Positions 1 through 64,000 of a stretch of DNA of 64,000 nucleotides are shown here, one piece after another. Position 1 is the first letter of the stretch. Every line of letters starts with the position of its first letter. A program made the position numbers and the translations under genes. Source of the DNA: Spirochaetota bacterium (GTDB lineage: Bacteria > Spirochaetota > UBA4802 > JAFGJZ01); the NCBI GenBank assembly GCA_029554345.1, contig JAKPJF010000053.1:1-64000 (forward strand), written 5' to 3'. Under the pieces are notes generated by a model. It saw only the letters and a program-made list of their open reading frames with translations. It was not told the origin of the DNA and made no database searches.

Positions 1-2
1 TC

Positions 3-596
3 AATTCAAACAAAATTGACTCAAACAGGATTAAAGCCGGACAATGCATCTTCCTCCCTTCTGTAAAGGAGGAATTATCACAATCATTATACACTAAATC
101 TGATAAAAATAAACGTTCATATGATGAAAAAATTCTCAACGCAAAAAGCAATAAAACTATACATAAAGATGAATATAAAGAATCTTACAAAGCAGTAATC
201 AAGCAATACTCTTTCTTAATGCCGGCAACAGGAAAAATAACATCCTCCTTCGGAATACGGAGAAATCCTTTTAACGGAAAAAAGGAATTCCACAATGGAG
301 TTGACATAGGATGCCCCATAGGTACTCCAATAAAAAGTTCTGCTGACGGAAAAGTAATTTTTTCGGGATCAAAAGACGGATACGGAAATATGATTGTGAT
401 AGAGCATGCAGACAAAATGATAACGGTATATGCACATCTAGATTCTATGCAAAAAAACATGGGAGATTCTGTGGAACGCGGTGAAACAATCGCCCTATCA
501 GGTGCAACCGGAACTGTTACAGGTCCGCATCTCCATTTTGAAATCAGAAAAAATTATGTTACAGCACTTAATCCGATGAGGATAATACGAAGATGA
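3..596 (+). CDS. LysM/M23 family murein peptidase, 5' end outside window
   Basis: The frame is open from base 3, so the gene begins before the window; 197 residues are visible. The first visible residues (RIKAGQCIFLPS) look like the end of a LysM peptidoglycan-binding repeat, followed by a charged linker of about 50 residues. The C-terminal 125 residues form a lysostaphin-type M23 (LytM) domain, with the zinc-binding H-x3-D motif in HNGVDIG and the second metal motif HLHFEIR. Both motifs are intact, so a periplasmic endopeptidase that cuts peptidoglycan cross-links is likely. The stop overlaps the next start by 4 bases (ATGA), so the two genes are translationally coupled. The LysM part is inferred from a short stretch only. 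Confidence 0.88.
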   Translation, partial: NSNKIDSNRIKAGQCIFLPSVKEELSQSLYTKSDKNKRSYDEKILNAKSNKTIHKDEYKESYKAVIKQYSFLMPATGKITSSFGIRRNPFNGKKEFHNGVDIGCPIGTPIKSSADGKVIFSGSKDGYGNMIVIEHADKMITVYAHLDSMQKNMGDSVERGETIALSGATGTVTGPHLHFEIRKNYVTALNPMRIIRR

Positions 597-1642
597 AGCA
601 TTTTGTTTTATTGATATTTGTTCCTTTTCTTTTGATCGGTGCTGAACTCAAAAAAACCGAAAATAAGATAAGAATTTTTTATACGTATAACAGCTACCCA
701 GGAGTTGAAGCATCAGTCAAAGGAAAAGTTCTTCAGCTTGGAACTAGAGAAATATCCTCAAACGAAATTCTTCAATCAGCTCAAAGAAAAACAAAAATAT
801 CAGTAAGACTTTTTGACAAGATAGGAATTTTACCCGGAGATACCTTATATATAATCGATGATAAAAATCTTATAGTCGCAAAGCTTTCAGTTGAGGTCAT
901 TTCAAAAACTAAAAATTTCGGATGGCTTTTAATCGGTTACGGTAACTTCAGACGAACCAGTCCTGATATGCGGGTATGTTCAATAACAGCAGAAAGTAAT
1001 CTGACAGAGGCTAAATACTTCAAAGGAAAAGGCGATTACTATATTTCAATCGGCGACTTGGGGAATGCGATTGCAATGTATGAAAAATCAGTTCAAAAAA
1101 GCAAAACATATCCTGAACCGCATATAGCTTTGGGAGAAATATACTTAGAAAAAAATATAAGCGAATACGCCCTAAGAGAATATGATGAAGCATATAAATA
1201 TTTCTCAAATATTTATGATAAGCAGGACAAGTTCGATCTGCTCAGAGGTATGGTTTTTACAAGATATAAAATGGTTTATGAGTCAGTTTATACCGGAATT
1301 TCAGCATCAAAAAGCAGTGAAAAGATGAAAAGCAAGCTTACAAAAGAAGCAGTCAATTTAGGCTTGAAGGCTCTGGAGATAGATCCGGCGAATGCGGATG
1401 TAAATTTTTATCTCGGCCGTTTCTTTTATGAAACAGAAAATCCGGATGATAAAAAATCAAAAGAACATCTATTAAGGTGTATTGAATCAGATCCCGAATA
1501 TCAGAGTGCGTATGTCATTCTTTCTAAGCTTTATCTTAGACATAAAAATCCTGAAAAGGCAAAAGAATATGCAGAAACAGCTTTGCGCTTAAAGCCTGAA
1601 GATGATTCTGCAAAAAATATTATGAAACGTATTAACGAGTAA
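593..1642 (+). CDS. Exported TPR-repeat protein
   Basis: This 349-residue protein has an N-terminal hydrophobic signal segment (residues 1-16, FVLLIFVPFLLIGA) with no lipobox cysteine, so a soluble periplasmic or membrane-anchored protein is expected. The middle (about 20-135) has no recognised fold. Residues about 140-200 and 250-345 carry tetratricopeptide helices such as YISIGDLGNAIAMYEKSV and YVILSKLYLRHKNPEKAKEYAETALRLKP. TPRs bind protein partners, so a scaffold role beside the coupled M23 peptidase is plausible but inferred. The ATGA overlap with the upstream gene implies one operon. It ends exactly where the convergent lipoprotein gene ends. Confidence 0.8.
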   Translation: MKHFVLLIFVPFLLIGAELKKTENKIRIFYTYNSYPGVEASVKGKVLQLGTREISSNEILQSAQRKTKISVRLFDKIGILPGDTLYIIDDKNLIVAKLSVEVISKTKNFGWLLIGYGNFRRTSPDMRVCSITAESNLTEAKYFKGKGDYYISIGDLGNAIAMYEKSVQKSKTYPEPHIALGEIYLEKNISEYALREYDEAYKYFSNIYDKQDKFDLLRGMVFTRYKMVYESVYTGISASKSSEKMKSKLTKEAVNLGLKALEIDPANADVNFYLGRFFYETENPDDKKSKEHLLRCIESDPEYQSAYVILSKLYLRHKNPEKAKEYAETALRLKPEDDSAKNIMKRINE

Positions 1643-2125
1643 TTATTTTGACACTTTGAAAGATTTAACTGATAACTCAAAAATGCTTTTCATTTTGGTG
1701 TAATCTTTTTCTTCACATAGTCCAGTTATAAAATAATCGGTTTGGCCTTTAAAAATTGAGATATCCCAGATATAGCTGAAATTATTAAGATTTCCTTTAA
1801 AGACAATTCTAGAAGGATTTCCTTTATCAAGAAAAATTTCCTGATAATCAGGTATACTTTCCTTGAGAATTGACGAAGTTCTTTCAATAATTTCATCGTC
1901 ATCATCATTCTTTCCGCTGCTCACGGTTATTGAAGGATTTATTTTCTGAATATCCTCACTCTTTTGTGAAAATAAAGCTAATGTTTCCCCCTTACCTGCT
2001 GAACTCTCCCAGGCTTCAGGGTAGCTTATACTGAAATGTTCAGAGTCATATTTCTTGAATCCTTCAGGAACACCTGAACAGGAAAATAGAAGAAATATTA
2101 AAAATACATAAAAAAAAGTTTTCAT
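1643..2125 (-). CDS. Putative lipoprotein
   Basis: This is a 160-residue protein with a lipoprotein signal peptide: a lysine, a hydrophobic run and a lipobox-like LLFSC, placing the lipidated cysteine at residue 16. The mature part begins with a segment resembling PsbP/DUF1795-type lipoproteins (YDSEHFSISYPEAWE), a beta-rich fold found in many small lipoproteins. No catalytic motif is visible. It converges on the TPR gene with no gap, and its upstream space to the divergent permease gene is under 100 bases. Function unknown; the lipoprotein call is firmer than the fold call. Confidence 0.72.
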   Translation of the reverse strand: MKTFFYVFLIFLLFSCSGVPEGFKKYDSEHFSISYPEAWESSAGKGETLALFSQKSEDIQKINPSITVSSGKNDDDDEIIERTSSILKESIPDYQEIFLDKGNPSRIVFKGNLNNFSYIWDISIFKGQTDYFITGLCEEKDYTKMKSIFELSVKSFKVSK

Positions 2126-2222
2126 AGTTTGCCATTTAATTCTTGATAAATTTTGTTAAAAAATGTCACATAACATGATTCTGCTGATGCAGAAGAATAA
2201 TCAAGTAAAAGTTGAGGAAATT

Positions 2223-3419
2223 TTGGTTAATAAATTTGATCTTCTCCGGTCTGCATATATTGATCTCCGTAAAAACAAAATCCGCTCAGCTTTAACTACA
2301 CTTGGCATTATCATCGGTGTTTCTTCAGTTATTTCAATATCCGGTCTAAGCGCCAGTGCCGCAGAAGTTGTAAAAGGAAAACTTTTTTCGTACGGTAAAA
2401 ATGCCGTCAGATTTTATCAGGGTGATAAACAGTGGGCCACTGAAACAGATTTGATCAACCTTAAGCAACAGAATCCCAATATTAAATATATTACTCCGCT
2501 TTATGAACAAAATATTTATGACGTAAAAAGCATTTATTATAAATTGAACATGAGCAGGCTTCAAGCCACAACCAATGATTATTTTTTTATCAAAGAAATG
2601 AAACTTTCAAGCGGACGTCTTTTTTCAAATACGGAGATATTATCTGCTTCAAGAGTTGCTATTATAGGGAATACTGTCAAAGAAGCACTCTTTGATAAAT
2701 TAAATCCTTTAGGAATGGAAATTACTATAAATAATGTCCCTTTCAAAGTTATCGGAGTTTCCGAAAGTTCCGGTACTTCAATCGGCGGAAAAGACTTTGA
2801 TAATTTTATCGCAATTCCTTACAACCGTATCAGCTCAATTAAAAATCAAAAAATTCTTATTGAGCAGATATATGCATCTACCGAAGAAAGCATTCATGTA
2901 GATTTGTTAAAAAACAATATTTTGAAATATTTTAGATCAAAATTCCACATTCTTCCCGGAAATGATCATACCCAACTCTTCAGAGTTTCTACATCCCAAG
3001 ATAAATTGGAAATAGCGAATTATGTAATGAGTGCCTTAAAATGGCTTATGGTTGCTGTAGCATCGATAGCTCTTTTTGTAGGCGGCGTCGGAATTATGAA
3101 CATCATGCTTGCTTCCGTAAATGAAAGAATCCGTGAAGTCGGCTTGAGAATGGCCATAGGAGCAAAGAAGCGCGATATTTTGTTGCAGTTTCTATCCGAA
3201 TCGGTCGTTCTTAGCGTAATTGGAGGAAGCATCGGAATTGTCGTAGGACTAATTTCTTACGCTATAATAGTTTATATTCTAAAATGGCCGTTTATTCTTT
3301 CAGTTTTTTCAATAATAATATCATATTTCTTTTCGGCAGCAGTTGGAATTTTCTTCGGTTTTTATCCCGCAAAAAAAGCATCTGAAATGCTTCCTATTGA
3401 GGCATTAAAACATGTTTGA
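2223..3419 (+). CDS. MacB/FtsX-type ABC transporter permease
   Basis: The protein has the MacB layout: one N-terminal membrane helix (SALTTLGIIIGVSSVISI), a periplasmic core domain of about 230 residues, and three C-terminal helices of the FtsX domain with the family signature NIMLASVNERIREVGLRMA. I place the start at the TTG at 2223, which has a GAGG ribosome site 5 bases upstream and gives the short N-terminus usual for the family (398 residues). The frame stays open to an ATG at 2163, which lacks a good ribosome site. MacB-type permeases work with an ATPase and often an adaptor in export or lipoprotein release. Neither is adjacent here, so the ATPase must be elsewhere. The end overlaps miaA by 8 bases. 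Confidence 0.88.
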   Translation: MVNKFDLLRSAYIDLRKNKIRSALTTLGIIIGVSSVISISGLSASAAEVVKGKLFSYGKNAVRFYQGDKQWATETDLINLKQQNPNIKYITPLYEQNIYDVKSIYYKLNMSRLQATTNDYFFIKEMKLSSGRLFSNTEILSASRVAIIGNTVKEALFDKLNPLGMEITINNVPFKVIGVSESSGTSIGGKDFDNFIAIPYNRISSIKNQKILIEQIYASTEESIHVDLLKNNILKYFRSKFHILPGNDHTQLFRVSTSQDKLEIANYVMSALKWLMVAVASIALFVGGVGIMNIMLASVNERIREVGLRMAIGAKKRDILLQFLSESVVLSVIGGSIGIVVGLISYAIIVYILKWPFILSVFSIIISYFFSAAVGIFFGFYPAKKASEMLPIEALKHV

Positions 3420-4317
3420 TTCCGTTTTCATAATGGGGCCGACTGCCTGCGGAAAAACCTCAATAGCAGTCAAAACCGCATTATTGAACAATGGTGAAAT
3501 TATATCTGCTGATTCACGCCAGGTATTCAGAAGCATGGACATCGGCACCGGAAAAGATCTGGACGATTATAATTTACATAATATCAATTATCACATGATA
3601 GATGTCGTTTCACCAAATGATAAATTCTCTCTTTATGACTATATGACAGGCTTTGAAAAATCTTTTGCAAAAATCTTATCTCATAATAAACTCCCGGTGA
3701 TTTGCGGCGGTACGGGTTTATATATTGAAGCGCTGCTCAAAGGGTTTAGTCTTTCGGATATACCTGAGGACATTGATTATAGAAATAAAATGGACATGTT
3801 GACGAAAGAGAATCTCATACAAAAGCTGTCAGATTATCCGGAAATTTACAGCAAAACAGATTTATCTTCTAAAAAAAGAATAATACGTTCACTCGAAATA
3901 GCTGAAAACGGCGGCAAAGTCGGAAGTAATCAAAATATTTTTGTAAAAAATCCTCTAAACTTTTTAGTATACTTTCCTCGTGATGAAATCAAAACAAGAA
4001 TCGAAAACCGTTTGAAAACACGTATCGATAATGGAATGGTAGAAGAAGGTAAAAAGCTATTACAAAACGGACTTGATTTAAATAAAATGAAATCATTCGG
4101 CATGGAATACAAAAGGATGGCGGAGTACTTATCAGGAGAAATTGATTACCCTACTTTCTTCAACAATCTGTTAACCGATATATTCCGTTTAGCAAAAAGA
4201 CAAATGACATGGTTTAGAGGGATGAAAAGACGCGGAATTTCTTACATTGAAATTGACCTTTCTAAAACATCGCATGATGAAGCTGTTCGGTTCATCTCTT
4301 CGAATATTTTAAAATAA
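3412..4317 (+). CDS. miaA: tRNA dimethylallyltransferase MiaA
   Basis: This enzyme transfers a dimethylallyl group to N6 of adenosine 37 in tRNAs that read UNN codons, improving decoding. The 301-residue length is normal. Diagnostic motifs are the P-loop GPTACGKTS near the N-terminus, the DSRQVFRSMDIGTGKD block that recognises substrate, and GGTGLYIEALLKG. The start overlaps the permease stop by 8 bases, suggesting coupled translation. The gene ends just before a strong hairpin at 4321-4348 that it shares with convergent lgt. Confidence 0.97.
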   Translation: MFDSVFIMGPTACGKTSIAVKTALLNNGEIISADSRQVFRSMDIGTGKDLDDYNLHNINYHMIDVVSPNDKFSLYDYMTGFEKSFAKILSHNKLPVICGGTGLYIEALLKGFSLSDIPEDIDYRNKMDMLTKENLIQKLSDYPEIYSKTDLSSKKRIIRSLEIAENGGKVGSNQNIFVKNPLNFLVYFPRDEIKTRIENRLKTRIDNGMVEEGKKLLQNGLDLNKMKSFGMEYKRMAEYLSGEIDYPTFFNNLLTDIFRLAKRQMTWFRGMKRRGISYIEIDLSKTSHDEAVRFISSNILK

Positions 4318-4348
4318 AAAAATAACGCCGGATCTTTCCGGCGTTATT
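4310..4348 (-). terminator. Intrinsic terminator of lgt
   Basis: A perfect 12-bp stem (4321-4332 with 4337-4348) closes a TCTT loop. On the minus strand the stem is followed by a T-rich tail (complement of the A-rich run at 4310-4320), so it terminates lgt. On the plus strand no T run follows, so it would serve miaA less well. Confidence 0.85.
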
Positions 4349-4377
4349 GTATAAATCAATCAATGCCTAATTACATA

Positions 4378-5130
4378 TTATGCTGTCTGCTTTTTCCTGA
4401 AGTTATAAACTAAACCAGCAATACCGCATACGAAAATCACGATAGCAATAATCTGTGCCTGAGTGAGCGAGAATGCCACTTTTGGATTAACTCTTATAAA
4501 TTCCACGCCAAAACGAGCAACGGCATTTAAAAGCATATAGGTAAAAATCAAAGTACCCTTCGGAAGATCGCGTTTTCTCAAATTAAGAAGAAAAGCACAA
4601 ACAAGAAATGAAAAAAATGATTCAAAAAGCGGTGTTGGATACACACCTGTTGAAGTTGGAACGATGCCGTTAGGATAACTTGTAGCAAAAATGGAATCAG
4701 TAGCTACTCCGAAGCATCCGTCGCCTGAAACATGACATCCTATTCTTCCAACAGCATATCCAAGTGCTACAGCCGGAGCAACCATATCTGCTATTTCAAG
4801 ATATGATTCTTTGTATTTTTTCACCACAAAATAACATGCTGCAAATGCTACGATAATTCCGCCGTATACGGAAAGACCGTCACCGGAAAGTATCATATCT
4901 TTAGGTGATGCAAAAAACTGCTCAAGATTGTCAACAATATGAAAAAGCTTGGCGCCGATAATAGCACTCGGTATTGCGACTATCAGAATGGTCGAAGCCA
5001 TTTCATGATTCTTTCCTCTTAATTTCATTTCTCTTTCAAGAAGAAGAAAAGCAAGATAGAATGCAAGTCCGAGCAATACCCCGAATGTTGTTATGGTTAA
5101 CGCCTTGTACTGAAAAATTACAGGGAACAT
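4378..5130 (-). CDS. lgt: Prolipoprotein diacylglyceryl transferase, divergent type
   Basis: Lgt attaches diacylglycerol from phosphatidylglycerol to the lipobox cysteine of prelipoproteins in the inner membrane. This 250-residue protein has about seven membrane helices and the Lgt core signature in altered form, GRIGCHVSGDGCFG, instead of the enterobacterial GRxGNFxNGE. The catalytic arginine of that signature is kept, but the asparagine and glutamate positions read Cys and Asp, and the position of the E. coli essential histidine appears as Tyr (SVYGG). A similar GDGC-type variant occurs in other diderm phyla. The start has an AAGGAGAT site. It is divergent from leuA and convergent with miaA. 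Confidence 0.87.
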   Translation of the reverse strand: MFPVIFQYKALTITTFGVLLGLAFYLAFLLLEREMKLRGKNHEMASTILIVAIPSAIIGAKLFHIVDNLEQFFASPKDMILSGDGLSVYGGIIVAFAACYFVVKKYKESYLEIADMVAPAVALGYAVGRIGCHVSGDGCFGVATDSIFATSYPNGIVPTSTGVYPTPLFESFFSFLVCAFLLNLRKRDLPKGTLIFTYMLLNAVARFGVEFIRVNPKVAFSLTQAQIIAIVIFVCGIAGLVYNFRKKQTA

Positions 5131-5310
5131 TAAAAATCTCCTTATAAATCAATTTAAAAAACTTCAGAATTAATCTGATATTTTGTCAAGATTATTAAGA
5201 ATTCATAGCTAATACATCTTATTTTCATGATCCAACAATGTTTTAAATATTTTTCTTCAAAATTCATTTCTCGATAATCAAAAATGACTGCTTTCTTTAT
5301 GTTAAAATTC

Positions 5311-5338
5311 TTGACATGTATAACTATCCCTTTTTAGT
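5311..5338 (+). promoter_or_regulatory. Candidate leuA promoter
   Basis: A perfect -35 TTGACA lies at 5311-5316, followed after 16 bases by TTTAGT (4 of 6 match to the -10). A second possible -10, TATAAC at 5319-5324, overlaps this region but has only a weak -35. Either would start an mRNA carrying the leader peptide and attenuator described below. Confidence 0.5.
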
Positions 5339-5344
5339 GACAAT

Positions 5345-5419
5345 ATGAGCATAGGAATAAATCTATTCGGACGACTTCGTAACAACTCTACATCGCAGAG
5401 CGGTTTCGTGTTGCCTTGA
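5345..5419 (+). CDS. Putative leuA leader peptide
   Basis: A 24-codon reading frame begins at ATG 5345 (MSIGINLFGRLR...) and stops at TGA 5417-5419, just downstream of the putative promoter and about 25 bases before a terminator hairpin. It has three leucine codons (CTA 5363, CTT 5375, TTG 5411). A ribosome stalled at CTA or CTT would cover the segment at 5386-5389 that otherwise pairs with 5397-5400. No clear Shine-Dalgarno sequence precedes it. It is called on its position within the attenuator-like structure, not on homology, and it lacks tandem leucine codons. Confidence 0.45.
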   Translation: MSIGINLFGRLRNNSTSQSGFVLP

Positions 5420-5473
5420 ATAATTAAAATTTTTTGCAAATGCGGGCCGTCTCTGAAAGAGTCGGCCTTTTTT
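5386..5473 (+). promoter_or_regulatory. Transcription attenuator upstream of leuA
   Basis: Four segments can form mutually exclusive hairpins. Segment 1 (CTCT, 5386-5389) pairs with AGAG (5397-5400). The antiterminator CAGAGCGG (5396-5403) can instead pair with 5447-5455, with one bulged T. The terminator pairs 5445-5454 with 5458-5467 (one T-T mismatch, GAA loop) and is followed by TTTTTT at 5468-5473. This is the layout of an amino-acid attenuator. The rest of the 369-base gap between lgt and leuA (5131-5310) is AT-rich and shows no gene. Confidence 0.65.
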
Positions 5474-5499
5474 GTTTTAGCAGTTTCACAGGAGGAAAA

Positions 5500-7170
5500 A
5501 TGAGCACAAACAATTATGCGAAAATGAAGCCCATTGAAAACAATAACCGTTCATGGCCTTCAGCACAAATCACTAAATCTCCGGCATGGTGCGCGGTAGA
5601 CCTCCGTGACGGCAATCAGGCTCTTCCAAATCCGATGACTCCTGAGCAAAAACTGGAATATTTCAAACTTCTATGCTCCATAGGATTCAAAGAGATCGAA
5701 ATCGGTTTTCCTTCTGCATCAGAAGATGATTTCAACTTCTGCAGAAAATTAATTGAAGAAAATATAATTCCGGATGATGTTGTCATATCCGTATTAGTAC
5801 AATCACGTTCGCATTTAATAACTCGTACAATTGAAGCTCTTAAAGGAGTAAGAAAGTGTGTAGTTCATGTGTATATCGCAACCAGCGATCTTCATACACA
5901 ATATGTTTTCGGTCTTAAAAAAACTGATGTAATTGAAACAGCCCTTGCTGCTGTTAAACAGATCAAAAACGAGTCTGACGAATTTCTTAAAGATTCCGAA
6001 GTCGGTCTTGAATTTTCTCCGGAAGAATTTACCGATACAGACCTTGATTTCGCGGTTGAACTTTGCACCAAGGTCATTGAAACATGGAATCCTAAACCGT
6101 CAGAAAAAGTGATTCTTAATCTTCCAATGACAGTTGAAAGAAGACTGCCGAACGAATATGCCGACATGATAGAAATTTTCATGAAGAAAAACAAGTATCC
6201 TGAAAAATCAATTATTTCTCTTCACGCGCATAATGACATGGGGTGTGCTGTTGCCGCAACAACCATGGCATTGATGGCAGGTGCTCAAAGAGTTGAAGGA
6301 ACACTTCTCGGTCATGGAGAACGAACAGGAAACCTTGATCTTATTACGATGGCTCTCAATCTTGAATATCTCGGCGTCAAAACAGGCTTAAATTTTTCAG
6401 ATATGCCTGAAATTGTTGACACTGTTGAAAGAATAACTTCAATGCCCGTTCATCCGAGACACCCCTACTGCGGAGAACTTGTCTTTACGGCATTTTCAGG
6501 ATCTCATCAGGATGCGATAAAAAAGGGATTTGTCCAAAAAGAAGAACTAGCTAATGCTTTCGGCGGTTGGAAAATACCGTATCTTCATGTTGATCCGACT
6601 GCTCTTGGACGAAAGTTTGAAAAATTTATCCGAATCAACAGCCAGAGCGGAAAAGGCGGAATTGCATTCGTGCTTCAGCATGATTATAAGATAAAAATGC
6701 CGAAATGGATGCAGATTGACTTTGCTAAACAGGTTCAGGCCTATGCTGATAAAATGTCGCGTGAACTCGAGGGTTCAGAAATAAAGAAACTGTTTGATGA
6801 AACTTATATTCAAACAGGCGATAAAATAAAACTGATCAATTATTGGCCCCGCCCTTCCGAGATTTCTCCGTCAGATATAGAAGGAGAAGTTCTTCTCAAT
6901 ATTAACGGAAAAGAATTTCGGGCAAAGGCATCCGGAAACGGACCCATTTCGGCATTTGTTGAGGCTGTAAATTCCATAGACGGAATTCCGTCATTTACAC
7001 TTCAGGAATATGAAGAAGAAACAATGGGACAATCCGCCGATGCAACAGGTATATGCTTTGTCAGAATCAGAAATGAAAACAGCAACAAAGGAGTAATTGC
7101 AGCCGGAACCGATTCAAATATAATTCAGGCGGCAGCAAAAGCCATCATTTCAGGACTTAATAAACTCTAA
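5500..7170 (+). CDS. leuA: 2-isopropylmalate synthase
   Basis: LeuA condenses acetyl-CoA with 2-oxoisovalerate, the first committed step of leucine biosynthesis. The 556-residue protein is the long type. It opens with SPAWCAVDLRDGNQAL, carries the TIM-barrel metal motif HAHNDMG near residue 245, and ends with the regulatory LeuA dimer domain (from about 430) that gives leucine feedback inhibition. The start is the ATG at 5500, preceded by GGAGGAAAA. The frame extends upstream to a TTG at 5434, but that would run through the terminator hairpin and is rejected. No other leu genes are adjacent, so it is transcribed alone. Confidence 0.96.
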   Translation: MSTNNYAKMKPIENNNRSWPSAQITKSPAWCAVDLRDGNQALPNPMTPEQKLEYFKLLCSIGFKEIEIGFPSASEDDFNFCRKLIEENIIPDDVVISVLVQSRSHLITRTIEALKGVRKCVVHVYIATSDLHTQYVFGLKKTDVIETALAAVKQIKNESDEFLKDSEVGLEFSPEEFTDTDLDFAVELCTKVIETWNPKPSEKVILNLPMTVERRLPNEYADMIEIFMKKNKYPEKSIISLHAHNDMGCAVAATTMALMAGAQRVEGTLLGHGERTGNLDLITMALNLEYLGVKTGLNFSDMPEIVDTVERITSMPVHPRHPYCGELVFTAFSGSHQDAIKKGFVQKEELANAFGGWKIPYLHVDPTALGRKFEKFIRINSQSGKGGIAFVLQHDYKIKMPKWMQIDFAKQVQAYADKMSRELEGSEIKKLFDETYIQTGDKIKLINYWPRPSEISPSDIEGEVLLNINGKEFRAKASGNGPISAFVEAVNSIDGIPSFTLQEYEEETMGQSADATGICFVRIRNENSNKGVIAAGTDSNIIQAAAKAIISGLNKL

Positions 7171-7205
7171 TTTATCGAATTTAATTCTTCTGCCAAATAG
7201 AAATC

Positions 7206-7236
7206 AATCAGGCTTCACCGTAAATGAAGCCTGATT
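7206..7236 (+). terminator. Hairpin terminator after leuA
   Basis: A perfect 12-bp stem (7206-7217 with 7225-7236) with a 7-base loop lies 35 bases after the leuA stop. The tail is only moderately T-rich, so it may be a weak intrinsic terminator. Confidence 0.65.
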
Positions 7237-7273
7237 ATTAGTCTCATTTTTCTTTTATATCATTAAAAAATAG

Positions 7274-7302
7274 TTGTCGCCGTATCGATCTTTACTTATA
7301 TT
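7274..7302 (+). promoter_or_regulatory. groES-groEL promoter
   Basis: A -35 TTGTCG (7274-7279) and a -10 TATATT (7297-7302) are separated by 17 bases. The predicted start of transcription, near 7309, falls at the edge of the CIRCE operator, the usual layout for HrcA-controlled chaperonin genes. Confidence 0.7.
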
Positions 7303-7309
7303 GACCGTA

Positions 7310-7335
7310 TTAGCACTCATTTAGCTGAGTGCTAA
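7310..7335 (+). promoter_or_regulatory. CIRCE operator (HrcA binding site), 8-base spacer
   Basis: The inverted repeat TTAGCACTC (7310-7318) and GAGTGCTAA (7327-7335) matches both CIRCE arms exactly. The spacer here is 8 bases (ATTTAGCT), one less than the usual 9. The arms can also be read as 10 bp with a 6-base centre. HrcA binding here represses groESL until heat shock. Confidence 0.93.
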
Positions 7336-7377
7336 CAAAAAAAGCAAAAATATTCAAAAAATAAAAGGAGGATTACT

Positions 7378-7662
7378 GTGGGAATAAGACCACTTGGAGA
7401 CAGAGTACTCATCGAGACTCTTGAAGAGGATGTAGTAAAAAAAGGTTCTCTTTTCATTCCTGACACTGCAAAGGAAAAACCTCAGCAGGGGAAAGTTATC
7501 GCAGTAGGAAACGGCAAATACGAGGATGGAAAACTTGTTTCTATTGACGTTAAAGCCGGAGACAAAGTTCTCTACGGCAAATATGCCGGAACCGAAGTGA
7601 AATTCGACGGAAAGGATTACCTGATTGTCCGTGAAAGCGATATCCTCGCTGTATTATCGTAA
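7378..7662 (+). CDS. groES: Co-chaperonin GroES
   Basis: This 94-residue protein is the heptameric lid of the GroEL folding chamber. Its sequence opens with [12 protein letters not shown] and ends with the usual [10 protein letters not shown], both typical, and the mobile loop lies near residues 18-32. It starts with GTG, preceded by a strong AAAAGGAGG site. It sits 15 bases before groEL in a two-gene operon controlled by the promoter and CIRCE site upstream. Confidence 0.98.
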
Positions 7663-7677
7663 TTTAAGAGGTAAAAA

Positions 7678-9321
7678 ATGGGTGCAAAGATATTAAAGTT
7701 TAATGAAGAAGCCAGACAGGCTATTCTTAAGGGTGTTGATCAGCTCGCAGAAGCAGTTCAGACTACCCTCGGACCTCGCGGTAGAAATGTAGTTATCGAT
7801 AAAAAATACGGTTCGCCTACTATCACAAAAGACGGTGTTACAGTTGCTAAAGAAATCGAACTTGAGGACCCGTTTGAAAACATGGGCGCACAGATGGTTA
7901 AAGAAGTTGCAACCAAAACCAATGATGTAGCCGGAGACGGAACTACAACTGCAACAGTTCTTGCAGCTGCTATTTACAAAGAGTGCCTAAAGAACGTTAC
8001 AGCCGGTGCTAATCCGACTGCTCTTAAACGCGGTCTGGACAAGGCAGTTGAAGCCGCTGTAAAAAGCATAAAAGAATCTTCACGCTCCATCAAAGATAAA
8101 AAAGAAATAGCTCAGGTAGCCGCGATTTCTGCAAACAATGACATGGAAATCGGTGAACTTATTTCCGAAGCAATGGAAAAAGTCGGCAAAGACGGCGTAA
8201 TCACCGTTGAAGAAGCTAAATCCATCGAAACTCATCTTGAAGTTGTTGAAGGTATGCAGTTCGACAGAGGATACATCTCTCCTTACATGGCAACTGATGC
8301 CGAGAACATGACGGCAACTCTTGAAGACGCTTACATTCTTCTTTATGACAAGAAGATCAGCTCAATGAAAGACCTTCTTCCTGTTCTTGAGCAGGTTGCT
8401 CAGGCGAGAAAACCTCTTCTTATAATTGCGGAAGATGTTGAAGGCGAAGCCCTTGCGACTGTGGTTGTTAACAACCTCAGAAAAACTATCAGCTGCGTAG
8501 CGGTAAAAGCTCCTGGTTTCGGAGACAGAAGAAAAGCTATGATGGAAGATATCGCTATTCTTACAGGCGGACAGGTCATCAGCGAAGAAGTCGGAAGAAA
8601 GCTTGAAAGCGCAACCATGGAAGACCTCGGACAGGCTAAAAAAGTTATCATCGAAAAAGAAAACACAACTGTCATCGAAGGTAAAGGCGATTCAAAACAG
8701 GTTCAGGAAAGAATCAAGCAGATCAAAAAACAGATCGAAACTTCAACCTCAGATTACGACAAAGAAAAACTTAACGAAAGACTTGCTAAACTTGCAGGCG
8801 GAGTTGCGGTTATCAATGTCGGTGCAGCAACAGAAGTTGAACTTAAAGAAAAGAAAGCACGCGTTGAAGACGCTCTTTCTGCAACCCGTTCAGCGGTTGA
8901 AGAAGGAATTGTTCCGGGCGGCGGACTTACTCTTCTCAGCACTTTCAAAGCAATTACTGACGCTTCAGCAAAACTTGAAGGCGACGAAAAAATCGGAGCT
9001 CTCATTATCGCGAAAGCAGTTGAAGCCCCTATGCGCAGAATCGCGACCAATGCAGGTCTCGAAGGTTCTGTAATCGTTGAAAAAGCAAAGACAGAAAAAG
9101 CCGGTATCGGTTTCAACGCGGCAAGTCTTGTTTGGGAAAACATGATCGACGCGGGAATCATCGACCCTGCAAAAGTAGTAAGAACTGCTCTTCAGAATGC
9201 AGCATCCGTAGCCGGAATGCTTTCTACAACTGAAGTTCTCATTACTGAAAAACCGGAAGAAAACAAAGCTCCTGCAATGCCTGCAGGCGGCGGAATGGGA
9301 GGCATGGGCGGAATGTACTAA
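7678..9321 (+). CDS. groEL: Chaperonin GroEL
   Basis: This is the 60-kDa ATP-dependent folding chamber subunit (547 residues). Visible family marks include [17 protein letters not shown], the ATP-binding [13 protein letters not shown] and [15 protein letters not shown] blocks, and the C-terminal glycine-methionine tail [11 protein letters not shown] that lines the cavity. Codon use is more G+C-rich than in the neighbours, as is usual for highly expressed genes. Several long open frames lie inside it on both strands and are shadows of that bias. It is followed by a strong terminator. Confidence 0.99.
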
Positions 9322-9340
9322 TACACCGTTCATCCATACA

Positions 9341-9368
9341 AAAAAAGCCGGGGCAACCCGGCTTTTTT
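9341..9368 (+). terminator. Intrinsic terminator of groESL
   Basis: A perfect 12-bp stem (9341-9352 with 9357-9368) is capped by a GCAA tetraloop, and the 3' arm ends in six Ts. The A-run at the 5' side makes it usable in both directions, so it may also stop the convergent Nif11 gene. Confidence 0.9.
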
Positions 9369-9408
9369 ATTTACTGAAGAATAATAATTTTAAAAATAAT
9401 TAAATCAC

Positions 9409-9654
9409 TCATACAGCCGCAGAAAGGTTCCACCATAACTTGAATTCTTTCACGGCATTTGCAGCCTCCTCATTAGGACATTTTAAAAGAACTACCCTAT
9501 AAGCATCATCAAACTCATACTCATTAAAATCAAAGGAATGAAGCTTAAGAACATATGACAAAGCTTCTGCGTCTTCCGCTTCATTTATCATGTCGCGGAG
9601 TATCCTGTCTTTCATTGCACGCATTATAAATTTTTCAGCCGAATCAATACTCAT
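9409..9654 (-). CDS. Nif11-domain protein
   Basis: The start is set at ATG 9654 because AAGGAG lies upstream and the Nif11-like domain begins there (MSIDSAEKFIMRA). The 81-residue product matches the Nif11 pattern: a helical first half with DRILRDMINEAEDAE, then the family's G/S-FDF-x3-E-F block as HSFDFNEYEFDDAY at about residues 39-52. Nif11 domains occur in nitrogen-fixation loci and as leader regions of ribosomally made peptides. Here there is no double-glycine cleavage site, and the C-terminal half has a single Cys and two Trp. It overlaps the upstream Cys-cluster HTH gene by 11 bases, so the two act together. Function unknown. Confidence 0.75.
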   Translation of the reverse strand: MSIDSAEKFIMRAMKDRILRDMINEAEDAEALSYVLKLHSFDFNEYEFDDAYRVVLLKCPNEEAANAVKEFKLWWNLSAAV

Positions 9655-9916
9655 CTGAAGTTCTCCTTTCCAAAAGCGGTATAATGATACTTTCACCGGA
9701 AATAACAGTTTCAGAATCATTGCATTTATCTGAACATAAAGAACAAGAAGATGAGCAAGCAGAACCGCCGATACGTATAAATCCCTCATCTTTAAGCCGC
9801 TTAACCAATTCAATTACGACAAGAATTGGTACTTCAGTTGCTTCAGCAATGTTTAATGCCGAAACGGTTCTTTTTGAAGTCAGATATTCTTTAATCACTA
9901 AATAATTGTTTTTCAT
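9644..9916 (-). CDS. Small winged-helix protein with C-terminal cysteine cluster
   Basis: This 90-residue protein has a winged-helix-like N-terminal half (KEYLTSKRTVSALNIAEATE then VVIELVKRLKDEGFIRI) followed by a compact cysteine motif, Cys54-x3-Cys58-x2-Cys61-x3-Cys65, inside SACSSSCSLCSDKC. The arrangement resembles FeoC and other small Fe-S winged-helix regulators, so iron-, redox- or oxygen-sensing is plausible but not shown. No feoAB genes are nearby. It is translationally coupled to the Nif11-domain gene. A perfect FliA-type -10 octamer lies about 125 bases upstream on the same strand. Confidence 0.72.
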   Translation of the reverse strand: MKNNYLVIKEYLTSKRTVSALNIAEATEVPILVVIELVKRLKDEGFIRIGGSACSSSCSLCSDKCNDSETVISGESIIIPLLERRTSDEY

Positions 9917-10040
9917 AACTATAGATAATAGATGCTGTAACTAATTGTCAAGTTTGAGCTTTACGATTATCCTCGATAAAGAGATATTTTACATTTCCGT
10001 AATCACGTTAACTTTTTCTGGTCATTCCGAAAACGATATC

Positions 10041-10048
10041 TTATCGGC
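10041..10048 (-). promoter_or_regulatory. Possible FliA-type -10 element upstream of the Cys-cluster HTH gene
   Basis: The minus strand reads GCCGATAA here, identical to the sigma28 (FliA) -10 consensus. No convincing -35 lies 11 bases upstream of it. The 239-base region between 9917 and 10155 holds no gene. Confidence 0.3.
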
Positions 10049-10106
10049 AAAATAAGCTTGAAAAACTGATTTTTTTTATTATTTTGCTTATAGAAATTGA
10101 AAAAGT

Positions 10107-10114
10107 TCCGATAA
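10107..10114 (+). promoter_or_regulatory. Possible -10 element of fliD
   Basis: TCCGATAA (7 of 8 to the FliA -10 GCCGATAA) ends 42 bases before the fliD start. The same nonamer TCCGATAAT precedes fliS and the tandem cNMP-binding gene by nearly the same distance. The -35 here is poor. Confidence 0.35.
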
Positions 10115-10155
10115 TCTGGTTAGAAGACATAATATGTCTAAAAAGGGGGACTGAG

Positions 10156-12186
10156 ATGCCTGTAACAATGGGCGGTATAGCATCCGGAATTCAGACTGAT
10201 GATATAATTGATAAATTACTCAACGTCGAATCGGCTCCTATAAAAAAGCTCCAGATCGAAAAACAGGAATATTTAGAAAAACAGGAAGCCCTTAAGCAGA
10301 TGGGTTCAATCCTGAAGGAACTTCATGCGTCTGCAAAAGATCTTTACGGATTCAGAGCTTCCTATGACGACAAAAAGGCTATTTCATCTAATCCGTCAAT
10401 ACTCGAAGCCATTGCCTTAAAACAGGCAGATAAGGGAACAAAACACATTATTGTAGAACGCCTTGCAGGGTTTCACAAAATAATTTCGGATAATATTGAA
10501 AAAAATGAAAAACTTCCGGCTGCTGATTTTTCTATAGAAGTAAATGGAATAAAAGAAAATATCCGTTTCAGAGGCGGAACAATCGAAAACCTTCGTGATA
10601 GAATCGATGAATCGATGAATAAATATATGACCTCAATGATAATGAATACCACCGGTTCAAAATACGTTCTCTCCCTTGAATCAAAAACTTCAGGCGAAAA
10701 AGGCGAAATTCTGATATCAGGGGCGAAAGACCTTTTCAAAAAAATAGGACTTGTATCCGGCCAACGCGATGCGGACAGCGAAAAAACTATTATTGCGTTT
10801 GATAACAAGAATTTCTATCAATACGGCGGAAAACTCGCAGATAAAGAAGATGGAACATTGAATATCTCTCCAGACGGAAAATCCGCAGAAATGAAGGGTT
10901 TACTCTGGCGGGAATTCGCGCTTCCGGTCGAAAAGGAACTCAAAAAAGACACTGCGCTTAATTTCAATTTCGAATACAAGGCTCCGGATGCTCCGGAAAA
11001 AGAAGATGAAACTCTTCCTTACAAAATTGAGTTCGGACCTACTGAAAAAATAGTTATAAAAGGAATAGAACTCAACAGTTATAATATTTCACGCGAACGT
11101 GAAATCGAAAGAAAACCGCAGAAGAAAGATTTCAAGGACGATGTATCAGGTGTAGGTATCGTCTGGGATGAAAACGGTGAAAGAAAGGAAAAACTATTTA
11201 CTGTCCAGAAGGATTCAAAAGAAATTCAGGAAATTCCTATAGGAAGCGAGCTTGAAGGGAAAAAAATAAATAAAATTGTATTTTACTGCAATGACGGATC
11301 CAGTATTTTTTCAAACGCAGTTATAGTAACACCTTTGAAAGGCAAGGATATACTTGAACCTAAGAATGTAATTTCAAAAGCCGAAAATTCAAAAATGAAA
11401 ATTGACGGAGTCTCTGTTGAAAGAGACAGAAACGAAGGCATAGTTGATTTGATAAAAGGCATCACTTTGAGTTTGAAATCGGCTCGTCCTGAAGAAACGG
11501 TTATTTTAAATATAGATAACGACATTGACAAAAGCATAGAAAAAATAAAGAAGTTCGTTGATAACTACAACCGATACGTTGATATGAACAGCGCTTTGAC
11601 TAAAACTGCAACAATTACAAAAGCCGGTGAATACGACAAGATGAAAAGAGAAACCGGTATTTTCTCATCAGACATGACTTTTGTTTCTCTTTTGAACCAG
11701 CTGAAGACTGCCCTTTCCAATGCATATCTTTCTAAGGTTGAAAAGCCTATTCGAGTTCTTCCCGAAACAGGTGTTCATACCGGAGAAATTAAGTCATCAT
11801 GGGAATCCATAAAGCAGGGGAAACTTCAAATTAATGAACCGAAACTAAGAGAAGTGATAATTTCGAATCCGGAAGGAATTCGAAATTTCTTCGGAACAGA
11901 CAACGACGGTGATAACAGAACAGACGGCGGCCTTGCTTTCGCTATTGAAAGAGTACTTGAGCCGTACGTTACTCCGGTTGAAAAACAAAACATCATTCAG
12001 ACAAAAATCGCATACGAGAAAGAATCAGCCAAAGGCGCTGATGAAAGAATAGAAAGACTTCAGATGCACCTTAAAGCTTATGAAGAAAAACTCAGAAAGA
12101 AATTTGCAACAATGGAAAAATCAGTTTCGGGCGCCAAATCCCAGAGAGACTGGATGAACCAGCAATCCGGCGGTTCGGACAAATAA
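10156..12186 (+). CDS. fliD: Flagellar hook-associated protein 2 (filament cap) FliD
   Basis: FliD caps the flagellar filament and guides flagellin assembly. The start is the ATG at 10156 with AAGGGGGA upstream (676 residues). The N-terminus, GGIASGIQTDDIIDKLLNVESAPIKKL, carries the FliD_N pattern (quoted here in two parts: GGIASGIQTDDIIDKLL then NVESAPIKKL). The FliD_C domain occupies roughly residues 425-660 and ends in a coiled coil rich in Glu and Lys. At 676 residues it is much longer than the E. coli cap (about 470) and similar to what I recall for spirochaetes. It is followed by two unknown genes in the same direction, possibly an operon. Confidence 0.93.
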   Translation: MPVTMGGIASGIQTDDIIDKLLNVESAPIKKLQIEKQEYLEKQEALKQMGSILKELHASAKDLYGFRASYDDKKAISSNPSILEAIALKQADKGTKHIIVERLAGFHKIISDNIEKNEKLPAADFSIEVNGIKENIRFRGGTIENLRDRIDESMNKYMTSMIMNTTGSKYVLSLESKTSGEKGEILISGAKDLFKKIGLVSGQRDADSEKTIIAFDNKNFYQYGGKLADKEDGTLNISPDGKSAEMKGLLWREFALPVEKELKKDTALNFNFEYKAPDAPEKEDETLPYKIEFGPTEKIVIKGIELNSYNISREREIERKPQKKDFKDDVSGVGIVWDENGERKEKLFTVQKDSKEIQEIPIGSELEGKKINKIVFYCNDGSSIFSNAVIVTPLKGKDILEPKNVISKAENSKMKIDGVSVERDRNEGIVDLIKGITLSLKSARPEETVILNIDNDIDKSIEKIKKFVDNYNRYVDMNSALTKTATITKAGEYDKMKRETGIFSSDMTFVSLLNQLKTALSNAYLSKVEKPIRVLPETGVHTGEIKSSWESIKQGKLQINEPKLREVIISNPEGIRNFFGTDNDGDNRTDGGLAFAIERVLEPYVTPVEKQNIIQTKIAYEKESAKGADERIERLQMHLKAYEEKLRKKFATMEKSVSGAKSQRDWMNQQSGGSDK

Positions 12187-12220
12187 TAACTAACAGGTTT
12201 ATGCCTGAAGATTGGAGTTT

Positions 12221-13195
12221 ATGGAAATTTTAATAAATGGGAACAGTGTCGACTTCAAACTAGATAATGAAAAGAAATTTTCTGAACTCTGCGATTCTAT
12301 TGAAAAGTGGGCTTCCTCAAGAGGTCTGATTATGTGCTCTGCTACCGCAGACGGAAAACCTTACGAAGCTGATTGCGACTTAGATCTTGAGTCTGTAAAA
12401 AAAGCTGATTTTACTATTCAATCGAAATCTGATCTGATTGTAGACACTCTTAATGAAGCTTCTTTTTACTGCGATAAAATATTATCATCACTTAATACAA
12501 AAGAAAAGCATTCTGCAGAACAACTTGCCAATATTGCAGACGGTTCAGCGTGGCTTTCTGATGTTTTAAGCCGTATATTAAATCTGCTCGAAATGGATCC
12601 GGTAACTGTTATTTATAATTCAAAATCTGCCGAATCTTACATTGAAAAACTGAAACTTCTATCCGTTTCACTTAAAGAAAATAATGCAGCTGAAACAATT
12701 AAACAGGAAATCAATGTTTTTACTGAAATTAAAAATCTAATGCGATACCTAATGTCAAGCGACAATATGCGTAAAGTAATCATCAAGAGCATCGATTCAC
12801 CTGAAACAATTATCGGATTTTTAACAGAACTCCGTAAAGAGGCAAAATCCAAAATAGATTCTCTTGAAGAAATTTCTTCACAATTTCAGTCCGGAAAAGA
12901 TTCAACAGCCTCTGTTCTTCTTCAGGAATTTGTGGATTTTCTTTTTAGATTCTCCAGGCTTTCTTGCCAGATTCCGCCTGTGTTCGGAATAAAACCTGAA
13001 GAGATTGAACATAACGGTAAAAATCTTGCTGTAATCAACGAAGAGATTAATACTGTTCTGAATGAAATAATCAGCGTAATGGAAAACAATGATATTATTT
13101 CACTTTCAGACATTCTTGAATATGAATTAAAGGTTCAAATGGAATCAGTTCCGGAGATGCTGGAAATTCTCTCTGAAAAACTCAACTCAAAATAA
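12221..13195 (+). CDS. Uncharacterised helical protein downstream of fliD
   Basis: This 324-residue protein is not recognised. After a short beta-like N-terminus (EILINGNSVDFKL, possibly a small ubiquitin-like beta fold) it is predicted helical, with long amphipathic stretches around residues 85-320. There is no signal peptide or membrane segment, so it should be cytoplasmic. The start is ATG 12221 with GGAG three bases upstream; a TTG three codons earlier is less likely. It sits 34 bases after fliD and 10 bases before another helical protein. A role in flagellar export or assembly is possible from context alone. Confidence 0.7.
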   Translation: MEILINGNSVDFKLDNEKKFSELCDSIEKWASSRGLIMCSATADGKPYEADCDLDLESVKKADFTIQSKSDLIVDTLNEASFYCDKILSSLNTKEKHSAEQLANIADGSAWLSDVLSRILNLLEMDPVTVIYNSKSAESYIEKLKLLSVSLKENNAAETIKQEINVFTEIKNLMRYLMSSDNMRKVIIKSIDSPETIIGFLTELRKEAKSKIDSLEEISSQFQSGKDSTASVLLQEFVDFLFRFSRLSCQIPPVFGIKPEEIEHNGKNLAVINEEINTVLNEIISVMENNDIISLSDILEYELKVQMESVPEMLEILSEKLNSK

Positions 13196-13205
13196 CGGGT
13201 AAGTC

Positions 13206-14015
13206 ATGGCAATCAGCAAAGAAGATAAATCACGATTCAATGAAGCGTCAAAAGATGATAAAGCGAATCTTATAAAGTACGAGAAACTTATTAAAGAGAT
13301 CTCGGATAAGAAAAAAAAGCATCCTTCAATTTCAGCATATTATTCGTTGGAACTTGCGGATACTTATCTTAAAATGATCCCCATCTATCTTCATATAAGC
13401 GATCTATCTAATGACATCATGGGAATTAAAGATTCTGCATCTCAGGAAAAAGCGCGTAAAGCGTATTCTAATTTGCTGATCATGCTTGAAGAAGTTGTCG
13501 GAAGTGATTTTGACAGACCCCTTTCAGAAAATAAAGATTATCTTATGAAGATTGAAAAATTCAATATCCGTCAGACTCTCGAACTGATGAAAAAAATGAT
13601 ATTTGTATACGATACACTCGTAGATAATTTCGGAAGCGATTCGAAGCATAAATGGCATTTTGTCGATAATCACGCTAAAATAGCAAATCTTATCAAAAAT
13701 TTTATAAATTTCGCAACTATTGAACAGTTTAGAAATTTCCGTTCCGAATTTTACAGAGATAGAGAAGATCTTCTCAACCTATGCAAAAGAACTCTTGAAG
13801 AAGCAGCTAAAAACGTCAGGAACAAGTACGAACTTTCTACTCAGGCCCCTGAAGATATAAAAAAAGCAATCTGGCTTCTTTCTTCTTTACGTCAAATCAA
13901 TGTTATTTACGGAGAAAGTGAAGAAGCAGAAAAGAACAAAACTGTAATCGACGCTCTTCGTCAACGTTTTGATCAGGAAGAAAAGAAAAAAGAAGAAGCA
14001 AAGAAAAAAAGATAA
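13206..14015 (+). CDS. Uncharacterised helical protein with Lys/Glu-rich tail
   Basis: This 269-residue cytoplasmic protein has no signal peptide and is predicted almost entirely helical. It ends in a charged tail (EEKKKEEAKKKR). The central part contains helices such as LLIMLEEVV and NFINFATIEQFRNFRSEF, but no catalytic or binding motif is visible. It follows the previous unknown gene by 10 bases and precedes the RlmI-like methyltransferase by 19 bases, so it is probably co-transcribed with fliD. No family recognised. Confidence 0.7.
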   Translation: MAISKEDKSRFNEASKDDKANLIKYEKLIKEISDKKKKHPSISAYYSLELADTYLKMIPIYLHISDLSNDIMGIKDSASQEKARKAYSNLLIMLEEVVGSDFDRPLSENKDYLMKIEKFNIRQTLELMKKMIFVYDTLVDNFGSDSKHKWHFVDNHAKIANLIKNFINFATIEQFRNFRSEFYRDREDLLNLCKRTLEEAAKNVRNKYELSTQAPEDIKKAIWLLSSLRQINVIYGESEEAEKNKTVIDALRQRFDQEEKKKEEAKKKR

Positions 14016-14034
14016 TAATTAAGAAGAGATTAAC

Positions 14035-15195
14035 TTGTCAAAAATAATATTAAATAAAGGAAGAGAGAAATCTGTTATTGCAGGCAATAAATGGATTTTC
14101 TCAGGCGCAGTCAAAGAATCCGATGCAAATGACGGCGAAATAGCCGATCTTATCACTTCATCCGGAGATTTTCTGGGTTCAGCCTATTACAATTCAAAAA
14201 CTCAGATTGCAGCAAGAGTCATGAGTCTTGGTGAAAAATTTACCGACTCCATATTATTGAAAAATATTAAGTCCGCCATACTGCGTAGAAAAATTGCCCG
14301 CATTGATGAAGATACGGATGCATTCCGTCTTATATTTTCTGAAGCCGACAATATCCCGGGGTTCATTGCTGATTCTTTCGCATCACATCTTTCTATTCAA
14401 TCACTGACGCTAGGATCCGATTTGCTTAAAGAAAAAATAATTTCTGTTCTAGTAGACGAATTAAAACCGAAGTCAGTATACGAAAAAAGTGATCATGCAG
14501 GAAGAAAACTTGAAGGTGTGAACGCCCAAACCGGTCAGATTTACGGAGAAACTCCTGACGAAGTTGAAATCAAAGAGCATGGAATAAAATATCCTATTGA
14601 TATCAAGACTGGTCAGAAAACCGGATTCTTTATTGACCAAAGAGAAAACAGAAAACTCATAAAGAATATATCTTCCGGAAGAACCGTTCTTAATCTATTC
14701 AGTTATACCGGCGGTTTTTCTTTTGCCGCAATAGCGGGCGGAGCTCACAAAGCGATATCAGTTGATATCTCCGCTGATGCACTTGCAATAGCTGATAAAA
14801 CAGCTGTCTTAAACGGATTCGAAGAAAAACATGATACAATAAAGGCTGATATTTTCGATCTGATCAGATCAAGAGACTTCAACGAAGACATTATTATAAT
14901 CGATCCCCCTGCGTTTGTAAAAAGCAAGGGTGCGATTGATAAGGGATGCAGAGGCTATAAAGACGTTAATATGAATGTTTTTAAACGCTGTGCTCCAAAC
15001 CGCATTGTACTTACCTGCTCATGTTCTCGTTTTATAAATATGGATCTCTTTCAAAAAATCATTTTCGGAGCTGCTCTTGACGCAAAAAGGAACGCATATA
15101 TCATAGGCAAGTATTCTCATCCGGCAGATCATCCGGTTAATATTTATCATCCCGAAACTGAATATCTGAAAGCAATACTTCTTATAGTAGAATAA
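14035..15195 (+). CDS. RlmI-like class I SAM-dependent rRNA methyltransferase
   Basis: The 386-residue product has an N-terminal PUA-like RNA-binding domain (ILNKGREKSVIAGNKWIFSGAV), a linker beta region, and a Rossmann methyltransferase domain from about residue 205. SAM-binding motif I is VLNLFSYTGGFSFAA, and the catalytic-type motif is IIDPPAFVKSKG. This is the layout of RlmI/YwbD, which make 5-methylcytosine in 23S rRNA. The call is to family, not to a specific base. The start is TTG at 14035, since no ATG fits the conserved N-terminus. It converges on priA with 4 bases between stops. Confidence 0.9.
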   Translation: MSKIILNKGREKSVIAGNKWIFSGAVKESDANDGEIADLITSSGDFLGSAYYNSKTQIAARVMSLGEKFTDSILLKNIKSAILRRKIARIDEDTDAFRLIFSEADNIPGFIADSFASHLSIQSLTLGSDLLKEKIISVLVDELKPKSVYEKSDHAGRKLEGVNAQTGQIYGETPDEVEIKEHGIKYPIDIKTGQKTGFFIDQRENRKLIKNISSGRTVLNLFSYTGGFSFAAIAGGAHKAISVDISADALAIADKTAVLNGFEEKHDTIKADIFDLIRSRDFNEDIIIIDPPAFVKSKGAIDKGCRGYKDVNMNVFKRCAPNRIVLTCSCSRFINMDLFQKIIFGAALDAKRNAYIIGKYSHPADHPVNIYHPETEYLKAILLIVE

Positions 15196-15199
15196 CAGC

Positions 15200-17122
15200 T
15201 TAAAGAAGGTCAACGGGGTCAAGATCAATATCGATTTTGATCCCGCTTATATTTTTTACTAATTTTGAAACAGAAACAAGATCTTTCCGCTGTTTTGATT
15301 TAAAAATAAAGTGATATCTGTAATTCTTGCCGAGTTTTTCAATCGGTGCCGGAGCAGGCCCCAGCATAGTAACCGAATCAGCAATATTCTGCTTCAAAAA
15401 GTTTTCAAGTTCAATAGATTTTTCAATTACCTTGTTTTCATCTTCACCTTTGACTATTAATCTAAGTAAAAATGAAAATGGGGGATAAGAAAGCGCTTTT
15501 CTGATTGAAAGTTCTCGTTCTATGAAAGAAATATAATCATGTGATTTTAAATATTTAAACAATGGATTTGAAATATCCTTTGTCTGAATTATAACCTTTC
15601 CCTGCTCACCTCTTCTCCCGCATCTTCCAGCCAACTGAGTCAATAAAGAAAATATTCTTTCAGAAGAACGGAAATCAGGAACACCCAAACCTATATCGGC
15701 GTTAATAACAGCAGAGAGAGCAAGTTTTGGAAAATCAAAACCTTTTGAAATCATCTGTGTTCCAAGAAGAATATCAATTTCAGAGGCTTTCATTTTTTCA
15801 ATCATCTCAGGCACTGTCTTCTTTTTTCGTGCAGAATCCTGGTCTAAACGAAATATACGCAAATCCCGAAATTCATCTGAAATAATATCTTCAGCTTTTT
15901 GAGTTCCGCTTCCGACATACTTCAATTCACCGCCGCAGACAGGACATTTTTCAATCAGGGAAATTTCCTTTCCGCAATAATGACACACCAGAGATCCTTT
16001 TTTATGGTATGTCATATTAACAGAACAGTCATCACATTTGACCTGTTCACCACATGAAGAACACTGAACTGTCGGAGAATATCCTCTTCTGTTCAGAAGA
16101 AGAACAGACTGCATTTTGCGTTTAGCGGTTTCATAAACTGCATTCTTTAACGTATTTGAAAGTATTCCCTTTTCCGGATAATCAACTATATCAATAACCG
16201 GCAGATCAACCTTCGAATACCGTTCATTGAGCATATGCATCTTCATAATTCCGCATTTCGCTGCATAGTAACTTTCAGCAGAAGGAGTTGCACTGCCGAG
16301 TATTGTTTTCCCGTTTGCGGATTTCATTCTATGAATTGCGATCCGCTTGGCATTGTATCTGGGTACGGAGTGCTCTTTATAAGAAGCGTCATGTTCTTCA
16401 TCAATTATAATCATAGATAAATCAGGTGACTGCATAAATACTGCCGATCTGGTACCAACTGCAATTTTAGCATTACCTTTGTAGAATGAAAGCCAGCTTT
16501 TCATTTTCTGTTTCGGCGTAAGCGCGCTGTGATATAAAACGGCATTATCATTGAATACCGCCTTTATCCTTGAGAAAATCTGCCATGATAGAGATATTTC
16601 CGGAAGCAGTATTATAACGCTTTTACCATTGTATATTTCGTTTTCGGCGAGTTTGAGATAAAGTTCGGTTTTTCCGCTGCCTGTAATTCCATGAATAAGA
16701 TGTGTCCCGGAATCATTCTTAATTGCTTCATAAACCGCATTCTGTGATTTAGAAAGCTCTATGCTGAAATTTTCCGTATCGGCATAATCAGCTTCTTCAT
16801 CTGAAGATTTAGTTGAAGGAAGAATAACATCAAAAGCTTCACCTTTTGAGCACGAATAATTCTCAGCTATAAATGACGCAAGTGACAAAACAGAATCATC
16901 AAAAACCGGCTCATTATCAAGAGATTTCTTTATGTATTTAATTTCAAAAGATGAATCAAGAACTTCTTTTTTAACACTTGTTACAAAACCGGTAACTGTT
17001 CTGCCGGATGATCCGAGAGGAACAACTACACGAAAACCCTTATCTACCTTCATATCTTCAGGAATTCTATAAGTAAAAATATTATCCGAAGGAATTGGAA
17101 GAATTACGTCTGCATATTTCAT
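15200..17122 (-). CDS. priA: Primosomal protein N' (replication restart helicase PriA)
   Basis: PriA recognises stalled forks and D-loops and reloads the replicative helicase. The 640-residue protein shows the 3' DNA-binding region at the N-terminus, Walker A GITGSGKTE near residue 144, the DEEH box IIIDEEHDASYKEH, and a zinc-binding insert with four CxxC-type pairs (CSSC, CDDC, CHYC, CPVC). It also has helicase motif V/VI TQLAGRCGRRGE. All expected parts are present. Its start overlaps the upstream UDG-like gene by 4 bases (ATGA). It is the last gene of the rpoN operon. Confidence 0.97.
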   Translation of the reverse strand: MKYADVILPIPSDNIFTYRIPEDMKVDKGFRVVVPLGSSGRTVTGFVTSVKKEVLDSSFEIKYIKKSLDNEPVFDDSVLSLASFIAENYSCSKGEAFDVILPSTKSSDEEADYADTENFSIELSKSQNAVYEAIKNDSGTHLIHGITGSGKTELYLKLAENEIYNGKSVIILLPEISLSWQIFSRIKAVFNDNAVLYHSALTPKQKMKSWLSFYKGNAKIAVGTRSAVFMQSPDLSMIIIDEEHDASYKEHSVPRYNAKRIAIHRMKSANGKTILGSATPSAESYYAAKCGIMKMHMLNERYSKVDLPVIDIVDYPEKGILSNTLKNAVYETAKRKMQSVLLLNRRGYSPTVQCSSCGEQVKCDDCSVNMTYHKKGSLVCHYCGKEISLIEKCPVCGGELKYVGSGTQKAEDIISDEFRDLRIFRLDQDSARKKKTVPEMIEKMKASEIDILLGTQMISKGFDFPKLALSAVINADIGLGVPDFRSSERIFSLLTQLAGRCGRRGEQGKVIIQTKDISNPLFKYLKSHDYISFIERELSIRKALSYPPFSFLLRLIVKGEDENKVIEKSIELENFLKQNIADSVTMLGPAPAPIEKLGKNYRYHFIFKSKQRKDLVSVSKLVKNISGIKIDIDLDPVDLL

Positions 17123-17763
17123 TGATCTGTTTCTTTAATTGTATCAAGCATTGTCTTTAGTGTTGTCCATGCTTCCTTCTTTAACGAAGGATTTTTAGCC
17201 ATAATCAGAGGATGAGAAATGCTGAACCAGCTTATTTCGCGGTTTTCCATGGCAAGTTTTTTTATCGATAAAAAATCACCCATAACCAGAATTATACGCG
17301 GATTAACGGATGCAATTTCTTCTCTAAGATGATTTATACAGTTTTGCATTATTCGGCTTCTTTGAAACTTTGAATCGATTTCTATACACTTGACCAGATG
17401 AGTAATATAAGTTTCATTTTTGGATATTGTCAGCGCTTTTGAAAGAATATTTTCAAATACTTCATCAGCATCATTCTTAAATGTCTGTTTTTCAATTTTT
17501 GAAAAAAGTTCAGGTTCATTCATAATAATCATTATTCCGTTTTCACCGGAACCAATTGCTTCGCGTTTTTCACTGTTTGCAGGACACGATGAACAAAAAC
17601 CCTTAAGTGCGGATTCTTTTACTTCAGATTTCTTTACGGAAACAGATTTAGATTTCAGCCAGTTGAAAACAAAAGCATAATCATCAGAATTTTTTCCGAT
17701 TAAAATATTCGGACATTTCTGTTTAGTATAATTCCGGAGATGCTCGATGATATTATTCATCAT
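17119..17763 (-). CDS. Degenerate uracil-DNA glycosylase (family 4-like) with Fe-S cysteines
   Basis: The 214-residue product aligns by eye with family 4 uracil-DNA glycosylases. It has the Fe-S ligands Cys-x2-Cys (CSSC) plus Cys-x15-Cys starting in YITHLVKC, then PRIILVMGD, and a C-terminal SHPLIMAKNPSLKKEAW matching the family's HP motif. The usual first active-site motif (GE-x-PG-x2-E/D) is replaced by MNEPELFSK, so glycosylase activity is doubtful. The start is taken as ATG 17763, overlapping the ntrC end by 11 bases; the longer frame would overlap by 74. It lies between ntrC and priA, both coupled. Confidence 0.7.
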   Translation of the reverse strand: MMNNIIEHLRNYTKQKCPNILIGKNSDDYAFVFNWLKSKSVSVKKSEVKESALKGFCSSCPANSEKREAIGSGENGIMIIMNEPELFSKIEKQTFKNDADEVFENILSKALTISKNETYITHLVKCIEIDSKFQRSRIMQNCINHLREEIASVNPRIILVMGDFLSIKKLAMENREISWFSISHPLIMAKNPSLKKEAWTTLKTMLDTIKETDQ

Positions 17764-19123
17764 CAGAATATCCTGAATTCTCAATATTATACTGCTTAAT
17801 CTTTCTATGAAGATTTGTTCTTTCAATCCCGATATCTTTCGCGGTTAAAGTAATATTTCCTTTATTTTTCTCAAGAGCTGATTCTATGTATTTCTTTTCA
17901 AAGTCTTCCTTGGCCAGCTTAAGCGAAGATTTATCAGTCATATAAATTTCCTGATACGATTCATTCGCCTCAACGTATTTCTTCAGATCATCAGCACCGA
18001 TTTCATCAGACGGGATCATGATGCTTGCACGTTCCATTAGATTTTTCAACTCACGTATATTTCCGGGCCATGCGTAATGAGAAAGAAAATCCATGCCGCT
18101 TGCGCTTATGCGCTTTTCAACAATTCCGTGTTCCTCTGAAAACTTTTTCATAAAATAACAAACCAAATCAGGTATATCTTCTTTCCGTTCAGATAATGAA
18201 GGTATATGAATCGGAATTACATTAAGCCTGTAATACAAATCTTCCCTGAATTCATTTTTTTCAACGGCTTTCTTCACATCAATGTTTGTTGCCGAAATTA
18301 TACGTACGTCAACTTTGATTGTTTCGGTTCCGCCTACTCTTTCAAGTTCCTGTTCCTGAAGTACTCGAAGGACTTTTGCCTGAGCAGAAGCGCTCATATC
18401 GCATATTTCATCAAGGAAAAGTGTTCCGCCATCCGCCTGTTCAAATTTTCCTATTCTTCGAGCTACAGCCCCTGTAAATGCTCCCTTCTCATGACCGAAA
18501 AGCTCACTTTCAATAAGCTCGTCAGGAATAGCCGCACAATTTACTTTTATGAAAGGCTTATCGCTTCTTTTGGATTTTCTATAAATTGCTTTCGCTATAA
18601 GTTCTTTCCCTGTTCCGTTTTTTCCGGTTATAAAAACTCTTGCATTTGTAGCCGCAGCTTTTTCTATAATTTCACGAATTTCTTCCATAAGCATAGATTT
18701 TCCGATCATTTCGTCATCAAACCTTGATTCTTTTCGAAGCTTAAGATTTTCGCGTCTTAATCGAACAGATTCAAGAGCATTGTTAACAACTGTTACAACC
18801 CTCTCGAGAGAAGGCGGTTTCTCTAAAAAATCATATGCGCCTATTTTGGTTGATTTTACAGCAATATCTATTGAGCCATGACCGCTTATCATAATAACGG
18901 CGATATCAGGTTTCTCTTTTTTTATAGTTTCAAGAAGCTGAAGTCCGTCTGCATCAGGCAGCCAGACATCAAGAAATATAAGATCCGGTTCATTTTTTTT
19001 CAAAAACTCAATAGCTTCAGCACCATTTGATGCAGAAAAAATAATATGTTCTTCATCCTGAAGAATCTGGGAAAGAACCTTTATAATATTCGGCTCATCA
19101 TCAACTAAAAATATCTTAGCCAT
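17753..19123 (-). CDS. ntrC: NtrC-family sigma54-dependent response regulator
   Basis: The 456-residue protein has a receiver domain (phospho-acceptor Asp52 in FLDVWLPDADG) and an AAA+ sigma54-activation domain with Walker A ITGKNGTGKELIA and the sigma54-contacting loop GAFTGA. It ends in a Fis-type helix-turn-helix (LTAKDIGIERTNLHRKIKQ). This is the full set needed to open sigma54 promoters on phosphorylation. Its start overlaps the NtrY-like kinase stop by 8 bases, identifying its partner. NtrX is an equally valid name, since its target genes are unknown. Confidence 0.95.
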   Translation of the reverse strand: MAKIFLVDDEPNIIKVLSQILQDEEHIIFSASNGAEAIEFLKKNEPDLIFLDVWLPDADGLQLLETIKKEKPDIAVIMISGHGSIDIAVKSTKIGAYDFLEKPPSLERVVTVVNNALESVRLRRENLKLRKESRFDDEMIGKSMLMEEIREIIEKAAATNARVFITGKNGTGKELIAKAIYRKSKRSDKPFIKVNCAAIPDELIESELFGHEKGAFTGAVARRIGKFEQADGGTLFLDEICDMSASAQAKVLRVLQEQELERVGGTETIKVDVRIISATNIDVKKAVEKNEFREDLYYRLNVIPIHIPSLSERKEDIPDLVCYFMKKFSEEHGIVEKRISASGMDFLSHYAWPGNIRELKNLMERASIMIPSDEIGADDLKKYVEANESYQEIYMTDKSSLKLAKEDFEKKYIESALEKNKGNITLTAKDIGIERTNLHRKIKQYNIENSGYSDDE

Positions 19124-20933
19124 TAATCACCTTCAAAGGCAGTGTGATTTCAAATTCGGCGCCCTCGTTTAATGGAGAGCGGCATTCGATTCCGCCGTTA
19201 TGCTCAAATATAATTTTTTTAACAATAGCAAGACCCAGTCCGCTTCCGCCAATTTTTCTGGTAAAAGTAGGTTCAAATATATTTGCTATCAGATTTTCGT
19301 CAATCCCGCAACCAGTGTCTTTAAAATATATTTTAATATTATCAGCATAGACACTTGTTGCAATTACAATAGTTCCGGAATATTCCATTGCTTCAATTGA
19401 ATTTTTTATCATATTTATAAATGCCTGACGCAGCAGATGTTTATCAAAAGCAAATATAGGCAATTTTTCATCAAGCTCAAGAACAAATCTTATTTTTTCA
19501 TGACCCTCATAAAACTTAACACATGAAATAATAAGTTCGTTTAAGTCATTCATTTTCGGATCAGCTTCCGGAAGACGGGCATAATCGGTAAACTCTTTCA
19601 TGATATGCTGAAGAGAATCCACTTCTTCCATGATGGTCTCGGATGCAGACGAAACTATTTTTTTAATATCGGCATTCTCGTCATTCAGCTTCCGCTTCAT
19701 TCTTTCAGCAGACAGCCGTATCGGAGTAAGAGGGTTCTTTATCTCGTGAATAAGTCGTCGTGAAACCTGATTCCATGCTTTAAGTCTTTCAATCTGTGCT
19801 GTTTTTTCACGTGTTTCTTTTAATTCTGAAACCATTTGATTAAACGAATTAAACAGATATCCCAATTCATCGGTAGATTTCCGTTCTAGAACAAAATCAA
19901 AATCGCCCTTCGCTACTTTTTCTGCCGACTTCGCAAGTTCAAATACCGGACGGGTAATATTCTTCGCTAAAAAAACAGCTCCGACAGATGATATGCCGAC
20001 AATCGCAAGTGATATCACAAGAAGAAATATTCCAATGCCTGATTTAATTGCCGGGAGAAGCGCTTCCTTATCATTGTGAAGCATACGGGCTCTTCTCAGA
20101 TAATTAATTTCATTTTTCACATTCTCCGGAATATGTCTGTAATACACAAATAAATAAGGGTGATGGTAATAGCTTGAAACTATAAGATCATTGTTATCGA
20201 CAGAAATTCTTGAAAGTTCAATACCGCTTGAAAAGTCATTTACACGTAGAAATTTCCCGACTTCATCTGAAAACTTCACATCACCTGAATCAAAAGGCAT
20301 TCTTTCTATCAGGTTTCCCCACTGGCCTTTTCGTTTGACTTCATACATTAAAAAAACAAATCCATTCTTAGCCGCATCACTTGAAATAAAATTCCGGCTG
20401 GCCTCAGATTCAGGATTTATTATGCCTGCATCAACCATCAGTTTAAGGCTTTGTGACTTTGCTGAGACTTCTTCTGCTAATATTATAGTTTTTTCAGATG
20501 CTAAATTAATTCCATGATCCAAGGCTTCACGGGTATTACTTGATATCAAATTACCGATTCCGCGGTTAACAAGTGAATTAGTAGCAATAATCACAGGCAA
20601 AGAAGGAAGAATGGCTATACACATAAAGACGAGTGCAATCTTTGTCCGTATACTAGTATCTTTAGGTGTAAAATCTTTTTGCGCCCGGCGCTTAAACGAA
20701 ACAAATATTAAATAAAGGGCGATTATTATCGGAACTGCCATCAAAACATTTACAAAATAATAATCATCCCCGTCCGGAGATACGCGCGGGAACAGACCAA
20801 TGACAACTATCGAACAAAAGAAAAGAAGACCAATAACAACAACATAATCAATTGGTTTGGCCTTTTTTGAATACGATACAAATAAAGATTTTAATTTAAC
20901 CAGTAATAACCGGATATCAGCTGCAACTCTCAT
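19116..20933 (-). CDS. NtrY-like membrane sensor histidine kinase
   Basis: The 605-residue protein has two N-terminal membrane helices (about 28-50 and 60-82), a third near 100-118, and a sensor region of about 170 residues. A fourth helix (about 300-325) leads into a HAMP domain, the HisKA phospho-acceptor site HEIKNPLTPIRLSAERM, and a HATPase_c domain with N-box NMIKNSIEAM and G-boxes DTGCGI and GGSGLGLAI. This is the NtrY layout. It should phosphorylate the overlapping NtrC-type regulator. Its ATG overlaps the HPr stop (TGATG), so it is also coupled to ptsH. The signal sensed is unknown. Confidence 0.93.
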   Translation of the reverse strand: MRVAADIRLLLVKLKSLFVSYSKKAKPIDYVVVIGLLFFCSIVVIGLFPRVSPDGDDYYFVNVLMAVPIIIALYLIFVSFKRRAQKDFTPKDTSIRTKIALVFMCIAILPSLPVIIATNSLVNRGIGNLISSNTREALDHGINLASEKTIILAEEVSAKSQSLKLMVDAGIINPESEASRNFISSDAAKNGFVFLMYEVKRKGQWGNLIERMPFDSGDVKFSDEVGKFLRVNDFSSGIELSRISVDNNDLIVSSYYHHPYLFVYYRHIPENVKNEINYLRRARMLHNDKEALLPAIKSGIGIFLLVISLAIVGISSVGAVFLAKNITRPVFELAKSAEKVAKGDFDFVLERKSTDELGYLFNSFNQMVSELKETREKTAQIERLKAWNQVSRRLIHEIKNPLTPIRLSAERMKRKLNDENADIKKIVSSASETIMEEVDSLQHIMKEFTDYARLPEADPKMNDLNELIISCVKFYEGHEKIRFVLELDEKLPIFAFDKHLLRQAFINMIKNSIEAMEYSGTIVIATSVYADNIKIYFKDTGCGIDENLIANIFEPTFTRKIGGSGLGLAIVKKIIFEHNGGIECRSPLNEGAEFEITLPLKVING

Positions 20934-21214
20934 CAGAGAGCATTTTTATCCTTGTCAAAATCTGTTTCAATGAGCTTGCAGATGCGTTCTACAACTTCAG
21001 TTTCATTTACACCTTCAGCTCTTACAAGAAGCTTTGTTCCGTTGGAAATTCCAAGACCGAGAACACTCATTATTGATTTTGCATTCGCTTCATCTTTATC
21101 CTTAATCATATAAACTTCGCATGAATCATACTGCATTGCAATCTTCACAATCATTGTTGCCGGACGAGCATGAAGCCCCGCGTCATGAGTTACTACAATT
21201 TCCTTTTCAAACAT
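20933..21214 (-). CDS. ptsH: Phosphocarrier protein HPr
   Basis: The 93-residue protein has both regulatory sites of HPr: the active-site histidine, His15 in AGLHARPA, and the regulatory serine equivalent to Ser46 in AKSIMSVLGLG. HPr passes phosphate in the PTS, and its serine form, made by HprK, signals carbon status. I start it at ATG 21214, which puts the histidine at the standard position 15; a GTG one codon earlier is possible. Starts and stops overlap as TGATG on both sides (hprK upstream, ntrY downstream). No EI or EII gene is in the window, so a regulatory role may dominate. Confidence 0.96.
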   Translation of the reverse strand: MFEKEIVVTHDAGLHARPATMIVKIAMQYDSCEVYMIKDKDEANAKSIMSVLGLGISNGTKLLVRAEGVNETEVVERICKLIETDFDKDKNAL

Positions 21215-22152
21215 CACTGCTTCTCCATTCTCATCCAGTTTTGAATTTTAGCATCCAGCTCACGTGCTGAATGTACTCCCATTTTTTTTAGACGCTGATT
21301 CAGTGCAGCTGTTTCCACTATGATCGGAATATTTCTTCCTGGTCTTACCGGAAGCAGCACATGAGGAACTTTTACGCCGATAATTTCATAAAAATTTTCG
21401 TCAATTCCTGAACGGTCATAATCAGCCATATAATTCCATTCTTCAAGCGAAACAATCAACTCTATTTTTTTCCGGTTCCTTACTGATATTATTCCGTAAA
21501 TATCACGTATATTCAGAATGCCCAAACCCCTTATTTCAATATGATGCCGTATCAAATGAGATCCTGTACCTGCGATGGTATTTTCATCAAGCTTTTTTAT
21601 TTCTACAATATCATCTGCTATAAGCCTGTGGCCGCGTTCGATAAGCTCAAGAGCTGTTTCACTTTTTCCGATGCCGCTTTTTCCGAGAAGAAGAACACCG
21701 AAACCGAAAACATCAACAAGAGTTCCGTGAACGTTAACAATCGGCAGAAGAGAATTTCTTATTTTTCTGGTCAAAATATCTATTAAATCCGCAGTTGAAA
21801 GCGGAGAAACCAGAACAGGCACCTTCTTCTGAATTGCCGTATCAATAAAATCGGCAGGGGGCCTCACTCCATGACTAAAAATACAACAAAAAACATCGAA
21901 TGAAAAAAATTCCTTCATTACCTTTTTTCTGACATCAGAAGAAAGATTATTGAAATATGAACTTTCGCCTTTTCCGAATATCTGAATTCTGTCATGGGCG
22001 AAATGTTCAAAAGCACCGGCCAGGCATAGACCTGGTCTATTGATATCGGCAAAGATTATCTCCTTGCCGAAACCGGTTTCATCTGTAAGCGAAGTGAGTT
22101 CGAGATCAAACTCACTTCGCTGATAAATCAAATCTTTAACCGTAATTTTCAC
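21214..22152 (-). CDS. hprK: HPr kinase/phosphorylase
   Basis: HprK phosphorylates and dephosphorylates the serine of HPr according to ATP, phosphate and metabolite levels. The 312-residue protein has the P-loop GKSGIGKSETALELIERGH near residue 155, the following LIADD, and the HprK signature region EIRGLGILNIRDIYG. The length is normal for the family. It starts with GTG at 22152, three bases after the hpf stop, and is directly coupled to ptsH, its substrate. Confidence 0.97.
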   Translation of the reverse strand: MKITVKDLIYQRSEFDLELTSLTDETGFGKEIIFADINRPGLCLAGAFEHFAHDRIQIFGKGESSYFNNLSSDVRKKVMKEFFSFDVFCCIFSHGVRPPADFIDTAIQKKVPVLVSPLSTADLIDILTRKIRNSLLPIVNVHGTLVDVFGFGVLLLGKSGIGKSETALELIERGHRLIADDIVEIKKLDENTIAGTGSHLIRHHIEIRGLGILNIRDIYGIISVRNRKKIELIVSLEEWNYMADYDRSGIDENFYEIIGVKVPHVLLPVRPGRNIPIIVETAALNQRLKKMGVHSARELDAKIQNWMRMEKQ

Positions 22153-22154
22153 AA

Positions 22155-22898
22155 TTATTTCTCGGCAACCATCATAAGCTCTACCCGTTTTCCCTTCTGA
22201 TAGACTACATTATGAGCTCCGCTGTCAGCATTAACGAAAGGAATAAACCATCTCTCGGAACTGACAAGCTCATTCAGGGCATCAGAAACATTCATCTTTT
22301 TCACACTGACTGAGGATTTATCCATTTTTATTTCAGGATTTGTCCACGAATCTTTTACAACCTGAAAATCATATTCTGCAATATCTGACGAAGCAACTGA
22401 TAATTTATACTGACCGTTTCCTCCGAAAAGAACAGCACTTTCACCTTTTTCGTTTTTATAAACCCTGAAATAATCACCGTCTACCTTTAGCTGAAGATAA
22501 GCTTCAGCGTCAGAAGAAGGTTTCGACGAAACTTCGTTATAAACAATATTCATTTTTTCATCATCATCAGCGTGAACATCAACAATCGGAACTTCTCCGA
22601 GGTGAGTACCCTTATGAAGCTGATGTTTCTCCTTAAACTTCTTAACCTGCTGTTCAAGTTTATCCATAAGAATATCAAGAGCTGAATAAAAATCACCGGC
22701 TTTTTCAATTCCGTGAAAATGTACACCATCAGCATAAATAAGAACTTCACATGTCTTATCCATTTTTTCAGAATAGTAAACTAGCTTGAACTCTATAACC
22801 TGATTAAAATACTTTTCAAGTTTTACAATTTTCTTTTCGGAATATTCTTTTAGTCTTTCCGAAATGGAGATGTGTCTGCCTGTTACATTGACTTTCAT
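22155..22898 (-). CDS. hpf: Ribosome hibernation promoting factor, long form with an insert
   Basis: The N-terminal 100 residues are the S30AE/HPF domain (MKVNVTGRHISISERLKEY, LEKYFNQVIEFKLVYY) that sits in the decoding centre of resting ribosomes. The last 55 residues (KKMNVSDALNELV to NADSGAHNVVYQKGKRVELM) match the C-terminal domain of long HPF that dimerises ribosomes to 100S. The linker is longer than usual (about 70 extra residues, about 120-190), making 247 residues against about 180-190 typically. A strong AGGAGG site precedes the ATG. It sits 11 bases after rpoN, a common arrangement. Confidence 0.92.
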   Translation of the reverse strand: MKVNVTGRHISISERLKEYSEKKIVKLEKYFNQVIEFKLVYYSEKMDKTCEVLIYADGVHFHGIEKAGDFYSALDILMDKLEQQVKKFKEKHQLHKGTHLGEVPIVDVHADDDEKMNIVYNEVSSKPSSDAEAYLQLKVDGDYFRVYKNEKGESAVLFGGNGQYKLSVASSDIAEYDFQVVKDSWTNPEIKMDKSSVSVKKMNVSDALNELVSSERWFIPFVNADSGAHNVVYQKGKRVELMMVAEK

Positions 22899-22909
22899 AG
22901 AGCCTCCTA

Positions 22910-24295
22910 TTATTTTATCAAATTAATCCTCTTCCGTTTAGAAGAAGAAGGAATTCCCATAATGGTTCTGTACTTAGCGACCGTACGTCTTGCAACATCG
23001 TAACCGCTTTTTGAAAGAATGCGTGATATATCTTCATCTGAAAGCGGAGAATCAGTTTTTTCATTAGACACAAGATCGCTAATAATTTTTTTAATTTCAT
23101 CCGAAGAACTGTTCTCTCCTCCGAAAATTCTGTTAGAAAAGAAATGTTTGAGAGCATATATTCCATACTCGGTTTCTATATATTTTCCTGATACTGCACG
23201 GCTGACAGTAGATTCATGGAAATCAGTTTCAGCTGCAATTATCTGATATGTTAACGGATTTAATACAGTTCCGCCTGAACGAAGAAATTCTTTTTGGTGA
23301 TTCATAACAGAACGCAGAACTTTTTCAAAAGTTACTCTTCTGTCATAAATATTTTTCAGTAATCCTTTTGCCGAATCGAGACCGTCTTTGATGAATTTTC
23401 TGATATCTTTATCAATATTCTTTTTACGCAGAACATTTACATAGTAACTGTTGATTTTAATATCGGGTATATTCCCGTCATAATACTGTATTATTATCTC
23501 ATCATCGACAAGAACGACTTTTGCTTCGGGGAATACTCTTTCTGCAAGAGCGGCGGAATATGATCTTCCGGGATAAGGTTCAAGTTTAGCAAGAAGACCG
23601 CTTAACTGTTTAATTTCAGGAATAGAAATACATAACTCTTTTGAAAGTCTATCCCATGATAAATTCTTAAGAAGTTCAAAATGTCTTTTTATCATCTCGT
23701 GAAGTTTTTGTTCATCAGGAAAATTTATTCTGCTCTGTACGAGAAGAGTTTCCTGTATGTTCGCACAACCGCATCCCAGCGGATCAAGCTGATGAAACAT
23801 ATCAAACAGTTTACTGCAACGTTTCGGATCAATACCGGAATCAGATACAATGCTTTCGGCGGAAACGGTAAGAAAGCCGTCAGAATCGGTGAAACCCGCA
23901 ATTTTTTCTAGAAAAAGCAGTTCTTTTTTATCAAGATCAAGCTCACGGATCTGTTCGACAAAATGTTCATAAAGAGAAATTTTATGCGAAGTCAGACTTT
24001 CCAAATATTGCTGTTTACGGTCTTCATCAGCTGAATAAACATCATCTTCCCCTTCAATACTTGAGGAGGAATCAACACCCATCGAGAGGGAATAAATTAG
24101 TTCGTCATTTTTTTCACTGCTGACAGAATCAACTTCTTCCAGAACAGGATTATTTTCGAGTTCAATCTGGATTAACTGAGAAAGCTCAAGAGAGTTCATC
24201 TGAAGCATCTCAAGCGATTGCTTGAGATTCTGCGTCATGGCCAGCTTCTGAGTCTGCTTTAAAGATGTTTGTAATCCTACTGCCATATCCACCAC
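22910..24295 (-). CDS. rpoN: RNA polymerase sigma-54 factor
   Basis: The 461-residue protein has the glutamine-rich activator-interacting region I (LKQTQKLAMTQNLKQSLEML), an acidic region II, the core-binding domain, and the C-terminal helix-turn-helix with the invariant RpoN box ARRTVAKYR. It directs transcription from -24/-12 promoters with activators such as the NtrC-type regulator four genes downstream. The start could be GTG 24295 or ATG 24286. The predicted transcription start lies about two bases before the GTG, so the mRNA is nearly or fully leaderless. First gene of an eight-gene operon. Confidence 0.97.
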   Translation of the reverse strand: MVDMAVGLQTSLKQTQKLAMTQNLKQSLEMLQMNSLELSQLIQIELENNPVLEEVDSVSSEKNDELIYSLSMGVDSSSSIEGEDDVYSADEDRKQQYLESLTSHKISLYEHFVEQIRELDLDKKELLFLEKIAGFTDSDGFLTVSAESIVSDSGIDPKRCSKLFDMFHQLDPLGCGCANIQETLLVQSRINFPDEQKLHEMIKRHFELLKNLSWDRLSKELCISIPEIKQLSGLLAKLEPYPGRSYSAALAERVFPEAKVVLVDDEIIIQYYDGNIPDIKINSYYVNVLRKKNIDKDIRKFIKDGLDSAKGLLKNIYDRRVTFEKVLRSVMNHQKEFLRSGGTVLNPLTYQIIAAETDFHESTVSRAVSGKYIETEYGIYALKHFFSNRIFGGENSSSDEIKKIISDLVSNEKTDSPLSDEDISRILSKSGYDVARRTVAKYRTIMGIPSSSKRKRINLIK

Positions 24296-24302
24296 TTAAG
24301 TC

Positions 24303-24331
24303 AATATAGCACGAAAGTACGACATTGTCAA
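24303..24331 (-). promoter_or_regulatory. Promoter of the rpoN operon
   Basis: On the minus strand TTGACA (24331-24326), a 17-base spacer and TATATT (24308-24303) form a near-consensus sigma70 promoter. Transcription would begin about 24296-24297, at the very start of rpoN. Confidence 0.8.
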
Positions 24332-24344
24332 CAAACCTTTGAAA

Positions 24345-24710
24345 TCAGTTTTTCCGTTTATTCCGATCAAGGTATTTCTTGTATTGCGCAAGTATAAGAT
24401 ATGCTGCTATCACCGATAAAACAAATGCAACGATATACGATGGAAGAATTTTGTCATCAAAAGAAAGAATATCATAATAAGCAAAAATTCCGGATATGAC
24501 CAAAGTAATCACGCTTATAAAAAGAGATATAAGAAGATAAATCTTCCGTCCGAATTTGAACAAAAAATTAATAAAAAATCCTGCAATAAGCGATAAAGAC
24601 AGATGGAAAGGTATCATAAAAATCAACAAACCGATCATCATGCTGAAATCAGCCGGTGAAGCAAAAAGAAAACACGGAAACAGCATAAACAGAAAAAATA
24701 ATCTTCTCAT
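24345..24710 (-). CDS. Small exported membrane protein
   Basis: The product has 121 residues when started at ATG 24710, which has GAGG six bases upstream and begins a normal signal segment (MRRLFFLFMLFPCFLFASPADF). Two or three further hydrophobic helices follow (LIFMIPFHLSLSLIAGFFI, LLISLFISVITLVISGIFA, YIVAFVLSVIAAYLILAQY), and the C-terminus is basic. The open frame extends 11 codons further upstream without a ribosome site. No family is recognised. It lies between the GLUG-repeat gene and the rpoN promoter, on the same strand as both. Confidence 0.65.
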   Translation of the reverse strand: MRRLFFLFMLFPCFLFASPADFSMMIGLLIFMIPFHLSLSLIAGFFINFLFKFGRKIYLLISLFISVITLVISGIFAYYDILSFDDKILPSYIVAFVLSVIAAYLILAQYKKYLDRNKRKN

Positions 24711-24761
24711 CAGGTACCTCAAAAACATACCAAACCAAATCAATCTGCGTGCAAGTCTTTT

Positions 24762-26954
24762 TTACTTACGCAGAATAAACTTATATGCCGGGCATGAAAA
24801 AATACCAGGTCCTTTTTCTTCAAGCGTCTCAGGATCATAACGTTTCCATTTTATTACAAGATTCTTCCCGTCAAATGACCATGTACCGGTCTCACCTGTT
24901 TTAGCAAGCTTGACTGTTCCATCAGCATATAAGCCGACCTGACTTGTCCAATGCCTATGCTCGCCGTAATACACGCCTGCGATCTTCTTTGCTGTAGCTG
25001 CATCAGGTTTCGGCAGAGGTTTAAGACGTTCTTCCGCAGTTTTATCAACTGGTATTGCGAAATACTCTTTTGATAATACCGGATAGCCCCCATTTGTGCC
25101 GTCAATAATCCATTTCCGATAATGACGCGTGCTTTTTTCCTTTGCCATTTTATTAAGATTAGAAAGAAGTGATCCTTCCATATCTTTGCGCTTCTTCGGA
25201 TCATCATCGGTTCTTATCATAATGTTTGACGACGGGGAATCAAATGAATAAACGGTTCCATAAAAAGACTCTTCTTCCATCTCATCCGGATCGGCTTTTT
25301 TCTTATCCAGCATGCTCATAAAATCAAGCGCATTATCAACGGCATTCTTCTTCTTATCGCTTTTCTTAATATAATAATATGAACCTTTCGCATATTTTAC
25401 ATTGCTGTTGATACCGCCGGATTTCGCCTGTTTAAGCCAGAATCCGTTCAATACTGCATATAAGGTTTTGTCGGTTTCACCCCAGCGCACCCCGGCATTA
25501 CCCATAATGCCCCCAGCCTGATTTGTTCCAGCACCTTTAACTGTTACTGCTCCGGTATTGTAGCTGTTTTGAACATACACATCAGTACCGCCGAGTCCTC
25601 CAGCATAAAGAATTCCATCTTTTGCCGAACTTCCGCTGACATTTCCAGTATTATAACTGTTTATAATCATGGCATTATTTCCGGCAATACCTCCCGTATA
25701 GATCTCCGCTTTCCCTGTTGCCGAGACTGAAATATTACCGGTATTATAAGTATTAATGAATCCGTATACTCCGCCGAATGCAAATGTACTTGATGCAAAA
25801 CGGGCGTTTTCATTATTTCCGCCTAGTCCTCCGACTATTATTTGCTCAGCCGTTTTTGCATTTACAGTTATATTCCCGGAATTGTATATCTGACCTGTTT
25901 CAACAAATTTCTGATTAATTCCTGTTAAACGCGGAGATGACATTCCAACTCCGAACAGCCCTCCGACTTTAAGAAATCGAATATTACCTGATGCAGAAAT
26001 AGAAATTGCTCCGGTATTGTAAACATTTGAGCATTCATTGTTCACGAGAATGGAAGAAATACCGCCGACACAAATTTCTTCTCCTGAGGCTCTAACTGTA
26101 ACCGAACCGCTGTTATAACATCCTGAAATATTTTTTGCAGGCTGAGTACAGACTCCTGAAACTTGGAGATTACCTGGCTCGATTCTACCTTTACGGTTTT
26201 TCAAACGCGAATCGATAACATCACCTTCAAATAAAATAGTTCCTTTGTTGGAGGAATTTGCCAGAGCAAACCTGCATCTAACGGCAAGTCCTGATACAAA
26301 GGAGTCTCCTTTACCTTTTACCGTTACCGAAGCCTCACTGTGGCAGTTTTCAATTTCATCCGCTTCTATCGCAAGCGCTGCGGCATAGACTTTCAATGTG
26401 AGCTTTTTTTCAACACCGTAATAAGTTATCTTTGATCCTTTTCCGATCGTCAGGTTTTTTATTGAACCTGCTGACTGAAAAAGGGCCAACTCGATCTCGG
26501 CATCTCCCGTATCTGAACTGATATTCGGAGGTGTAGTTCTGTCGCTGATATTCAAATTAGATATAACATGTCCGCCTCCGTCAAAAAATGAACCATTGGA
26601 TCTTATTGACGGAAATTCAAACTTAGAGCCGTTCATATCAAGATCTGCGGTCAGTTTAACATAGTTTTTAACAAAGGCATGATTAAGCCCTGTTAATCCG
26701 TTTTTCTTACCGAATGCAACCATATCAAGATTTGCTTTTGCGAGTTCTCCGAAATACGCGAGTTTTCCGGCAGTATCGATAATAAAAGGATTAATTTCAC
26801 TGTTGGGTTTTGCTGGATTTAAAAGTTTAAACGGGTATTTCTTGCCATCCCACTTCCGCCCATCAGCAGCAAAAGTATTATCTATAAACAGAGTAAAAAT
26901 AACCGCAATAATTATTATAAAATTACAAAAACAACAAGAAAGGAATGATTTCAT
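24762..26954 (-). CDS. Secreted GLUG-repeat protein, putative adhesin
   Basis: The 730-residue product starts at ATG 26954 (GGAG six bases upstream) with a signal peptide ending near AFA/ADG. Residues about 220-480 contain repeated units such as NTGNISVSATG...GGIAGNN, each with an asparagine-turn and a glycine pair, typical of GLUG motifs that build a beta-helix. The last 60 residues form a separate beta-rich domain (GLYADGTVKLAKTGETGTWSFDG). GLUG proteins are often surface adhesins, but no anchoring signal (autotransporter barrel, LPxTG, dockerin) is visible. Substrate and role are unknown. Confidence 0.75.
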   Translation of the reverse strand: MKSFLSCCFCNFIIIIAVIFTLFIDNTFAADGRKWDGKKYPFKLLNPAKPNSEINPFIIDTAGKLAYFGELAKANLDMVAFGKKNGLTGLNHAFVKNYVKLTADLDMNGSKFEFPSIRSNGSFFDGGGHVISNLNISDRTTPPNISSDTGDAEIELALFQSAGSIKNLTIGKGSKITYYGVEKKLTLKVYAAALAIEADEIENCHSEASVTVKGKGDSFVSGLAVRCRFALANSSNKGTILFEGDVIDSRLKNRKGRIEPGNLQVSGVCTQPAKNISGCYNSGSVTVRASGEEICVGGISSILVNNECSNVYNTGAISISASGNIRFLKVGGLFGVGMSSPRLTGINQKFVETGQIYNSGNITVNAKTAEQIIVGGLGGNNENARFASSTFAFGGVYGFINTYNTGNISVSATGKAEIYTGGIAGNNAMIINSYNTGNVSGSSAKDGILYAGGLGGTDVYVQNSYNTGAVTVKGAGTNQAGGIMGNAGVRWGETDKTLYAVLNGFWLKQAKSGGINSNVKYAKGSYYYIKKSDKKKNAVDNALDFMSMLDKKKADPDEMEEESFYGTVYSFDSPSSNIMIRTDDDPKKRKDMEGSLLSNLNKMAKEKSTRHYRKWIIDGTNGGYPVLSKEYFAIPVDKTAEERLKPLPKPDAATAKKIAGVYYGEHRHWTSQVGLYADGTVKLAKTGETGTWSFDGKNLVIKWKRYDPETLEEKGPGIFSCPAYKFILRK

Positions 26955-27053
26955 ATTCAACTCCGGGATGGTTCAGATATCATCAAACTGCAACGACAGC
27001 CAACAGTTCTATAAGATTAAAACCGGTTAATTGCGGTCATTTAAAAATTCAAA

Positions 27054-27545
27054 TTATATTTTGCAAATCAAAGCTGAGGCAGTAGCGGCAACACCCTCTT
27101 CTCTTCCGGTAAACCCGAGTTTTTCCGTGGTTTTGCCTTTTACGGATATTCTATCATAATCAATTGAAAGATCCTCTGCCATGACTTTTTTCATTGCATC
27201 AACATAAGGAGAAATTTTAGGCTTTTCACAGATAACAACCGAATCAATATTTATAATCTGCCACTTCGCTTCAGCAAGTCTGGCAGAAACTTCTCTGAGT
27301 ATTAAACGGCTTGAAATGTCTTTATTTTTTAAATCATTATCAGGATAAAGCCTTCCGATATCACCAAGCGATGACGCGCCGAGAAGCGCATCAACAATCG
27401 CGTGAATCAAAACATCTGCATCAGAATGACCAAGAAGACCTTTTTCAAACGGAATACAGACTCCGCCTATTATGCATTCGCGATTATCTGCAAATCTATG
27501 GACATCATATCCAGTACCAACCCTTATATCAGAGATTGAATACAT
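27054..27545 (-). CDS. ispF: 2-C-methyl-D-erythritol 2,4-cyclodiphosphate synthase
   Basis: IspF closes the cyclic diphosphate in the MEP route to isoprenoids. The 163-residue protein shows the metal-binding DVH in GTGYDVHRF, the [14 protein letters not shown] block, and the C-terminal signature [13 protein letters not shown]. All catalytic positions are intact. The start is taken as ATG 27545, which overlaps the upstream STAS gene by 17 bases; a TTG two codons earlier is possible. No ispD or other MEP gene is adjacent. MiaA in this window uses the pathway's product. Confidence 0.96.
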
Positions 27546-27828
27546 CGGCAAGGGAACTCAACTTTAATACATCTAATACTTTTTCACTCACATTGCTCAT
27601 TTTCAAAACCCGGCCCTTTTTCTTCTGAAGTTTCAGAAGACTGATTAAAACACCAACACCGGATGAATCAATATAATCAACACCGGAAAGATCAATTTCG
27701 ATATCTTTTTCCGAATTCTGCCCGAGATTTAAAAGTTTATCTTTAAAATCCTTGATCGTCATCATTTCTATGTCGCCTTTTACAACAACAATTGTGCTGT
27801 CGGCAGAATCAGTAATATTTATATCCAT
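27529..27828 (-). CDS. STAS-domain anti-anti-sigma factor
   Basis: The 99-residue single STAS domain resembles SpoIIAA/RsbV. The phosphorylatable serine lies in the signature [17 protein letters not shown] near residue 57, and the final [10 protein letters not shown] is also typical. Unphosphorylated, such proteins release a sigma factor or other partner from a kinase/anti-sigma. The PP2C phosphatase at 32270-33484 is a plausible dephosphorylating partner, though it is not adjacent. The gene overlaps ispF and has its own promoter just downstream of recJ. Confidence 0.92.
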
Positions 27829-27863
27829 AAAAACCTTCCGAGCCTTCTATTTAATTTCCGTAT

Positions 27864-27892
27864 AGAATATTTATATATTAGCATAAAGTCAA
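27864..27892 (-). promoter_or_regulatory. Candidate promoter of the STAS-ispF pair
   Basis: On the minus strand TTGACT (27892-27887), a 17-base spacer and TATTCT (27869-27864) lie 36 bases before the STAS start. The -10 matches only 4 of 6 positions, but the flanking DNA is very AT-rich. Confidence 0.5.
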
Positions 27893-27900
27893 TATAAAAA

Positions 27901-29808
27901 TCACAGTATCCTTTCTATTATTGCTCTTGCAGACATTCGGTTATTAAAAATATTTTTTTCGATTTTTACAATTAAATCAGCTTTTCGTTTTTCATGAACC
28001 AAACGAAGAGTATCTTTCATTTTCCATCCGATAAAATCGATATCAGAAGAACATCTTATCTTCGCATGCTCCCCGAATTCCTGATACGAATCTGGTATAA
28101 GCGACTGACAGAGAAATACAGGCTGCTCATTGTTCTTTCCGAATGGAGAAAGATTCTTCAATTCATCAGCAAAAGCCAGGCTGATTTCTTCTTCTCTGAT
28201 CACACAGTCATAACGGATAGGAGAATCCGAAAATTCAAAAATAATATCCTGATCAAATTTATTTAAAAAATCTTTAAAAGATGACTCGCTTATAGAAAAT
28301 CCGAAAGCCGAAGGATGACCTCCGAAACGCAGAAACATATCAGAAAATTTTTCTGCATGAGAAAGAATATCCGTATTCAGAAAAGATCTTGCTGAAGCCT
28401 TAATTATCCCATCCTCTGCTTTTACGGCTGCCACAGCTGGTTTTTTGTACATTTCAGATATCCTTGATGCGATTATTCCGGTTATTCCCTCGGGAACATC
28501 TTCAGAGTAATAAAGGACAATATTCTCATACGAATTATCAACACATTCTTCGGCGGATTCAATAGCCGTTTTGAAATGATTTTTACGTATTCTGTTTATA
28601 TCACTGATTTTTTTATATAATACCTCAGTATCAATTCCGTATAAAAAATCCGCTGTCAGCTCCGATTCACCGAAACGGCCGGGAGAATTTAATAAAGGCG
28701 CTACGACCCAGCTGATATAAGCTGAATCAGCCGTTTTATTCTGACTCCTGAGCCTTATAATCTGCGGAAGATCAGACTTTTCAAACAGAATTAATCCGCA
28801 GAAAACTATTGATCTGTTAGCATCAAGAACAGGCACAACGTCCGCAACAGTTCCAATTGCCGCAAATGGAAGATTATCAAACAGGAAGTTCATTATTTTC
28901 TTTGATGACATGAGAGAAGAAAATATAAATTTTGTTTTAACATCAGTAATTTCAAGAAACTCCAGATAAAGTTCTTGCGAACGGCTCTTTACATTTATCA
29001 ATGCCGAAGAAAACATTTTTGACATAAGAATATAATCAGCACAATCATAAACAGTTTTTTCTTCAATTGATTCAGAAACAATAATATACTTTGACAAATC
29101 CGAAGGAAGCTTTCCGATTTTCTCAAATGAAAGATTTTTTGAACAGTATGATTCTCCGTTAGATATAAAAAGCACTTCCTTATCATAAGCAGGAAGATAC
29201 GAATAAAGAAAAGCCGCGCACAGAAGAAGAGCAACTCCGCATCCTGCGAGCTCGCGATACGGGTATTTCGAATTCTTCATTTTAGGATTTACTATCAAAG
29301 CATCAGGAAGATCTTCTGAAGGATCGTGATGATCACAGATGATCACCTGTATACCGAGAGCAGCGGCATATTCAATAATCTCATTATCTCGTATACCGCA
29401 GTCCAGAGTAAGAATAATCTCACAGCCTTTCTGAGCGGCTTCTTCAACAGCCCTTTTATTTAAACCGAATCTTTCATTTCCCTTAGGAAAATCATATGAA
29501 TAATCAAAACCGATTTTATCAAAAAGATTCCGGACTATTGTAAGTGAAGTTAAACCGTCTATATCGGAATCAGAAAATATATAAATTTTTTTCTTTTCCC
29601 GGAGGGAAGATTTGAGCAAATCAACGGCTTCCTTCATCTGGCATATATCGAAAGGAGATTCGGAAAAAAGTCTGTCTCGTCTCAGATATTCACTTAGCAC
29701 ATTATCATCAAAGCATCCGCGTGAGGCCATCAAACGCCGGAATGCAGCACTGTACTTGTCAGTATTACTGGAAAAAATTTCCTGCTGTTCAATCTCGGCT
29801 GCAGACAT
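27901..29808 (-). CDS. recJ: Single-strand DNA exonuclease RecJ
   Basis: RecJ degrades single-stranded DNA 5' to 3' in recombination and mismatch repair. The 635-residue protein has the DHH phosphoesterase motifs: the first aspartates in FSDSDIDGLTSL, LTLDCGI, and the DHH motif CDHHDPSED near residue 150. DHHA1 follows with FGGHPSAFGFSI, and then the C-terminal OB region. It begins one base after the RNase H-like gene stop, so the two are coupled. Cluster order is NIF3, RNase H-like, recJ. Confidence 0.95.
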   Translation of the reverse strand: MSAAEIEQQEIFSSNTDKYSAAFRRLMASRGCFDDNVLSEYLRRDRLFSESPFDICQMKEAVDLLKSSLREKKKIYIFSDSDIDGLTSLTIVRNLFDKIGFDYSYDFPKGNERFGLNKRAVEEAAQKGCEIILTLDCGIRDNEIIEYAAALGIQVIICDHHDPSEDLPDALIVNPKMKNSKYPYRELAGCGVALLLCAAFLYSYLPAYDKEVLFISNGESYCSKNLSFEKIGKLPSDLSKYIIVSESIEEKTVYDCADYILMSKMFSSALINVKSRSQELYLEFLEITDVKTKFIFSSLMSSKKIMNFLFDNLPFAAIGTVADVVPVLDANRSIVFCGLILFEKSDLPQIIRLRSQNKTADSAYISWVVAPLLNSPGRFGESELTADFLYGIDTEVLYKKISDINRIRKNHFKTAIESAEECVDNSYENIVLYYSEDVPEGITGIIASRISEMYKKPAVAAVKAEDGIIKASARSFLNTDILSHAEKFSDMFLRFGGHPSAFGFSISESSFKDFLNKFDQDIIFEFSDSPIRYDCVIREEEISLAFADELKNLSPFGKNNEQPVFLCQSLIPDSYQEFGEHAKIRCSSDIDFIGWKMKDTLRLVHEKRKADLIVKIEKNIFNNRMSARAIIERIL

Positions 29809-29809
29809 T

Positions 29810-30457
29810 CTATGAATTTTTGTCCTTTTTTATGCGTTTCTGAGAAAGATACTTTGCTCCGTCATTCTGACTGGGAGAGAGAATTTCAACCCTTGCATCA
29901 GGAAAAGAACTATAAATCTCATTAAACGACGTAAGCAGCTCAGCAATTCTCTGATCAGCAGGTTCATCCTTTCCCAGAACGAGACGCATAACAGGAGAAT
30001 TGTCGATATAAAGTCTAAGTGACTTCGTTTTAAAATATGATGCAATTCGCATCGATTTAATCATGGTTGAAAAAAGTGCTTCTTTTTCGGAATTATCAGT
30101 GAGAGAATAATGAACTTTGCCTAAAAGAGTATCTGAAAAATCTTTTATCAAAATACCGGATGCATATTGATCGGTCTTCTTAAAAACAGCCGCAAAAATC
30201 TTAAGAGAACTTTCAACAGGAACAGCTGATAAATCAGCGCCGGCGAAAAGTTCAATTTCATCCCCACTCATTTCAGTTTTCTTTTTTATTACTATTTTTT
30301 TGCGTGATTTATCCGGTTCATACTTCATCAGGAGAGAACGGGCTTCTTCAATGAATTCGACCACGTCTTTTACATCAGCTCCGGCCGAAACCGCTATCTT
30401 TTCAATGTCCTTTCCCTCGGAAAGCATCGCTAAAACTTTATCAATACTTAAAAGCAT
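29810..30457 (-). CDS. RNase H-fold protein, probably degenerate
   Basis: The 215-residue product has a small helical N-terminal segment (residues 1-45, DIEKIAVSAGADVKDVVEFI, helix-turn-helix-like) and a basic linker. From about residue 68 it has an RNase H-like fold: beta strands LKIFAAVFKK and ASGILIKDF, a glutamate in the long helix (SEKEALFSTMIKSM), an aspartate at the end of strand 4 (LRLYIDNSPVM), and a C-terminal NDGAKYLSQKR helix. The first catalytic aspartate of RNase HI appears missing (FAGAD in place of DGA), so nuclease activity is uncertain. Coupled to recJ. Confidence 0.55.
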   Translation of the reverse strand: MLLSIDKVLAMLSEGKDIEKIAVSAGADVKDVVEFIEEARSLLMKYEPDKSRKKIVIKKKTEMSGDEIELFAGADLSAVPVESSLKIFAAVFKKTDQYASGILIKDFSDTLLGKVHYSLTDNSEKEALFSTMIKSMRIASYFKTKSLRLYIDNSPVMRLVLGKDEPADQRIAELLTSFNEIYSSFPDARVEILSPSQNDGAKYLSQKRIKKDKNS

Positions 30458-30467
30458 GGTTCCCCCG

Positions 30468-31244
30468 TCAGCATATTTTCAAAGGACTGCGCTCAACAGC
30501 ACTTACTACCTTAACACCAGAAAGAGCATTATTTGTCAAGCAGTCGCGAATATCGCGTTTCATAAGGTCGGTAATCATTTTCTCGGTAGCGAAATGAGTT
30601 GCGTCAATAATCGCGAATCCGTTAGCTTCAGCGTAATGAGCCTTATGAAAAGTGACATCACCAGTTATAACGCAATTTATTCCGTTTATTTCGCTTTTTT
30701 TCAGAATTTTTTCAGCTTCCGAACCGCCTGATCCGTTTAAAAAAGCTACTCTTTTCAACTGCATAGATTCCATTCCGCAATAGGACAGCCTTTCTATACC
30801 CAAATTATTTTTTATGAATTCAATCAACTCAGCAAGCGTCATTCCGTTAAAATCAGAAAAAGCAAAATATTCATCATCGGAAACCATACAGATTTTCCCG
30901 AAAGCTGATTCTGCAAGATCTTTGAGATATAATCTGTCAGCACAAGTATGAAAGGAAACAATTGAAATCCGTTTTGCAGCAGCACTTAGAAACGCGCTCT
31001 GAAGAGATTCTGAATAATCAAACGATTTTACCGTTTCAAAAAAAAACGGATGATGTGTAACTATTAAATTTGCAGAATTTGTTACGGCCTGGTCAAGCAC
31101 TGAAGGAGAAAAATCAAGTGAAGTCATAATCCCGGTAAGTTCATCATCACCGAAAAAGAGCTGTTTTCCTGAATTGTCCCAGTCTTCCTGGATTTCAGGA
31201 TGAAATATTTCAACAAGCTTTTCATAAAAAACGGATATATTCAT
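30468..31244 (-). CDS. NIF3-family dinuclear metal protein
   Basis: The 258-residue protein fits the NIF3/YbgI family. It has EDWDNSGKQL near the N-terminus, the metal-binding VTHHPFFF near residue 65, and the C-terminal pair THFATEK with GDVTFHKA. Members bind two metal ions at these histidines and glutamate. Annotations as GTP cyclohydrolase type I vary and are not well supported. Length is normal for the short form without the central insert. It overlaps queA by 4 bases. Confidence 0.93.
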   Translation of the reverse strand: MNISVFYEKLVEIFHPEIQEDWDNSGKQLFFGDDELTGIMTSLDFSPSVLDQAVTNSANLIVTHHPFFFETVKSFDYSESLQSAFLSAAAKRISIVSFHTCADRLYLKDLAESAFGKICMVSDDEYFAFSDFNGMTLAELIEFIKNNLGIERLSYCGMESMQLKRVAFLNGSGGSEAEKILKKSEINGINCVITGDVTFHKAHYAEANGFAIIDATHFATEKMITDLMKRDIRDCLTNNALSGVKVVSAVERSPLKIC

Positions 31245-32269
31245 AAATCTCCGATAAACATTGAATCACCATAAGAAAAAAAACGGTAATTATTTTCAAC
31301 GGCGGTACGGTATGCGTTCATGATATTTTCATATCCGGCAAACGCCGATACAAGCATCAATAGAGTAGATTTCGGCGTATGAAAATTCGTAATCAGACAG
31401 TCTGCCGATCTGACTTCATATGGCGGGCGTATAAATATTTCCGTTATCCCTTCCCCTGGTACATTTTCACTGCCCTTAAAAGTCGATTCAAGAACACGCA
31501 GAGACGTAGTTCCGACAGCAATGACTCTTCTGCCTTCTTTTCTCGCCGAGTTTATTTTTGAAGCAACAGATTCACTTAAAAAATACTTTTCCGAATGCAT
31601 CTTATGCAACGAAAGATCTTCATGTCTGACCGGAGAAAAAGTCCCCCACGATACAAACAAAGTCAGATAGGCACATTCCGCACCTTTATCATTAATTTTT
31701 TGAATTAAATCTTTTGTAAAATGAAGTCCTGCTGTCGGAGCCGCAACTGCTCCGGCTTCTCTGGCATATACGGTCTGATATCTTTCCATATCTGAATTTT
31801 CTGCATCCCTGCGGATATACGGCGGCAGCGGAACTTCGCCTATTGTGCTTAAAATATCTTCATTAAAAGAAACGGATGTTTCTATTTCAACATAATCCCC
31901 GCTGCGGCCCCGTACATTAATGGATACAGATGAATCTTTTTCAGATATTAGTACTTCACCCTGATGAAGCTTTTTTGTCCGGTTTGATATTGCATACCAT
32001 ATTTTATCGCTAAGTCTGAAAGAAAGAACGAATTCGACTCTGGCTCCGCTTTCACGGATAAAATATAGTCTTGCATTAATAACTTTTGCATCATTAAAAA
32101 TTAAGAGATCACCTCTTCTCAAATAAGAATCAATATTTGAAAAGATATCATGCTTTAATACGCCGTTTTCTCGTGCCATTACAAGCAGTTTCGACGAAGA
32201 ACGATCAGAAAGCGGTTTCTGGGCAATCAGCCTTTCAGGAAGGTCAAAATCAAAATCATTGAGATTCAT
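31241..32269 (-). CDS. queA: S-adenosylmethionine:tRNA ribosyltransferase-isomerase QueA
   Basis: QueA adds the epoxycyclopentane ring from SAM to preQ1 in tRNA, making epoxyqueuosine at the wobble position. The 342-residue length and the opening FDFDLPERLIAQKPL, together with FNDAKVINARL, APTAGLHFT, GTTSLRVLES and NFHTPKSTLLMLVSAFAG, are all diagnostic. It follows the PP2C phosphatase gene with no gap and overlaps NIF3 downstream. No other queuosine gene is in the window. Confidence 0.97.
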   Translation of the reverse strand: MNLNDFDFDLPERLIAQKPLSDRSSSKLLVMARENGVLKHDIFSNIDSYLRRGDLLIFNDAKVINARLYFIRESGARVEFVLSFRLSDKIWYAISNRTKKLHQGEVLISEKDSSVSINVRGRSGDYVEIETSVSFNEDILSTIGEVPLPPYIRRDAENSDMERYQTVYAREAGAVAAPTAGLHFTKDLIQKINDKGAECAYLTLFVSWGTFSPVRHEDLSLHKMHSEKYFLSESVASKINSARKEGRRVIAVGTTSLRVLESTFKGSENVPGEGITEIFIRPPYEVRSADCLITNFHTPKSTLLMLVSAFAGYENIMNAYRTAVENNYRFFSYGDSMFIGDL

Positions 32270-33484
32270 TTAAAACTCGCACATAAGCAGGGTTATATCA
32301 TCATCGATAGGCTTATTGTCCGAATATTCGGACATATCCGCAAAAAGGCTTTCTAAAATATCATGTGAAGTTTTATCCATATGATTTATAAAAGACTGTG
32401 AAAGCAAATTTTCTCCGTACATCTTACGTTCTGCATTAGTCTGCTCAATTATACCGTCAGTAAAAAAAAGCAGTTTGTCGCCTGGGCTGTAATCTATTAC
32501 AAATTCACCGTAATCAGCATCATCGACTATACCGAGAGCGACACCTTTTACATCTATTTTTTCAAACATTCCCTTGTTTTTCCGCCAGAAAAGCGGATAC
32601 GGATGCCCAGCTTTTGCCATGGTAATGAGCCGGTTCTTAACGTCAACCACAGCATAAAAACATGTAGCAAAATAACTGTTTACCATCAAAGAAAGATGTC
32701 TATTGAGTGTTTTAATCAGAAGCGCCGGCTTGTCTGAAAAACTTTCGGAATAAATCGTAAATGCGCTTTTCAAAACTCCGGTTATCATCGCGGCACTTAC
32801 TCCATGCCCCGAAACATCAGCAATCAGAAATGATACAAGAGAATCATTAATCTTTCTTACATTAATAAAATCTCCGCCGACTTCTATGCACGGTTTATAG
32901 AGATAACTGCGCCTTATTCCTCCGGGCAAAGATTCAGAAGAATCAAGAAAATCAGTTCCGATGAAAAGCCGCTGCATTCTTGCAGCATGCTGAAGATCTT
33001 TGGATATTTCATCAAGCGCAGCTGTTTTTTCACGCAGATTTGACTGCGAAAATGTGAAATTTGTGACAATATTCCTGAAGCGTTTGAAAGTTTCATGAAG
33101 ACAATTTGAATAAAACTTATTCGATATGCTGATATTTGCGGCAATCAACGGATCAAATGCGTTCTTGGAAAGTTCATACACAACCGATTCTTCCACGCAT
33201 TCAACAGTTGCTGAACGCGGAAGACGGTCAATCAGAGCAAGTTCTCCGAAAAAAGACCCCGCCGGGAGATTCCCTAAATTCGTATTATTATCCGACCAGA
33301 TAGTGACTTCTCCGTCTTTTATAACGAACATCGAATCACCGGTTTCTCCTCTGTTTATGACACGGCTGCCTTTGGAGAATTTTCTTTCAACCAGAAGAGG
33401 TATCAATTCGGCTATTTCATCCCTTGTGAAATTTGCGAATAAAGAAATCGATTCAAGTATTTCAAAAAGCGAAGTTTTTCTCAT
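32270..33484 (-). CDS. cNMP-binding domain / PP2C (SpoIIE-type) serine phosphatase
   Basis: The 404-residue protein has an N-terminal cyclic-nucleotide-binding domain (about 5-115; GETGDSMFVIKDGEV and the phosphate-binding cassette GSFFGELALIDRLPRSATV). A short helical linker leads to a SpoIIE/RsbU-type PP2C domain (about 185-404) with metal motifs GGDFINV, IADVSGHGVSAAM and LFFTDGIIE. All metal aspartates are present, so an active phosphatase gated by cAMP or cGMP is expected, most likely acting on STAS proteins. I start it at ATG 33484, one base after the HD-GYP stop; the longer frame would run into that gene. Confidence 0.92.
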   Translation of the reverse strand: MRKTSLFEILESISLFANFTRDEIAELIPLLVERKFSKGSRVINRGETGDSMFVIKDGEVTIWSDNNTNLGNLPAGSFFGELALIDRLPRSATVECVEESVVYELSKNAFDPLIAANISISNKFYSNCLHETFKRFRNIVTNFTFSQSNLREKTAALDEISKDLQHAARMQRLFIGTDFLDSSESLPGGIRRSYLYKPCIEVGGDFINVRKINDSLVSFLIADVSGHGVSAAMITGVLKSAFTIYSESFSDKPALLIKTLNRHLSLMVNSYFATCFYAVVDVKNRLITMAKAGHPYPLFWRKNKGMFEKIDVKGVALGIVDDADYGEFVIDYSPGDKLLFFTDGIIEQTNAERKMYGENLLSQSFINHMDKTSHDILESLFADMSEYSDNKPIDDDITLLMCEF

Positions 33485-33485
33485 A

Positions 33486-34496
33486 TTAGCTAAGATCAAT
33501 ACCCTCTGCCAGAATATCAACAGAAATTTTTACAATTTCCTTATCATAAAATATACCGGACTTTTCATTCAGCTCGCGTATGGCAACTCCGGTTCCAAGG
33601 GAAGGTCTGTATGGGCGGTGAAAAGAAATCGCCTCAATAACATCCGCAATAGAAATTATTTTTGCCTCGATGATTATCTGATCGCCTTTAAGTCCTCTTG
33701 GGTATCCCGATCCGTCAATACGCTCATGATGCTGATAAACCATCTCAGCCAGCGGCCATTCGAATTCGATATCTTTCAAAATATTATAGCCTGCAACAGA
33801 ATGCGTTTTAATCAGTTCAAATTCCATAGGTGAGAGTTTTCCTGGTTTTGAAAGAATTTCAACCGGAATTGCGATTTTCCCAATGTCATGAATTATTGAA
33901 GCAATTCTTATCCCTTCAATGACATTCTGCGGCATTTTCATTTTTCTGGCAATTGCCTCAGCAAGAATAGAAACTCTTTTCTGATGTCCTGCAGTATACG
34001 GATCTTTCAACTCAACTGTATGGGCGATAACACTGATCATTGATTCCATAGCGTCATTAAGCTTTAGAATAGTTGACTGAAGATTTGTAGCAATTTTTTC
34101 CTTTTCAGTGTTATCTACTATTTCTGTAATTATAATATCAAGATCATCATTTTTTGAAATAGCCGAGTAAAGAAGGACGCTTCGTATTTCACCTGAAAAA
34201 TCATAGAAATATGCCGGAAATTCAACAATAGATCCTTTATTTAAAAGCTCTTCCAGCCATTTTGTTTTAAAATTATCGCCGACCCAAAATTCATCTTCAT
34301 TTAATTTTTTCAGTGATTTAGCGTCATATCCGAAACTGCGTGAAAATGATTCGTTGATATGAGTAATTTTACCCGAATCCATTTCCATAATAAATTTCGG
34401 ATTTGACGACAGATTAAACAAACTTGAAAAGGCATCATTTTTTATTTTTTTCAACGAATCCACCGTAAATTCATTTTCCAGGTTTAAATTCCGCAC
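33486..34496 (-). CDS. PAS/HD-GYP protein, predicted c-di-GMP phosphodiesterase
   Basis: The 336-residue protein begins with a PAS sensor domain (about 20-130; ITHINESFSRSFGYD), then a helical linker. The HD-GYP domain follows with ASIIHDIGKIAIPVEIL and the HD-GYP hallmark HHERIDGSGYPRGLKGDQI. Metal-binding and GYP residues are intact, so hydrolysis of cyclic di-GMP is likely. There is no receiver or membrane segment, so input comes through the PAS domain. The start appears to be a GTG with no good ribosome site, so it could lie a few codons away. Coupled to the PP2C gene. Confidence 0.9.
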   Translation of the reverse strand: MRNLNLENEFTVDSLKKIKNDAFSSLFNLSSNPKFIMEMDSGKITHINESFSRSFGYDAKSLKKLNEDEFWVGDNFKTKWLEELLNKGSIVEFPAYFYDFSGEIRSVLLYSAISKNDDLDIIITEIVDNTEKEKIATNLQSTILKLNDAMESMISVIAHTVELKDPYTAGHQKRVSILAEAIARKMKMPQNVIEGIRIASIIHDIGKIAIPVEILSKPGKLSPMEFELIKTHSVAGYNILKDIEFEWPLAEMVYQHHERIDGSGYPRGLKGDQIIIEAKIISIADVIEAISFHRPYRPSLGTGVAIRELNEKSGIFYDKEIVKISVDILAEGIDLS

Positions 34497-34567
34497 CCGG
34501 CAAAGTCATTATATTCGAAAAAAATAATAATTCAATATAAAATAAAACCTAATAAACAAAAAAAGAA

Positions 34568-36028
34568 TCAATATTTCATAATATCTTCCGGCTTAATGAT
34601 AACAGGTGAAAAATCGGCAAAAGAAAAATCACTTTCCCTGACATTCATTACTTTTGCCGAATCACCCACAATTACATAAATGAAATTTTCAGGTGTTATA
34701 TATTTTTTTGCCGCAGCCATAACCTCTTTTTTAGTAAGCGCTCTAATTTTTTCAGGATATGATGTATAATGATTATCGGGATTCCCGCTATAATCACTTC
34801 TGGCATACGTACTCACAATGTCTCCGGGAGAACGGAAATACGAAGGTAAAGTTTCGATAAGCATATTTTTAGCACTTTCAAGTTCAGCATCGGTGATGCC
34901 GTCTTTGAGAAATTTGTTAATTTCATAAAGACATAACGAAACAGCCTTCGCAGATGTTTCATTTCTGGTAAAGAAATCGACATAGAATGTACCCGGATAG
35001 GTATAATTCGATTCTGCATGAGAATAAATACTGTAAGTCAGACCAGCATCTGATCTGACTGCACTTCCGAGACGCGAAGTAAAACCTCCCCCGCCCAAAA
35101 TTATTCCTGCAATACTCAGTGCATAATAATCCGGATGAGGTCTTTTGATAAAAGGCAGCCCCATGCGGATATACGACTGCGATATCTTCTTATCAATTAT
35201 AAAGCACTTGTTCGGACTATTGACAGCAACCGAAGGAAAATTGATGCCAGTATTGGATTTGCCCATATTCGCTGAAAATATTTTTTCGAGTCTTTCCGTC
35301 ATTTCTTTTTTATCAAAATTACCCGAAATATAGATGATCATGTTTCCATTTTTAATCACAGCATTGTGATGATCTATTAAATCTCTTTTAGAAATTGCGG
35401 CAATGGATTTTTCATCGGCAAGACCGGCAATTATGCTGCCGGAATACATTGCCTTTATATATGCGGCCTCAAGAAGGCTTTCGGGATTGTCAAAACGGTA
35501 TTTTACATATTCGGTAGCAATAGACTTTTCTTTATCAAGAATTTTCTCATCAAATGAAGGATTAAACAGCATTTTCTCTATCATAGTTAATGCCGTTTCT
35601 GAATATTCGGATAAAAAATCTGCTAAAAAAACAAGAGAATCATTGTTAGAACTAAACCCGATATTTATGGAATAACGTGCCAGTAAATCATCAAGTTTTT
35701 CAGGAGAATATCCGTAAACACCGCCTCTTCGCATAAGTACTGCAAAAAGAGAAGAAAGACCATCCTTGCCTTTTGGATCAAGAATCGATCCAGATTTGAA
35801 GATTACACCCATGCTCACCAGAGGAAGGGTTTTATCTTCTGCAATATAAAGCTTTATTCCGTTTTTAAGAATAATTCTTGATTCTTTTCCTCCTGGAATT
35901 TTCCAATCAAGTTTTTCATATGATAAAAGCGATGGATGCAGAGCGGTCTTATTCTTTGCTCCGGCATGCTGAACACCGCAGAATAATACTATTGCGGCAG
36001 TTAAAAAATATGCTGATTTTTTTTTCAT
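34568..36028 (-). CDS. M16-family peptidase, non-catalytic subunit
   Basis: The 486-residue protein has a signal peptide (AAIVLFCGVQHAGAK) and two M16 halves. Where an active peptidase has the zinc motif HxxEH, this one reads GLSSLFAVLMRR, so it cannot bind zinc. It keeps the C-terminal half features of partner subunits (GGGGFTSRLGSAVRSDAGLTYSIYS), including the arginine/tyrosine pair thought to hold substrate. It lies three bases after the active M16 gene, matching the known two-gene heterodimer arrangement. Likely periplasmic. Confidence 0.9.
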   Translation of the reverse strand: MKKKSAYFLTAAIVLFCGVQHAGAKNKTALHPSLLSYEKLDWKIPGGKESRIILKNGIKLYIAEDKTLPLVSMGVIFKSGSILDPKGKDGLSSLFAVLMRRGGVYGYSPEKLDDLLARYSINIGFSSNNDSLVFLADFLSEYSETALTMIEKMLFNPSFDEKILDKEKSIATEYVKYRFDNPESLLEAAYIKAMYSGSIIAGLADEKSIAAISKRDLIDHHNAVIKNGNMIIYISGNFDKKEMTERLEKIFSANMGKSNTGINFPSVAVNSPNKCFIIDKKISQSYIRMGLPFIKRPHPDYYALSIAGIILGGGGFTSRLGSAVRSDAGLTYSIYSHAESNYTYPGTFYVDFFTRNETSAKAVSLCLYEINKFLKDGITDAELESAKNMLIETLPSYFRSPGDIVSTYARSDYSGNPDNHYTSYPEKIRALTKKEVMAAAKKYITPENFIYVIVGDSAKVMNVRESDFSFADFSPVIIKPEDIMKY

Positions 36029-36031
36029 AAA

Positions 36032-37513
36032 CTAATTCCCTTCCTGCTGCGATTTCGCATTGATAAGAATTCCGATAGTCTGCTTTTCCCTAATCATATA
36101 TCTTGCCGCCGCGGCCGGAAGATCTTCTTTTTTAACGGAAATAATTTTGTCAGTATAATCAAACATCCCTCTCCATCCTCCCATTGCTTCGAATCTGGCA
36201 ATCTGATCAGAAATCCTCTCAAGGGATTTTAATCCGGAAAGATAAGAGAATCTAATTGAATTTTTAACTCTCTCCATTTCTTCATCAGAAGGTGGATCCT
36301 TTTTTATTTTATCGATTTCCTCATAAATTATTTTCTCAACGGTCACAGGATCAGAGCCGGCAATAAGCGATGCCGAAATAATAAAGTATCCTCCGTGAAT
36401 TCTGAATGAATTTGAAACATCAGCGTCAGTACACAATTTTTCAGAATCAACGAGACGTTTATAAAGACGTCCGGTTCTTCCGCCAAGAATACCTTCAATA
36501 ACATCAAGTACGAAGACATCATCATTCGGATAAGGCGGAATATGAAACATAATGTCAATACGCGGCTCGGAATCCGCCCTCATGACATACCGGGTCTCTC
36601 CTTCTGCCGCAGGCTCTCTTGTTACAACTGACTGCTTCGCCTTTACCGCTCTCGGAATATTACCGAAGTATCTTTCAATATCCTGGCGGGCCTTTTTAGA
36701 ATCTATATTTCCGGAAAGAACAATCATCGCATTATCAGGAGTATAATACCTTCTCACATGTTCTTCCATTTTCGGCCGGGTATACGACTGAATGTCGCTC
36801 ATATAACCGATAGTAGGAATTCTAAACGGATGAACTGTATAAAAACGCGCCAAGAGATTCTCATAGTAGGAATTAACCGGCTGATTTTCATAGCGCATAC
36901 GGCGTTCTTCAGCAACGACATCCCGTTCGCTGTAAAATTCACGCAGAACCGGATTCTGCATACGGTCGGATTCAATCCAGTAAAAAAGTTCGACCTTGTT
37001 TTTAGGTAAAGTAACCAGATAGGCCGTAAGATAATCACTAGTCCATGCGTTAAGCTTGGAACCGCCGTTTTTCTGATAGGTTTCCCATATCTCATCTTTC
37101 TTTATATATTTTCTCTGCTCAGTAAGCAGAGAATAGATTTCTTTTTTCATTTTGACAATCCGGGCATCATCATCCGATGCACCAGAATCTTTAAGCTTTT
37201 GAATATTTTCTGCAATCAAATCCATTTTGCGGATATACGGAAGTTCCTTATTGTAATCTTTAGTACCGAGAATTTTTGTTCCCTTAAACATCATGTGTTC
37301 ATACATATGAGAAAGACCGCTCGTACCCGGGCCCTCATACATTGATCCGACAAAATAGTAAAGCCGGCATGAAACAACAGCGACATCATTGTTTTTAACA
37401 ATAACAACCTTTAGTCCGTTCGATAGAGTAAAAGATTCAACAGGAAGACTTATCTTCTCAGCTTTCAATAAGGAAACAAATGTTAAAAACGCGATCATGG
37501 TAATTTTGCGCAT
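36032..37513 (-). CDS. M16-family zinc peptidase, catalytic subunit
   Basis: The 493-residue protein has an N-terminal signal segment (ITMIAFLTFVSLLKA) and the inverted zinc motif HMYEH at residues 69-73, with downstream EERRMR supplying the third metal ligand. It should degrade peptides or misfolded segments in the periplasm, together with the non-catalytic subunit encoded three bases downstream. An insert with coiled-coil character lies at about 95-135. AGGTT/GGAGG sequences lie before the ATG. First gene of the pair. Confidence 0.94.
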   Translation of the reverse strand: MRKITMIAFLTFVSLLKAEKISLPVESFTLSNGLKVVIVKNNDVAVVSCRLYYFVGSMYEGPGTSGLSHMYEHMMFKGTKILGTKDYNKELPYIRKMDLIAENIQKLKDSGASDDDARIVKMKKEIYSLLTEQRKYIKKDEIWETYQKNGGSKLNAWTSDYLTAYLVTLPKNKVELFYWIESDRMQNPVLREFYSERDVVAEERRMRYENQPVNSYYENLLARFYTVHPFRIPTIGYMSDIQSYTRPKMEEHVRRYYTPDNAMIVLSGNIDSKKARQDIERYFGNIPRAVKAKQSVVTREPAAEGETRYVMRADSEPRIDIMFHIPPYPNDDVFVLDVIEGILGGRTGRLYKRLVDSEKLCTDADVSNSFRIHGGYFIISASLIAGSDPVTVEKIIYEEIDKIKKDPPSDEEMERVKNSIRFSYLSGLKSLERISDQIARFEAMGGWRGMFDYTDKIISVKKEDLPAAAARYMIREKQTIGILINAKSQQEGN

Positions 37514-37528
37514 AGAACCTCCGCACTC

Positions 37529-37559
37529 TTTATATGACTTATTTCGATAATCGCGTCAA
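37529..37559 (-). promoter_or_regulatory. Weak candidate promoter of the M16 pair
   Basis: On the minus strand TTGACG (37559-37554) and TATAAA (37534-37529) are 19 bases apart, two more than ideal. The 148-base space between 37514 and 37661 contains no gene and also serves the divergent gene at 37662. Confidence 0.35.
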
Positions 37560-37661
37560 TAAAAAACTTCACTTAAACTGCCCCATACATTAAGCGGAAA
37601 TTGAGCTTTACAATTTTATCAAATCAGTCTTTCTGGAGAAAAATTGTTAAATGGATCAAAT

Positions 37662-38279
37662 ATGAAAGATAATGCCGAAATAAAAATCACTTTTTCTGAA
37701 TCCGAAGAAAATAATCCATTATGTTTTTTCAGTGCCAGAATAAACTTTTTCAGAAATACACCGGCAAATGCAGCATTTTCAATTATATGCAAAAATCCGG
37801 ATGATATTTATTTTTCCTGCAACGAAGTAAACATTTCTCCGAAAAATACTCCGAGAAACACTTCTGAATTTATTTCAGAACGGATATATGCCGGGCTCAA
37901 ACCCGGATTAAATACTATTGAATATTCTCATCCGCTTTTTATTCAAAAACGCACTGCAGGCAGTTTTATCTTCGGAAAATCCAAAGAAATATCAACAGCA
38001 TTCGCCGAACTGAAACAGATTAAGGCAGTTTTCGAAAATAAAGATTTCTCAATAACCATCGAGTCATCTTCAGATATAAAAAGTTCATTTGTCAAAGACT
38101 TGATTCTTTCTCCGTTTATAATTTTTTACGGCGGAAAAAATATCGGCGAAGAACGAGGCGTAAATTACAAGACTAAAACAAAAAGAAAAAATAACGTTCT
38201 TTATTCTGATTTGAAATTCGGCATTGAATTTCCTGACAGAATTTCGGTAAGCATCGGCCGCAGAAGACTTTTCCGTTAA
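37662..38279 (+). CDS. Uncharacterised protein
   Basis: The product has 205 residues when started at ATG 37662 (GGAT upstream); the frame extends six codons to a TTG. It has no signal peptide or membrane segment. Short alternating hydrophobic stretches (CFFSARINFFRN, AAFSIICKNP, FIIFYGG) suggest a mostly beta protein, and the C-terminus is basic (GRRRLFR). No motif or family is recognised. It is divergent from the M16 operon and ends four bases before the convergent truA stop. Confidence 0.6.
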   Translation: MKDNAEIKITFSESEENNPLCFFSARINFFRNTPANAAFSIICKNPDDIYFSCNEVNISPKNTPRNTSEFISERIYAGLKPGLNTIEYSHPLFIQKRTAGSFIFGKSKEISTAFAELKQIKAVFENKDFSITIESSSDIKSSFVKDLILSPFIIFYGGKNIGEERGVNYKTKTKRKNNVLYSDLKFGIEFPDRISVSIGRRRLFR

Positions 38280-38283
38280 AGCT

Positions 38284-39054
38284 TCAAAATGCTGAAAGGT
38301 AAGACTCTAGCGGAGGATTATATTTTACATTCATAAAATACAACCCGTACGGCGGAGCTGTATCGCCTGATGCAAGTCGTGTTTTTTTACAAAGAATTTC
38401 CTTCATCATAACCGGATCGCTTTTACTTTTCTCAATAGAAACAAGCGTGCCTACAATAGTTCTGATTTGATTATGAAGAAAAGCATTACCTGCAATATCA
38501 ATATAAATAAGATCATCGCACTTTTCAATATCAATCCGGCTTATTTCCCTTACAGTGCCCTCGGAGGCAGAACAAGTTTTACAAAACGATGCAAAATCAT
38601 GTTCTCCAATCAGATATGACGCAGACTCGCGCATTCTATCTATGTCAAGCGGAAGAGAAACCCACATAGCCCGGTAAAGACTGAAAGGACTCCTTAAATG
38701 ATGATTGTGAATAATATACCGGTATTCTCGTTCACATGCCGAATAGCGCGAGTGGAAATCGTCCGGGACAATAAAAAGATTCTTAACAGAAACATCTTTT
38801 TCGAGAATTCCGTTTATGGAAATAGCGAGCTTCTGCAGATTCATATCTCTCGGAATGTTGAAATGAATCACCTGTCCCAAAGCATGAACTCCTGAATCGG
38901 TTCTGCCGGCAGCAGTTATTTTAACTTCTTCAGAAAAAATAATTTCTAATGCTTTTTCGACATCGCTTTGCACTGTCCGGATTTCAAGCCCTTTCTGCAA
39001 TTGGAATCCGCAGAAAGCACTTCCGTCATATTGAAGAAGCGCGGCTATTCTCAC
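38284..39054 (-). CDS. truA: tRNA pseudouridine(38-40) synthase TruA
   Basis: TruA makes pseudouridine at positions 38-40 of the tRNA anticodon stem. The 256-residue protein has the catalytic aspartate in AAGRTDSGVHALGQVIHF near residue 52, the REYRYIIHN block, and FLHNQIRTIVGTLV near the C-terminus. Length is normal. Its start overlaps the DUF2225 gene stop by 4 bases (ATGA), indicating coupled translation. Confidence 0.96.
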   Translation of the reverse strand: MRIAALLQYDGSAFCGFQLQKGLEIRTVQSDVEKALEIIFSEEVKITAAGRTDSGVHALGQVIHFNIPRDMNLQKLAISINGILEKDVSVKNLFIVPDDFHSRYSACEREYRYIIHNHHLRSPFSLYRAMWVSLPLDIDRMRESASYLIGEHDFASFCKTCSASEGTVREISRIDIEKCDDLIYIDIAGNAFLHNQIRTIVGTLVSIEKSKSDPVMMKEILCKKTRLASGDTAPPYGLYFMNVKYNPPLESYLSAF

Positions 39055-39926
39055 TGATTAGGCTCTGGCTGACCTTTGATCTCTTCAATCATAGTATTCA
39101 TTTTATCATACATTTCACGGGTCATATCAATCAAAGGACCGGGTTTTTGTTTAGTCGATTTCCCTATTCCGAATATTCTGCTCAAGTAACGTTTCGTGCG
39201 TTCAAGATTTTCAAGTCTCTTCTGAATATCGGATTCCTTTGCACCTATTTTGACTGTAAGAGACGAGTAGAGAAAAAGAACTCCTTCATAACCCCAGTTT
39301 TTATCGGTATCAGGACCGAGATTTCCTGCGGCTTCTACAGGTTCTCCGCCGTTTTGAAACAGCTCAAGAACCATCCCGTAAAATGAATAAGCTTTGTTAT
39401 AAAAAAATTCAGAGATTTTGCCGTAAGGAATATCGGGTTTCTCTTTTGCAAGATCTGAAAAAAGCCATGCCGCACGGATGGAGGCAATTGCCCTCTTGAA
39501 AGTCGGTGCGATCTTCTTATTCCGCAAACCGTAAATATCCACAGCTAAAAGATATGAAGCAGCACCGTGAGAAAGAGTTCTATCTGAATTAAAATTAAGA
39601 TTTCCAAAATATTTTTTTACAGTATCAACGCGGGCTTGAGACATGTTTCTGATTTTATCAATTTCTTCAGGAAGAAGATTTTCAAAATCTTTTTGAAAAG
39701 AAACATAAAGGCATCTTGGACAAACATTAAGAATGTATGCCATTGGATATATTTTCCCGAATTTTGCGTTCTCTTCATAAGTTCGGCGTAATTCATTGGT
39801 AAGCTTCCCTGCGATTAATCTTCCGCCTCCGGAGAATAGTTCTTCCCGAAAAAATTCATTTGAGCATATCGGACATCTTAAAGGTGTTTTTGACCTGAAA
39901 GAAACCTTCTTAACATCATCACCCAT
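39051..39926 (-). CDS. DUF2225-family protein
   Basis: The 291-residue product starts at ATG 39926 (GAGGG upstream); the frame extends 22 codons further but without a ribosome site. It has two cysteine pairs, CPIC near residue 16 and CPRC near residue 71, flanked by Phe- and Tyr-rich segments. That is the DUF2225 pattern and suggests a rubredoxin-like zinc site. The rest is helical and TPR-like (about 110-270). DUF2225 proteins occur in Bacillus and spirochaetes, with no established function. Coupled to truA. Confidence 0.8.
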   Translation of the reverse strand: MGDDVKKVSFRSKTPLRCPICSNEFFREELFSGGGRLIAGKLTNELRRTYEENAKFGKIYPMAYILNVCPRCLYVSFQKDFENLLPEEIDKIRNMSQARVDTVKKYFGNLNFNSDRTLSHGAASYLLAVDIYGLRNKKIAPTFKRAIASIRAAWLFSDLAKEKPDIPYGKISEFFYNKAYSFYGMVLELFQNGGEPVEAAGNLGPDTDKNWGYEGVLFLYSSLTVKIGAKESDIQKRLENLERTKRYLSRIFGIGKSTKQKPGPLIDMTREMYDKMNTMIEEIKGQPEPNQ

Positions 39927-40097
39927 CTTACCCTCTGTATTGGCAAAAAAGAACCAAGCAAAAATAAGTAAATTACTGCCATTATTCGCCAAAATGCGTT
40001 TTTATGATCGCCAGTGTCAGGTTTATTAAATAAAATGAATAAAGAAGCGTCAAGAATTTTCCGATTATAAAGGAAAGAGCAATGTCGGCAGGTAAAA

Positions 40098-41060
40098 ATG
40101 CGTACTTTTATAAAACTATTCGCAATTATAACTTTAATATCGGCCTGGTCCGGCCTATCAGCCGTATCCCCGGCAGTGGTATCTCAGGAAGATTATGTTT
40201 ATACTCTCAGCCTGATACGTGATCTGCGTATCATCGTCGACAATCTGGGAACCAATGAACAAAAGAAAAAATATGAAGAGCTCAAGACCAAATTCCAAAA
40301 AGCAACAGAAGAACATTATGGTCAGAATTTCGCACGCGGAAGTTTTCTGGAAGATGAAGCAATAAAACCGAATGAAGAAATACCTCCAACTTCGGTTGAA
40401 CTGTATTCAGACTTAAAACTGGAATTGATTATTTTCACCAAGGAAATATCAGACGGATACATTATCAGAACAAAGGAAATGCTTGATACTGTATCCACTC
40501 AGGCTATTGCCGTAATAATGGAATATGGCAGAAACAGCGGTCTCTGGAAGTATTTTTTCCGACCAATAGATCCTTTAGTTGAAAAAAAACCATATGACAC
40601 AAAGACTTATTATTATTTCTTCAAACGTCAGAAAATCGAAGCTAATCTGAAAAACGGCTACAAATGTCTCGGTGATGCAAAACGCCTCCTCGAAACACCT
40701 GATTACCTCTATATTTCTTCAAAACAGAAAAAGACTAAACGTGAAATAAATTTCATTATTGATACATATATGGGAGTTATAAAATACTGCCGACAGGGCA
40801 AAAGAGATGCTATTGAAATTTACCATGTATTAAACGAAAAAAATCTCGGCGATATACTGAACAAGTACAGTATCACGATGGGAATGATTACAAAGTATCC
40901 GATCTATGACGACCGTGTTCCAGAAAAATACAAACCGGATGCAGTTGATGTAGAAAAGATGCTTTTTAGAATTGAAAAAGCAAGAGTTCCTGATTATGAC
41001 GCAAAAAATAAAAACGAAAGCGCAAAATCAGATGAAAAAAAGGAAACAGTAAACCCATAA
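40098..41060 (+). CDS. Exported helical protein of unknown function
   Basis: The 320-residue product has a signal peptide (LFAIITLISAWSGLSA with a likely cut after AVS or nearby). The mature part is predicted almost wholly helical, with a Tyr/Lys-rich centre (KTYYYFFKRQKIEANLKNGYK) and a disordered Lys/Glu tail. No cysteine lipobox and no catalytic motif are visible. It stands alone between the divergent DUF2225 gene and the next plus-strand gene, 56 bases away. No family recognised; a periplasmic structural role is only a guess. Confidence 0.7.
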   Translation: MRTFIKLFAIITLISAWSGLSAVSPAVVSQEDYVYTLSLIRDLRIIVDNLGTNEQKKKYEELKTKFQKATEEHYGQNFARGSFLEDEAIKPNEEIPPTSVELYSDLKLELIIFTKEISDGYIIRTKEMLDTVSTQAIAVIMEYGRNSGLWKYFFRPIDPLVEKKPYDTKTYYYFFKRQKIEANLKNGYKCLGDAKRLLETPDYLYISSKQKKTKREINFIIDTYMGVIKYCRQGKRDAIEIYHVLNEKNLGDILNKYSITMGMITKYPIYDDRVPEKYKPDAVDVEKMLFRIEKARVPDYDAKNKNESAKSDEKKETVNP

Positions 41061-41116
41061 AAAAAGATTTGCCGGTATGGACAGAATAAAACATTACTGC
41101 CCATATCGGAGTTCAA

Positions 41117-41731
41117 TTGAAAATTACTGCTGAAAAAATAACAAATTTTATAGAAGAAGAAACACGCCGGGTTAAATTCGGCGACAAGTATTTATCTTAT
41201 ATTAAGGAAAGAACAAAAGAATTATTTGAGAAATGCAATCCTTATTATGCTTTTGAAATTCTTCCTCCCGAAAAATCTATTTACAGCGATACAAAATACT
41301 CAAATGCGGTTTTCACTCTAACAACGGGACTGAATTCCGATGAAAATTACGATGATTACAATAAAGGACTCATTGATGATATAATCGCGTCAACACTGAC
41401 CTATTATGTTCTTTACAATCTTAAAAAAAAATTATCATCAGATAATTTCACAACGGGCACACTACTTACTCCCGGCAACATGATCCCAATCGAAAAAAGT
41501 GCTGAAATATTTAATATAGTTAAGCCCGATAAAAATCTTATAAACATCAATTCAAAAATGATAATGTATCCAGGGTACTCACTTAACGGCATATATCTTA
41601 ATGACGGGAAAAAGAATTCTGAATGCGCTCATTGCAAGTCATCAAAATGTCTTTATAAGAACATCACTGAAAGAATGGATCTGTTTATAAAAAACGCGGG
41701 AGAGGATCCCGCGTTAAAAGAATCACTTTGA
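41117..41731 (+). CDS. B12-dependent methionine synthase activation-domain-like protein
   Basis: The 204-residue stand-alone protein has a central block LLTPGNMIPIEKSAEIFNI followed by SKMIMYPGYSLNGIYL. This parallels the SPGYP...EK..LF...M.P..SVSG.Y pattern of the MetH reactivation domain. The C-terminal cysteine set CAHCKSSKCLYKN is also seen in split versions of that domain. The start is TTG 41117 with CGGAG upstream. Such proteins help to reduce or methylate inactive cob(II)alamin on corrinoid enzymes; no metH is in the window. Its last 30 bases contain a terminator that serves the opposite gene. Family call from pattern only. Confidence 0.55.
   Translation: MKITAEKITNFIEEETRRVKFGDKYLSYIKERTKELFEKCNPYYAFEILPPEKSIYSDTKYSNAVFTLTTGLNSDENYDDYNKGLIDDIIASTLTYYVLYNLKKKLSSDNFTTGTLLTPGNMIPIEKSAEIFNIVKPDKNLININSKMIMYPGYSLNGIYLNDGKKNSECAHCKSSKCLYKNITERMDLFIKNAGEDPALKESL
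41689..41715 (-). terminator. Intrinsic terminator inside the convergent coding region
   Basis: A perfect 9-bp G+C-rich stem (41693-41701 with 41707-41715, loop GAGGA) is followed on the minus strand by six Ts (complement of A at 41689-41694). It would stop the gene at 41723-42211, yet it lies wholly within the last codons of the plus-strand gene. Confidence 0.8.
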
Positions 41732-42211
41732 AGCTTTTCTTCTTTTTTCATTTAAAAAGAAGAAAAGAGAAACTATTGATAGAGATGCAAAAAATATACC
41801 GGTATTTCTTCCAAGCATGGCTCCGGAATGTCTTCTTTCAAGAAGAGTGCCGAGATAGATTGAAGTATCCGGCGGAAAATTTCCTTTAGTTTTGACTATA
41901 TTTTCCATATATGAAAGAACCTTTTTGGCAGTCATTGCATTACTGTCAAAATTCTGATAAAGGGCGAACATTTGACCGCTTTTTAGAATATTGAATGCTT
42001 CTGTATAATTCTGATTCATTTCATTCTGAGTAGAGGCGTCAATAGCATCAGTTTTTCCGGCAGATGCCTTTTCTCCGAGCGCTATAAAATTTGCGGCTTT
42101 CGGCTCTATTTTCGTTACCGAATAGAAGGAAACCGAGAATAAAAATACTGAAACAGCAAGACAAACCATTGAAAAAACCAAATAGACCTTACCGTCATAG
42201 AAATTCTTCAT
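41723..42211 (-). CDS. Membrane protein with two helices and a periplasmic domain
   Basis: The 162-residue protein has a first membrane helix at about 10-31 (VFSMVCLAVSVFLFSVSFYSV). A hydrophilic region of about 100 residues follows (TYQNEMNQNYTEAF-like, helical), then a second helix near residues 134-152 (GIFFASLSIVSLFFFL) and a basic tail. No family is recognised. The AGGAT site and ATG at 42211 fit. It converges on and overlaps the corrinoid-activation-like gene by 9 bases. Confidence 0.65.
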   Translation of the reverse strand: MKNFYDGKVYLVFSMVCLAVSVFLFSVSFYSVTKIEPKAANFIALGEKASAGKTDAIDASTQNEMNQNYTEAFNILKSGQMFALYQNFDSNAMTAKKVLSYMENIVKTKGNFPPDTSIYLGTLLERRHSGAMLGRNTGIFFASLSIVSLFFFLNEKRRKASK

Positions 42212-42325
42212 AAATACATCCTGTAAATCTTATTTCAAATGCGCTAAAAGCGCCAGACAAACTAATACCAAGCAGTACAATAATTCGTCAAGAAAGATAA
42301 TTCTTATGGGGTAAAAGACCGCAAA

Positions 42326-42349
42326 CCGGGAAACGCAAATGCTTCCCGG
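42326..42349 (-). terminator. Probable terminator hairpin
   Basis: CCGGGAA (42326-42332) pairs with TTCCCGG (42343-42349), with a further two-base GC pairing inside. It lies just past the stop of the gene at 42356-42925 on the minus strand. The T tail is interrupted, so efficiency is uncertain. Confidence 0.5.
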
Positions 42350-42355
42350 AATGAG

Positions 42356-42925
42356 TTATTTAATCAAACGCATGACAAGATCGGCATTAAGAACAGAAAG
42401 ACGATTGCTGGCTGAAACATGTCCGCCGGAAAGAAAAACAGTTTCGGTGCTTTTTATCACCTTATCAATCTGGTCTCCGCCTGCCATATTTGATGCAAAA
42501 ATATTTTCTGTTTCAATCTGCAGTTTTGTTAGTTTTGCAACCTCAGATGAGATATTCTGCTCAGTCATATCAATGAGAGAACGCACATTTGACTCATTAA
42601 GATCTCTGCCTTTAAAAAGATCAACAAGAACAGCCTCATCTGCATATTTAGCGTCTTTAACAATGGACTCAGATTTTGATCCGCCCATTGAAAGCTCTTC
42701 CAGGAGAAGATTAAGATTTTCACGTATCGTCTGATTTTTAGATAACGAACTCTGGATATTTTTAAGATCAGAATCTATCGAATCAAGGCGTGTATTTACT
42801 TTCTTTCCGATTTCAACACTGTCAATTGATTTTGAATTTTCATCTCTAGAAGCTGATTTTTCAGAATTCCGCTTATTATTTATTTTTGATGCAGAACCAA
42901 TGATGTTATCCACATTTATATTCAT
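42356..42925 (-). CDS. Uncharacterised helical protein
   Basis: The 189-residue protein has a Ser/Asn/Lys-rich, probably disordered N-terminus (residues 1-45). Helical segments with coiled-coil character follow (DSIDSDLKNIQSSLSKNQTIRENL, MTEQNISSEVAKLTKLQIETENIF), then a C-terminal helix ending SVLNADLVMRLIK. No signal peptide. A strong AAGGAGG site precedes the ATG. Helical ends around a variable middle are reminiscent of flagellar axial proteins, but that is only a resemblance and no family is assigned. It is transcribed alone. Confidence 0.6.
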   Translation of the reverse strand: MNINVDNIIGSASKINNKRNSEKSASRDENSKSIDSVEIGKKVNTRLDSIDSDLKNIQSSLSKNQTIRENLNLLLEELSMGGSKSESIVKDAKYADEAVLVDLFKGRDLNESNVRSLIDMTEQNISSEVAKLTKLQIETENIFASNMAGGDQIDKVIKSTETVFLSGGHVSASNRLSVLNADLVMRLIK

Positions 42926-43051
42926 AACACCCTCCTTAGCGTCACATTCATCCGTGAAAGATTATGTCATATTAGAACAAAACCCTTACTGTTATGTGAT
43001 TATAATCGGTTAATTTTGTCAATTAATTAAGAAAATTTGTGCTTTAAAAAT

Positions 43052-43080
43052 AAAAAAAGGCGGCATATTGCCGCCTTTTT
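43052..43080 (-). terminator. Intrinsic terminator (bidirectional) after the lipoprotein gene
   Basis: GGCGGCA (43059-43065) pairs with TGCCGCC (43069-43075), extended by an A-run before and a T-run after, with a TAT loop. On the minus strand it follows the lipoprotein stop by 17 bases and has a seven-T tail. Confidence 0.85.
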
Positions 43081-43096
43081 ATTCAAATAATTGCAA

Positions 43097-43825
43097 TTAC
43101 TCAGCAGATTCAGTTGTTTCAGCAGCTTCTGTAGTTTCCTGCCATCCTTCATCAGATGCATCGGTCTTTCCAGCCAAACCAAGCTTTTCAGATGCAGCAG
43201 AAGAAAGAAAGCTGGCCTTTGAAGCAAGCTCTTTTAAAATGGTTTCACCTTCTTCTTTTGATTTTGCATCAGAAGAAGTATAAAGCGCTACACCTTTCTC
43301 AAAAGCTACGGCATCAGAAACATGATCTGTTGAATCCGAAAAACCGTCCTTAAGCCATCCTTCACGTGTTTTTCCGTTTTCAAGAATAACATAAGCTTTA
43401 ATCCATCCGCCTTTTTCTTCGGTCATTGCTGCTATTGAACCCATTGCAGCTTTTCCCATGAGTCCGCTGCCTTCATTGTTGCGGTTATAAACTTTTACAT
43501 CTTTCTGAAATACAGCGTATACTTTTTTCACAAGCCACGCGCTCTTTGTATAACCTACGCTATCATCCGAAAGTTTAATTTTTGCTATTTTTGCGGGTTT
43601 TCCGTTATTATCGATACCGTCAAATTCTTCTAAAAGACCTACAGCTTCTCCTTTCTCCAGAGTTGCAAGCCAGTTGTTTTTTTTATTAAGTTCCTTTTCT
43701 TTATAAGCATTTGCTCTATACTGAAGATATCTTGTTTCAAGAACCTCGTCAGAGACGCCTTTTTTCTTACATGCGGCAAATGAAACCGCCAAAACAATTA
43801 AAGCTAATACAGAAATCTTTTTCAC
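43097..43825 (-). CDS. SH3-like lipoprotein
   Basis: I place the start at GTG 43825, because GGAGG lies five bases upstream of it. The frame's earlier ATG sits on that ribosome site itself. The 242-residue product then has a normal lipoprotein signal (KKISVLALIVLAVSFAAC) with Cys at about residue 19. Two SH3b-like segments follow (NNWLATLEKGEAVGLLEEFDG and DVKVYNRNNEGSGLMGK...GGWIKAYVI), then a helical region and an acidic Thr/Glu-rich tail. SH3b domains in lipoproteins often bind wall or host components. Function unknown. Confidence 0.78.
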   Translation of the reverse strand: MKKISVLALIVLAVSFAACKKKGVSDEVLETRYLQYRANAYKEKELNKKNNWLATLEKGEAVGLLEEFDGIDNNGKPAKIAKIKLSDDSVGYTKSAWLVKKVYAVFQKDVKVYNRNNEGSGLMGKAAMGSIAAMTEEKGGWIKAYVILENGKTREGWLKDGFSDSTDHVSDAVAFEKGVALYTSSDAKSKEEGETILKELASKASFLSSAASEKLGLAGKTDASDEGWQETTEAAETTESAE

Positions 43826-43873
43826 CTGTTCCTCCATAATTTTTTCAAAATAAAATACATATTTTTTCTTGTG

Positions 43874-44221
43874 TCAATATATTCTTAGTTTATCGCTTAT
43901 AACAGAGCGCACCGAGCTCATCATAGAAAGATACATCTTCTGATATTTCAGATAATTTTTAACGGTATCATTAGACTCAAATTTTTTATTCAGCAGATCA
44001 TACTCCGCCTTTTTTCTGAAAGCATCATCATTCTTTTCAAGCGATTCTTCTATTACCTTACCCATTTCAACAAGCTCCGCAAGGAGTCTCTGAGCGTCCA
44101 GGTCATTTTTCACTTTTGCAGAATATTCGGCGTATTGCCTGAAAACAGTGCTATCTTCTATCATTCCGAATAATTCAACAGCACTTTCAACAAGTTTTTG
44201 TTTTTCATTATCACTTGACAT
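43874..44221 (-). CDS. YlbF-family protein
   Basis: The 115-residue helical protein fits the YlbF/YmcA pattern: an N-terminal helix, then a long helical hairpin (AQRLLAELVEMGKVIEESLEKN and VKNYLKYQKMYLSMMSSVRSVI). In Bacillus these proteins act with YaaT and RNase Y on mRNA maturation; whether that holds here is unknown. The start is taken as ATG 44221 because the frame upstream lacks a ribosome site. The gene is divergent from folC. Confidence 0.6.
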   Translation of the reverse strand: MSSDNEKQKLVESAVELFGMIEDSTVFRQYAEYSAKVKNDLDAQRLLAELVEMGKVIEESLEKNDDAFRKKAEYDLLNKKFESNDTVKNYLKYQKMYLSMMSSVRSVISDKLRIY

Positions 44222-44297
44222 AAACACCGTCCGGGAAATAAGAATATTGCGCATTCTAATTATTCAACATACCGGGTCAACTTAATAATAAACATCT

Positions 44298-45524
44298 ATG
44301 AATAAAATCGAAACCATTCTTTCTTCTTTCATCAATAACGAAAAAACGCAGAAATTCGATTCTTACGAACTTTCGAATATGAGAATAATTTCATCGCTTC
44401 TCGGAAATCCTGAAAACTCGTTCAAATCTTTTCATATCGCCGGAACAAACGGCAAGGGTTCTACATCCGAGCATATACATTCTCTCTTAAGTACATACGG
44501 ATTAAAACCCGCTCTATATACTTCACCTCATTTAATAAGAATAAACGAAAGAATAAGAACAACTTCTGATATTTCCGATGATGATCTTCTTTCAGTTATT
44601 GATGAAATCATAAAACATCCGGAATCAGCTGAGGCAACTTATTTTGATATATTGACCCTTTCGGCTTTTCTTTATTTTAAAAGGAAAAACATCTCGTATG
44701 CCGTAATCGAATGCGGTCTCGGAGGAAGACTCGATTCGACCAATATTATACTCCCCGCAGCCAGCATCATTACAACCATATCCAAGGACCACACCCATAT
44801 CCTAGGTAACAGCATTGAACAGATCACACATGAAAAATCCGGAATAATTAAGACAAATATTCCTGTCATAACTGGGTTATTACCGGATAGTGCCGCAGAA
44901 ATAATCCGGCAAACCGCTTTGCGCAATGATTCACCGCTATATAGATACGGATCTGAATTCATTGCCGAAAATATACGCGAAAACGACTATGTTTCATTTG
45001 ATTTCAAGTCTGACGGATTGAATATAAAAGACATCAAGATCAGCAATCATAATCCCGTTCAATGCATCAATATGTCCATTGCCATACAATCGTGCATCGC
45101 AGCAGGCATCAATCTTAATGATGAAATAATAAAAAAATCAGGAGAGAATTTCAAGATCAAGGGAAGATTCGAAACCTTATGCAAAAATCCTGAGATAATT
45201 TTCGATGCGGCTCATAACGAGGAATCCATTTATGCTCTCAAAAGGGTTTTGTCCTCTGACAAAAACAAAAGAATTAAAATATTTCTTTCAATTATGAAAG
45301 ATAAGGATTACAATTCTGTACTTGATATTCTGAATAGTTTTGCAAATGAAACGGTTCTTGTGAATCTTGATGACGAGCGGGCACTGCTGACAGATGGAGC
45401 CGTCAGTTCCGGCGACAAGGAAAAAATCGCATCAATGATTGACCCTGAAGCCATAAATGTTTTCACAGGAACTTTCAGAATATATTCTCTTGCCTGCGAA
45501 ATTTCTTCTTCATTACGGAGGTAA
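44298..45524 (+). CDS. folC: Folylpolyglutamate synthase / dihydrofolate synthase
   Basis: FolC adds glutamate to folates, and often makes dihydrofolate from dihydropteroate. The 408-residue protein has the Mur-ligase-type P-loop GTNGKGSTSEHI near residue 52, the second signature ECGLGGRLDSTN near residue 140, and a C-terminal glutamate-ligase domain with DAAHN. Length is normal. It is followed after two bases by the MEMO gene and shares its terminator. Confidence 0.95.
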   Translation: MNKIETILSSFINNEKTQKFDSYELSNMRIISSLLGNPENSFKSFHIAGTNGKGSTSEHIHSLLSTYGLKPALYTSPHLIRINERIRTTSDISDDDLLSVIDEIIKHPESAEATYFDILTLSAFLYFKRKNISYAVIECGLGGRLDSTNIILPAASIITTISKDHTHILGNSIEQITHEKSGIIKTNIPVITGLLPDSAAEIIRQTALRNDSPLYRYGSEFIAENIRENDYVSFDFKSDGLNIKDIKISNHNPVQCINMSIAIQSCIAAGINLNDEIIKKSGENFKIKGRFETLCKNPEIIFDAAHNEESIYALKRVLSSDKNKRIKIFLSIMKDKDYNSVLDILNSFANETVLVNLDDERALLTDGAVSSGDKEKIASMIDPEAINVFTGTFRIYSLACEISSSLRR

Positions 45525-45526
45525 GC

Positions 45527-46342
45527 ATGTACGTACGAAAAGCCGAATTTGCCGGTTCCTTTTATCCGGCCGCGAAGGAAGACCTTCTGAAATCCATTGA
45601 AAGTTCTTTTTCCCGAGTTAAAAAAATTGAAACCGGAAAAAGTGTCATGGGAATAATTTCTCCTCATGCAGGATACGTCTATTCAGGAATTACAGCCGCT
45701 CACGGTTATTCCGTGATAGATACCGAAACTGAAACCGCAATCATACTCGCGCCTTCACACAAGGCAAATTTCAATTGCGGAAACTACATAGCACCGGCAC
45801 TTTACGAAACTCCGCTTGGAAGCGTAAAAACTGAAGATTCATTTACGGAATACCTTAAAGGTAGCTCCTTTTTTTCAGAAATACGGCGTATAGACGAACT
45901 CGAACATTCTCATGAAGTCCAAATTCCATTTCTTCAGTACGTTTTAAAAGAGTTTACGGTTTTCCCTGTCATACTAGGAACAAATAATATACGAACTCTC
46001 AGAGAAATCGCTGAAAAACTTTACGAATCCGTCTCAAAATCCTCAAAAAAAATATCTGTAATTATGTCTGCAGATCTATCACACTTCCATACATATGATA
46101 AGGCTGAGAAAATTGATTCTCTTTTCATAAAATGCGCTGAGAGCTTTGACGAGTGTGAACTTGACAGCCTGCTTTCATCCGAAAAAATCGAATCATGCGG
46201 TCATGCGTCTATCGTATGCGGATTTATTCTGCTGAAACTTATGGGGGCTGAAAAACTCATATCCCTGAATTACATGAATTCAGGCGACCGCACGGGAGAC
46301 AAGTCCCGTGTTGTCGGATATTATTCTGCTGCTGTAGTATAG
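45527..46342 (+). CDS. MEMO-family protein (AmmeMemoRadiSam system protein B)
   Basis: The 271-residue protein fits the MEMO/DODA-like family: VRKAEFAGSFYPA at the start, ISPHAGYVYSG near residue 45, HSHEVQIPFLQY near residue 125, and MSADLSHFHTY near 184. These histidines and aspartates correspond to the metal-site residues. In many bacteria it is found with AMMECR1 and a radical SAM protein (AMMECR-Memo-RadiSam); neither is adjacent here. The biochemical role is not settled. Strong ACGGAGG site upstream. Confidence 0.92.
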   Translation: MYVRKAEFAGSFYPAAKEDLLKSIESSFSRVKKIETGKSVMGIISPHAGYVYSGITAAHGYSVIDTETETAIILAPSHKANFNCGNYIAPALYETPLGSVKTEDSFTEYLKGSSFFSEIRRIDELEHSHEVQIPFLQYVLKEFTVFPVILGTNNIRTLREIAEKLYESVSKSSKKISVIMSADLSHFHTYDKAEKIDSLFIKCAESFDECELDSLLSSEKIESCGHASIVCGFILLKLMGAEKLISLNYMNSGDRTGDKSRVVGYYSAAVV

Positions 46343-46366
46343 CAGTTTGCCGTAAAACAAACTGCT
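46341..46366 (+). terminator. Terminator hairpin after the MEMO gene
   Basis: AGCAGTTTG (46341-46349) pairs with CAAACTGCT (46358-46366) around an 8-base loop, followed by a moderately T-rich stretch. It overlaps the stop codon of the MEMO gene and lies just past the end of convergent fliE. Confidence 0.6.
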
Positions 46367-46374
46367 GATTCTTA

Positions 46375-46713
46375 TTATCTTAGATTCATTAGTTCACGGT
46401 AAGCTTTAATCGCTTCATCGCGTATTGTTTTTGCAAAAGTAAGAGCAACTTCAGCCTTCTGCGCCGCGATCATAACAGTATGAACATCAACCGATTCAGG
46501 CTCATAAATCATCTTTCGTGTAAGCTCTTCCGAATCAACCTGAAGATCATTGACCTTTTTAATCGAGCCGTTAAGCATATCCTTGAATGACTCGGCAACT
46601 TCTTCTCCTTCATTAGGAGAAATTTTTTCCGAATAATGGTTTGCATCGGTTGTTTTAAGGGATACGTTATGTCCCTTAGCTATATCAAAAAAAAGTGCGT
46701 CTCTTGTAATCAT
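46375..46713 (-). CDS. fliE: Flagellar hook-basal body protein FliE
   Basis: FliE links the MS ring to the rod. The 112-residue protein ends with the family's helical signature SVDVHTVMIAAQKAEVALTFAKTIRDEAIKAYRE (residues about 74-107; quoted key parts DVHTVMIAAQKAE and IKAYRELMNLR). It lies 159 bases after flgC rather than directly abutting it, and has a plausible promoter of its own. The usual next gene, fliF, is absent; a convergent gene follows. Confidence 0.93.
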   Translation of the reverse strand: MITRDALFFDIAKGHNVSLKTTDANHYSEKISPNEGEEVAESFKDMLNGSIKKVNDLQVDSEELTRKMIYEPESVDVHTVMIAAQKAEVALTFAKTIRDEAIKAYRELMNLR

Positions 46714-46746
46714 ATCAAACTCCTTTACTCATGTGTTTTTCAGAAT

Positions 46747-46776
46747 ATAATGCGGCAACACTGTTCATTTTGTCAA
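46747..46776 (-). promoter_or_regulatory. Candidate fliE promoter
   Basis: On the minus strand TTGACA (46776-46771), 18 bases and CATTAT (46752-46747) lie within the flgC-fliE gap, 34 bases before the fliE start. The -35 is perfect and the -10 matches 4 of 6. The gap 46714-46872 contains no gene. Confidence 0.45.
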
Positions 46777-46872
46777 TCTTTGACATAGAAAAAACCTTAG
46801 CAAGCTCCCTTCTTCCCGAGCAGTCATGTGAAATATTGAAATCAGAAATTATTCTCTTCTCATTCATTCAGT

Positions 46873-47331
46873 TCACACTCTTCCTATTTCGAGGGCTTTA
46901 TTGAACATCGCTTTTGCGTTGTTCACCATATTAACATTGGCTTCATAAGCTCTTGTTGCTTCGATCATGTCGGTCATTTCTGTAACAATCTGAACATTCG
47001 GCATTTCAACATAACCCTTCTTCGGACCTATTTGAATCGCATCGGGATGATTCGGATCATATACAAGACGAAAAGGAGCCTTATCTTCTTCTATTTTAAG
47101 AACACGGACACCTTCTCCCGGACCTGATTCTATTCTGCCCGGAACCAGTGGAGACTTATAATTCGGTCTGATGTTCACAGGTTCAAAAATAATTCTTTTT
47201 CTCTGATAAGGACCGCCCTCAGGAGTACGCGTAGTAGTAGCGTTTGCAATATTCGAAGCTATCACGCTTCTTCTCAAAGTCTGAGCGGATAATCCTGTTG
47301 CCGATATGTTAAAACTGTCAAACATTCCCAT
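46873..47331 (-). CDS. flgC: Flagellar basal-body rod protein FlgC
   Basis: FlgC is a proximal rod subunit. The 152-residue protein opens with the axial-protein pattern FNISATGLSAQTLRRSVIASNIANATTT (key part SVIASNIANA) and ends with MTDMIEATRAYEANVNMVNNAK, the FlgC C-terminal signature. It follows flgB by 10 bases and belongs to the operon driven by the FliA-type promoter upstream of flgB. Confidence 0.97.
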   Translation of the reverse strand: MGMFDSFNISATGLSAQTLRRSVIASNIANATTTRTPEGGPYQRKRIIFEPVNIRPNYKSPLVPGRIESGPGEGVRVLKIEEDKAPFRLVYDPNHPDAIQIGPKKGYVEMPNVQIVTEMTDMIEATRAYEANVNMVNNAKAMFNKALEIGRV

Positions 47332-47341
47332 AAATTACACC

Positions 47342-47776
47342 TTATCCGTTAGTACGCATCGCCATTTTCAGAACTTTGAAATTCTGATTAAGACTTGTTA
47401 TAAACGCGTTGTAGCGCATGAGATTCTTTGCCGCGTCAACCATTTCCTTTTCAATATCAACATTGTTTCCGTCATTTCTGAGACTCGTACTGTAATCAAG
47501 ATTTATGCGCGATCCGACACCTTTCACGTCTCTCATCTGAATGAACGGAATATGTTTTTCATCTGTTACGGCGCCGGGATAATCATTTTCAGCAAGTTCA
47601 CGGTTCTGATCTATCGCGCGCTTGAGCTCTGATTCAAAATTAACCTCACTTCTTTTAAAATGCGGGGTATCCACATTGGCGACATTGTTTGAAATAACTT
47701 TTCTTCGCACGCTTTCAGCGTCAAGGGCGCGCTCAAGAAGAAAATTCGTAGTATTTGTTCCGCCAGCTTCAAACAT
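47342..47776 (-). CDS. flgB: Flagellar basal-body rod protein FlgB
   Basis: FlgB is the most proximal rod subunit. The 144-residue protein has the rod signature RKVISNNVANVDTPHFKR near residues 25-42 and the C-terminal helix MVDAAKNLMRYNAFITSLNQ. Length is normal. A GAGG ribosome site precedes the ATG. The gene is divergent from fliS, and the 157-base space between them holds two FliA-type promoters, one for each direction. Confidence 0.97.
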   Translation of the reverse strand: MFEAGGTNTTNFLLERALDAESVRRKVISNNVANVDTPHFKRSEVNFESELKRAIDQNRELAENDYPGAVTDEKHIPFIQMRDVKGVGSRINLDYSTSLRNDGNNVDIEKEMVDAAKNLMRYNAFITSLNQNFKVLKMAMRTNG

Positions 47777-47797
47777 AAACCACCTCTACTGCTTATT

Positions 47798-47824
47798 TTA
47801 TCGGCGAAACAAAAATTTGCATTA
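47798..47824 (-). promoter_or_regulatory. FliA (sigma28)-type promoter of flgB
   Basis: On the minus strand GCCGATAA (47805-47798) is a perfect sigma28 -10. Eleven bases upstream, TAATGCAA (47824-47817) shares TAA and G with TAAAGTTT. The -10 ends 22 bases before the flgB start. Confidence 0.6.
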
Positions 47825-47864
47825 GTTTTTTTTGAGACATAATCGCATTTTTTTGCAATGAAAT

Positions 47865-47891
47865 TCAAGTTTAGCCCTTTTTTTCCGATAA
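47865..47891 (+). promoter_or_regulatory. FliA (sigma28)-type promoter of fliS
   Basis: TCAAGTTT (47865-47872), an 11-base spacer and TCCGATAA (47884-47891) match TAAAGTTT-N11-GCCGATAA at 14 of 16 positions with exact spacing. It lies 43 bases before the fliS ATG, which has a GGGGGG ribosome site. Confidence 0.75.
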
Positions 47892-47933
47892 TTAGGAAGC
47901 ATAAACTTTTCGCGCAAAACGGGGGGATTTCTA

Positions 47934-48362
47934 ATGGCGGCAGTCAATAATCCGTACAATCAGTACAAACAGACTCAAATATCAACAGCAAGTCAGGGTC
48001 ATCTGATTGTAATGCTTTATGACGGTATGATAAAATTTCTCAATATCGCCATTGAAAATATGAATCCCAAATCCTATGACGTGGTTAACACAAACATACT
48101 TAAAACCCAGGATATAATTTCAGAACTTATGGTTTCTCTTAACACCGAAGAAGGCGGTCAAATTGCCCAGAATCTATTGAGCCTGTATGTTTATTTTAAA
48201 AAACGCCTTCTTGAAGCCAATATCCAGAAAAAAGCGGAAATACTTCAGGAAATTCTAAAGATGATAACGGAATTAAGATCTGCGTGGGCCGAAATCGCAT
48301 CAAAAGAAACCAAAAATGACTCATATTCTCATCAGAAGAGTTCATTTACAGTTGAGGGCTGA
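47934..48362 (+). CDS. fliS: Flagellar export chaperone FliS
   Basis: FliS binds the C-terminal end of flagellin and prevents early polymerisation. The 142-residue protein opens with the diagnostic NPYNQYKQTQISTASQGHLIVMLYDG and continues as a helical bundle (key part YKQTQISTASQGHLIVML). Its own promoter is of FliA type, as expected for a late flagellar gene. The next gene overlaps its end, which suggests coupled translation. No flagellin gene is in the window. Confidence 0.95.
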   Translation: MAAVNNPYNQYKQTQISTASQGHLIVMLYDGMIKFLNIAIENMNPKSYDVVNTNILKTQDIISELMVSLNTEEGGQIAQNLLSLYVYFKKRLLEANIQKKAEILQEILKMITELRSAWAEIASKETKNDSYSHQKSSFTVEG

Positions 48363-48810
48363 TTTAAAATACAGAGTCAGTCTTTATATTTCACGTTTGA
48401 GACTGAAACTTTCCATCACAGAAAAAATCGAATCGAATGCAAGGCAGATACTTCTCTCTATCAAAAGCGGAGACTACCAGAAAGCCGATGATCTCCTTGA
48501 AGAAAACAGTCATCTGATATCGGAATCATGTACGGAAGATTATGAATGCAGGGTAATTCTCGAAAAAATATGCTCAATACTTTGCATAAAAGATCATTAT
48601 TTTCTGAAAAATCTCTCTTTAGCCGGATCATCGGGTTTAGAAATTGAAAAACTAAACCGTGAAATATTAATAAAAAGCGAATCAAGCCGCAAAATCATGA
48701 ACGAGATAATAGAGTTTTACGAAAAAGAGCAAAACAACCTTAAAAAAAACTATGAAGAAATCGCATCACTTGTTAAGATGAATACCCTTCTTAAATTTCC
48801 GCCGGAGTAA
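48316..48810 (+). CDS. Helical protein downstream of fliS, possible flagellar chaperone
   Basis: The open frame overlaps the fliS end by 47 bases. The true start is unclear: ATG 48316, or TTG at 48352 or 48397, none with a good ribosome site. From about residue 30 the protein is helical (SITEKIESNARQILLSIKSGDYQKADDLLEEN) and ends in a coiled coil (EFYEKEQNNLKKNYEEIASLV). Size, position after fliS and the helical pattern resemble FlgN/FliT-type export chaperones, but no sequence signature confirms it. The last 20 bases overlap the convergent gene. Confidence 0.6.
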   Translation: MTHILIRRVHLQLRADLKYRVSLYISRLRLKLSITEKIESNARQILLSIKSGDYQKADDLLEENSHLISESCTEDYECRVILEKICSILCIKDHYFLKNLSLAGSSGLEIEKLNREILIKSESSRKIMNEIIEFYEKEQNNLKKNYEEIASLVKMNTLLKFPPE

Positions 48811-49624
48811 ATTTTTTCATCATCTCGCTTTTTCTTTTCTTCATAAGTTCATAGTCTATAACAATCCGCTTTTTTGAAAAATCCTTAACCAAACGCTGAT
48901 AACTTTCAGATGCAAAATATTTTTTTACAGTTTTTGATACCGGATACACCTGGGAAGAAGGTTTATAAATTATTTTGTCTCCGGTTTCAGCGTCCAGAAC
49001 AGCTCCGCATGAATACGCCCATGCAGTATTGAATAATCCGTCTTTTTTCAAGTCGCGCCTGACAGAACGGATAAGTCCTTCGCATTCCGGATTAATAAAT
49101 TTAAAACGTGACGAATACATCAGAGCAAGATGCAGATGATCAGGAATATTCATATATCCGTCTTCAACAATATAAGAAGCTGAAATACGCATCAGACGAA
49201 TGAGAGGATGAAGAATTCCTAGTCCTGAATTACTCTGACCGGGAAGCAGTTTTCTTGAAACGATATGAGAACGCGGATTTGATGCCGATAGCCATTCAAT
49301 ATCCAAAAAATTGCATCTTTCTGTAAACGGAGCAGGCAGTAAAATCGCAGAAGAAGAAATTCTCAGATCGATCAGAATATCAGTCCCGCTGTAAAGTTCA
49401 AGCCTATCTAACAGATTTTCGTCACGGTATATTCGGAAACTGAAATCAGAAAAACCCGACTGGGCAAGAGCCTGAAGAACACCGGACTTCTCAAAAAGTC
49501 TTTCAACATCACTGCGCGAAAAATTTGATGTAAAGAAATCGGATTTTTTTGAATCCGAAAACATATCTGCATCAATTGAAATTTTCGCGGCAATATCACC
49601 GAAAATCTTTCTGAAAAATCCCAA
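48791..49624 (-). CDS. Uncharacterised protein cotranscribed with prfB
   Basis: The 277-residue cytoplasmic protein is not recognised. It contains a mixed alpha/beta region (SFRIYRDENLLDRLELYSGTDILIDLRI), a segment with LNPHLRLM-like helices around residues 140-165, and a basic C-terminus (KKRIVIDYELMKKRKSEMMKKF). There is no signal peptide, membrane segment or metal motif. It begins six bases after the prfB stop on the same strand, so it is probably translated from the prfB mRNA. Confidence 0.68.
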   Translation of the reverse strand: MGFFRKIFGDIAAKISIDADMFSDSKKSDFFTSNFSRSDVERLFEKSGVLQALAQSGFSDFSFRIYRDENLLDRLELYSGTDILIDLRISSSAILLPAPFTERCNFLDIEWLSASNPRSHIVSRKLLPGQSNSGLGILHPLIRLMRISASYIVEDGYMNIPDHLHLALMYSSRFKFINPECEGLIRSVRRDLKKDGLFNTAWAYSCGAVLDAETGDKIIYKPSSQVYPVSKTVKKYFASESYQRLVKDFSKKRIVIDYELMKKRKSEMMKKFTPAEI

Positions 49625-49630
49625 AATGCC

Positions 49631-50740
49631 TCACTTTTTACTGACAGCCTTCAAATATGCGTAGATGAAACGGGATATATCTCCGTCCATAACGTGATCC
49701 ACGCTTCCGGTTTCTTCACCTGTACGGTGATCCTTAACCATGGTATACGGCTGAAAAACATATGAACGTATCTGACTTCCCCAGCTTATATCCTTTTTTT
49801 CTCCCGAAATCGCTTCAAGTTCTTTCTCTTTAAGTTTACGTTCTCTCTCATATAGTTTTGCCTGAAGCATTTTTAAAGCGGTAGCCTTATTCTTATGCTG
49901 ACTTCTTTCGTTCTGACATGCCGCAACGATATTGGTAGGGATATGCGTTATTCTTACCGCCGAATCGGTCGTGTTTACATGCTGACCGCCCGCTCCTGAG
50001 GAACGGTATGTATCAATCCTAAGATCACTTTCATTGATTTCGATTTCTGTATTATCATCAATTTCCGGAACAACTTCAACGGAAGCGAAAGAAGTATGTC
50101 TGCGCTTATTCGCATCAAACGGAGAAATCCTTACAAGGCGATGAACACCCATCTCAGATTTTAAGAAACCGTATGCATATTCGCCTTTAATCAAAACAGT
50201 TGCTCCCTTTATTCCGGCTTCCTCGCCGGCCATATATTCCATCACATCGGAAGAAAAGCCCTGCTGTTCAGCCCACCTCAAATACATGCGCAAAAGCATG
50301 TTTGCCCAGTCCTGAGACTCGGTTCCGCCTGCCCCGGCATGAACGCTTATAAATGCATTTTTTGTATCATCCTTATCGGAAAGAAGCTCTCGTGTTTCAA
50401 GCTCCTCATAAGTTTTTAGAGAAAGCGGATAATTTGAACTAATATCCGAAAGAAGATTTTCATCTCCCTCTTCAGCGGCCATATCTATCAGATCCTGAAC
50501 ATCGTTTAGTTCATTGAGAAGTTTTTCCCAAGGTTCGATTTTCTTCTTAAGCTGACTGATTACCTGATTGCATTCTGCTGCCTTTTCCTGATCATTCCAG
50601 AATTCAGGCCTGAAAGTAGCGGCTTCAAGTTCCGCGAGACGTTTCTTATCGTCTTCAACCTTAAGCGAGCGGAAAAGCTCAAGAGCATTTTTTCTTAATG
50701 TTTCATAACTGCGTTTAAGTTCTTTAACATCTATATCCAA
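49631..50740 (-). CDS. prfB: Peptide chain release factor 2
   Basis: RF2 ends translation at UGA and UAA. The protein has the peptidyl-release GGQ in SSGAGGQHVNTTDSAVRITH and the SPF region SPFDANKRRHTSFASVEV. I start it at TTG 50740, which has GAGG six bases upstream and gives 369 residues; the frame extends to an ATG at 50752. The frame is continuous: the programmed +1 frameshift at an early UGA, common in prfB, is absent here. A gene of unknown function follows after six bases. Confidence 0.96.
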   Translation of the reverse strand: MDIDVKELKRSYETLRKNALELFRSLKVEDDKKRLAELEAATFRPEFWNDQEKAAECNQVISQLKKKIEPWEKLLNELNDVQDLIDMAAEEGDENLLSDISSNYPLSLKTYEELETRELLSDKDDTKNAFISVHAGAGGTESQDWANMLLRMYLRWAEQQGFSSDVMEYMAGEEAGIKGATVLIKGEYAYGFLKSEMGVHRLVRISPFDANKRRHTSFASVEVVPEIDDNTEIEINESDLRIDTYRSSGAGGQHVNTTDSAVRITHIPTNIVAACQNERSQHKNKATALKMLQAKLYERERKLKEKELEAISGEKKDISWGSQIRSYVFQPYTMVKDHRTGEETGSVDHVMDGDISRFIYAYLKAVSKK

Positions 50741-50785
50741 GGCATACCTCATTGATTTTTCGTGATTATAGTCCGGAATGCGGAC

Positions 50786-51919
50786 TTAATGCTCAAAAAA
50801 GCGCTGCCTCATGGCAAGCGAAAAATCCTTTTCAAGATCTTCCGAAACCGAATAATCCTTATTATAAACGTCACGCCACATGTCATCCGATTCCATACAC
50901 ATGTACGTATAAACATCACCTATCGTATCTTTTATCATTTTATTGAACCCGGTATAGACTTCCCTGCGAAGCTGATGGGGATATCGGAATTTGCCGTCAC
51001 GTGAAGATACAAGTTCTCCAAGTGTTATCTTTTCATCCGGATGATTTTTTCTAATGATGTCCTTGAATGACGGTGAATATCTGAAACAGCCCATTGATAT
51101 CCACGCAATCTTTGAAGAATCTATTTCGTCTGAAATCATCGAAAGAACTTCCGCATATTTGCCGGACCAGTCTGGCGAATATATTATCGGATCAAAATGA
51201 AACGCAGCAAGAAAACCCGAATCAACTGCGCGTTTTGCGGCAATAATCCGCTCTTTTATGCTGACTGCCCCGAGTTCATATTTATCGGCATTTTCAACAC
51301 TGTTTAAAGAAAAACCCACAACACTCTTTCCTTTGTTTTTTATACCTAACAAATGATCGATATTATCTGTCTTAGTTTTCAGTTCTATCATAACGCCGTC
51401 GCATTCTGCCGCTCTCTCAACAAGAAGTCTTCCTATCATTGAAATATCATCAAGCATCAATGAGTCCGTATATTCACCAGTCCCTATTCTGTAGACAGTA
51501 TTTTTATCGCGTTGGTTGAGAAAATTTTCGAATTCAACAAGTATATCTTCAATATTACTGAAAACAAGAATACCGAATGAATTAAGATATGACTGAAGAT
51601 AACAATAAGCACAGTTGTAAAAACAACCGAATCCGGTATTTACCAGACGGTAATTACAGCAGATCATTCTTGGAGTCTTCGGGCATACCTGGAAAAAACG
51701 GCCCTTAAATTCCTTCAACACCACAACTTCCTTTGAATCATAATGCTTTTTTAGAGTGGTTAATATCGAAGAAAGTTCATCTTCTGTCGAATAGGGAATC
51801 TTTTCGCATGAATTTAAGGCAAGAAAGCGTTTTACCACCGGACGGTCGGAATCTTTTCTATCATAAACGATACATAAAACTCTATTTTTACGAAGCATGT
51901 ATTCAAATAAAATATCCAT
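50786..51919 (-). CDS. Spore photoproduct lyase-like radical SAM protein
   Basis: The 377-residue protein has the radical SAM motif as Cys99-x3-Cys103-x2-Cys106 (GCFYNCAYCYLQSYLN), the spacing and following YLQ of the spore photoproduct lyase family. An SPL-type N-terminal domain precedes it, and a conserved WISMGCFRYSP segment lies near residue 275. SPL repairs the UV lesion 5-thyminyl-5,6-dihydrothymine in spores. Homologues in non-sporulating bacteria exist, with unclear substrates. No sporulation gene is in the window. It sits 45 bases upstream of prfB on the same strand. Confidence 0.85.
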   Translation of the reverse strand: MDILFEYMLRKNRVLCIVYDRKDSDRPVVKRFLALNSCEKIPYSTEDELSSILTTLKKHYDSKEVVVLKEFKGRFFQVCPKTPRMICCNYRLVNTGFGCFYNCAYCYLQSYLNSFGILVFSNIEDILVEFENFLNQRDKNTVYRIGTGEYTDSLMLDDISMIGRLLVERAAECDGVMIELKTKTDNIDHLLGIKNKGKSVVGFSLNSVENADKYELGAVSIKERIIAAKRAVDSGFLAAFHFDPIIYSPDWSGKYAEVLSMISDEIDSSKIAWISMGCFRYSPSFKDIIRKNHPDEKITLGELVSSRDGKFRYPHQLRREVYTGFNKMIKDTIGDVYTYMCMESDDMWRDVYNKDYSVSEDLEKDFSLAMRQRFFEH

Positions 51920-52058
51920 AAGCTGAATATAAAAACAGCACTTATACTGGCAACCAATAAAACCTTGGGAATAGAAACAAAAGTATTATTAAATTAAACT
52001 ATAATCCAAATGGTTAATTACTGTTTCGTTTCAGCCGAATAAATAATTCACTATAAAT

Positions 52059-52087
52059 AAAAAAAGATGCACCGGGCATCTTTTTTT
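52059..52087 (-). terminator. Bidirectional intrinsic terminator
   Basis: GATGC (52066-52070) pairs with GCATC (52076-52080), and the stem is extended by an A-run and a T-run on either side, with an ACCGG loop. It follows the stop of the minus-strand gene at 52109. The 189-base gap 51920-52108 shows nothing else. Confidence 0.75.
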
Positions 52088-52108
52088 ATTCTTAAATTGA
52101 CTATTATT

Positions 52109-52630
52109 TTAAGCCAAAGCTGCGGCTTTATTTTCACCGAAAGAATTGTACCATAGCATTTCTTCAGGAGTAAAATTATCCATTATGCCCATATTAAGAT
52201 AGTAATCCTTCAAAATCTTGAGATGAAGAATCTCACTTTCTTCTTCAGTATATTTTTCAGCTCCCGAAGTTATGATCTCTGAACCATACGACTCGACCCA
52301 TTCAAAAAATTCCGCTTTCTGATCAGAAAAAATACGGTAGGATGACATGATATCAAATTTTACGGTGTCACACACGCTTGTAAACTCGTCATCCGAATAT
52401 TTTACGGCATCAGCTCCGAGTTCTGTCTGAAAAAAGTCGCCCCATGTTACAACATCAGGATAAACTCCGTATTTGACAAATAATGCTTCAGGTGTTCCTT
52501 CTGTCAGATATTTTCTTGAAACATTTCTGTCAATAAATGACTTCAACTCTATAAGCTCATTGACCTTTCTCATTGACAGCTTACCCTGATTCACGAAAGG
52601 CAGTATTGCACTGTTCAATATTCTTTCCAT
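52109..52630 (-). CDS. Uncharacterised protein
   Basis: The 173-residue protein starts at ATG 52630 with GGAG six bases upstream (GTG four codons earlier is weaker). It is helical, acidic and cytoplasmic, with no recognised motif. Aromatic-rich segments such as VVTWGDFFQTELGADAV and FTPEEMLWYNSFGENKAA are distinctive. It is transcribed alone, divergent from the tandem cNMP-binding gene, and followed by its own terminator. Confidence 0.65.
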   Translation of the reverse strand: MERILNSAILPFVNQGKLSMRKVNELIELKSFIDRNVSRKYLTEGTPEALFVKYGVYPDVVTWGDFFQTELGADAVKYSDDEFTSVCDTVKFDIMSSYRIFSDQKAEFFEWVESYGSEIITSGAEKYTEEESEILHLKILKDYYLNMGIMDNFTPEEMLWYNSFGENKAAALA

Positions 52631-52755
52631 TTCAGTCTCCACGCGGATAAATTACGCCGCTTAAGGCTTATAACCGCTCTTTCATTAAAAATCGGAACAT
52701 TCGCCGATTTTGATTAATTTTTTTCATATTATTTACGCTTCAAATATTAAATTGC

Positions 52756-52785
52756 TTGAAAAATCTTTTGGATGAGTCCGATAAT
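52756..52785 (+). promoter_or_regulatory. Candidate promoter of the tandem cNMP-binding gene
   Basis: TTGAAA (52756-52761) and GATAAT (52780-52785) are 18 bases apart and fit sigma70. The same -10 lies inside TCCGATAAT, the nonamer also found before fliD and fliS, so a FliA-type reading is possible but has a weaker -35. It ends about 42 bases before the ATG. Confidence 0.45.
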
Positions 52786-52826
52786 CAATCGTATGTATTT
52801 CGGCGTTTTGCCTATATTGGTGACAG

Positions 52827-54047
52827 ATGAGTGCTGGTCAGTTTAAAGTAGAAAATTACATGGCGAATTCCTTCGTTACTGTCGAAGGAAAGAAAAATTC
52901 TGAAAATTTCTTCATCGTTTTAAGGGGTCAGGTTAAAATAAGTACTGACAACCCTTCTCTTACGGATGAAGCTTCATCATTTCTCGGTCCGGGGGATTTT
53001 TTCGGAGTTATTTCATGCATGAGCGGCCATGCAAGAACAGAAACAGCCATAGCTGTATCACCGCTTTCGGCAATTTCCGTAAGACGGGAACAGTTCGGCG
53101 AACTGATTCAGAAAAACCCTGCTGTAGCCATGAAAATTATCCGTTTTTTCAGCAGAAAACTCAGAGAATATGATCTTTCTATTACTCAACTGACGCTGAA
53201 AAACTCTGCCGACGAAACCCCGGAGCACCTTTATAAAATCGGTGAATATTATTTAAGCAAAAGAATTTTCAACCATGCCGTATATGCTTTTCAGCGCTAT
53301 CTTGTCTATTGCCCAGGCGGGCCGAATTCAGAAAACGCAATCAACCGGCTAAAACAGCTTAAATCACCGCTCAAGGCGCCCAATCAGGACGAAAATAATA
53401 AACTTACCCGCACATACAAAGACAATCAGATGATTTTCTGCGAGAATGAATACGGTCACGAATTATATATTATCCAGGCCGGTCAGGTCAAAATTACTAA
53501 AATAGTTCATGAAGAAATACTTCTGGCCGTTCTAAAGCCCGGCGACATTTTCGGAGAAATGGCAATACTTGAAAACAGACCCAGAAGTGCATCCGCAATC
53601 AGTTTCGGCGAAGTCACTTTAATGGCGGTAAACAAATCAAACTTTGAAACGATGGTGCAGGCTCAGCCTCAGCTTGCTACAAAACTGATTACACTTCTTT
53701 CCGAGAGAATATGGACGGCATACCGTCAGCTTGAAAACCTGACAATAAACGATGTAATCGGACGTGCTTATGACACTCTCCTGCTTCAAATTGAAAAACA
53801 GAAAATTCTCATAAGACCAAAACAGTCACACAACTTTCAATTCGGGGTTGATGAACTTATGAAAATGATAGGTATCCCGAAAGAAAAATCAAATGCGATG
53901 CTTGCACAGCTTTTTGACGGAAAACTAATTACCATTGACGAAGGGAAAATAATATGTACAGATATTTCCGAGCTTGAAAAAGTTTCCCAGTTCTACAGAA
54001 AAAAATCCCTCATGGAAAAGAAACGTGAAGCATCGAAAAATAATTAA
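52827..54047 (+). CDS. Tandem cyclic-nucleotide-binding regulator (CRP-like)
   Basis: The 406-residue protein has two cNMP-binding domains. The first (about 10-125) has LGPGDFFGVISCMSGHARTETA. A short TPR-like linker follows (YKIGEYYLSKRIFNHAVYAFQRYLVY). The second domain (about 190-300) has the fuller phosphate-binding cassette PGDIFGEMAILENRPRSASA. The C-terminal 80 residues are a CRP-type winged helix (VDELMKMIGIPKEKSNAMLAQLFDGKLI). The first cassette lacks the arginine expected for phosphate binding, so it may not bind ligand. A class I cyclase at 60143 is a likely source of cAMP. The AsmA-like gene overlaps its end. Confidence 0.88.
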   Translation: MSAGQFKVENYMANSFVTVEGKKNSENFFIVLRGQVKISTDNPSLTDEASSFLGPGDFFGVISCMSGHARTETAIAVSPLSAISVRREQFGELIQKNPAVAMKIIRFFSRKLREYDLSITQLTLKNSADETPEHLYKIGEYYLSKRIFNHAVYAFQRYLVYCPGGPNSENAINRLKQLKSPLKAPNQDENNKLTRTYKDNQMIFCENEYGHELYIIQAGQVKITKIVHEEILLAVLKPGDIFGEMAILENRPRSASAISFGEVTLMAVNKSNFETMVQAQPQLATKLITLLSERIWTAYRQLENLTINDVIGRAYDTLLLQIEKQKILIRPKQSHNFQFGVDELMKMIGIPKEKSNAMLAQLFDGKLITIDEGKIICTDISELEKVSQFYRKKSLMEKKREASKNN

Positions 54048-56088
54048 GTTCTTCCTGATTCTATCAGCCGCATCAATTTTATCAATCGGAATTCTCACTC
54101 TTCTGTTTTTTCTTTTTTTTCCTAAAGATAAAATCAGCTCAATGATAGTATCAAAAGCAAGAAGTACTCTCAATCGTCATATAGAAGCCGGAAAAATCGA
54201 TTATTCGGCAGGCGGCATCAAGATCCATTCAGTTAAAATCCATGAAACCGATTCTGCAGAATCGGAAGTTATGGTTTCGATAAAATCAGTATCAGTACGT
54301 TTTTCTCTATTGTCTCTTCTTACAGACGACTTTCAACTTAAAAAAATATATTTCAATGAAGCTGATATCAACATAAGATATGACAACGGGAAATATAACA
54401 TTAAAAGCCTTATTGATAATATGAAACAAAACAGTTCCGGCGAAAGTGCATCGAAACCGGATATAAAGTTTTCAGACTGCCGTTTAAATCTGATAAGCAC
54501 CGAAAAAGAATATATTCCTGCATGCGGAATTTACCAGTTCGGGTGTGATTTATCATTTGACGGTGAAATAATTGAAGCTGACAATTTTTCAGTTACATTG
54601 CCCGAATCACGAGGAAATATTGAAACCGAATTCATTATAACAAAGGAAAACGATAAATCAGTAATCTCCGGAAACTTAAACATTCAGAAACTTCGACTCG
54701 ATTGGCTTTATAAAATAAAAGATATTACAGGGCTTCCTTTTGTTGAAGCTAACGGCAAACTTTCAGCATTCGTTCTGAAAGACGGAACAATTGAAGGAAA
54801 GGCTGAAGCCAAATCCCAGATGTCAAAAGGCGGTTTTCTTGAAGCAGAAGGAAGACTCAAAATAAATTTTTCTGAAAAAAACATCACCGTCGATAACGGA
54901 GAAGCTGTCTTAAATCAGTCAAAAGCGAAAGTTTCATACCTTAACATAATAACAAACGGTCCTCAAATCAATTTCACGGCTCCCTCTGCTGATTTAACTC
55001 TGCCTGACTTATTTCCGTATCTCGACTTCATTCCTTCAGGAATCGACGGACATTACAAGGGGTCAGTATCATACCGTGCTCATAAGTTAAGCATTGAAGG
55101 CGAATTGTCAAATGGGTCATTTCTTAAAACAAAAAATTTAATAACCGGAGTTAACTCAAAGATTTCGGTAAAGAACAATATCTTTTCGCATGAAAATATC
55201 CCTTTCACATTCAGAAATAAACCAGCTACTATATCAATAGCATCGCTGGATGAATCTCTTGAAAATATCGCAGCTAACATAAACATTTCCGATGCTGAAA
55301 CCGACGATTTCGCACTTCTCGGAGAATCATTAGGCCAAAACAATTCTACCCAGTCAAAAACAACCGTAAAAGGAACTCTGAGTCTCGGCCAAATGAAATT
55401 CAAAAAAGGTGTTGCCGAAAAAGTAACTTTGAAATTTTCAAAATCAGGAAACACTCTTTCCGTTCCATCAGCTTCATTCAGCCTGTTTGATGCTCTATTT
55501 GCCGGAGAGTTTTATATTTCAGATTTATCAGGAAAAGGAAACGGAAATTTTAAAATGCGGTTCAGTAATCTCAAAATTCAAAAACTCTCAGAGCTTGATG
55601 AAAATTTCTCCGACCGGGCTTTCGGAATTGCAGAGGGAAAAGCCGAAGGAAATTTTTCATTATCCGCAAAAAATATTTCCGATGAGCTCAATTACCACTC
55701 TGAATTCAGTATAACAAACGGGAAGATTACAAATACCGGTCTTCAGAATAATCTTGGATTTCTCCTTGATCCGCTGAAACATAAACTCAGAGACATCGAA
55801 TTCAACAGAATATACGGAAGCTTTGATGCATACGGACCGAGATATATAATAAGACAAATCGCCTTTACATCACGCGACATCAAACTTTCTGTCGCCGGTG
55901 ATGTGAACAAAGATAAATCAGGAAACATAAACATAAAACTTGAATTCAATAATGATTTCATTGCAGATATCCCCAATATTGCCTACATAAATCTCAGCAA
56001 ATACAAAACAGGCAAATGGTATCTTATACCAATAAGAGCCAAAGGTTCCGACATAACCAAAAAAGATAATTATAATATTGTTGATTAA
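54025..56088 (+). CDS. AsmA-like inner-membrane-anchored protein
   Basis: The 687-residue protein starts at GTG 54025 (AAGAAA upstream), with a single N-terminal membrane helix (KIIKFFLILSAASILSIGILTLLFFLFF). A long beta-rich periplasmic region follows, including KARSTLNRHIEAGKIDYSAGGIKIH and FSVTLPESRGNIETEF, and the C-terminus resembles AsmA-type ends (LGFLLDPLKHKLRDIEFNRIYGSF). AsmA/TamB-like proteins bridge lipid transport between membranes, so this supports a two-membrane cell. The longer frame starting at 53974 would overlap the previous gene by 74 bases and is less likely. Confidence 0.78.
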   Translation: MKHRKIIKFFLILSAASILSIGILTLLFFLFFPKDKISSMIVSKARSTLNRHIEAGKIDYSAGGIKIHSVKIHETDSAESEVMVSIKSVSVRFSLLSLLTDDFQLKKIYFNEADINIRYDNGKYNIKSLIDNMKQNSSGESASKPDIKFSDCRLNLISTEKEYIPACGIYQFGCDLSFDGEIIEADNFSVTLPESRGNIETEFIITKENDKSVISGNLNIQKLRLDWLYKIKDITGLPFVEANGKLSAFVLKDGTIEGKAEAKSQMSKGGFLEAEGRLKINFSEKNITVDNGEAVLNQSKAKVSYLNIITNGPQINFTAPSADLTLPDLFPYLDFIPSGIDGHYKGSVSYRAHKLSIEGELSNGSFLKTKNLITGVNSKISVKNNIFSHENIPFTFRNKPATISIASLDESLENIAANINISDAETDDFALLGESLGQNNSTQSKTTVKGTLSLGQMKFKKGVAEKVTLKFSKSGNTLSVPSASFSLFDALFAGEFYISDLSGKGNGNFKMRFSNLKIQKLSELDENFSDRAFGIAEGKAEGNFSLSAKNISDELNYHSEFSITNGKITNTGLQNNLGFLLDPLKHKLRDIEFNRIYGSFDAYGPRYIIRQIAFTSRDIKLSVAGDVNKDKSGNINIKLEFNNDFIADIPNIAYINLSKYKTGKWYLIPIRAKGSDITKKDNYNIVD

Positions 56089-56129
56089 AAAGCTTTCATT
56101 GATTTTTGTGGATTAATCCGCAGGAAAAT

Positions 56130-57260
56130 ATGAAAAAAAAGAAAAAACAATTAATTGACTCAATTGCAGAGCCTTATAGAAACACCGCCAACCCTGAATG
56201 CGAATTTTTCGGTTCTTGCGGCGGGTGCTTGTTTCAGGACATTTCATACGAAAACCAGCTTCTGCTGAAGAAAGATTACCTGAACGGAGTTTTTAAAGAT
56301 GTGCTTGAAATAGACAAGGTGCACTCTTCGATTAAATATGGTTATAGAAACCGAATGGATTACGTTGCCGCATTCGGCAAAAGAGGACTACGAAAAAGAG
56401 GTTTTTTCAAAGAGGTAATAGATATTACTCAATGCCCTCTTCTTCAGAATGAAAGCTCAGCTGTATGGCGGGAAGCCCGCCAAATAACCGAAAACCTCAA
56501 TGACTATAATTTTATCGTTCACAAGGGAATCCTGAGATATATCGTTCTCAGACAGTCATATTTCAAAAAAGAGACTATGTGCAATTTTGTTCTTAATGAA
56601 AACAACGACGAATGCGTACAGGCTCTTGAAAAAATTAATGCTGATTCTAAATCCATAATAATCCATTCCGGACTCGCCGACTTAAGCTTCGGTGAAGTTG
56701 AACGAAATATCAAAAACGGGTTTATCACAGAAGAGTTTGACGGAATAAAATTCAGAATTTACCCGAATTCATTCTTTCAATCAAACTCAGAATGTGCGCT
56801 TAATGTTTATAGAAAAATAGCTGATGCATCTTTCGGCAATCTGCTCGATCTTTATTGCGGAGTCGGAAGTATTTCACTTTTTGCCGCTCAAAAAGCAGAA
56901 CAGGTAACTGGAGTCGAAATAGTTCAGGAAGCTGTAAACGCAGCAAACGAAAATAAAGAGCTCAACAATATAAACAACACAGAGTTTATCTGTGCTGATG
57001 CACTCGATTACATGAAAACAAAGCGCAACCAGTTTGACTGTGTAATTCTTGATCCTCCGCGATCGGGTGTTCATCCCAAAGTCTACAAACACTTAAGCGA
57101 ACTGAATCCGAAAAGAATCATATACATGTCATGCAATCCTTCCGCATTCAAAGAAGAGATTCAATATCTGCCTGACTATAAAATATCTTCTTTTGAAGCA
57201 TTTGATATGTTTCCGCAGACCCCGCACATAGAAACCCTCGCGGTGCTTGACAGAAAATGA
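56130..57260 (+). CDS. RumA/TrmA-family RNA (uracil-5-)-methyltransferase
   Basis: The 376-residue protein starts at ATG 56130 after AGGA. It has the N-terminal Fe-S cysteines CEFFGSCGGCLFQDISY, SAM motif I LLDLYCGVGSISLFAA, the FQSNSECA block, and the catalytic cysteine region IYMSCNPSAF. It methylates C5 of uridine in 23S rRNA or tRNA; which base (RlmD/RlmC/TrmA) cannot be told from sequence. The N-terminal TRAM domain of many homologues is absent or very short. The stop overlaps the next gene by 4 bases (ATGA). Confidence 0.9.
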   Translation: MKKKKKQLIDSIAEPYRNTANPECEFFGSCGGCLFQDISYENQLLLKKDYLNGVFKDVLEIDKVHSSIKYGYRNRMDYVAAFGKRGLRKRGFFKEVIDITQCPLLQNESSAVWREARQITENLNDYNFIVHKGILRYIVLRQSYFKKETMCNFVLNENNDECVQALEKINADSKSIIIHSGLADLSFGEVERNIKNGFITEEFDGIKFRIYPNSFFQSNSECALNVYRKIADASFGNLLDLYCGVGSISLFAAQKAEQVTGVEIVQEAVNAANENKELNNINNTEFICADALDYMKTKRNQFDCVILDPPRSGVHPKVYKHLSELNPKRIIYMSCNPSAFKEEIQYLPDYKISSFEAFDMFPQTPHIETLAVLDRK

Positions 57261-58393
57261 CCGAATCAAACATTGAAAAACGTGTTAAACGACATATAAA
57301 AGCCAAAACGCATAATTTTTTTGCGGTATACCCTCCTGGATTTTCCGAATGCGCTGATAAAGAGATCAGAAAAGTTGAAGGCGCTGATAACATTTCTGTC
57401 GAATACGGCGGCCTCAATTTTTCAGGGAAAATGGACACACTTTACCGGGCAACTATGCAATTACGGGGTTCTACAAGAATTCTTATGCGCATAACGGATT
57501 TTCATGCAGAAAACTTCCGCGAGCTCAAAAGAAAAACTGAATCGGTTCCATGGGAACTTTATGTAGGGGAAAATTTTAACTTTAATTATTCAGTCAGTTG
57601 CGAGAAATCAAGACTTTATCATTCCGGCGCTGTTGAAGAAACCCTGAAAGAAGCAATGCAGAATAAAACATCAATTCAAGGAATAAATCATACAATATAT
57701 GCACGTATTATAAATGACAGATGCACTCTCAGTATTGACACAAGCGGAGATCCGCTTTACAAACGCGGATATAAAATTATGACCCCGGAAGCGCCTCTTC
57801 GCGAAAATATCTGCGCGATGATTCTTAACCAGTTTAAATTAAACGATTTTTCATCAATAATTGATCCTATGTGCGGAGGAGGCACCTTCACGCTGGAAGC
57901 ATGCTCTCTTTTGGGGCATATCAGTCCTTTTGCTGAAAACAGGTTTTTTGCTTTTCAGAATTTTCCGGTTTACAGCGTAAAAACTTTTATGGACATAAAA
58001 CGCCGTCTCTCCGTTGAAAAATCCCGGACTGATTTTTTTGCCTTCGATTTAAATGATGACTCAGTAAAATTAAGCCGGCAAAACTTTTCAAACGCCGGTC
58101 TTTCTGAGATTATAAATTCAGATAAGAATGATTTTTTCTCCCTGCAGAGAAATAACTTTCCTGACGGAAATATTCTAATAGTGCTAAATCCGCCTTACGG
58201 GAAACGTATTGAATCGGATGACAGCATGTTCAGCAGAATATGCTCTAAACTTAAAAATGATTTTTCAGATGCATCATTCGCCGTCGTTCTTCCCGATAAT
58301 GAATCGGATATTTTCACCGAAAGATTTGACTGCAAAAGAATAATGTTTTCAAATGGCGGAATTAAAGTATCGGCAATTATCAGAGAGGTTTAG
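57257..58393 (+). CDS. THUMP-domain SAM-dependent RNA methyltransferase (RlmL-N/TrmN-like)
   Basis: The 378-residue protein has an N-terminal ferredoxin-like/THUMP region ([36 protein letters not shown]) and the middle [17 protein letters not shown] Rossmann methyltransferase with [14 protein letters not shown] and the N6/N2-type motif NPPYGKRI follows. This is the UPF0020 arrangement seen in the RlmL N-terminal half (m2G2445 of 23S rRNA) and TrmN. Target not determinable. It overlaps the previous methyltransferase by ATGA and precedes purH by one base. Confidence 0.88.
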
Positions 58394-58394
58394 C

Positions 58395-58985
58395 ATGACA
58401 AAAATTAAACGGGTTTTAATCAGTGTTTCAGATAAAACAGGAGTAGCAGATTTTGCTAAAAGCCTGAGCTCTTTCGGAGTTGAATTTTTATCAACCGGCG
58501 GAACAGCAAAAATGCTCAGAGACGAAGGTTTGAAAGTAACTGATGTAAGCGAATACACAGGTTTTCCTGAAATGATGGACGGAAGAGTTAAAACTCTTCA
58601 TCCGAAAGTACATGGTGCATTTTTGGCTCTTAGAGATAAAAAAGAGCATGTAGATTCCATGAAAGAACACGGAATTATCCCAATTGATATGGTGATAATC
58701 AATCTCTATCCTTTCAAAAAAACTATTGAAAAGCCCGGAGTTTCTCTGGAAGAAGCGATTGAAAACATCGATATCGGCGGTCCTGCAATGCTCCGTTCTT
58801 CTGCGAAAAATTACCGTTCGGTAACGGTAATAACCGATCCGTCAGATTATTCAGCAGTTCTTTCCGAAATGACTTCAAATTCAGGATCTGTAAGCGTTGA
58901 AACAAATAAACGTTTGGCCGTTAAAGTTTATAAACTTACAAGCGAATATGACTCGATGATTACAAATTATCTTTCTAAAAACTAA
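58395..58985 (+). CDS. Stand-alone IMP cyclohydrolase (PurH N-terminal domain)
   Basis: The 196-residue product starts at ATG 58395, one base after the previous stop, with GAGAGG upstream; the longer open frame runs into that gene. It contains the MGS-type fold and signatures of the PurH cyclohydrolase half: [45 protein letters not shown] and [16 protein letters not shown]. It ends at [13 protein letters not shown], the point where the AICAR transformylase half normally begins. That half is absent, so formylation of AICAR must be done elsewhere. It catalyses the last step to IMP. Confidence 0.93.
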
Positions 58986-58994
58986 GTCTCACCG

Positions 58995-59019
58995 AAATCC
59001 CGGTTCAATACCGGGATTT
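58995..59019 (+). terminator. Intrinsic terminator after the IMP cyclohydrolase
   Basis: AAATCCCGG (58995-59003) pairs with CCGGGATTT (59011-59019) with a 7-base loop, followed by TCTTTATT. It closes the methyltransferase-cyclohydrolase operon. Confidence 0.8.
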
Positions 59020-59108
59020 TCTTTATTAATTTGACAAATTCGTTAAACTATTCTATAAATAATTCCGACAAGATATATAGGGATTTCTGTCATCTCACGG
59101 AGGATTAA

Positions 59109-60008
59109 ATGTCTAAAAAAAGATTTTTGCTAATAATTGCAGTTCCCGTATTAATTTTAGCGGTATTTACGTCTATTTATGCCATGAAACCGAGCTATGG
59201 CTGGAAATACATAGATATTCTCAAACTTTCAAGATATAATGAAGACAGAATTGCTTTTCAGCATGTTGACACTTTCTCTGAACCTTATGCTGATGACTCA
59301 GTTGAATGTCTTCTTGTAATCCGCGACAGAAAAATGTATCTCTTCAAAGACGGATTTGACGATGAATCGACTGTCAGACAGGAAAGACTTCTTCTTGATA
59401 TGGAGAATAAACTTTATGATGATCAGGAAATGTGGAAAAATAAAATGAACGGTCTTCCTGACAGCGTCATTGTAACTGACAGAAGAATAGAACTTATGAA
59501 GTCCTTTGATGAGAAGTTTGTAAATGACAACTTCGGCAATTACTATAAAACTGTTCGGGCCGCTTTCCTTAAAAGGCACGTAGCCATTTTCAGCGAATTG
59601 ATGCGCAACAGAAAAGATTCAGGACTGCTTGTAAACCGCAGTCCGATAGATAAAGAGATGTATCTCAATGCGCCTGAACAACCGACAAAATATTCCATAA
59701 ATGCATCTGCTAAAACTATTGATGAAAAAACATATTACTGTGAAGATGCGGACGGAGACGGAATTACTGAAACATTTACAGTTAACCGCCCTGACGGCTT
59801 CAACTGGGGTTATAGATCAGGACCGAATATTATTCATATCTATAAGACCAAAAACAAAGAAATTACAGATATTATAGGAAATCTTGCCAAATATTCTTAT
59901 TACGGAACAGAAGAAGAAGAAAAAAGCATAATCAACACCCTTCCTAAGGAAGATGAAATCGTTGACATGATAAAAGATATTGTTCCTGACGAGAAATTCT
60001 ACAAATAA
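59109..60008 (+). CDS. Exported or membrane-anchored protein with a Ca-binding-like loop
   Basis: The 299-residue protein has an N-terminal hydrophobic segment (FLLIIAVPVLILAVFTSIYAM), either signal or anchor. The rest is hydrophilic, with a helical domain (residues about 95-185). Residues about 215-223 (DADGDGITE) follow the D-x-D-x-D-G-x-x-E calcium-loop pattern, but no second EF-hand helix pair is evident. No family is recognised. A strong GGAGG site precedes the ATG. It is transcribed alone between two terminators. Confidence 0.65.
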   Translation: MSKKRFLLIIAVPVLILAVFTSIYAMKPSYGWKYIDILKLSRYNEDRIAFQHVDTFSEPYADDSVECLLVIRDRKMYLFKDGFDDESTVRQERLLLDMENKLYDDQEMWKNKMNGLPDSVIVTDRRIELMKSFDEKFVNDNFGNYYKTVRAAFLKRHVAIFSELMRNRKDSGLLVNRSPIDKEMYLNAPEQPTKYSINASAKTIDEKTYYCEDADGDGITETFTVNRPDGFNWGYRSGPNIIHIYKTKNKEITDIIGNLAKYSYYGTEEEEKSIINTLPKEDEIVDMIKDIVPDEKFYK

Positions 60009-60017
60009 ATTTCGACG

Positions 60018-60051
60018 AAAAATAAGTCAGCAAATCTGCTGACTTATTTTT
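60018..60051 (+). terminator. Intrinsic terminator, 15-bp stem
   Basis: A perfect 15-bp stem (60018-60032 with 60037-60051) has an AATC loop, and the 3' arm ends in a run of Ts. It lies 10 bases after the preceding stop and is the longest perfect stem I found among the terminators here. Confidence 0.9.
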
Positions 60052-60142
60052 TATGCCTTTATCAAATTCAAAAAAATATGCCAATTCCAATTTCTACTTG
60101 ATATAATATATACATCATTCAAGGATATCATGTCGGGGGAAA

Positions 60143-62887
60143 ATGAATCCGGTTATAGCTAAAAACAGAGAAAATTTCTTAAAATACAATCAGATAAAAT
60201 TCGAACGTTTTCAGCAGCTTCTGCCGAATCAGAACGTACGGAAAACAATCAACCTTCTGCCGCTGTTACTATCCGTCAACCATCAAAAAGTTCCCGGTCA
60301 TGTTTCCGGCGAATGCGCCATGGGCGTGTGTTCTGCTCTTATAGATGATGAAACAAAACGTTTTGCGGCCGGGAAATTTACCGGGGTTCAGTTTTCAATT
60401 TCGGTTTCCGATCCATTTGTTCAGATGATTGCTGTAATCGGCAGCGTCGGAACTATTGCATATAATAAAAAATCAGACTTCGACTATTGGATATGTGTTG
60501 ATCCCTCCCAGACTACACCGGAAAAATATTCAAATTTCAGAAAAAAAATCAATTTAATTCAAAAATGGCTCGAATCGGAAACCGGTGTATCTATTCATCT
60601 TTTTGTTAATGATGTCCGCGCACTTAAAAAAAATATATTCGATGAAGACGAGGATGAAGCTTTCGGATCAACAATGGGTGCATTGTTAAAAGATGAATTT
60701 TTCAGAAGCTCAATAATCACAAGCGGGAAAGTTCCGTTTTGGTGGGTAGTTCCGGTAACTGCTAAAAACGAGGAGTATGATGCGCTTTATGCATCATTAC
60801 CTGATACAGAAAAGAAGAATGATTTTGTAGATATCGGCAATCTTTACAGAATATCTAAAGAAGATTTTCTGGGTGCAGCCCTTTTTCAAATGGTTAAATC
60901 TCTTGGTAATCCTTTTAAATCAATATTGAAACTGGGTGTATTGAACAAATATCTGTTTGATAACGCCAATGCCCCTCTTTTAAGTCAGAAAATTAAATAT
61001 CTTATACAACAGGGCAACTTCTCAAATACCATTCTTGACTCATATCTGATGATGTTCACTGAAGTTTCTGATTACTATAAACGAAGCGGCGCGAATGACA
61101 ATCTGCTTCTGATATTAAAAATGAATCTTTATTTAAAAATAAGCCCGCAGCTTTCAAAATATATTGGTGTTAGGGGAATATCAAACATACCGTACAGAGT
61201 AGCCGAAATGCTGCGTTATGCAAAACTCTGGCAGTGGGATATTTCTTTTATCCGTGATTTGGACAATTTTGATAACTGGGACTTCAATAAAGTTATGAAA
61301 TTCTGGGATCAAGTTCAGCGTTTCATGCTTATGAGTTATCAGAAAATTTCTAATGAATTTCCAAATATTGATTTAAGTAAAAAAATATCAGATTCCGACT
61401 TTAAACTTCTCAGAAGAAAAATCCGGAGTCATTATCTCAGATCGGAAGATAAAGTTGAACAGTTCATCTCTTTTAAAGAAACAGTTTCAGAATCTCTTCT
61501 CTCAATAGAACCTGTTATGGACGGTATTAAATCAAGCGGATGGAAACTTTTCAAAAAAGCAGTAAACGAATCTGGTTCATCAACGAATGTTCTTCTTAAA
61601 ACTGAAAAAAATCTCATAAATCTTGCAGCATGGGCAGTATTAAATAAAATTTACGATCCGCGTTATTCAAGAATTAATGTTGAAAGCGGATATCAAAGAT
61701 TCAGCAAAAACAGTTCCGTTGATTTTATGAACACTCTCTCGGATTTTTTTACTGAAGAAAGAATGAAAATAAAAAATAAATTCATTCTTAAAGAAATGTT
61801 TTCAACTCTCAATTTCATTGTAATGGATTTCGGACTTGAGTCCAGTGATTCAATAAAGACTCTTCATCACATTATGCATACTTCATGGGGCGAATCATTT
61901 GTTAAAGAGTATCCTTTTGACATCGGAATAGGTACAATTCTTGTTTCAATCGTCAGAGACGGCATAATGATGAAAAAGGGCTTCGATGAATTCTGTTCTT
62001 TCAGCGCTCCCGAGACACACAAAAAACCGTACAAAGATATCATGCTTTTATATAAAGACAGCTATAACTTCATTGTCAGTTCCCCTGAAGATAAACCGCT
62101 TAGATTCGTTTCAAAAGCCGGAATAAGCTATGTGCTGATTCTACGTGACGGCAACCAGGTTGAAGCGGAACTTCATCCTAACATGATGAGATTATTTTCT
62201 GCAATAACTTTAAAGCCTGGGAAAGCTGCATCTTATAAATTTTACAACTCGGAGGAAAGCGGACTTGATTCTCTTGATCTTGCATACCAAAACGCCGCTC
62301 CTCAGACAATATCAATTTTTTATGAGACTAAATCTGATTTCATTTTCGCGTATGTAGTTAATGAAGTCGGAAACCTTTTTATTTTCATAAAACCTAAATC
62401 TCTGGAGGAAAATTTTCTTGCCCAACTTTTCATTTTCTCAAAAAATTCATTAGAAAAAGTACGCGAATTAAATAAATTTACACCGATCAGATCCGATGCC
62501 ATGAACATCAAAATGATTACACGGGACAGGCTCGGAAAAATAACCTTCGTTGATAAAACCGAAAATACTTCGAATTTATATTTCGGGAAATATTCTAAAA
62601 ATTCGGCTTACTCAGTATTGATAAATAAAAAGATGGGAAATGAACCTTTTTACAGTATAAAATTTCCGGACGGAATTGAATCAGGACTAATGGAAGCGGA
62701 TCAGATGTATTCGGTCGCAGATAAAATACATGCACTTAAGATTTCTGGATCAAAAATAAGCAACCTCATCTGCGAAATTGACTATACGGGCATTGAATCA
62801 GATAATCAAATTACAACATCAACATTTTTCGCAGATAAGTTTTCTATCGAAATGAACGTGGACAAATTCACTAAAAGCGGCGTTTAA
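60143..62887 (+). CDS. Class I adenylate cyclase
   Basis: The 914-residue protein follows enterobacterial CyaA over its length. The N-terminal catalytic half has LLPLLLSVNHQKVPGHVSG, the nucleotidyltransferase motif GSVGTIAYNKKSDFDYWIC (CyaA: GSTSSVGQSCSSDLDIWVC), and GSTMGALLKDEFFRSSI followed by the FWWVVPV segment. The C-terminal half should be the regulatory region. The glycine-serine and the two aspartates of the active site are kept, so ATP-to-cAMP activity is likely. The start has GTCGGGGGA upstream. The last 4 bases overlap the convergent coiled-coil gene. CyaA proper has about 848 residues. Confidence 0.85.
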   Translation: MNPVIAKNRENFLKYNQIKFERFQQLLPNQNVRKTINLLPLLLSVNHQKVPGHVSGECAMGVCSALIDDETKRFAAGKFTGVQFSISVSDPFVQMIAVIGSVGTIAYNKKSDFDYWICVDPSQTTPEKYSNFRKKINLIQKWLESETGVSIHLFVNDVRALKKNIFDEDEDEAFGSTMGALLKDEFFRSSIITSGKVPFWWVVPVTAKNEEYDALYASLPDTEKKNDFVDIGNLYRISKEDFLGAALFQMVKSLGNPFKSILKLGVLNKYLFDNANAPLLSQKIKYLIQQGNFSNTILDSYLMMFTEVSDYYKRSGANDNLLLILKMNLYLKISPQLSKYIGVRGISNIPYRVAEMLRYAKLWQWDISFIRDLDNFDNWDFNKVMKFWDQVQRFMLMSYQKISNEFPNIDLSKKISDSDFKLLRRKIRSHYLRSEDKVEQFISFKETVSESLLSIEPVMDGIKSSGWKLFKKAVNESGSSTNVLLKTEKNLINLAAWAVLNKIYDPRYSRINVESGYQRFSKNSSVDFMNTLSDFFTEERMKIKNKFILKEMFSTLNFIVMDFGLESSDSIKTLHHIMHTSWGESFVKEYPFDIGIGTILVSIVRDGIMMKKGFDEFCSFSAPETHKKPYKDIMLLYKDSYNFIVSSPEDKPLRFVSKAGISYVLILRDGNQVEAELHPNMMRLFSAITLKPGKAASYKFYNSEESGLDSLDLAYQNAAPQTISIFYETKSDFIFAYVVNEVGNLFIFIKPKSLEENFLAQLFIFSKNSLEKVRELNKFTPIRSDAMNIKMITRDRLGKITFVDKTENTSNLYFGKYSKNSAYSVLINKKMGNEPFYSIKFPDGIESGLMEADQMYSVADKIHALKISGSKISNLICEIDYTGIESDNQITTSTFFADKFSIEMNVDKFTKSGV

Positions 62888-63486
62888 TATTCACCGCCTG
62901 GAAAATTATCTCTAAAAAAGCGTATTCTTCTTTTTTCTTTTTCATGCTGAACAGTCCCTTTGTCAAGTGTTCCCTTTTCAAGAGCTATATCAAGAAGCTT
63001 GACAGAAGTATCTTCGTCATCACTTTTTGAAGCCGTTACCGGCTGAGGATTTTCTTTTTTTATTTCATTAAATTTTTTATCAATAACGTCCTGAGTCATC
63101 ATCGGGACAGGAATATCATCCATATCATCATCGAAAGAATCATGTTTTTCTGTTTTAGATTCCTTTTTAGATTTTGCAGCAGTCTTTGTCTGTGCAGGCT
63201 TATTCTGCTTTTTAGGCGTTTTATTAAAAGAAAGTGCAGCCGGAGCTTCCTCTTCTACAACCGGCTCTTCTTCAATATCATTCAGAAGGGATTGAGGAGG
63301 ATTTTTAATATCGAGTTCAAGCATCTTAATTCTATCGGCAAGAAGAATATTAATCTGCTTTTCTATTGTCATGAAAATCGGAGCGGTGAATGCTTTATTG
63401 CGTTCAAGGGATTTTTCAAGTTTTCTAAGTTCCTTGATATCCTGATCTAGTGCTTCTATTTTTTTAAGTACGTGAATAACCTTCAT
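62884..63486 (-). CDS. Coiled-coil protein with a disordered acidic/basic middle
   Basis: The 200-residue protein begins with a coiled coil (residues 3-60; KKIEALDQDIKELRKLEKSLE). A low-complexity segment follows with EEEPVVEEEAP, a Lys/Ala stretch and an acidic DSFDDDMDDIP. It ends in a helix and a basic tail (HEKEKRRIRFFRDNF). There is no signal peptide. The start has GGGAG upstream. No family is recognised. It is transcribed toward the adenylate cyclase and lies 105 bases downstream of the STAS/zinc-ribbon gene on the same strand. Confidence 0.65.
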   Translation of the reverse strand: MKVIHVLKKIEALDQDIKELRKLEKSLERNKAFTAPIFMTIEKQINILLADRIKMLELDIKNPPQSLLNDIEEEPVVEEEAPAALSFNKTPKKQNKPAQTKTAAKSKKESKTEKHDSFDDDMDDIPVPMMTQDVIDKKFNEIKKENPQPVTASKSDDEDTSVKLLDIALEKGTLDKGTVQHEKEKRRIRFFRDNFPGGEY

Positions 63487-63591
63487 TGACTATCTCCCAT
63501 CAATTTGGATAATCTACGAAGATAAATCCTGTAAGTCAACCATTTAAAAAAGGGGTCTTTAAGTGATAAATCGGACAAATTACAGGAATTG

Positions 63592-64000
63592 TCAGAAAAT
63601 TACAGTTCCATCACCTTCAACAGAAAACTCGGTATGGCATGATGGACAAATATAATCACCTGGTCTATGCACCCTGGTAAAGCTTGAACAGCTGGCGCAT
63701 TCTACAACAAGAGGTTCGGGAAAAGACGGCATTTCAACGTAACTATCCAGAGACTTATCGTCAATTGCGGAAATTTGATAGCTTTCATTTTTTGCTGAAG
63801 CAGATTTAGATTCAAACGAAAACGGTGAGTTTTCGGCTTGAGATAGTGATGAAATTACAAAAAGAGAATTATAAACACCTATAACTTTCAAAATTTCGGT
63901 GATCTCAGAATTCAGATTATAAATAAATAGCCTTCCTCCGAGTGATGATAATTTTTTATGCGCAAAAAGAAGAGAACCAATTCCTGATGATGAAATGAAT
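63592..64000 (-). CDS. STAS domain / zinc-ribbon protein, 5' end outside window
   Basis: The frame stays open to the window end, so the start lies beyond it; 135 residues are visible. The first visible residues, FISSSGIGSLLFAHKKL, followed by GGRLFIYNLNSEI, match the second half of a STAS domain including the phosphorylatable-serine loop. A linker of about 45 residues leads to a C-terminal zinc-ribbon with CASC and CPSC pairs. STAS proteins act in partner switching; the zinc ribbon is an unusual addition. A TTG at 63891 within the frame is not the start, because the STAS pattern continues upstream of it. Confidence 0.8.
   Translation of the reverse strand, partial: FISSSGIGSLLFAHKKLSSLGGRLFIYNLNSEITEILKVIGVYNSLFVISSLSQAENSPFSFESKSASAKNESYQISAIDDKSLDSYVEMPSFPEPLVVECASCSSFTRVHRPGDYICPSCHTEFSVEGDGTVIF

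Follow-up and report, generated by a model that had tools for sequence, protein, structure and literature searches.

Overlapping genes for a Nif11-domain protein and a cysteine-cluster protein in a Spirochaetota bacterium: a possible split accessory unit of nitrogen fixation

Two small overlapping genes of a Spirochaetota bacterium encode a Nif11-domain protein and an HTH-like protein with a C-terminal cluster of four cysteines. In our opinion, the chances are about even that the pair is a nitrogen-fixation accessory unit, i.e., a split form of the Nif11-Cys protein of related genomes, probably serving iron or redox sensing for NifA or nitrogenase. The link of the pair and of long-form Nif11 to nif genes is itself well supported. 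The features of the pair are given below; the window is the whole analysed stretch of 64,000 nucleotides.

9342-9369: bidirectional terminator-like hairpin between the convergent groEL and Nif11 genes (read from the sequence)
9409-9654, minus strand: Nif11-domain protein, 81 aa (open reading frame with a match to Pfam PF07862)
9644-9916, minus strand: HTH-like protein with a C-terminal Cys cluster, 90 aa (FeoC-like order of parts)
9644-9654, minus strand: gene overlap of 11 bases (kept in the congener)
9662-9669, minus strand: Shine-Dalgarno-like AAAGGAGA ahead of the Nif11 start (read from the sequence)
9722-9757, minus strand: Cx3Cx2Cx3C cluster formed by residues 54-65, probably a site for Fe-S or metal (the congener has all four Cys; comparable clusters on the Nif11 C-termini of relatives)
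9946-9951, minus strand: TTGACA hexamer, sigma70 -35-like (the same in the congener, with little conservation at -10)
9990-10001, minus strand: nif-type palindrome TACGGAAATGTA (TACR-N4-YGTA; one of the three TACRNAAATGTA sites of the assembly, of which another is upstream of nifH)

The pair is convergent with groEL and divergent from fliD, and the DNA from its 5' end to position 10048 is an upstream region rather than a gene. As far as can be judged from the arrangement, the overlap implies translational coupling of the two genes. The Shine-Dalgarno sequence of the Nif11 gene is a good match and lies within the upstream HTH gene; none was read at the start of the HTH gene. An earlier sequence-only reading proposed two small genes with an 11-base overlap, and these proved to be real: both genes, their order and the overlap recur in a congener (G001, a Spirochaetes metagenome bin that includes GenBank contig JAKJGA010000083.1), and the cysteines stressed in that reading are retained in this close relative (4/4). 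The Nif11 protein is 91% identical in the congener. Judged by dN/dS against the congener (0.05 for Nif11 and 0.19 for HTH, vs 0.03 for GroEL), both genes are under purifying selection and are not chance open reading frames. Elsewhere in the window, a large class I adenylate cyclase-like protein (60143-62887, plus strand) and several cyclic-nucleotide-binding-like proteins were read by eye only.

The cysteines of the 90-aa protein follow the pattern C54-x3-C58-x2-C61-x3-C65. The sequence-only reading described a winged helix followed by a cysteine cluster; the cluster is indeed present and is of the FeoC type, and the helix-turn-helix is suggested only by sub-threshold profile matches (NirDL-like HTH, E=0.0096; HTH_24, 0.08; FeoC, 0.2); we regard a winged helix as likely. 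The cluster is a probable Fe-S or metal site. A comparably spaced cluster arose in 9 of 20,000 shuffled versions of the protein and in none of the 63 non-overlapping open reading frames of at least 60 aa in the window, a set from which the small HTH gene itself was displaced. AlphaFold2 gave no usable structure (pLDDT 45 from a two-sequence alignment), and a PDB sequence search with the protein returned nothing below E=0.68.

The order of parts in the 90-aa protein may be that of FeoC (PF09012), a small HTH-like domain followed by a four-Cys cluster, and the two align collinearly: hhalign against E. coli FeoC (a sequence with one residue different from PDB 1xn7) covers residues 9-63, cysteines included, with E=0.005 in a single comparison and a probability of only 7%. 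The differences are that the protein misses the Pfam gathering threshold for FeoC (12.3 vs 21 bits), has 3-2-3 instead of 4-2-5 spacing of the cysteines, has a longer C-terminal tail, and is encoded with a Nif11 partner next to groEL and fliD, not feoAB. FeoC of E. coli carries its Cx4Cx2Cx5C cysteines and holds a [4Fe-4S] cluster under anaerobic conditions; it has not been demonstrated to be a regulator, and proteins of the FeoC type do not necessarily act on DNA (PMC8749426). As FeoC illustrates, such a cluster on a small HTH protein does not by itself imply a DNA regulator.

By gene content, the host is diazotrophic (nifHDKENB present). Another contig of the same genome (C32) carries modABC divergent from nifH-nifI1-nifI2-nifD-nifK-nifE-nifN-nifB, as well as genes for a thioredoxin-like ferredoxin, a HEPN-like protein and a GNAT protein, nifV, and nifA, of which the contig ends after the 5' part; nifB of this genome (G000) was inferred from its end and position over two stretches and is whole in G001. 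No nif, feo or RiPP genes are apparent by eye in the list of open reading frames of the window. The earlier remark that no nif, feo or peptide-maturation gene is nearby thus holds for the window, by eye, but fails as a sign of detachment considering the complete nif cluster on C32. The pair as a substitute for NifA in the genus was rejected, since the nif contig of each of the two species ends in a nifA fragment. A HEPN-like protein of about 140 aa with no Pfam match is encoded in the nif clusters of at least 12 spirochaete genomes, usually just before nifV (e.g., L054:623-1054(+); L060:2065-2478(-); L058:13621-14019(+)), and a GNAT acetyltransferase gene adjoins nifV, nif11 or nifA in several genera (L054:2428-2994(+), L058:15487-16107(-), L144-L150).

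The association with nif extends to other genomes. By long-form Nif11 we mean the Nif11 domain with a two-helix “LWWN” extension; it was sought with a profile built from three Nif11 proteins (E<1e-4) in 393 genomes of the phylum. It is found in six of them, and these all belong to the 47 genomes that are nif-positive (Fisher test, 2.2e-6 with genomes and 6e-5 with genera as units; approximate owing to relatedness). The HTH protein occurs, among the same 393 genomes, in the congener G001 only (one genus, two genomes). In the sister genus (G002, G003), nif genes are present but Nif11 was not detected; hence, the unit is dispensable. Some matches were discarded: the Pfam Nif11 matches in G036, G039, G040 and G042, where those inspected (L007, L010) are about 22 residues in a lipoprotein; the weak matches in G041 and G350, which are not the long form; and weak matches of the HTH protein in other genomes, which are broken frames or long open reading frames. 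A tblastn search of plasmids with two Nif11 forms gave no match. The survey is essentially of Spirochaetota, in draft genomes, and the distribution outside this phylum is under-sampled.

In one genus (eight genomes), nif11 with a Cys tail directly follows nifA; the two genes overlap by 14 bp in five of the eight (G366, G500, G502, G504, G506) and are separated by at most 10 bp in G501, G503 and G510. Structural nif genes are on the same contig in 6/8 of these genomes; the stretches read in G501 and G502 contain no nif structural gene, and nifA, nif11 and GNAT are alone there among the genes sought. In G374, G393, G453 and G471, nif11-Cys is a stand-alone gene whose start is preceded at 40-44 bp by a sigma54 promoter, and in G476 nif11 is the last gene of a modABC operon (among these five genomes, the nif status was checked in G374 only). 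The genus with the nifA-nif11 order also has a second Nif11 paralogue with an acidic tail instead of cysteines and a conserved non-nif context (L152, L153, L154).

Nif-linked Nif11 genes are known from proteobacteria: the gene of Bradyrhizobium (DOA9) is RpoN-dependent and has a sigma54 site (PMC13207237), and that of Pseudomonas stutzeri (PST_1344) lies between nif and modCBA (PMC11332353). Common to these and our case are the Nif11 domain and a link to nif/mod genes or sigma54; the pair differs in having the Cys cluster on an HTH protein of its own, encoded by an overlapping gene, and a promoter that is not of the sigma54 type. The open literature searched contained no description of a Nif11 that is coupled to nifA or has a Cys tail, and the pair is not an already named unit, in agreement with the sequence-only reading, which could not name it.

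What recurs in nearly all cases of long-form Nif11 is the Cys cluster, either fused to Nif11 or on a neighbour. A C-terminal cluster is present on the long-form Nif11 of 13 Spirochaetota genomes and of Desulfosarcina cetonica, most commonly with the spacing Cx4Cx2Cx(2-5)C, which is close to Cx4Cx2Cx5C of FeoC. Where Nif11 is tailless, the cluster is usually borne by the neighbour: the HTH protein in the genus of the window, and in G059 a NifX-like protein encoded between nifV and nif11 (L057:9212-9613(-); C-terminal CTSNCNKCSSQSC cluster; only a weak match to Nitro_FeMo-Co). The exception is G018, in which nif11 shares 4 bp with the gene of a HEPN-like protein, at a distance from the nif cluster, and no Cys cluster was seen. 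Parts that are fused in some genomes and encoded by separate neighbouring genes elsewhere typically belong to proteins acting together. Common descent of the Cys segment of the HTH protein and the Nif11 tails cannot be proven from the sequences, because the segments are short, Ser/Gly-rich and variably spaced. The same pair, HTH and Nif11 genes together, was found in the congener only, and relatives of Nif11 are next to other partners. Variable partners, which the sequence-only reading would take as a refutation, do occur in the literal sense: Nif11 is accompanied by the HTH protein, a NifX-like or HEPN-like protein, NifA, or none.

These neighbours also allow a different explanation, namely, that Nif11 and the Cys cluster carry or hold Fe-S or FeMo-co precursors in nitrogenase assembly, with the HTH domain as a scaffold only. 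That action on DNA is not a requirement for FeoC-type proteins (PMC8749426) agrees with it. So do the position of the cluster on a NifX-like protein beside Nif11 and nifV in G059 and the modABC-nif11 operon in G476. However, the commonest neighbour of nif11 is the activator gene nifA and not an assembly gene, and FeMo-co carriers are usually encoded in the nifENX operon. We consider a role as such a trafficking helper possible but rather doubtful.

The region upstream of the pair provides another connection with nif. Palindromes were first spotted by eye, TACAGAAATGTA ahead of nifH and TACGGAAATGTA ahead of the pair. The 3.03-Mb assembly has three TACRNAAATGTA sites: one precedes the pair, one precedes nifH, and the third falls within an open reading frame; the three sites of the congener are placed in the same way. 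A reversed control pattern gave five sites, so the number is not raised and it is the positions that count; the chance of TACRNAAATGTA in one 239-bp region is about 3e-4. Of 20 genomes, 8 have the looser palindrome TACR-N4-YGTA ahead of nifH (10 sites, against an expectation of about 0.5); in the genomes added after the motif was fixed, there were 4 sites where 0.35 would be expected (P=5e-4). The palindrome is likewise found before nif11 (G374 and G393, with two copies in each) and before nifA (G059), about 70-120 bp upstream of the sigma54 site, and fits a NifA-type upstream element. As an observation in its own right, the motif before many Spirochaetota nifH genes (L053, L056, L120, L121, L129, L132, L062, L064) is a candidate NifA upstream element that differs from the proteobacterial TGT-N10-ACA.

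All promoter and motif calls are sequence matches. For the pair, no sigma54 promoter was found (the best score is -3.2 vs 18.9-25.7 for the training sites), and the conserved TTGACA suggests transcription from a sigma70 promoter. By eye, an exact GCCGATAA, the sigma28 -10 consensus, was seen upstream of the pair at 10041-10048 of the window (minus strand) and in the congener, with no matching -35; on the opposite strand, fliD is preceded by TATA-N15-CCGATAA.

Considering that a palindrome is common to the pair and nifH promoters, and that the HTH-like N-terminus is combined with a Cys cluster, one can extend the regulatory unit of the sequence-only reading and propose that the HTH protein binds DNA as an Fe-S repressor or activator, acting on its own operon and on nif genes, and that Nif11 is a co-regulator. 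Yet the palindrome precedes nif genes in G002, G003, G216, G051, G059 and G374, all of which lack the HTH protein, so another factor must bind there; moreover, the HTH assignment is weak and FeoC itself has not been demonstrated as a regulator (PMC8749426). We find this mechanism unlikely. Of the two-gene regulatory unit first described, the real, coupled genes remain, but their detachment from nitrogen fixation does not, in view of the nif cluster in the genome, the relatives beside nifA and the palindrome in common with nifH.

It is still less plausible that the HTH protein is a stray FeoC-like accessory of iron transport beside an unrelated Nif11 gene. The weak similarity to FeoC speaks for this, and against it are the lack of any feo gene seen nearby, the conserved gene order and 11-bp overlap, and the recurrence of Cys clusters alongside Nif11 and nif genes.

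The Nif11 protein itself passes the Pfam gathering threshold (PF07862; 26.6 vs 23.8 bits, residues 1-47). AlphaFold2 predicts a compact five-helix bundle (mean pLDDT 92.9, confident to residue 79), in which the Nif11 domain is followed by a C-terminal two-helix extension ending KEFKLWWNL; Foldseek gave no significant match to this model in the PDB. The block FDF-x3-EF (FDFNEYEF) and the absence of a double glycine, both pointed out earlier, are confirmed in the sequence. Although the protein has a Nif11 domain in common with Nif11-derived RiPP precursors, where it is N-terminal (TIGR03798; Haft et al. 2010, PMC2887384), we reject such a precursor as having virtually no chance, since the leader model cut-off is missed (22.4 vs 32.3 bits), there is no Gly-Gly cleavage site or core peptide, no maturation gene is apparent by eye in the window, and the predicted fold is compact; the doubt of the earlier reading on this point was well placed.

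We therefore return to the nitrogen-fixation accessory unit as the preferred explanation. The 81-aa protein would be the long-form Nif11 of nitrogen-fixing spirochaetes, and in the genus of the window the Fe-S module would have been split off onto a FeoC-like HTH protein encoded by the overlapping upstream gene. The two proteins may form one complex, which would hold an oxygen- or iron-labile cluster and report the iron or redox state to the nif system. The simplest target would be a contact with NifA, as proposed from the nifA-nif11 coupling, or with a nitrogenase assembly protein, as proposed from the NifX-like and mod neighbours. A linker Cys pair is a feature of alpha/beta-proteobacterial NifA (PMC10590331); it is missing from spirochaete NifA, which leaves room for a separate redox sensor. 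We count against this explanation the position of the pair away from the nif cluster, its lack of a sigma54 promoter, the restriction of the HTH protein to one genus, and the sister genus, which does without a detected Nif11.

In a broader and more tentative form, the long-form Nif11 proteins with a FeoC-like Cys cluster in spirochaetes, and in some other anaerobes, might serve NifA as an Fe-S sensor or adaptor partner, a counterpart of NifL, with the module moved to the HTH protein in the genus of the window; we would not call this probable. The role in common with NifL-NifA, Cys-type NifA and cyanobacterial CnfR, all of which exert redox control of nif, would be the coupling of iron or redox state to nif expression. 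No sequence relation to these systems is claimed, and the pair differs from them in consisting of small separate proteins with an inferred role.

Nif11 owes its name to nitrogen fixation, yet no function has been assigned to it other than in RiPP leaders (PMC2887384). The nifA-nif11 order, the recurrent FeoC-like Cys cluster, the sigma54 promoters of relatives and the split form reported here would give it a concrete and testable role: in anaerobic nitrogen fixers with a NifA devoid of the known redox cysteines, it would sense iron or redox state, or handle clusters, on behalf of NifA or nitrogenase.
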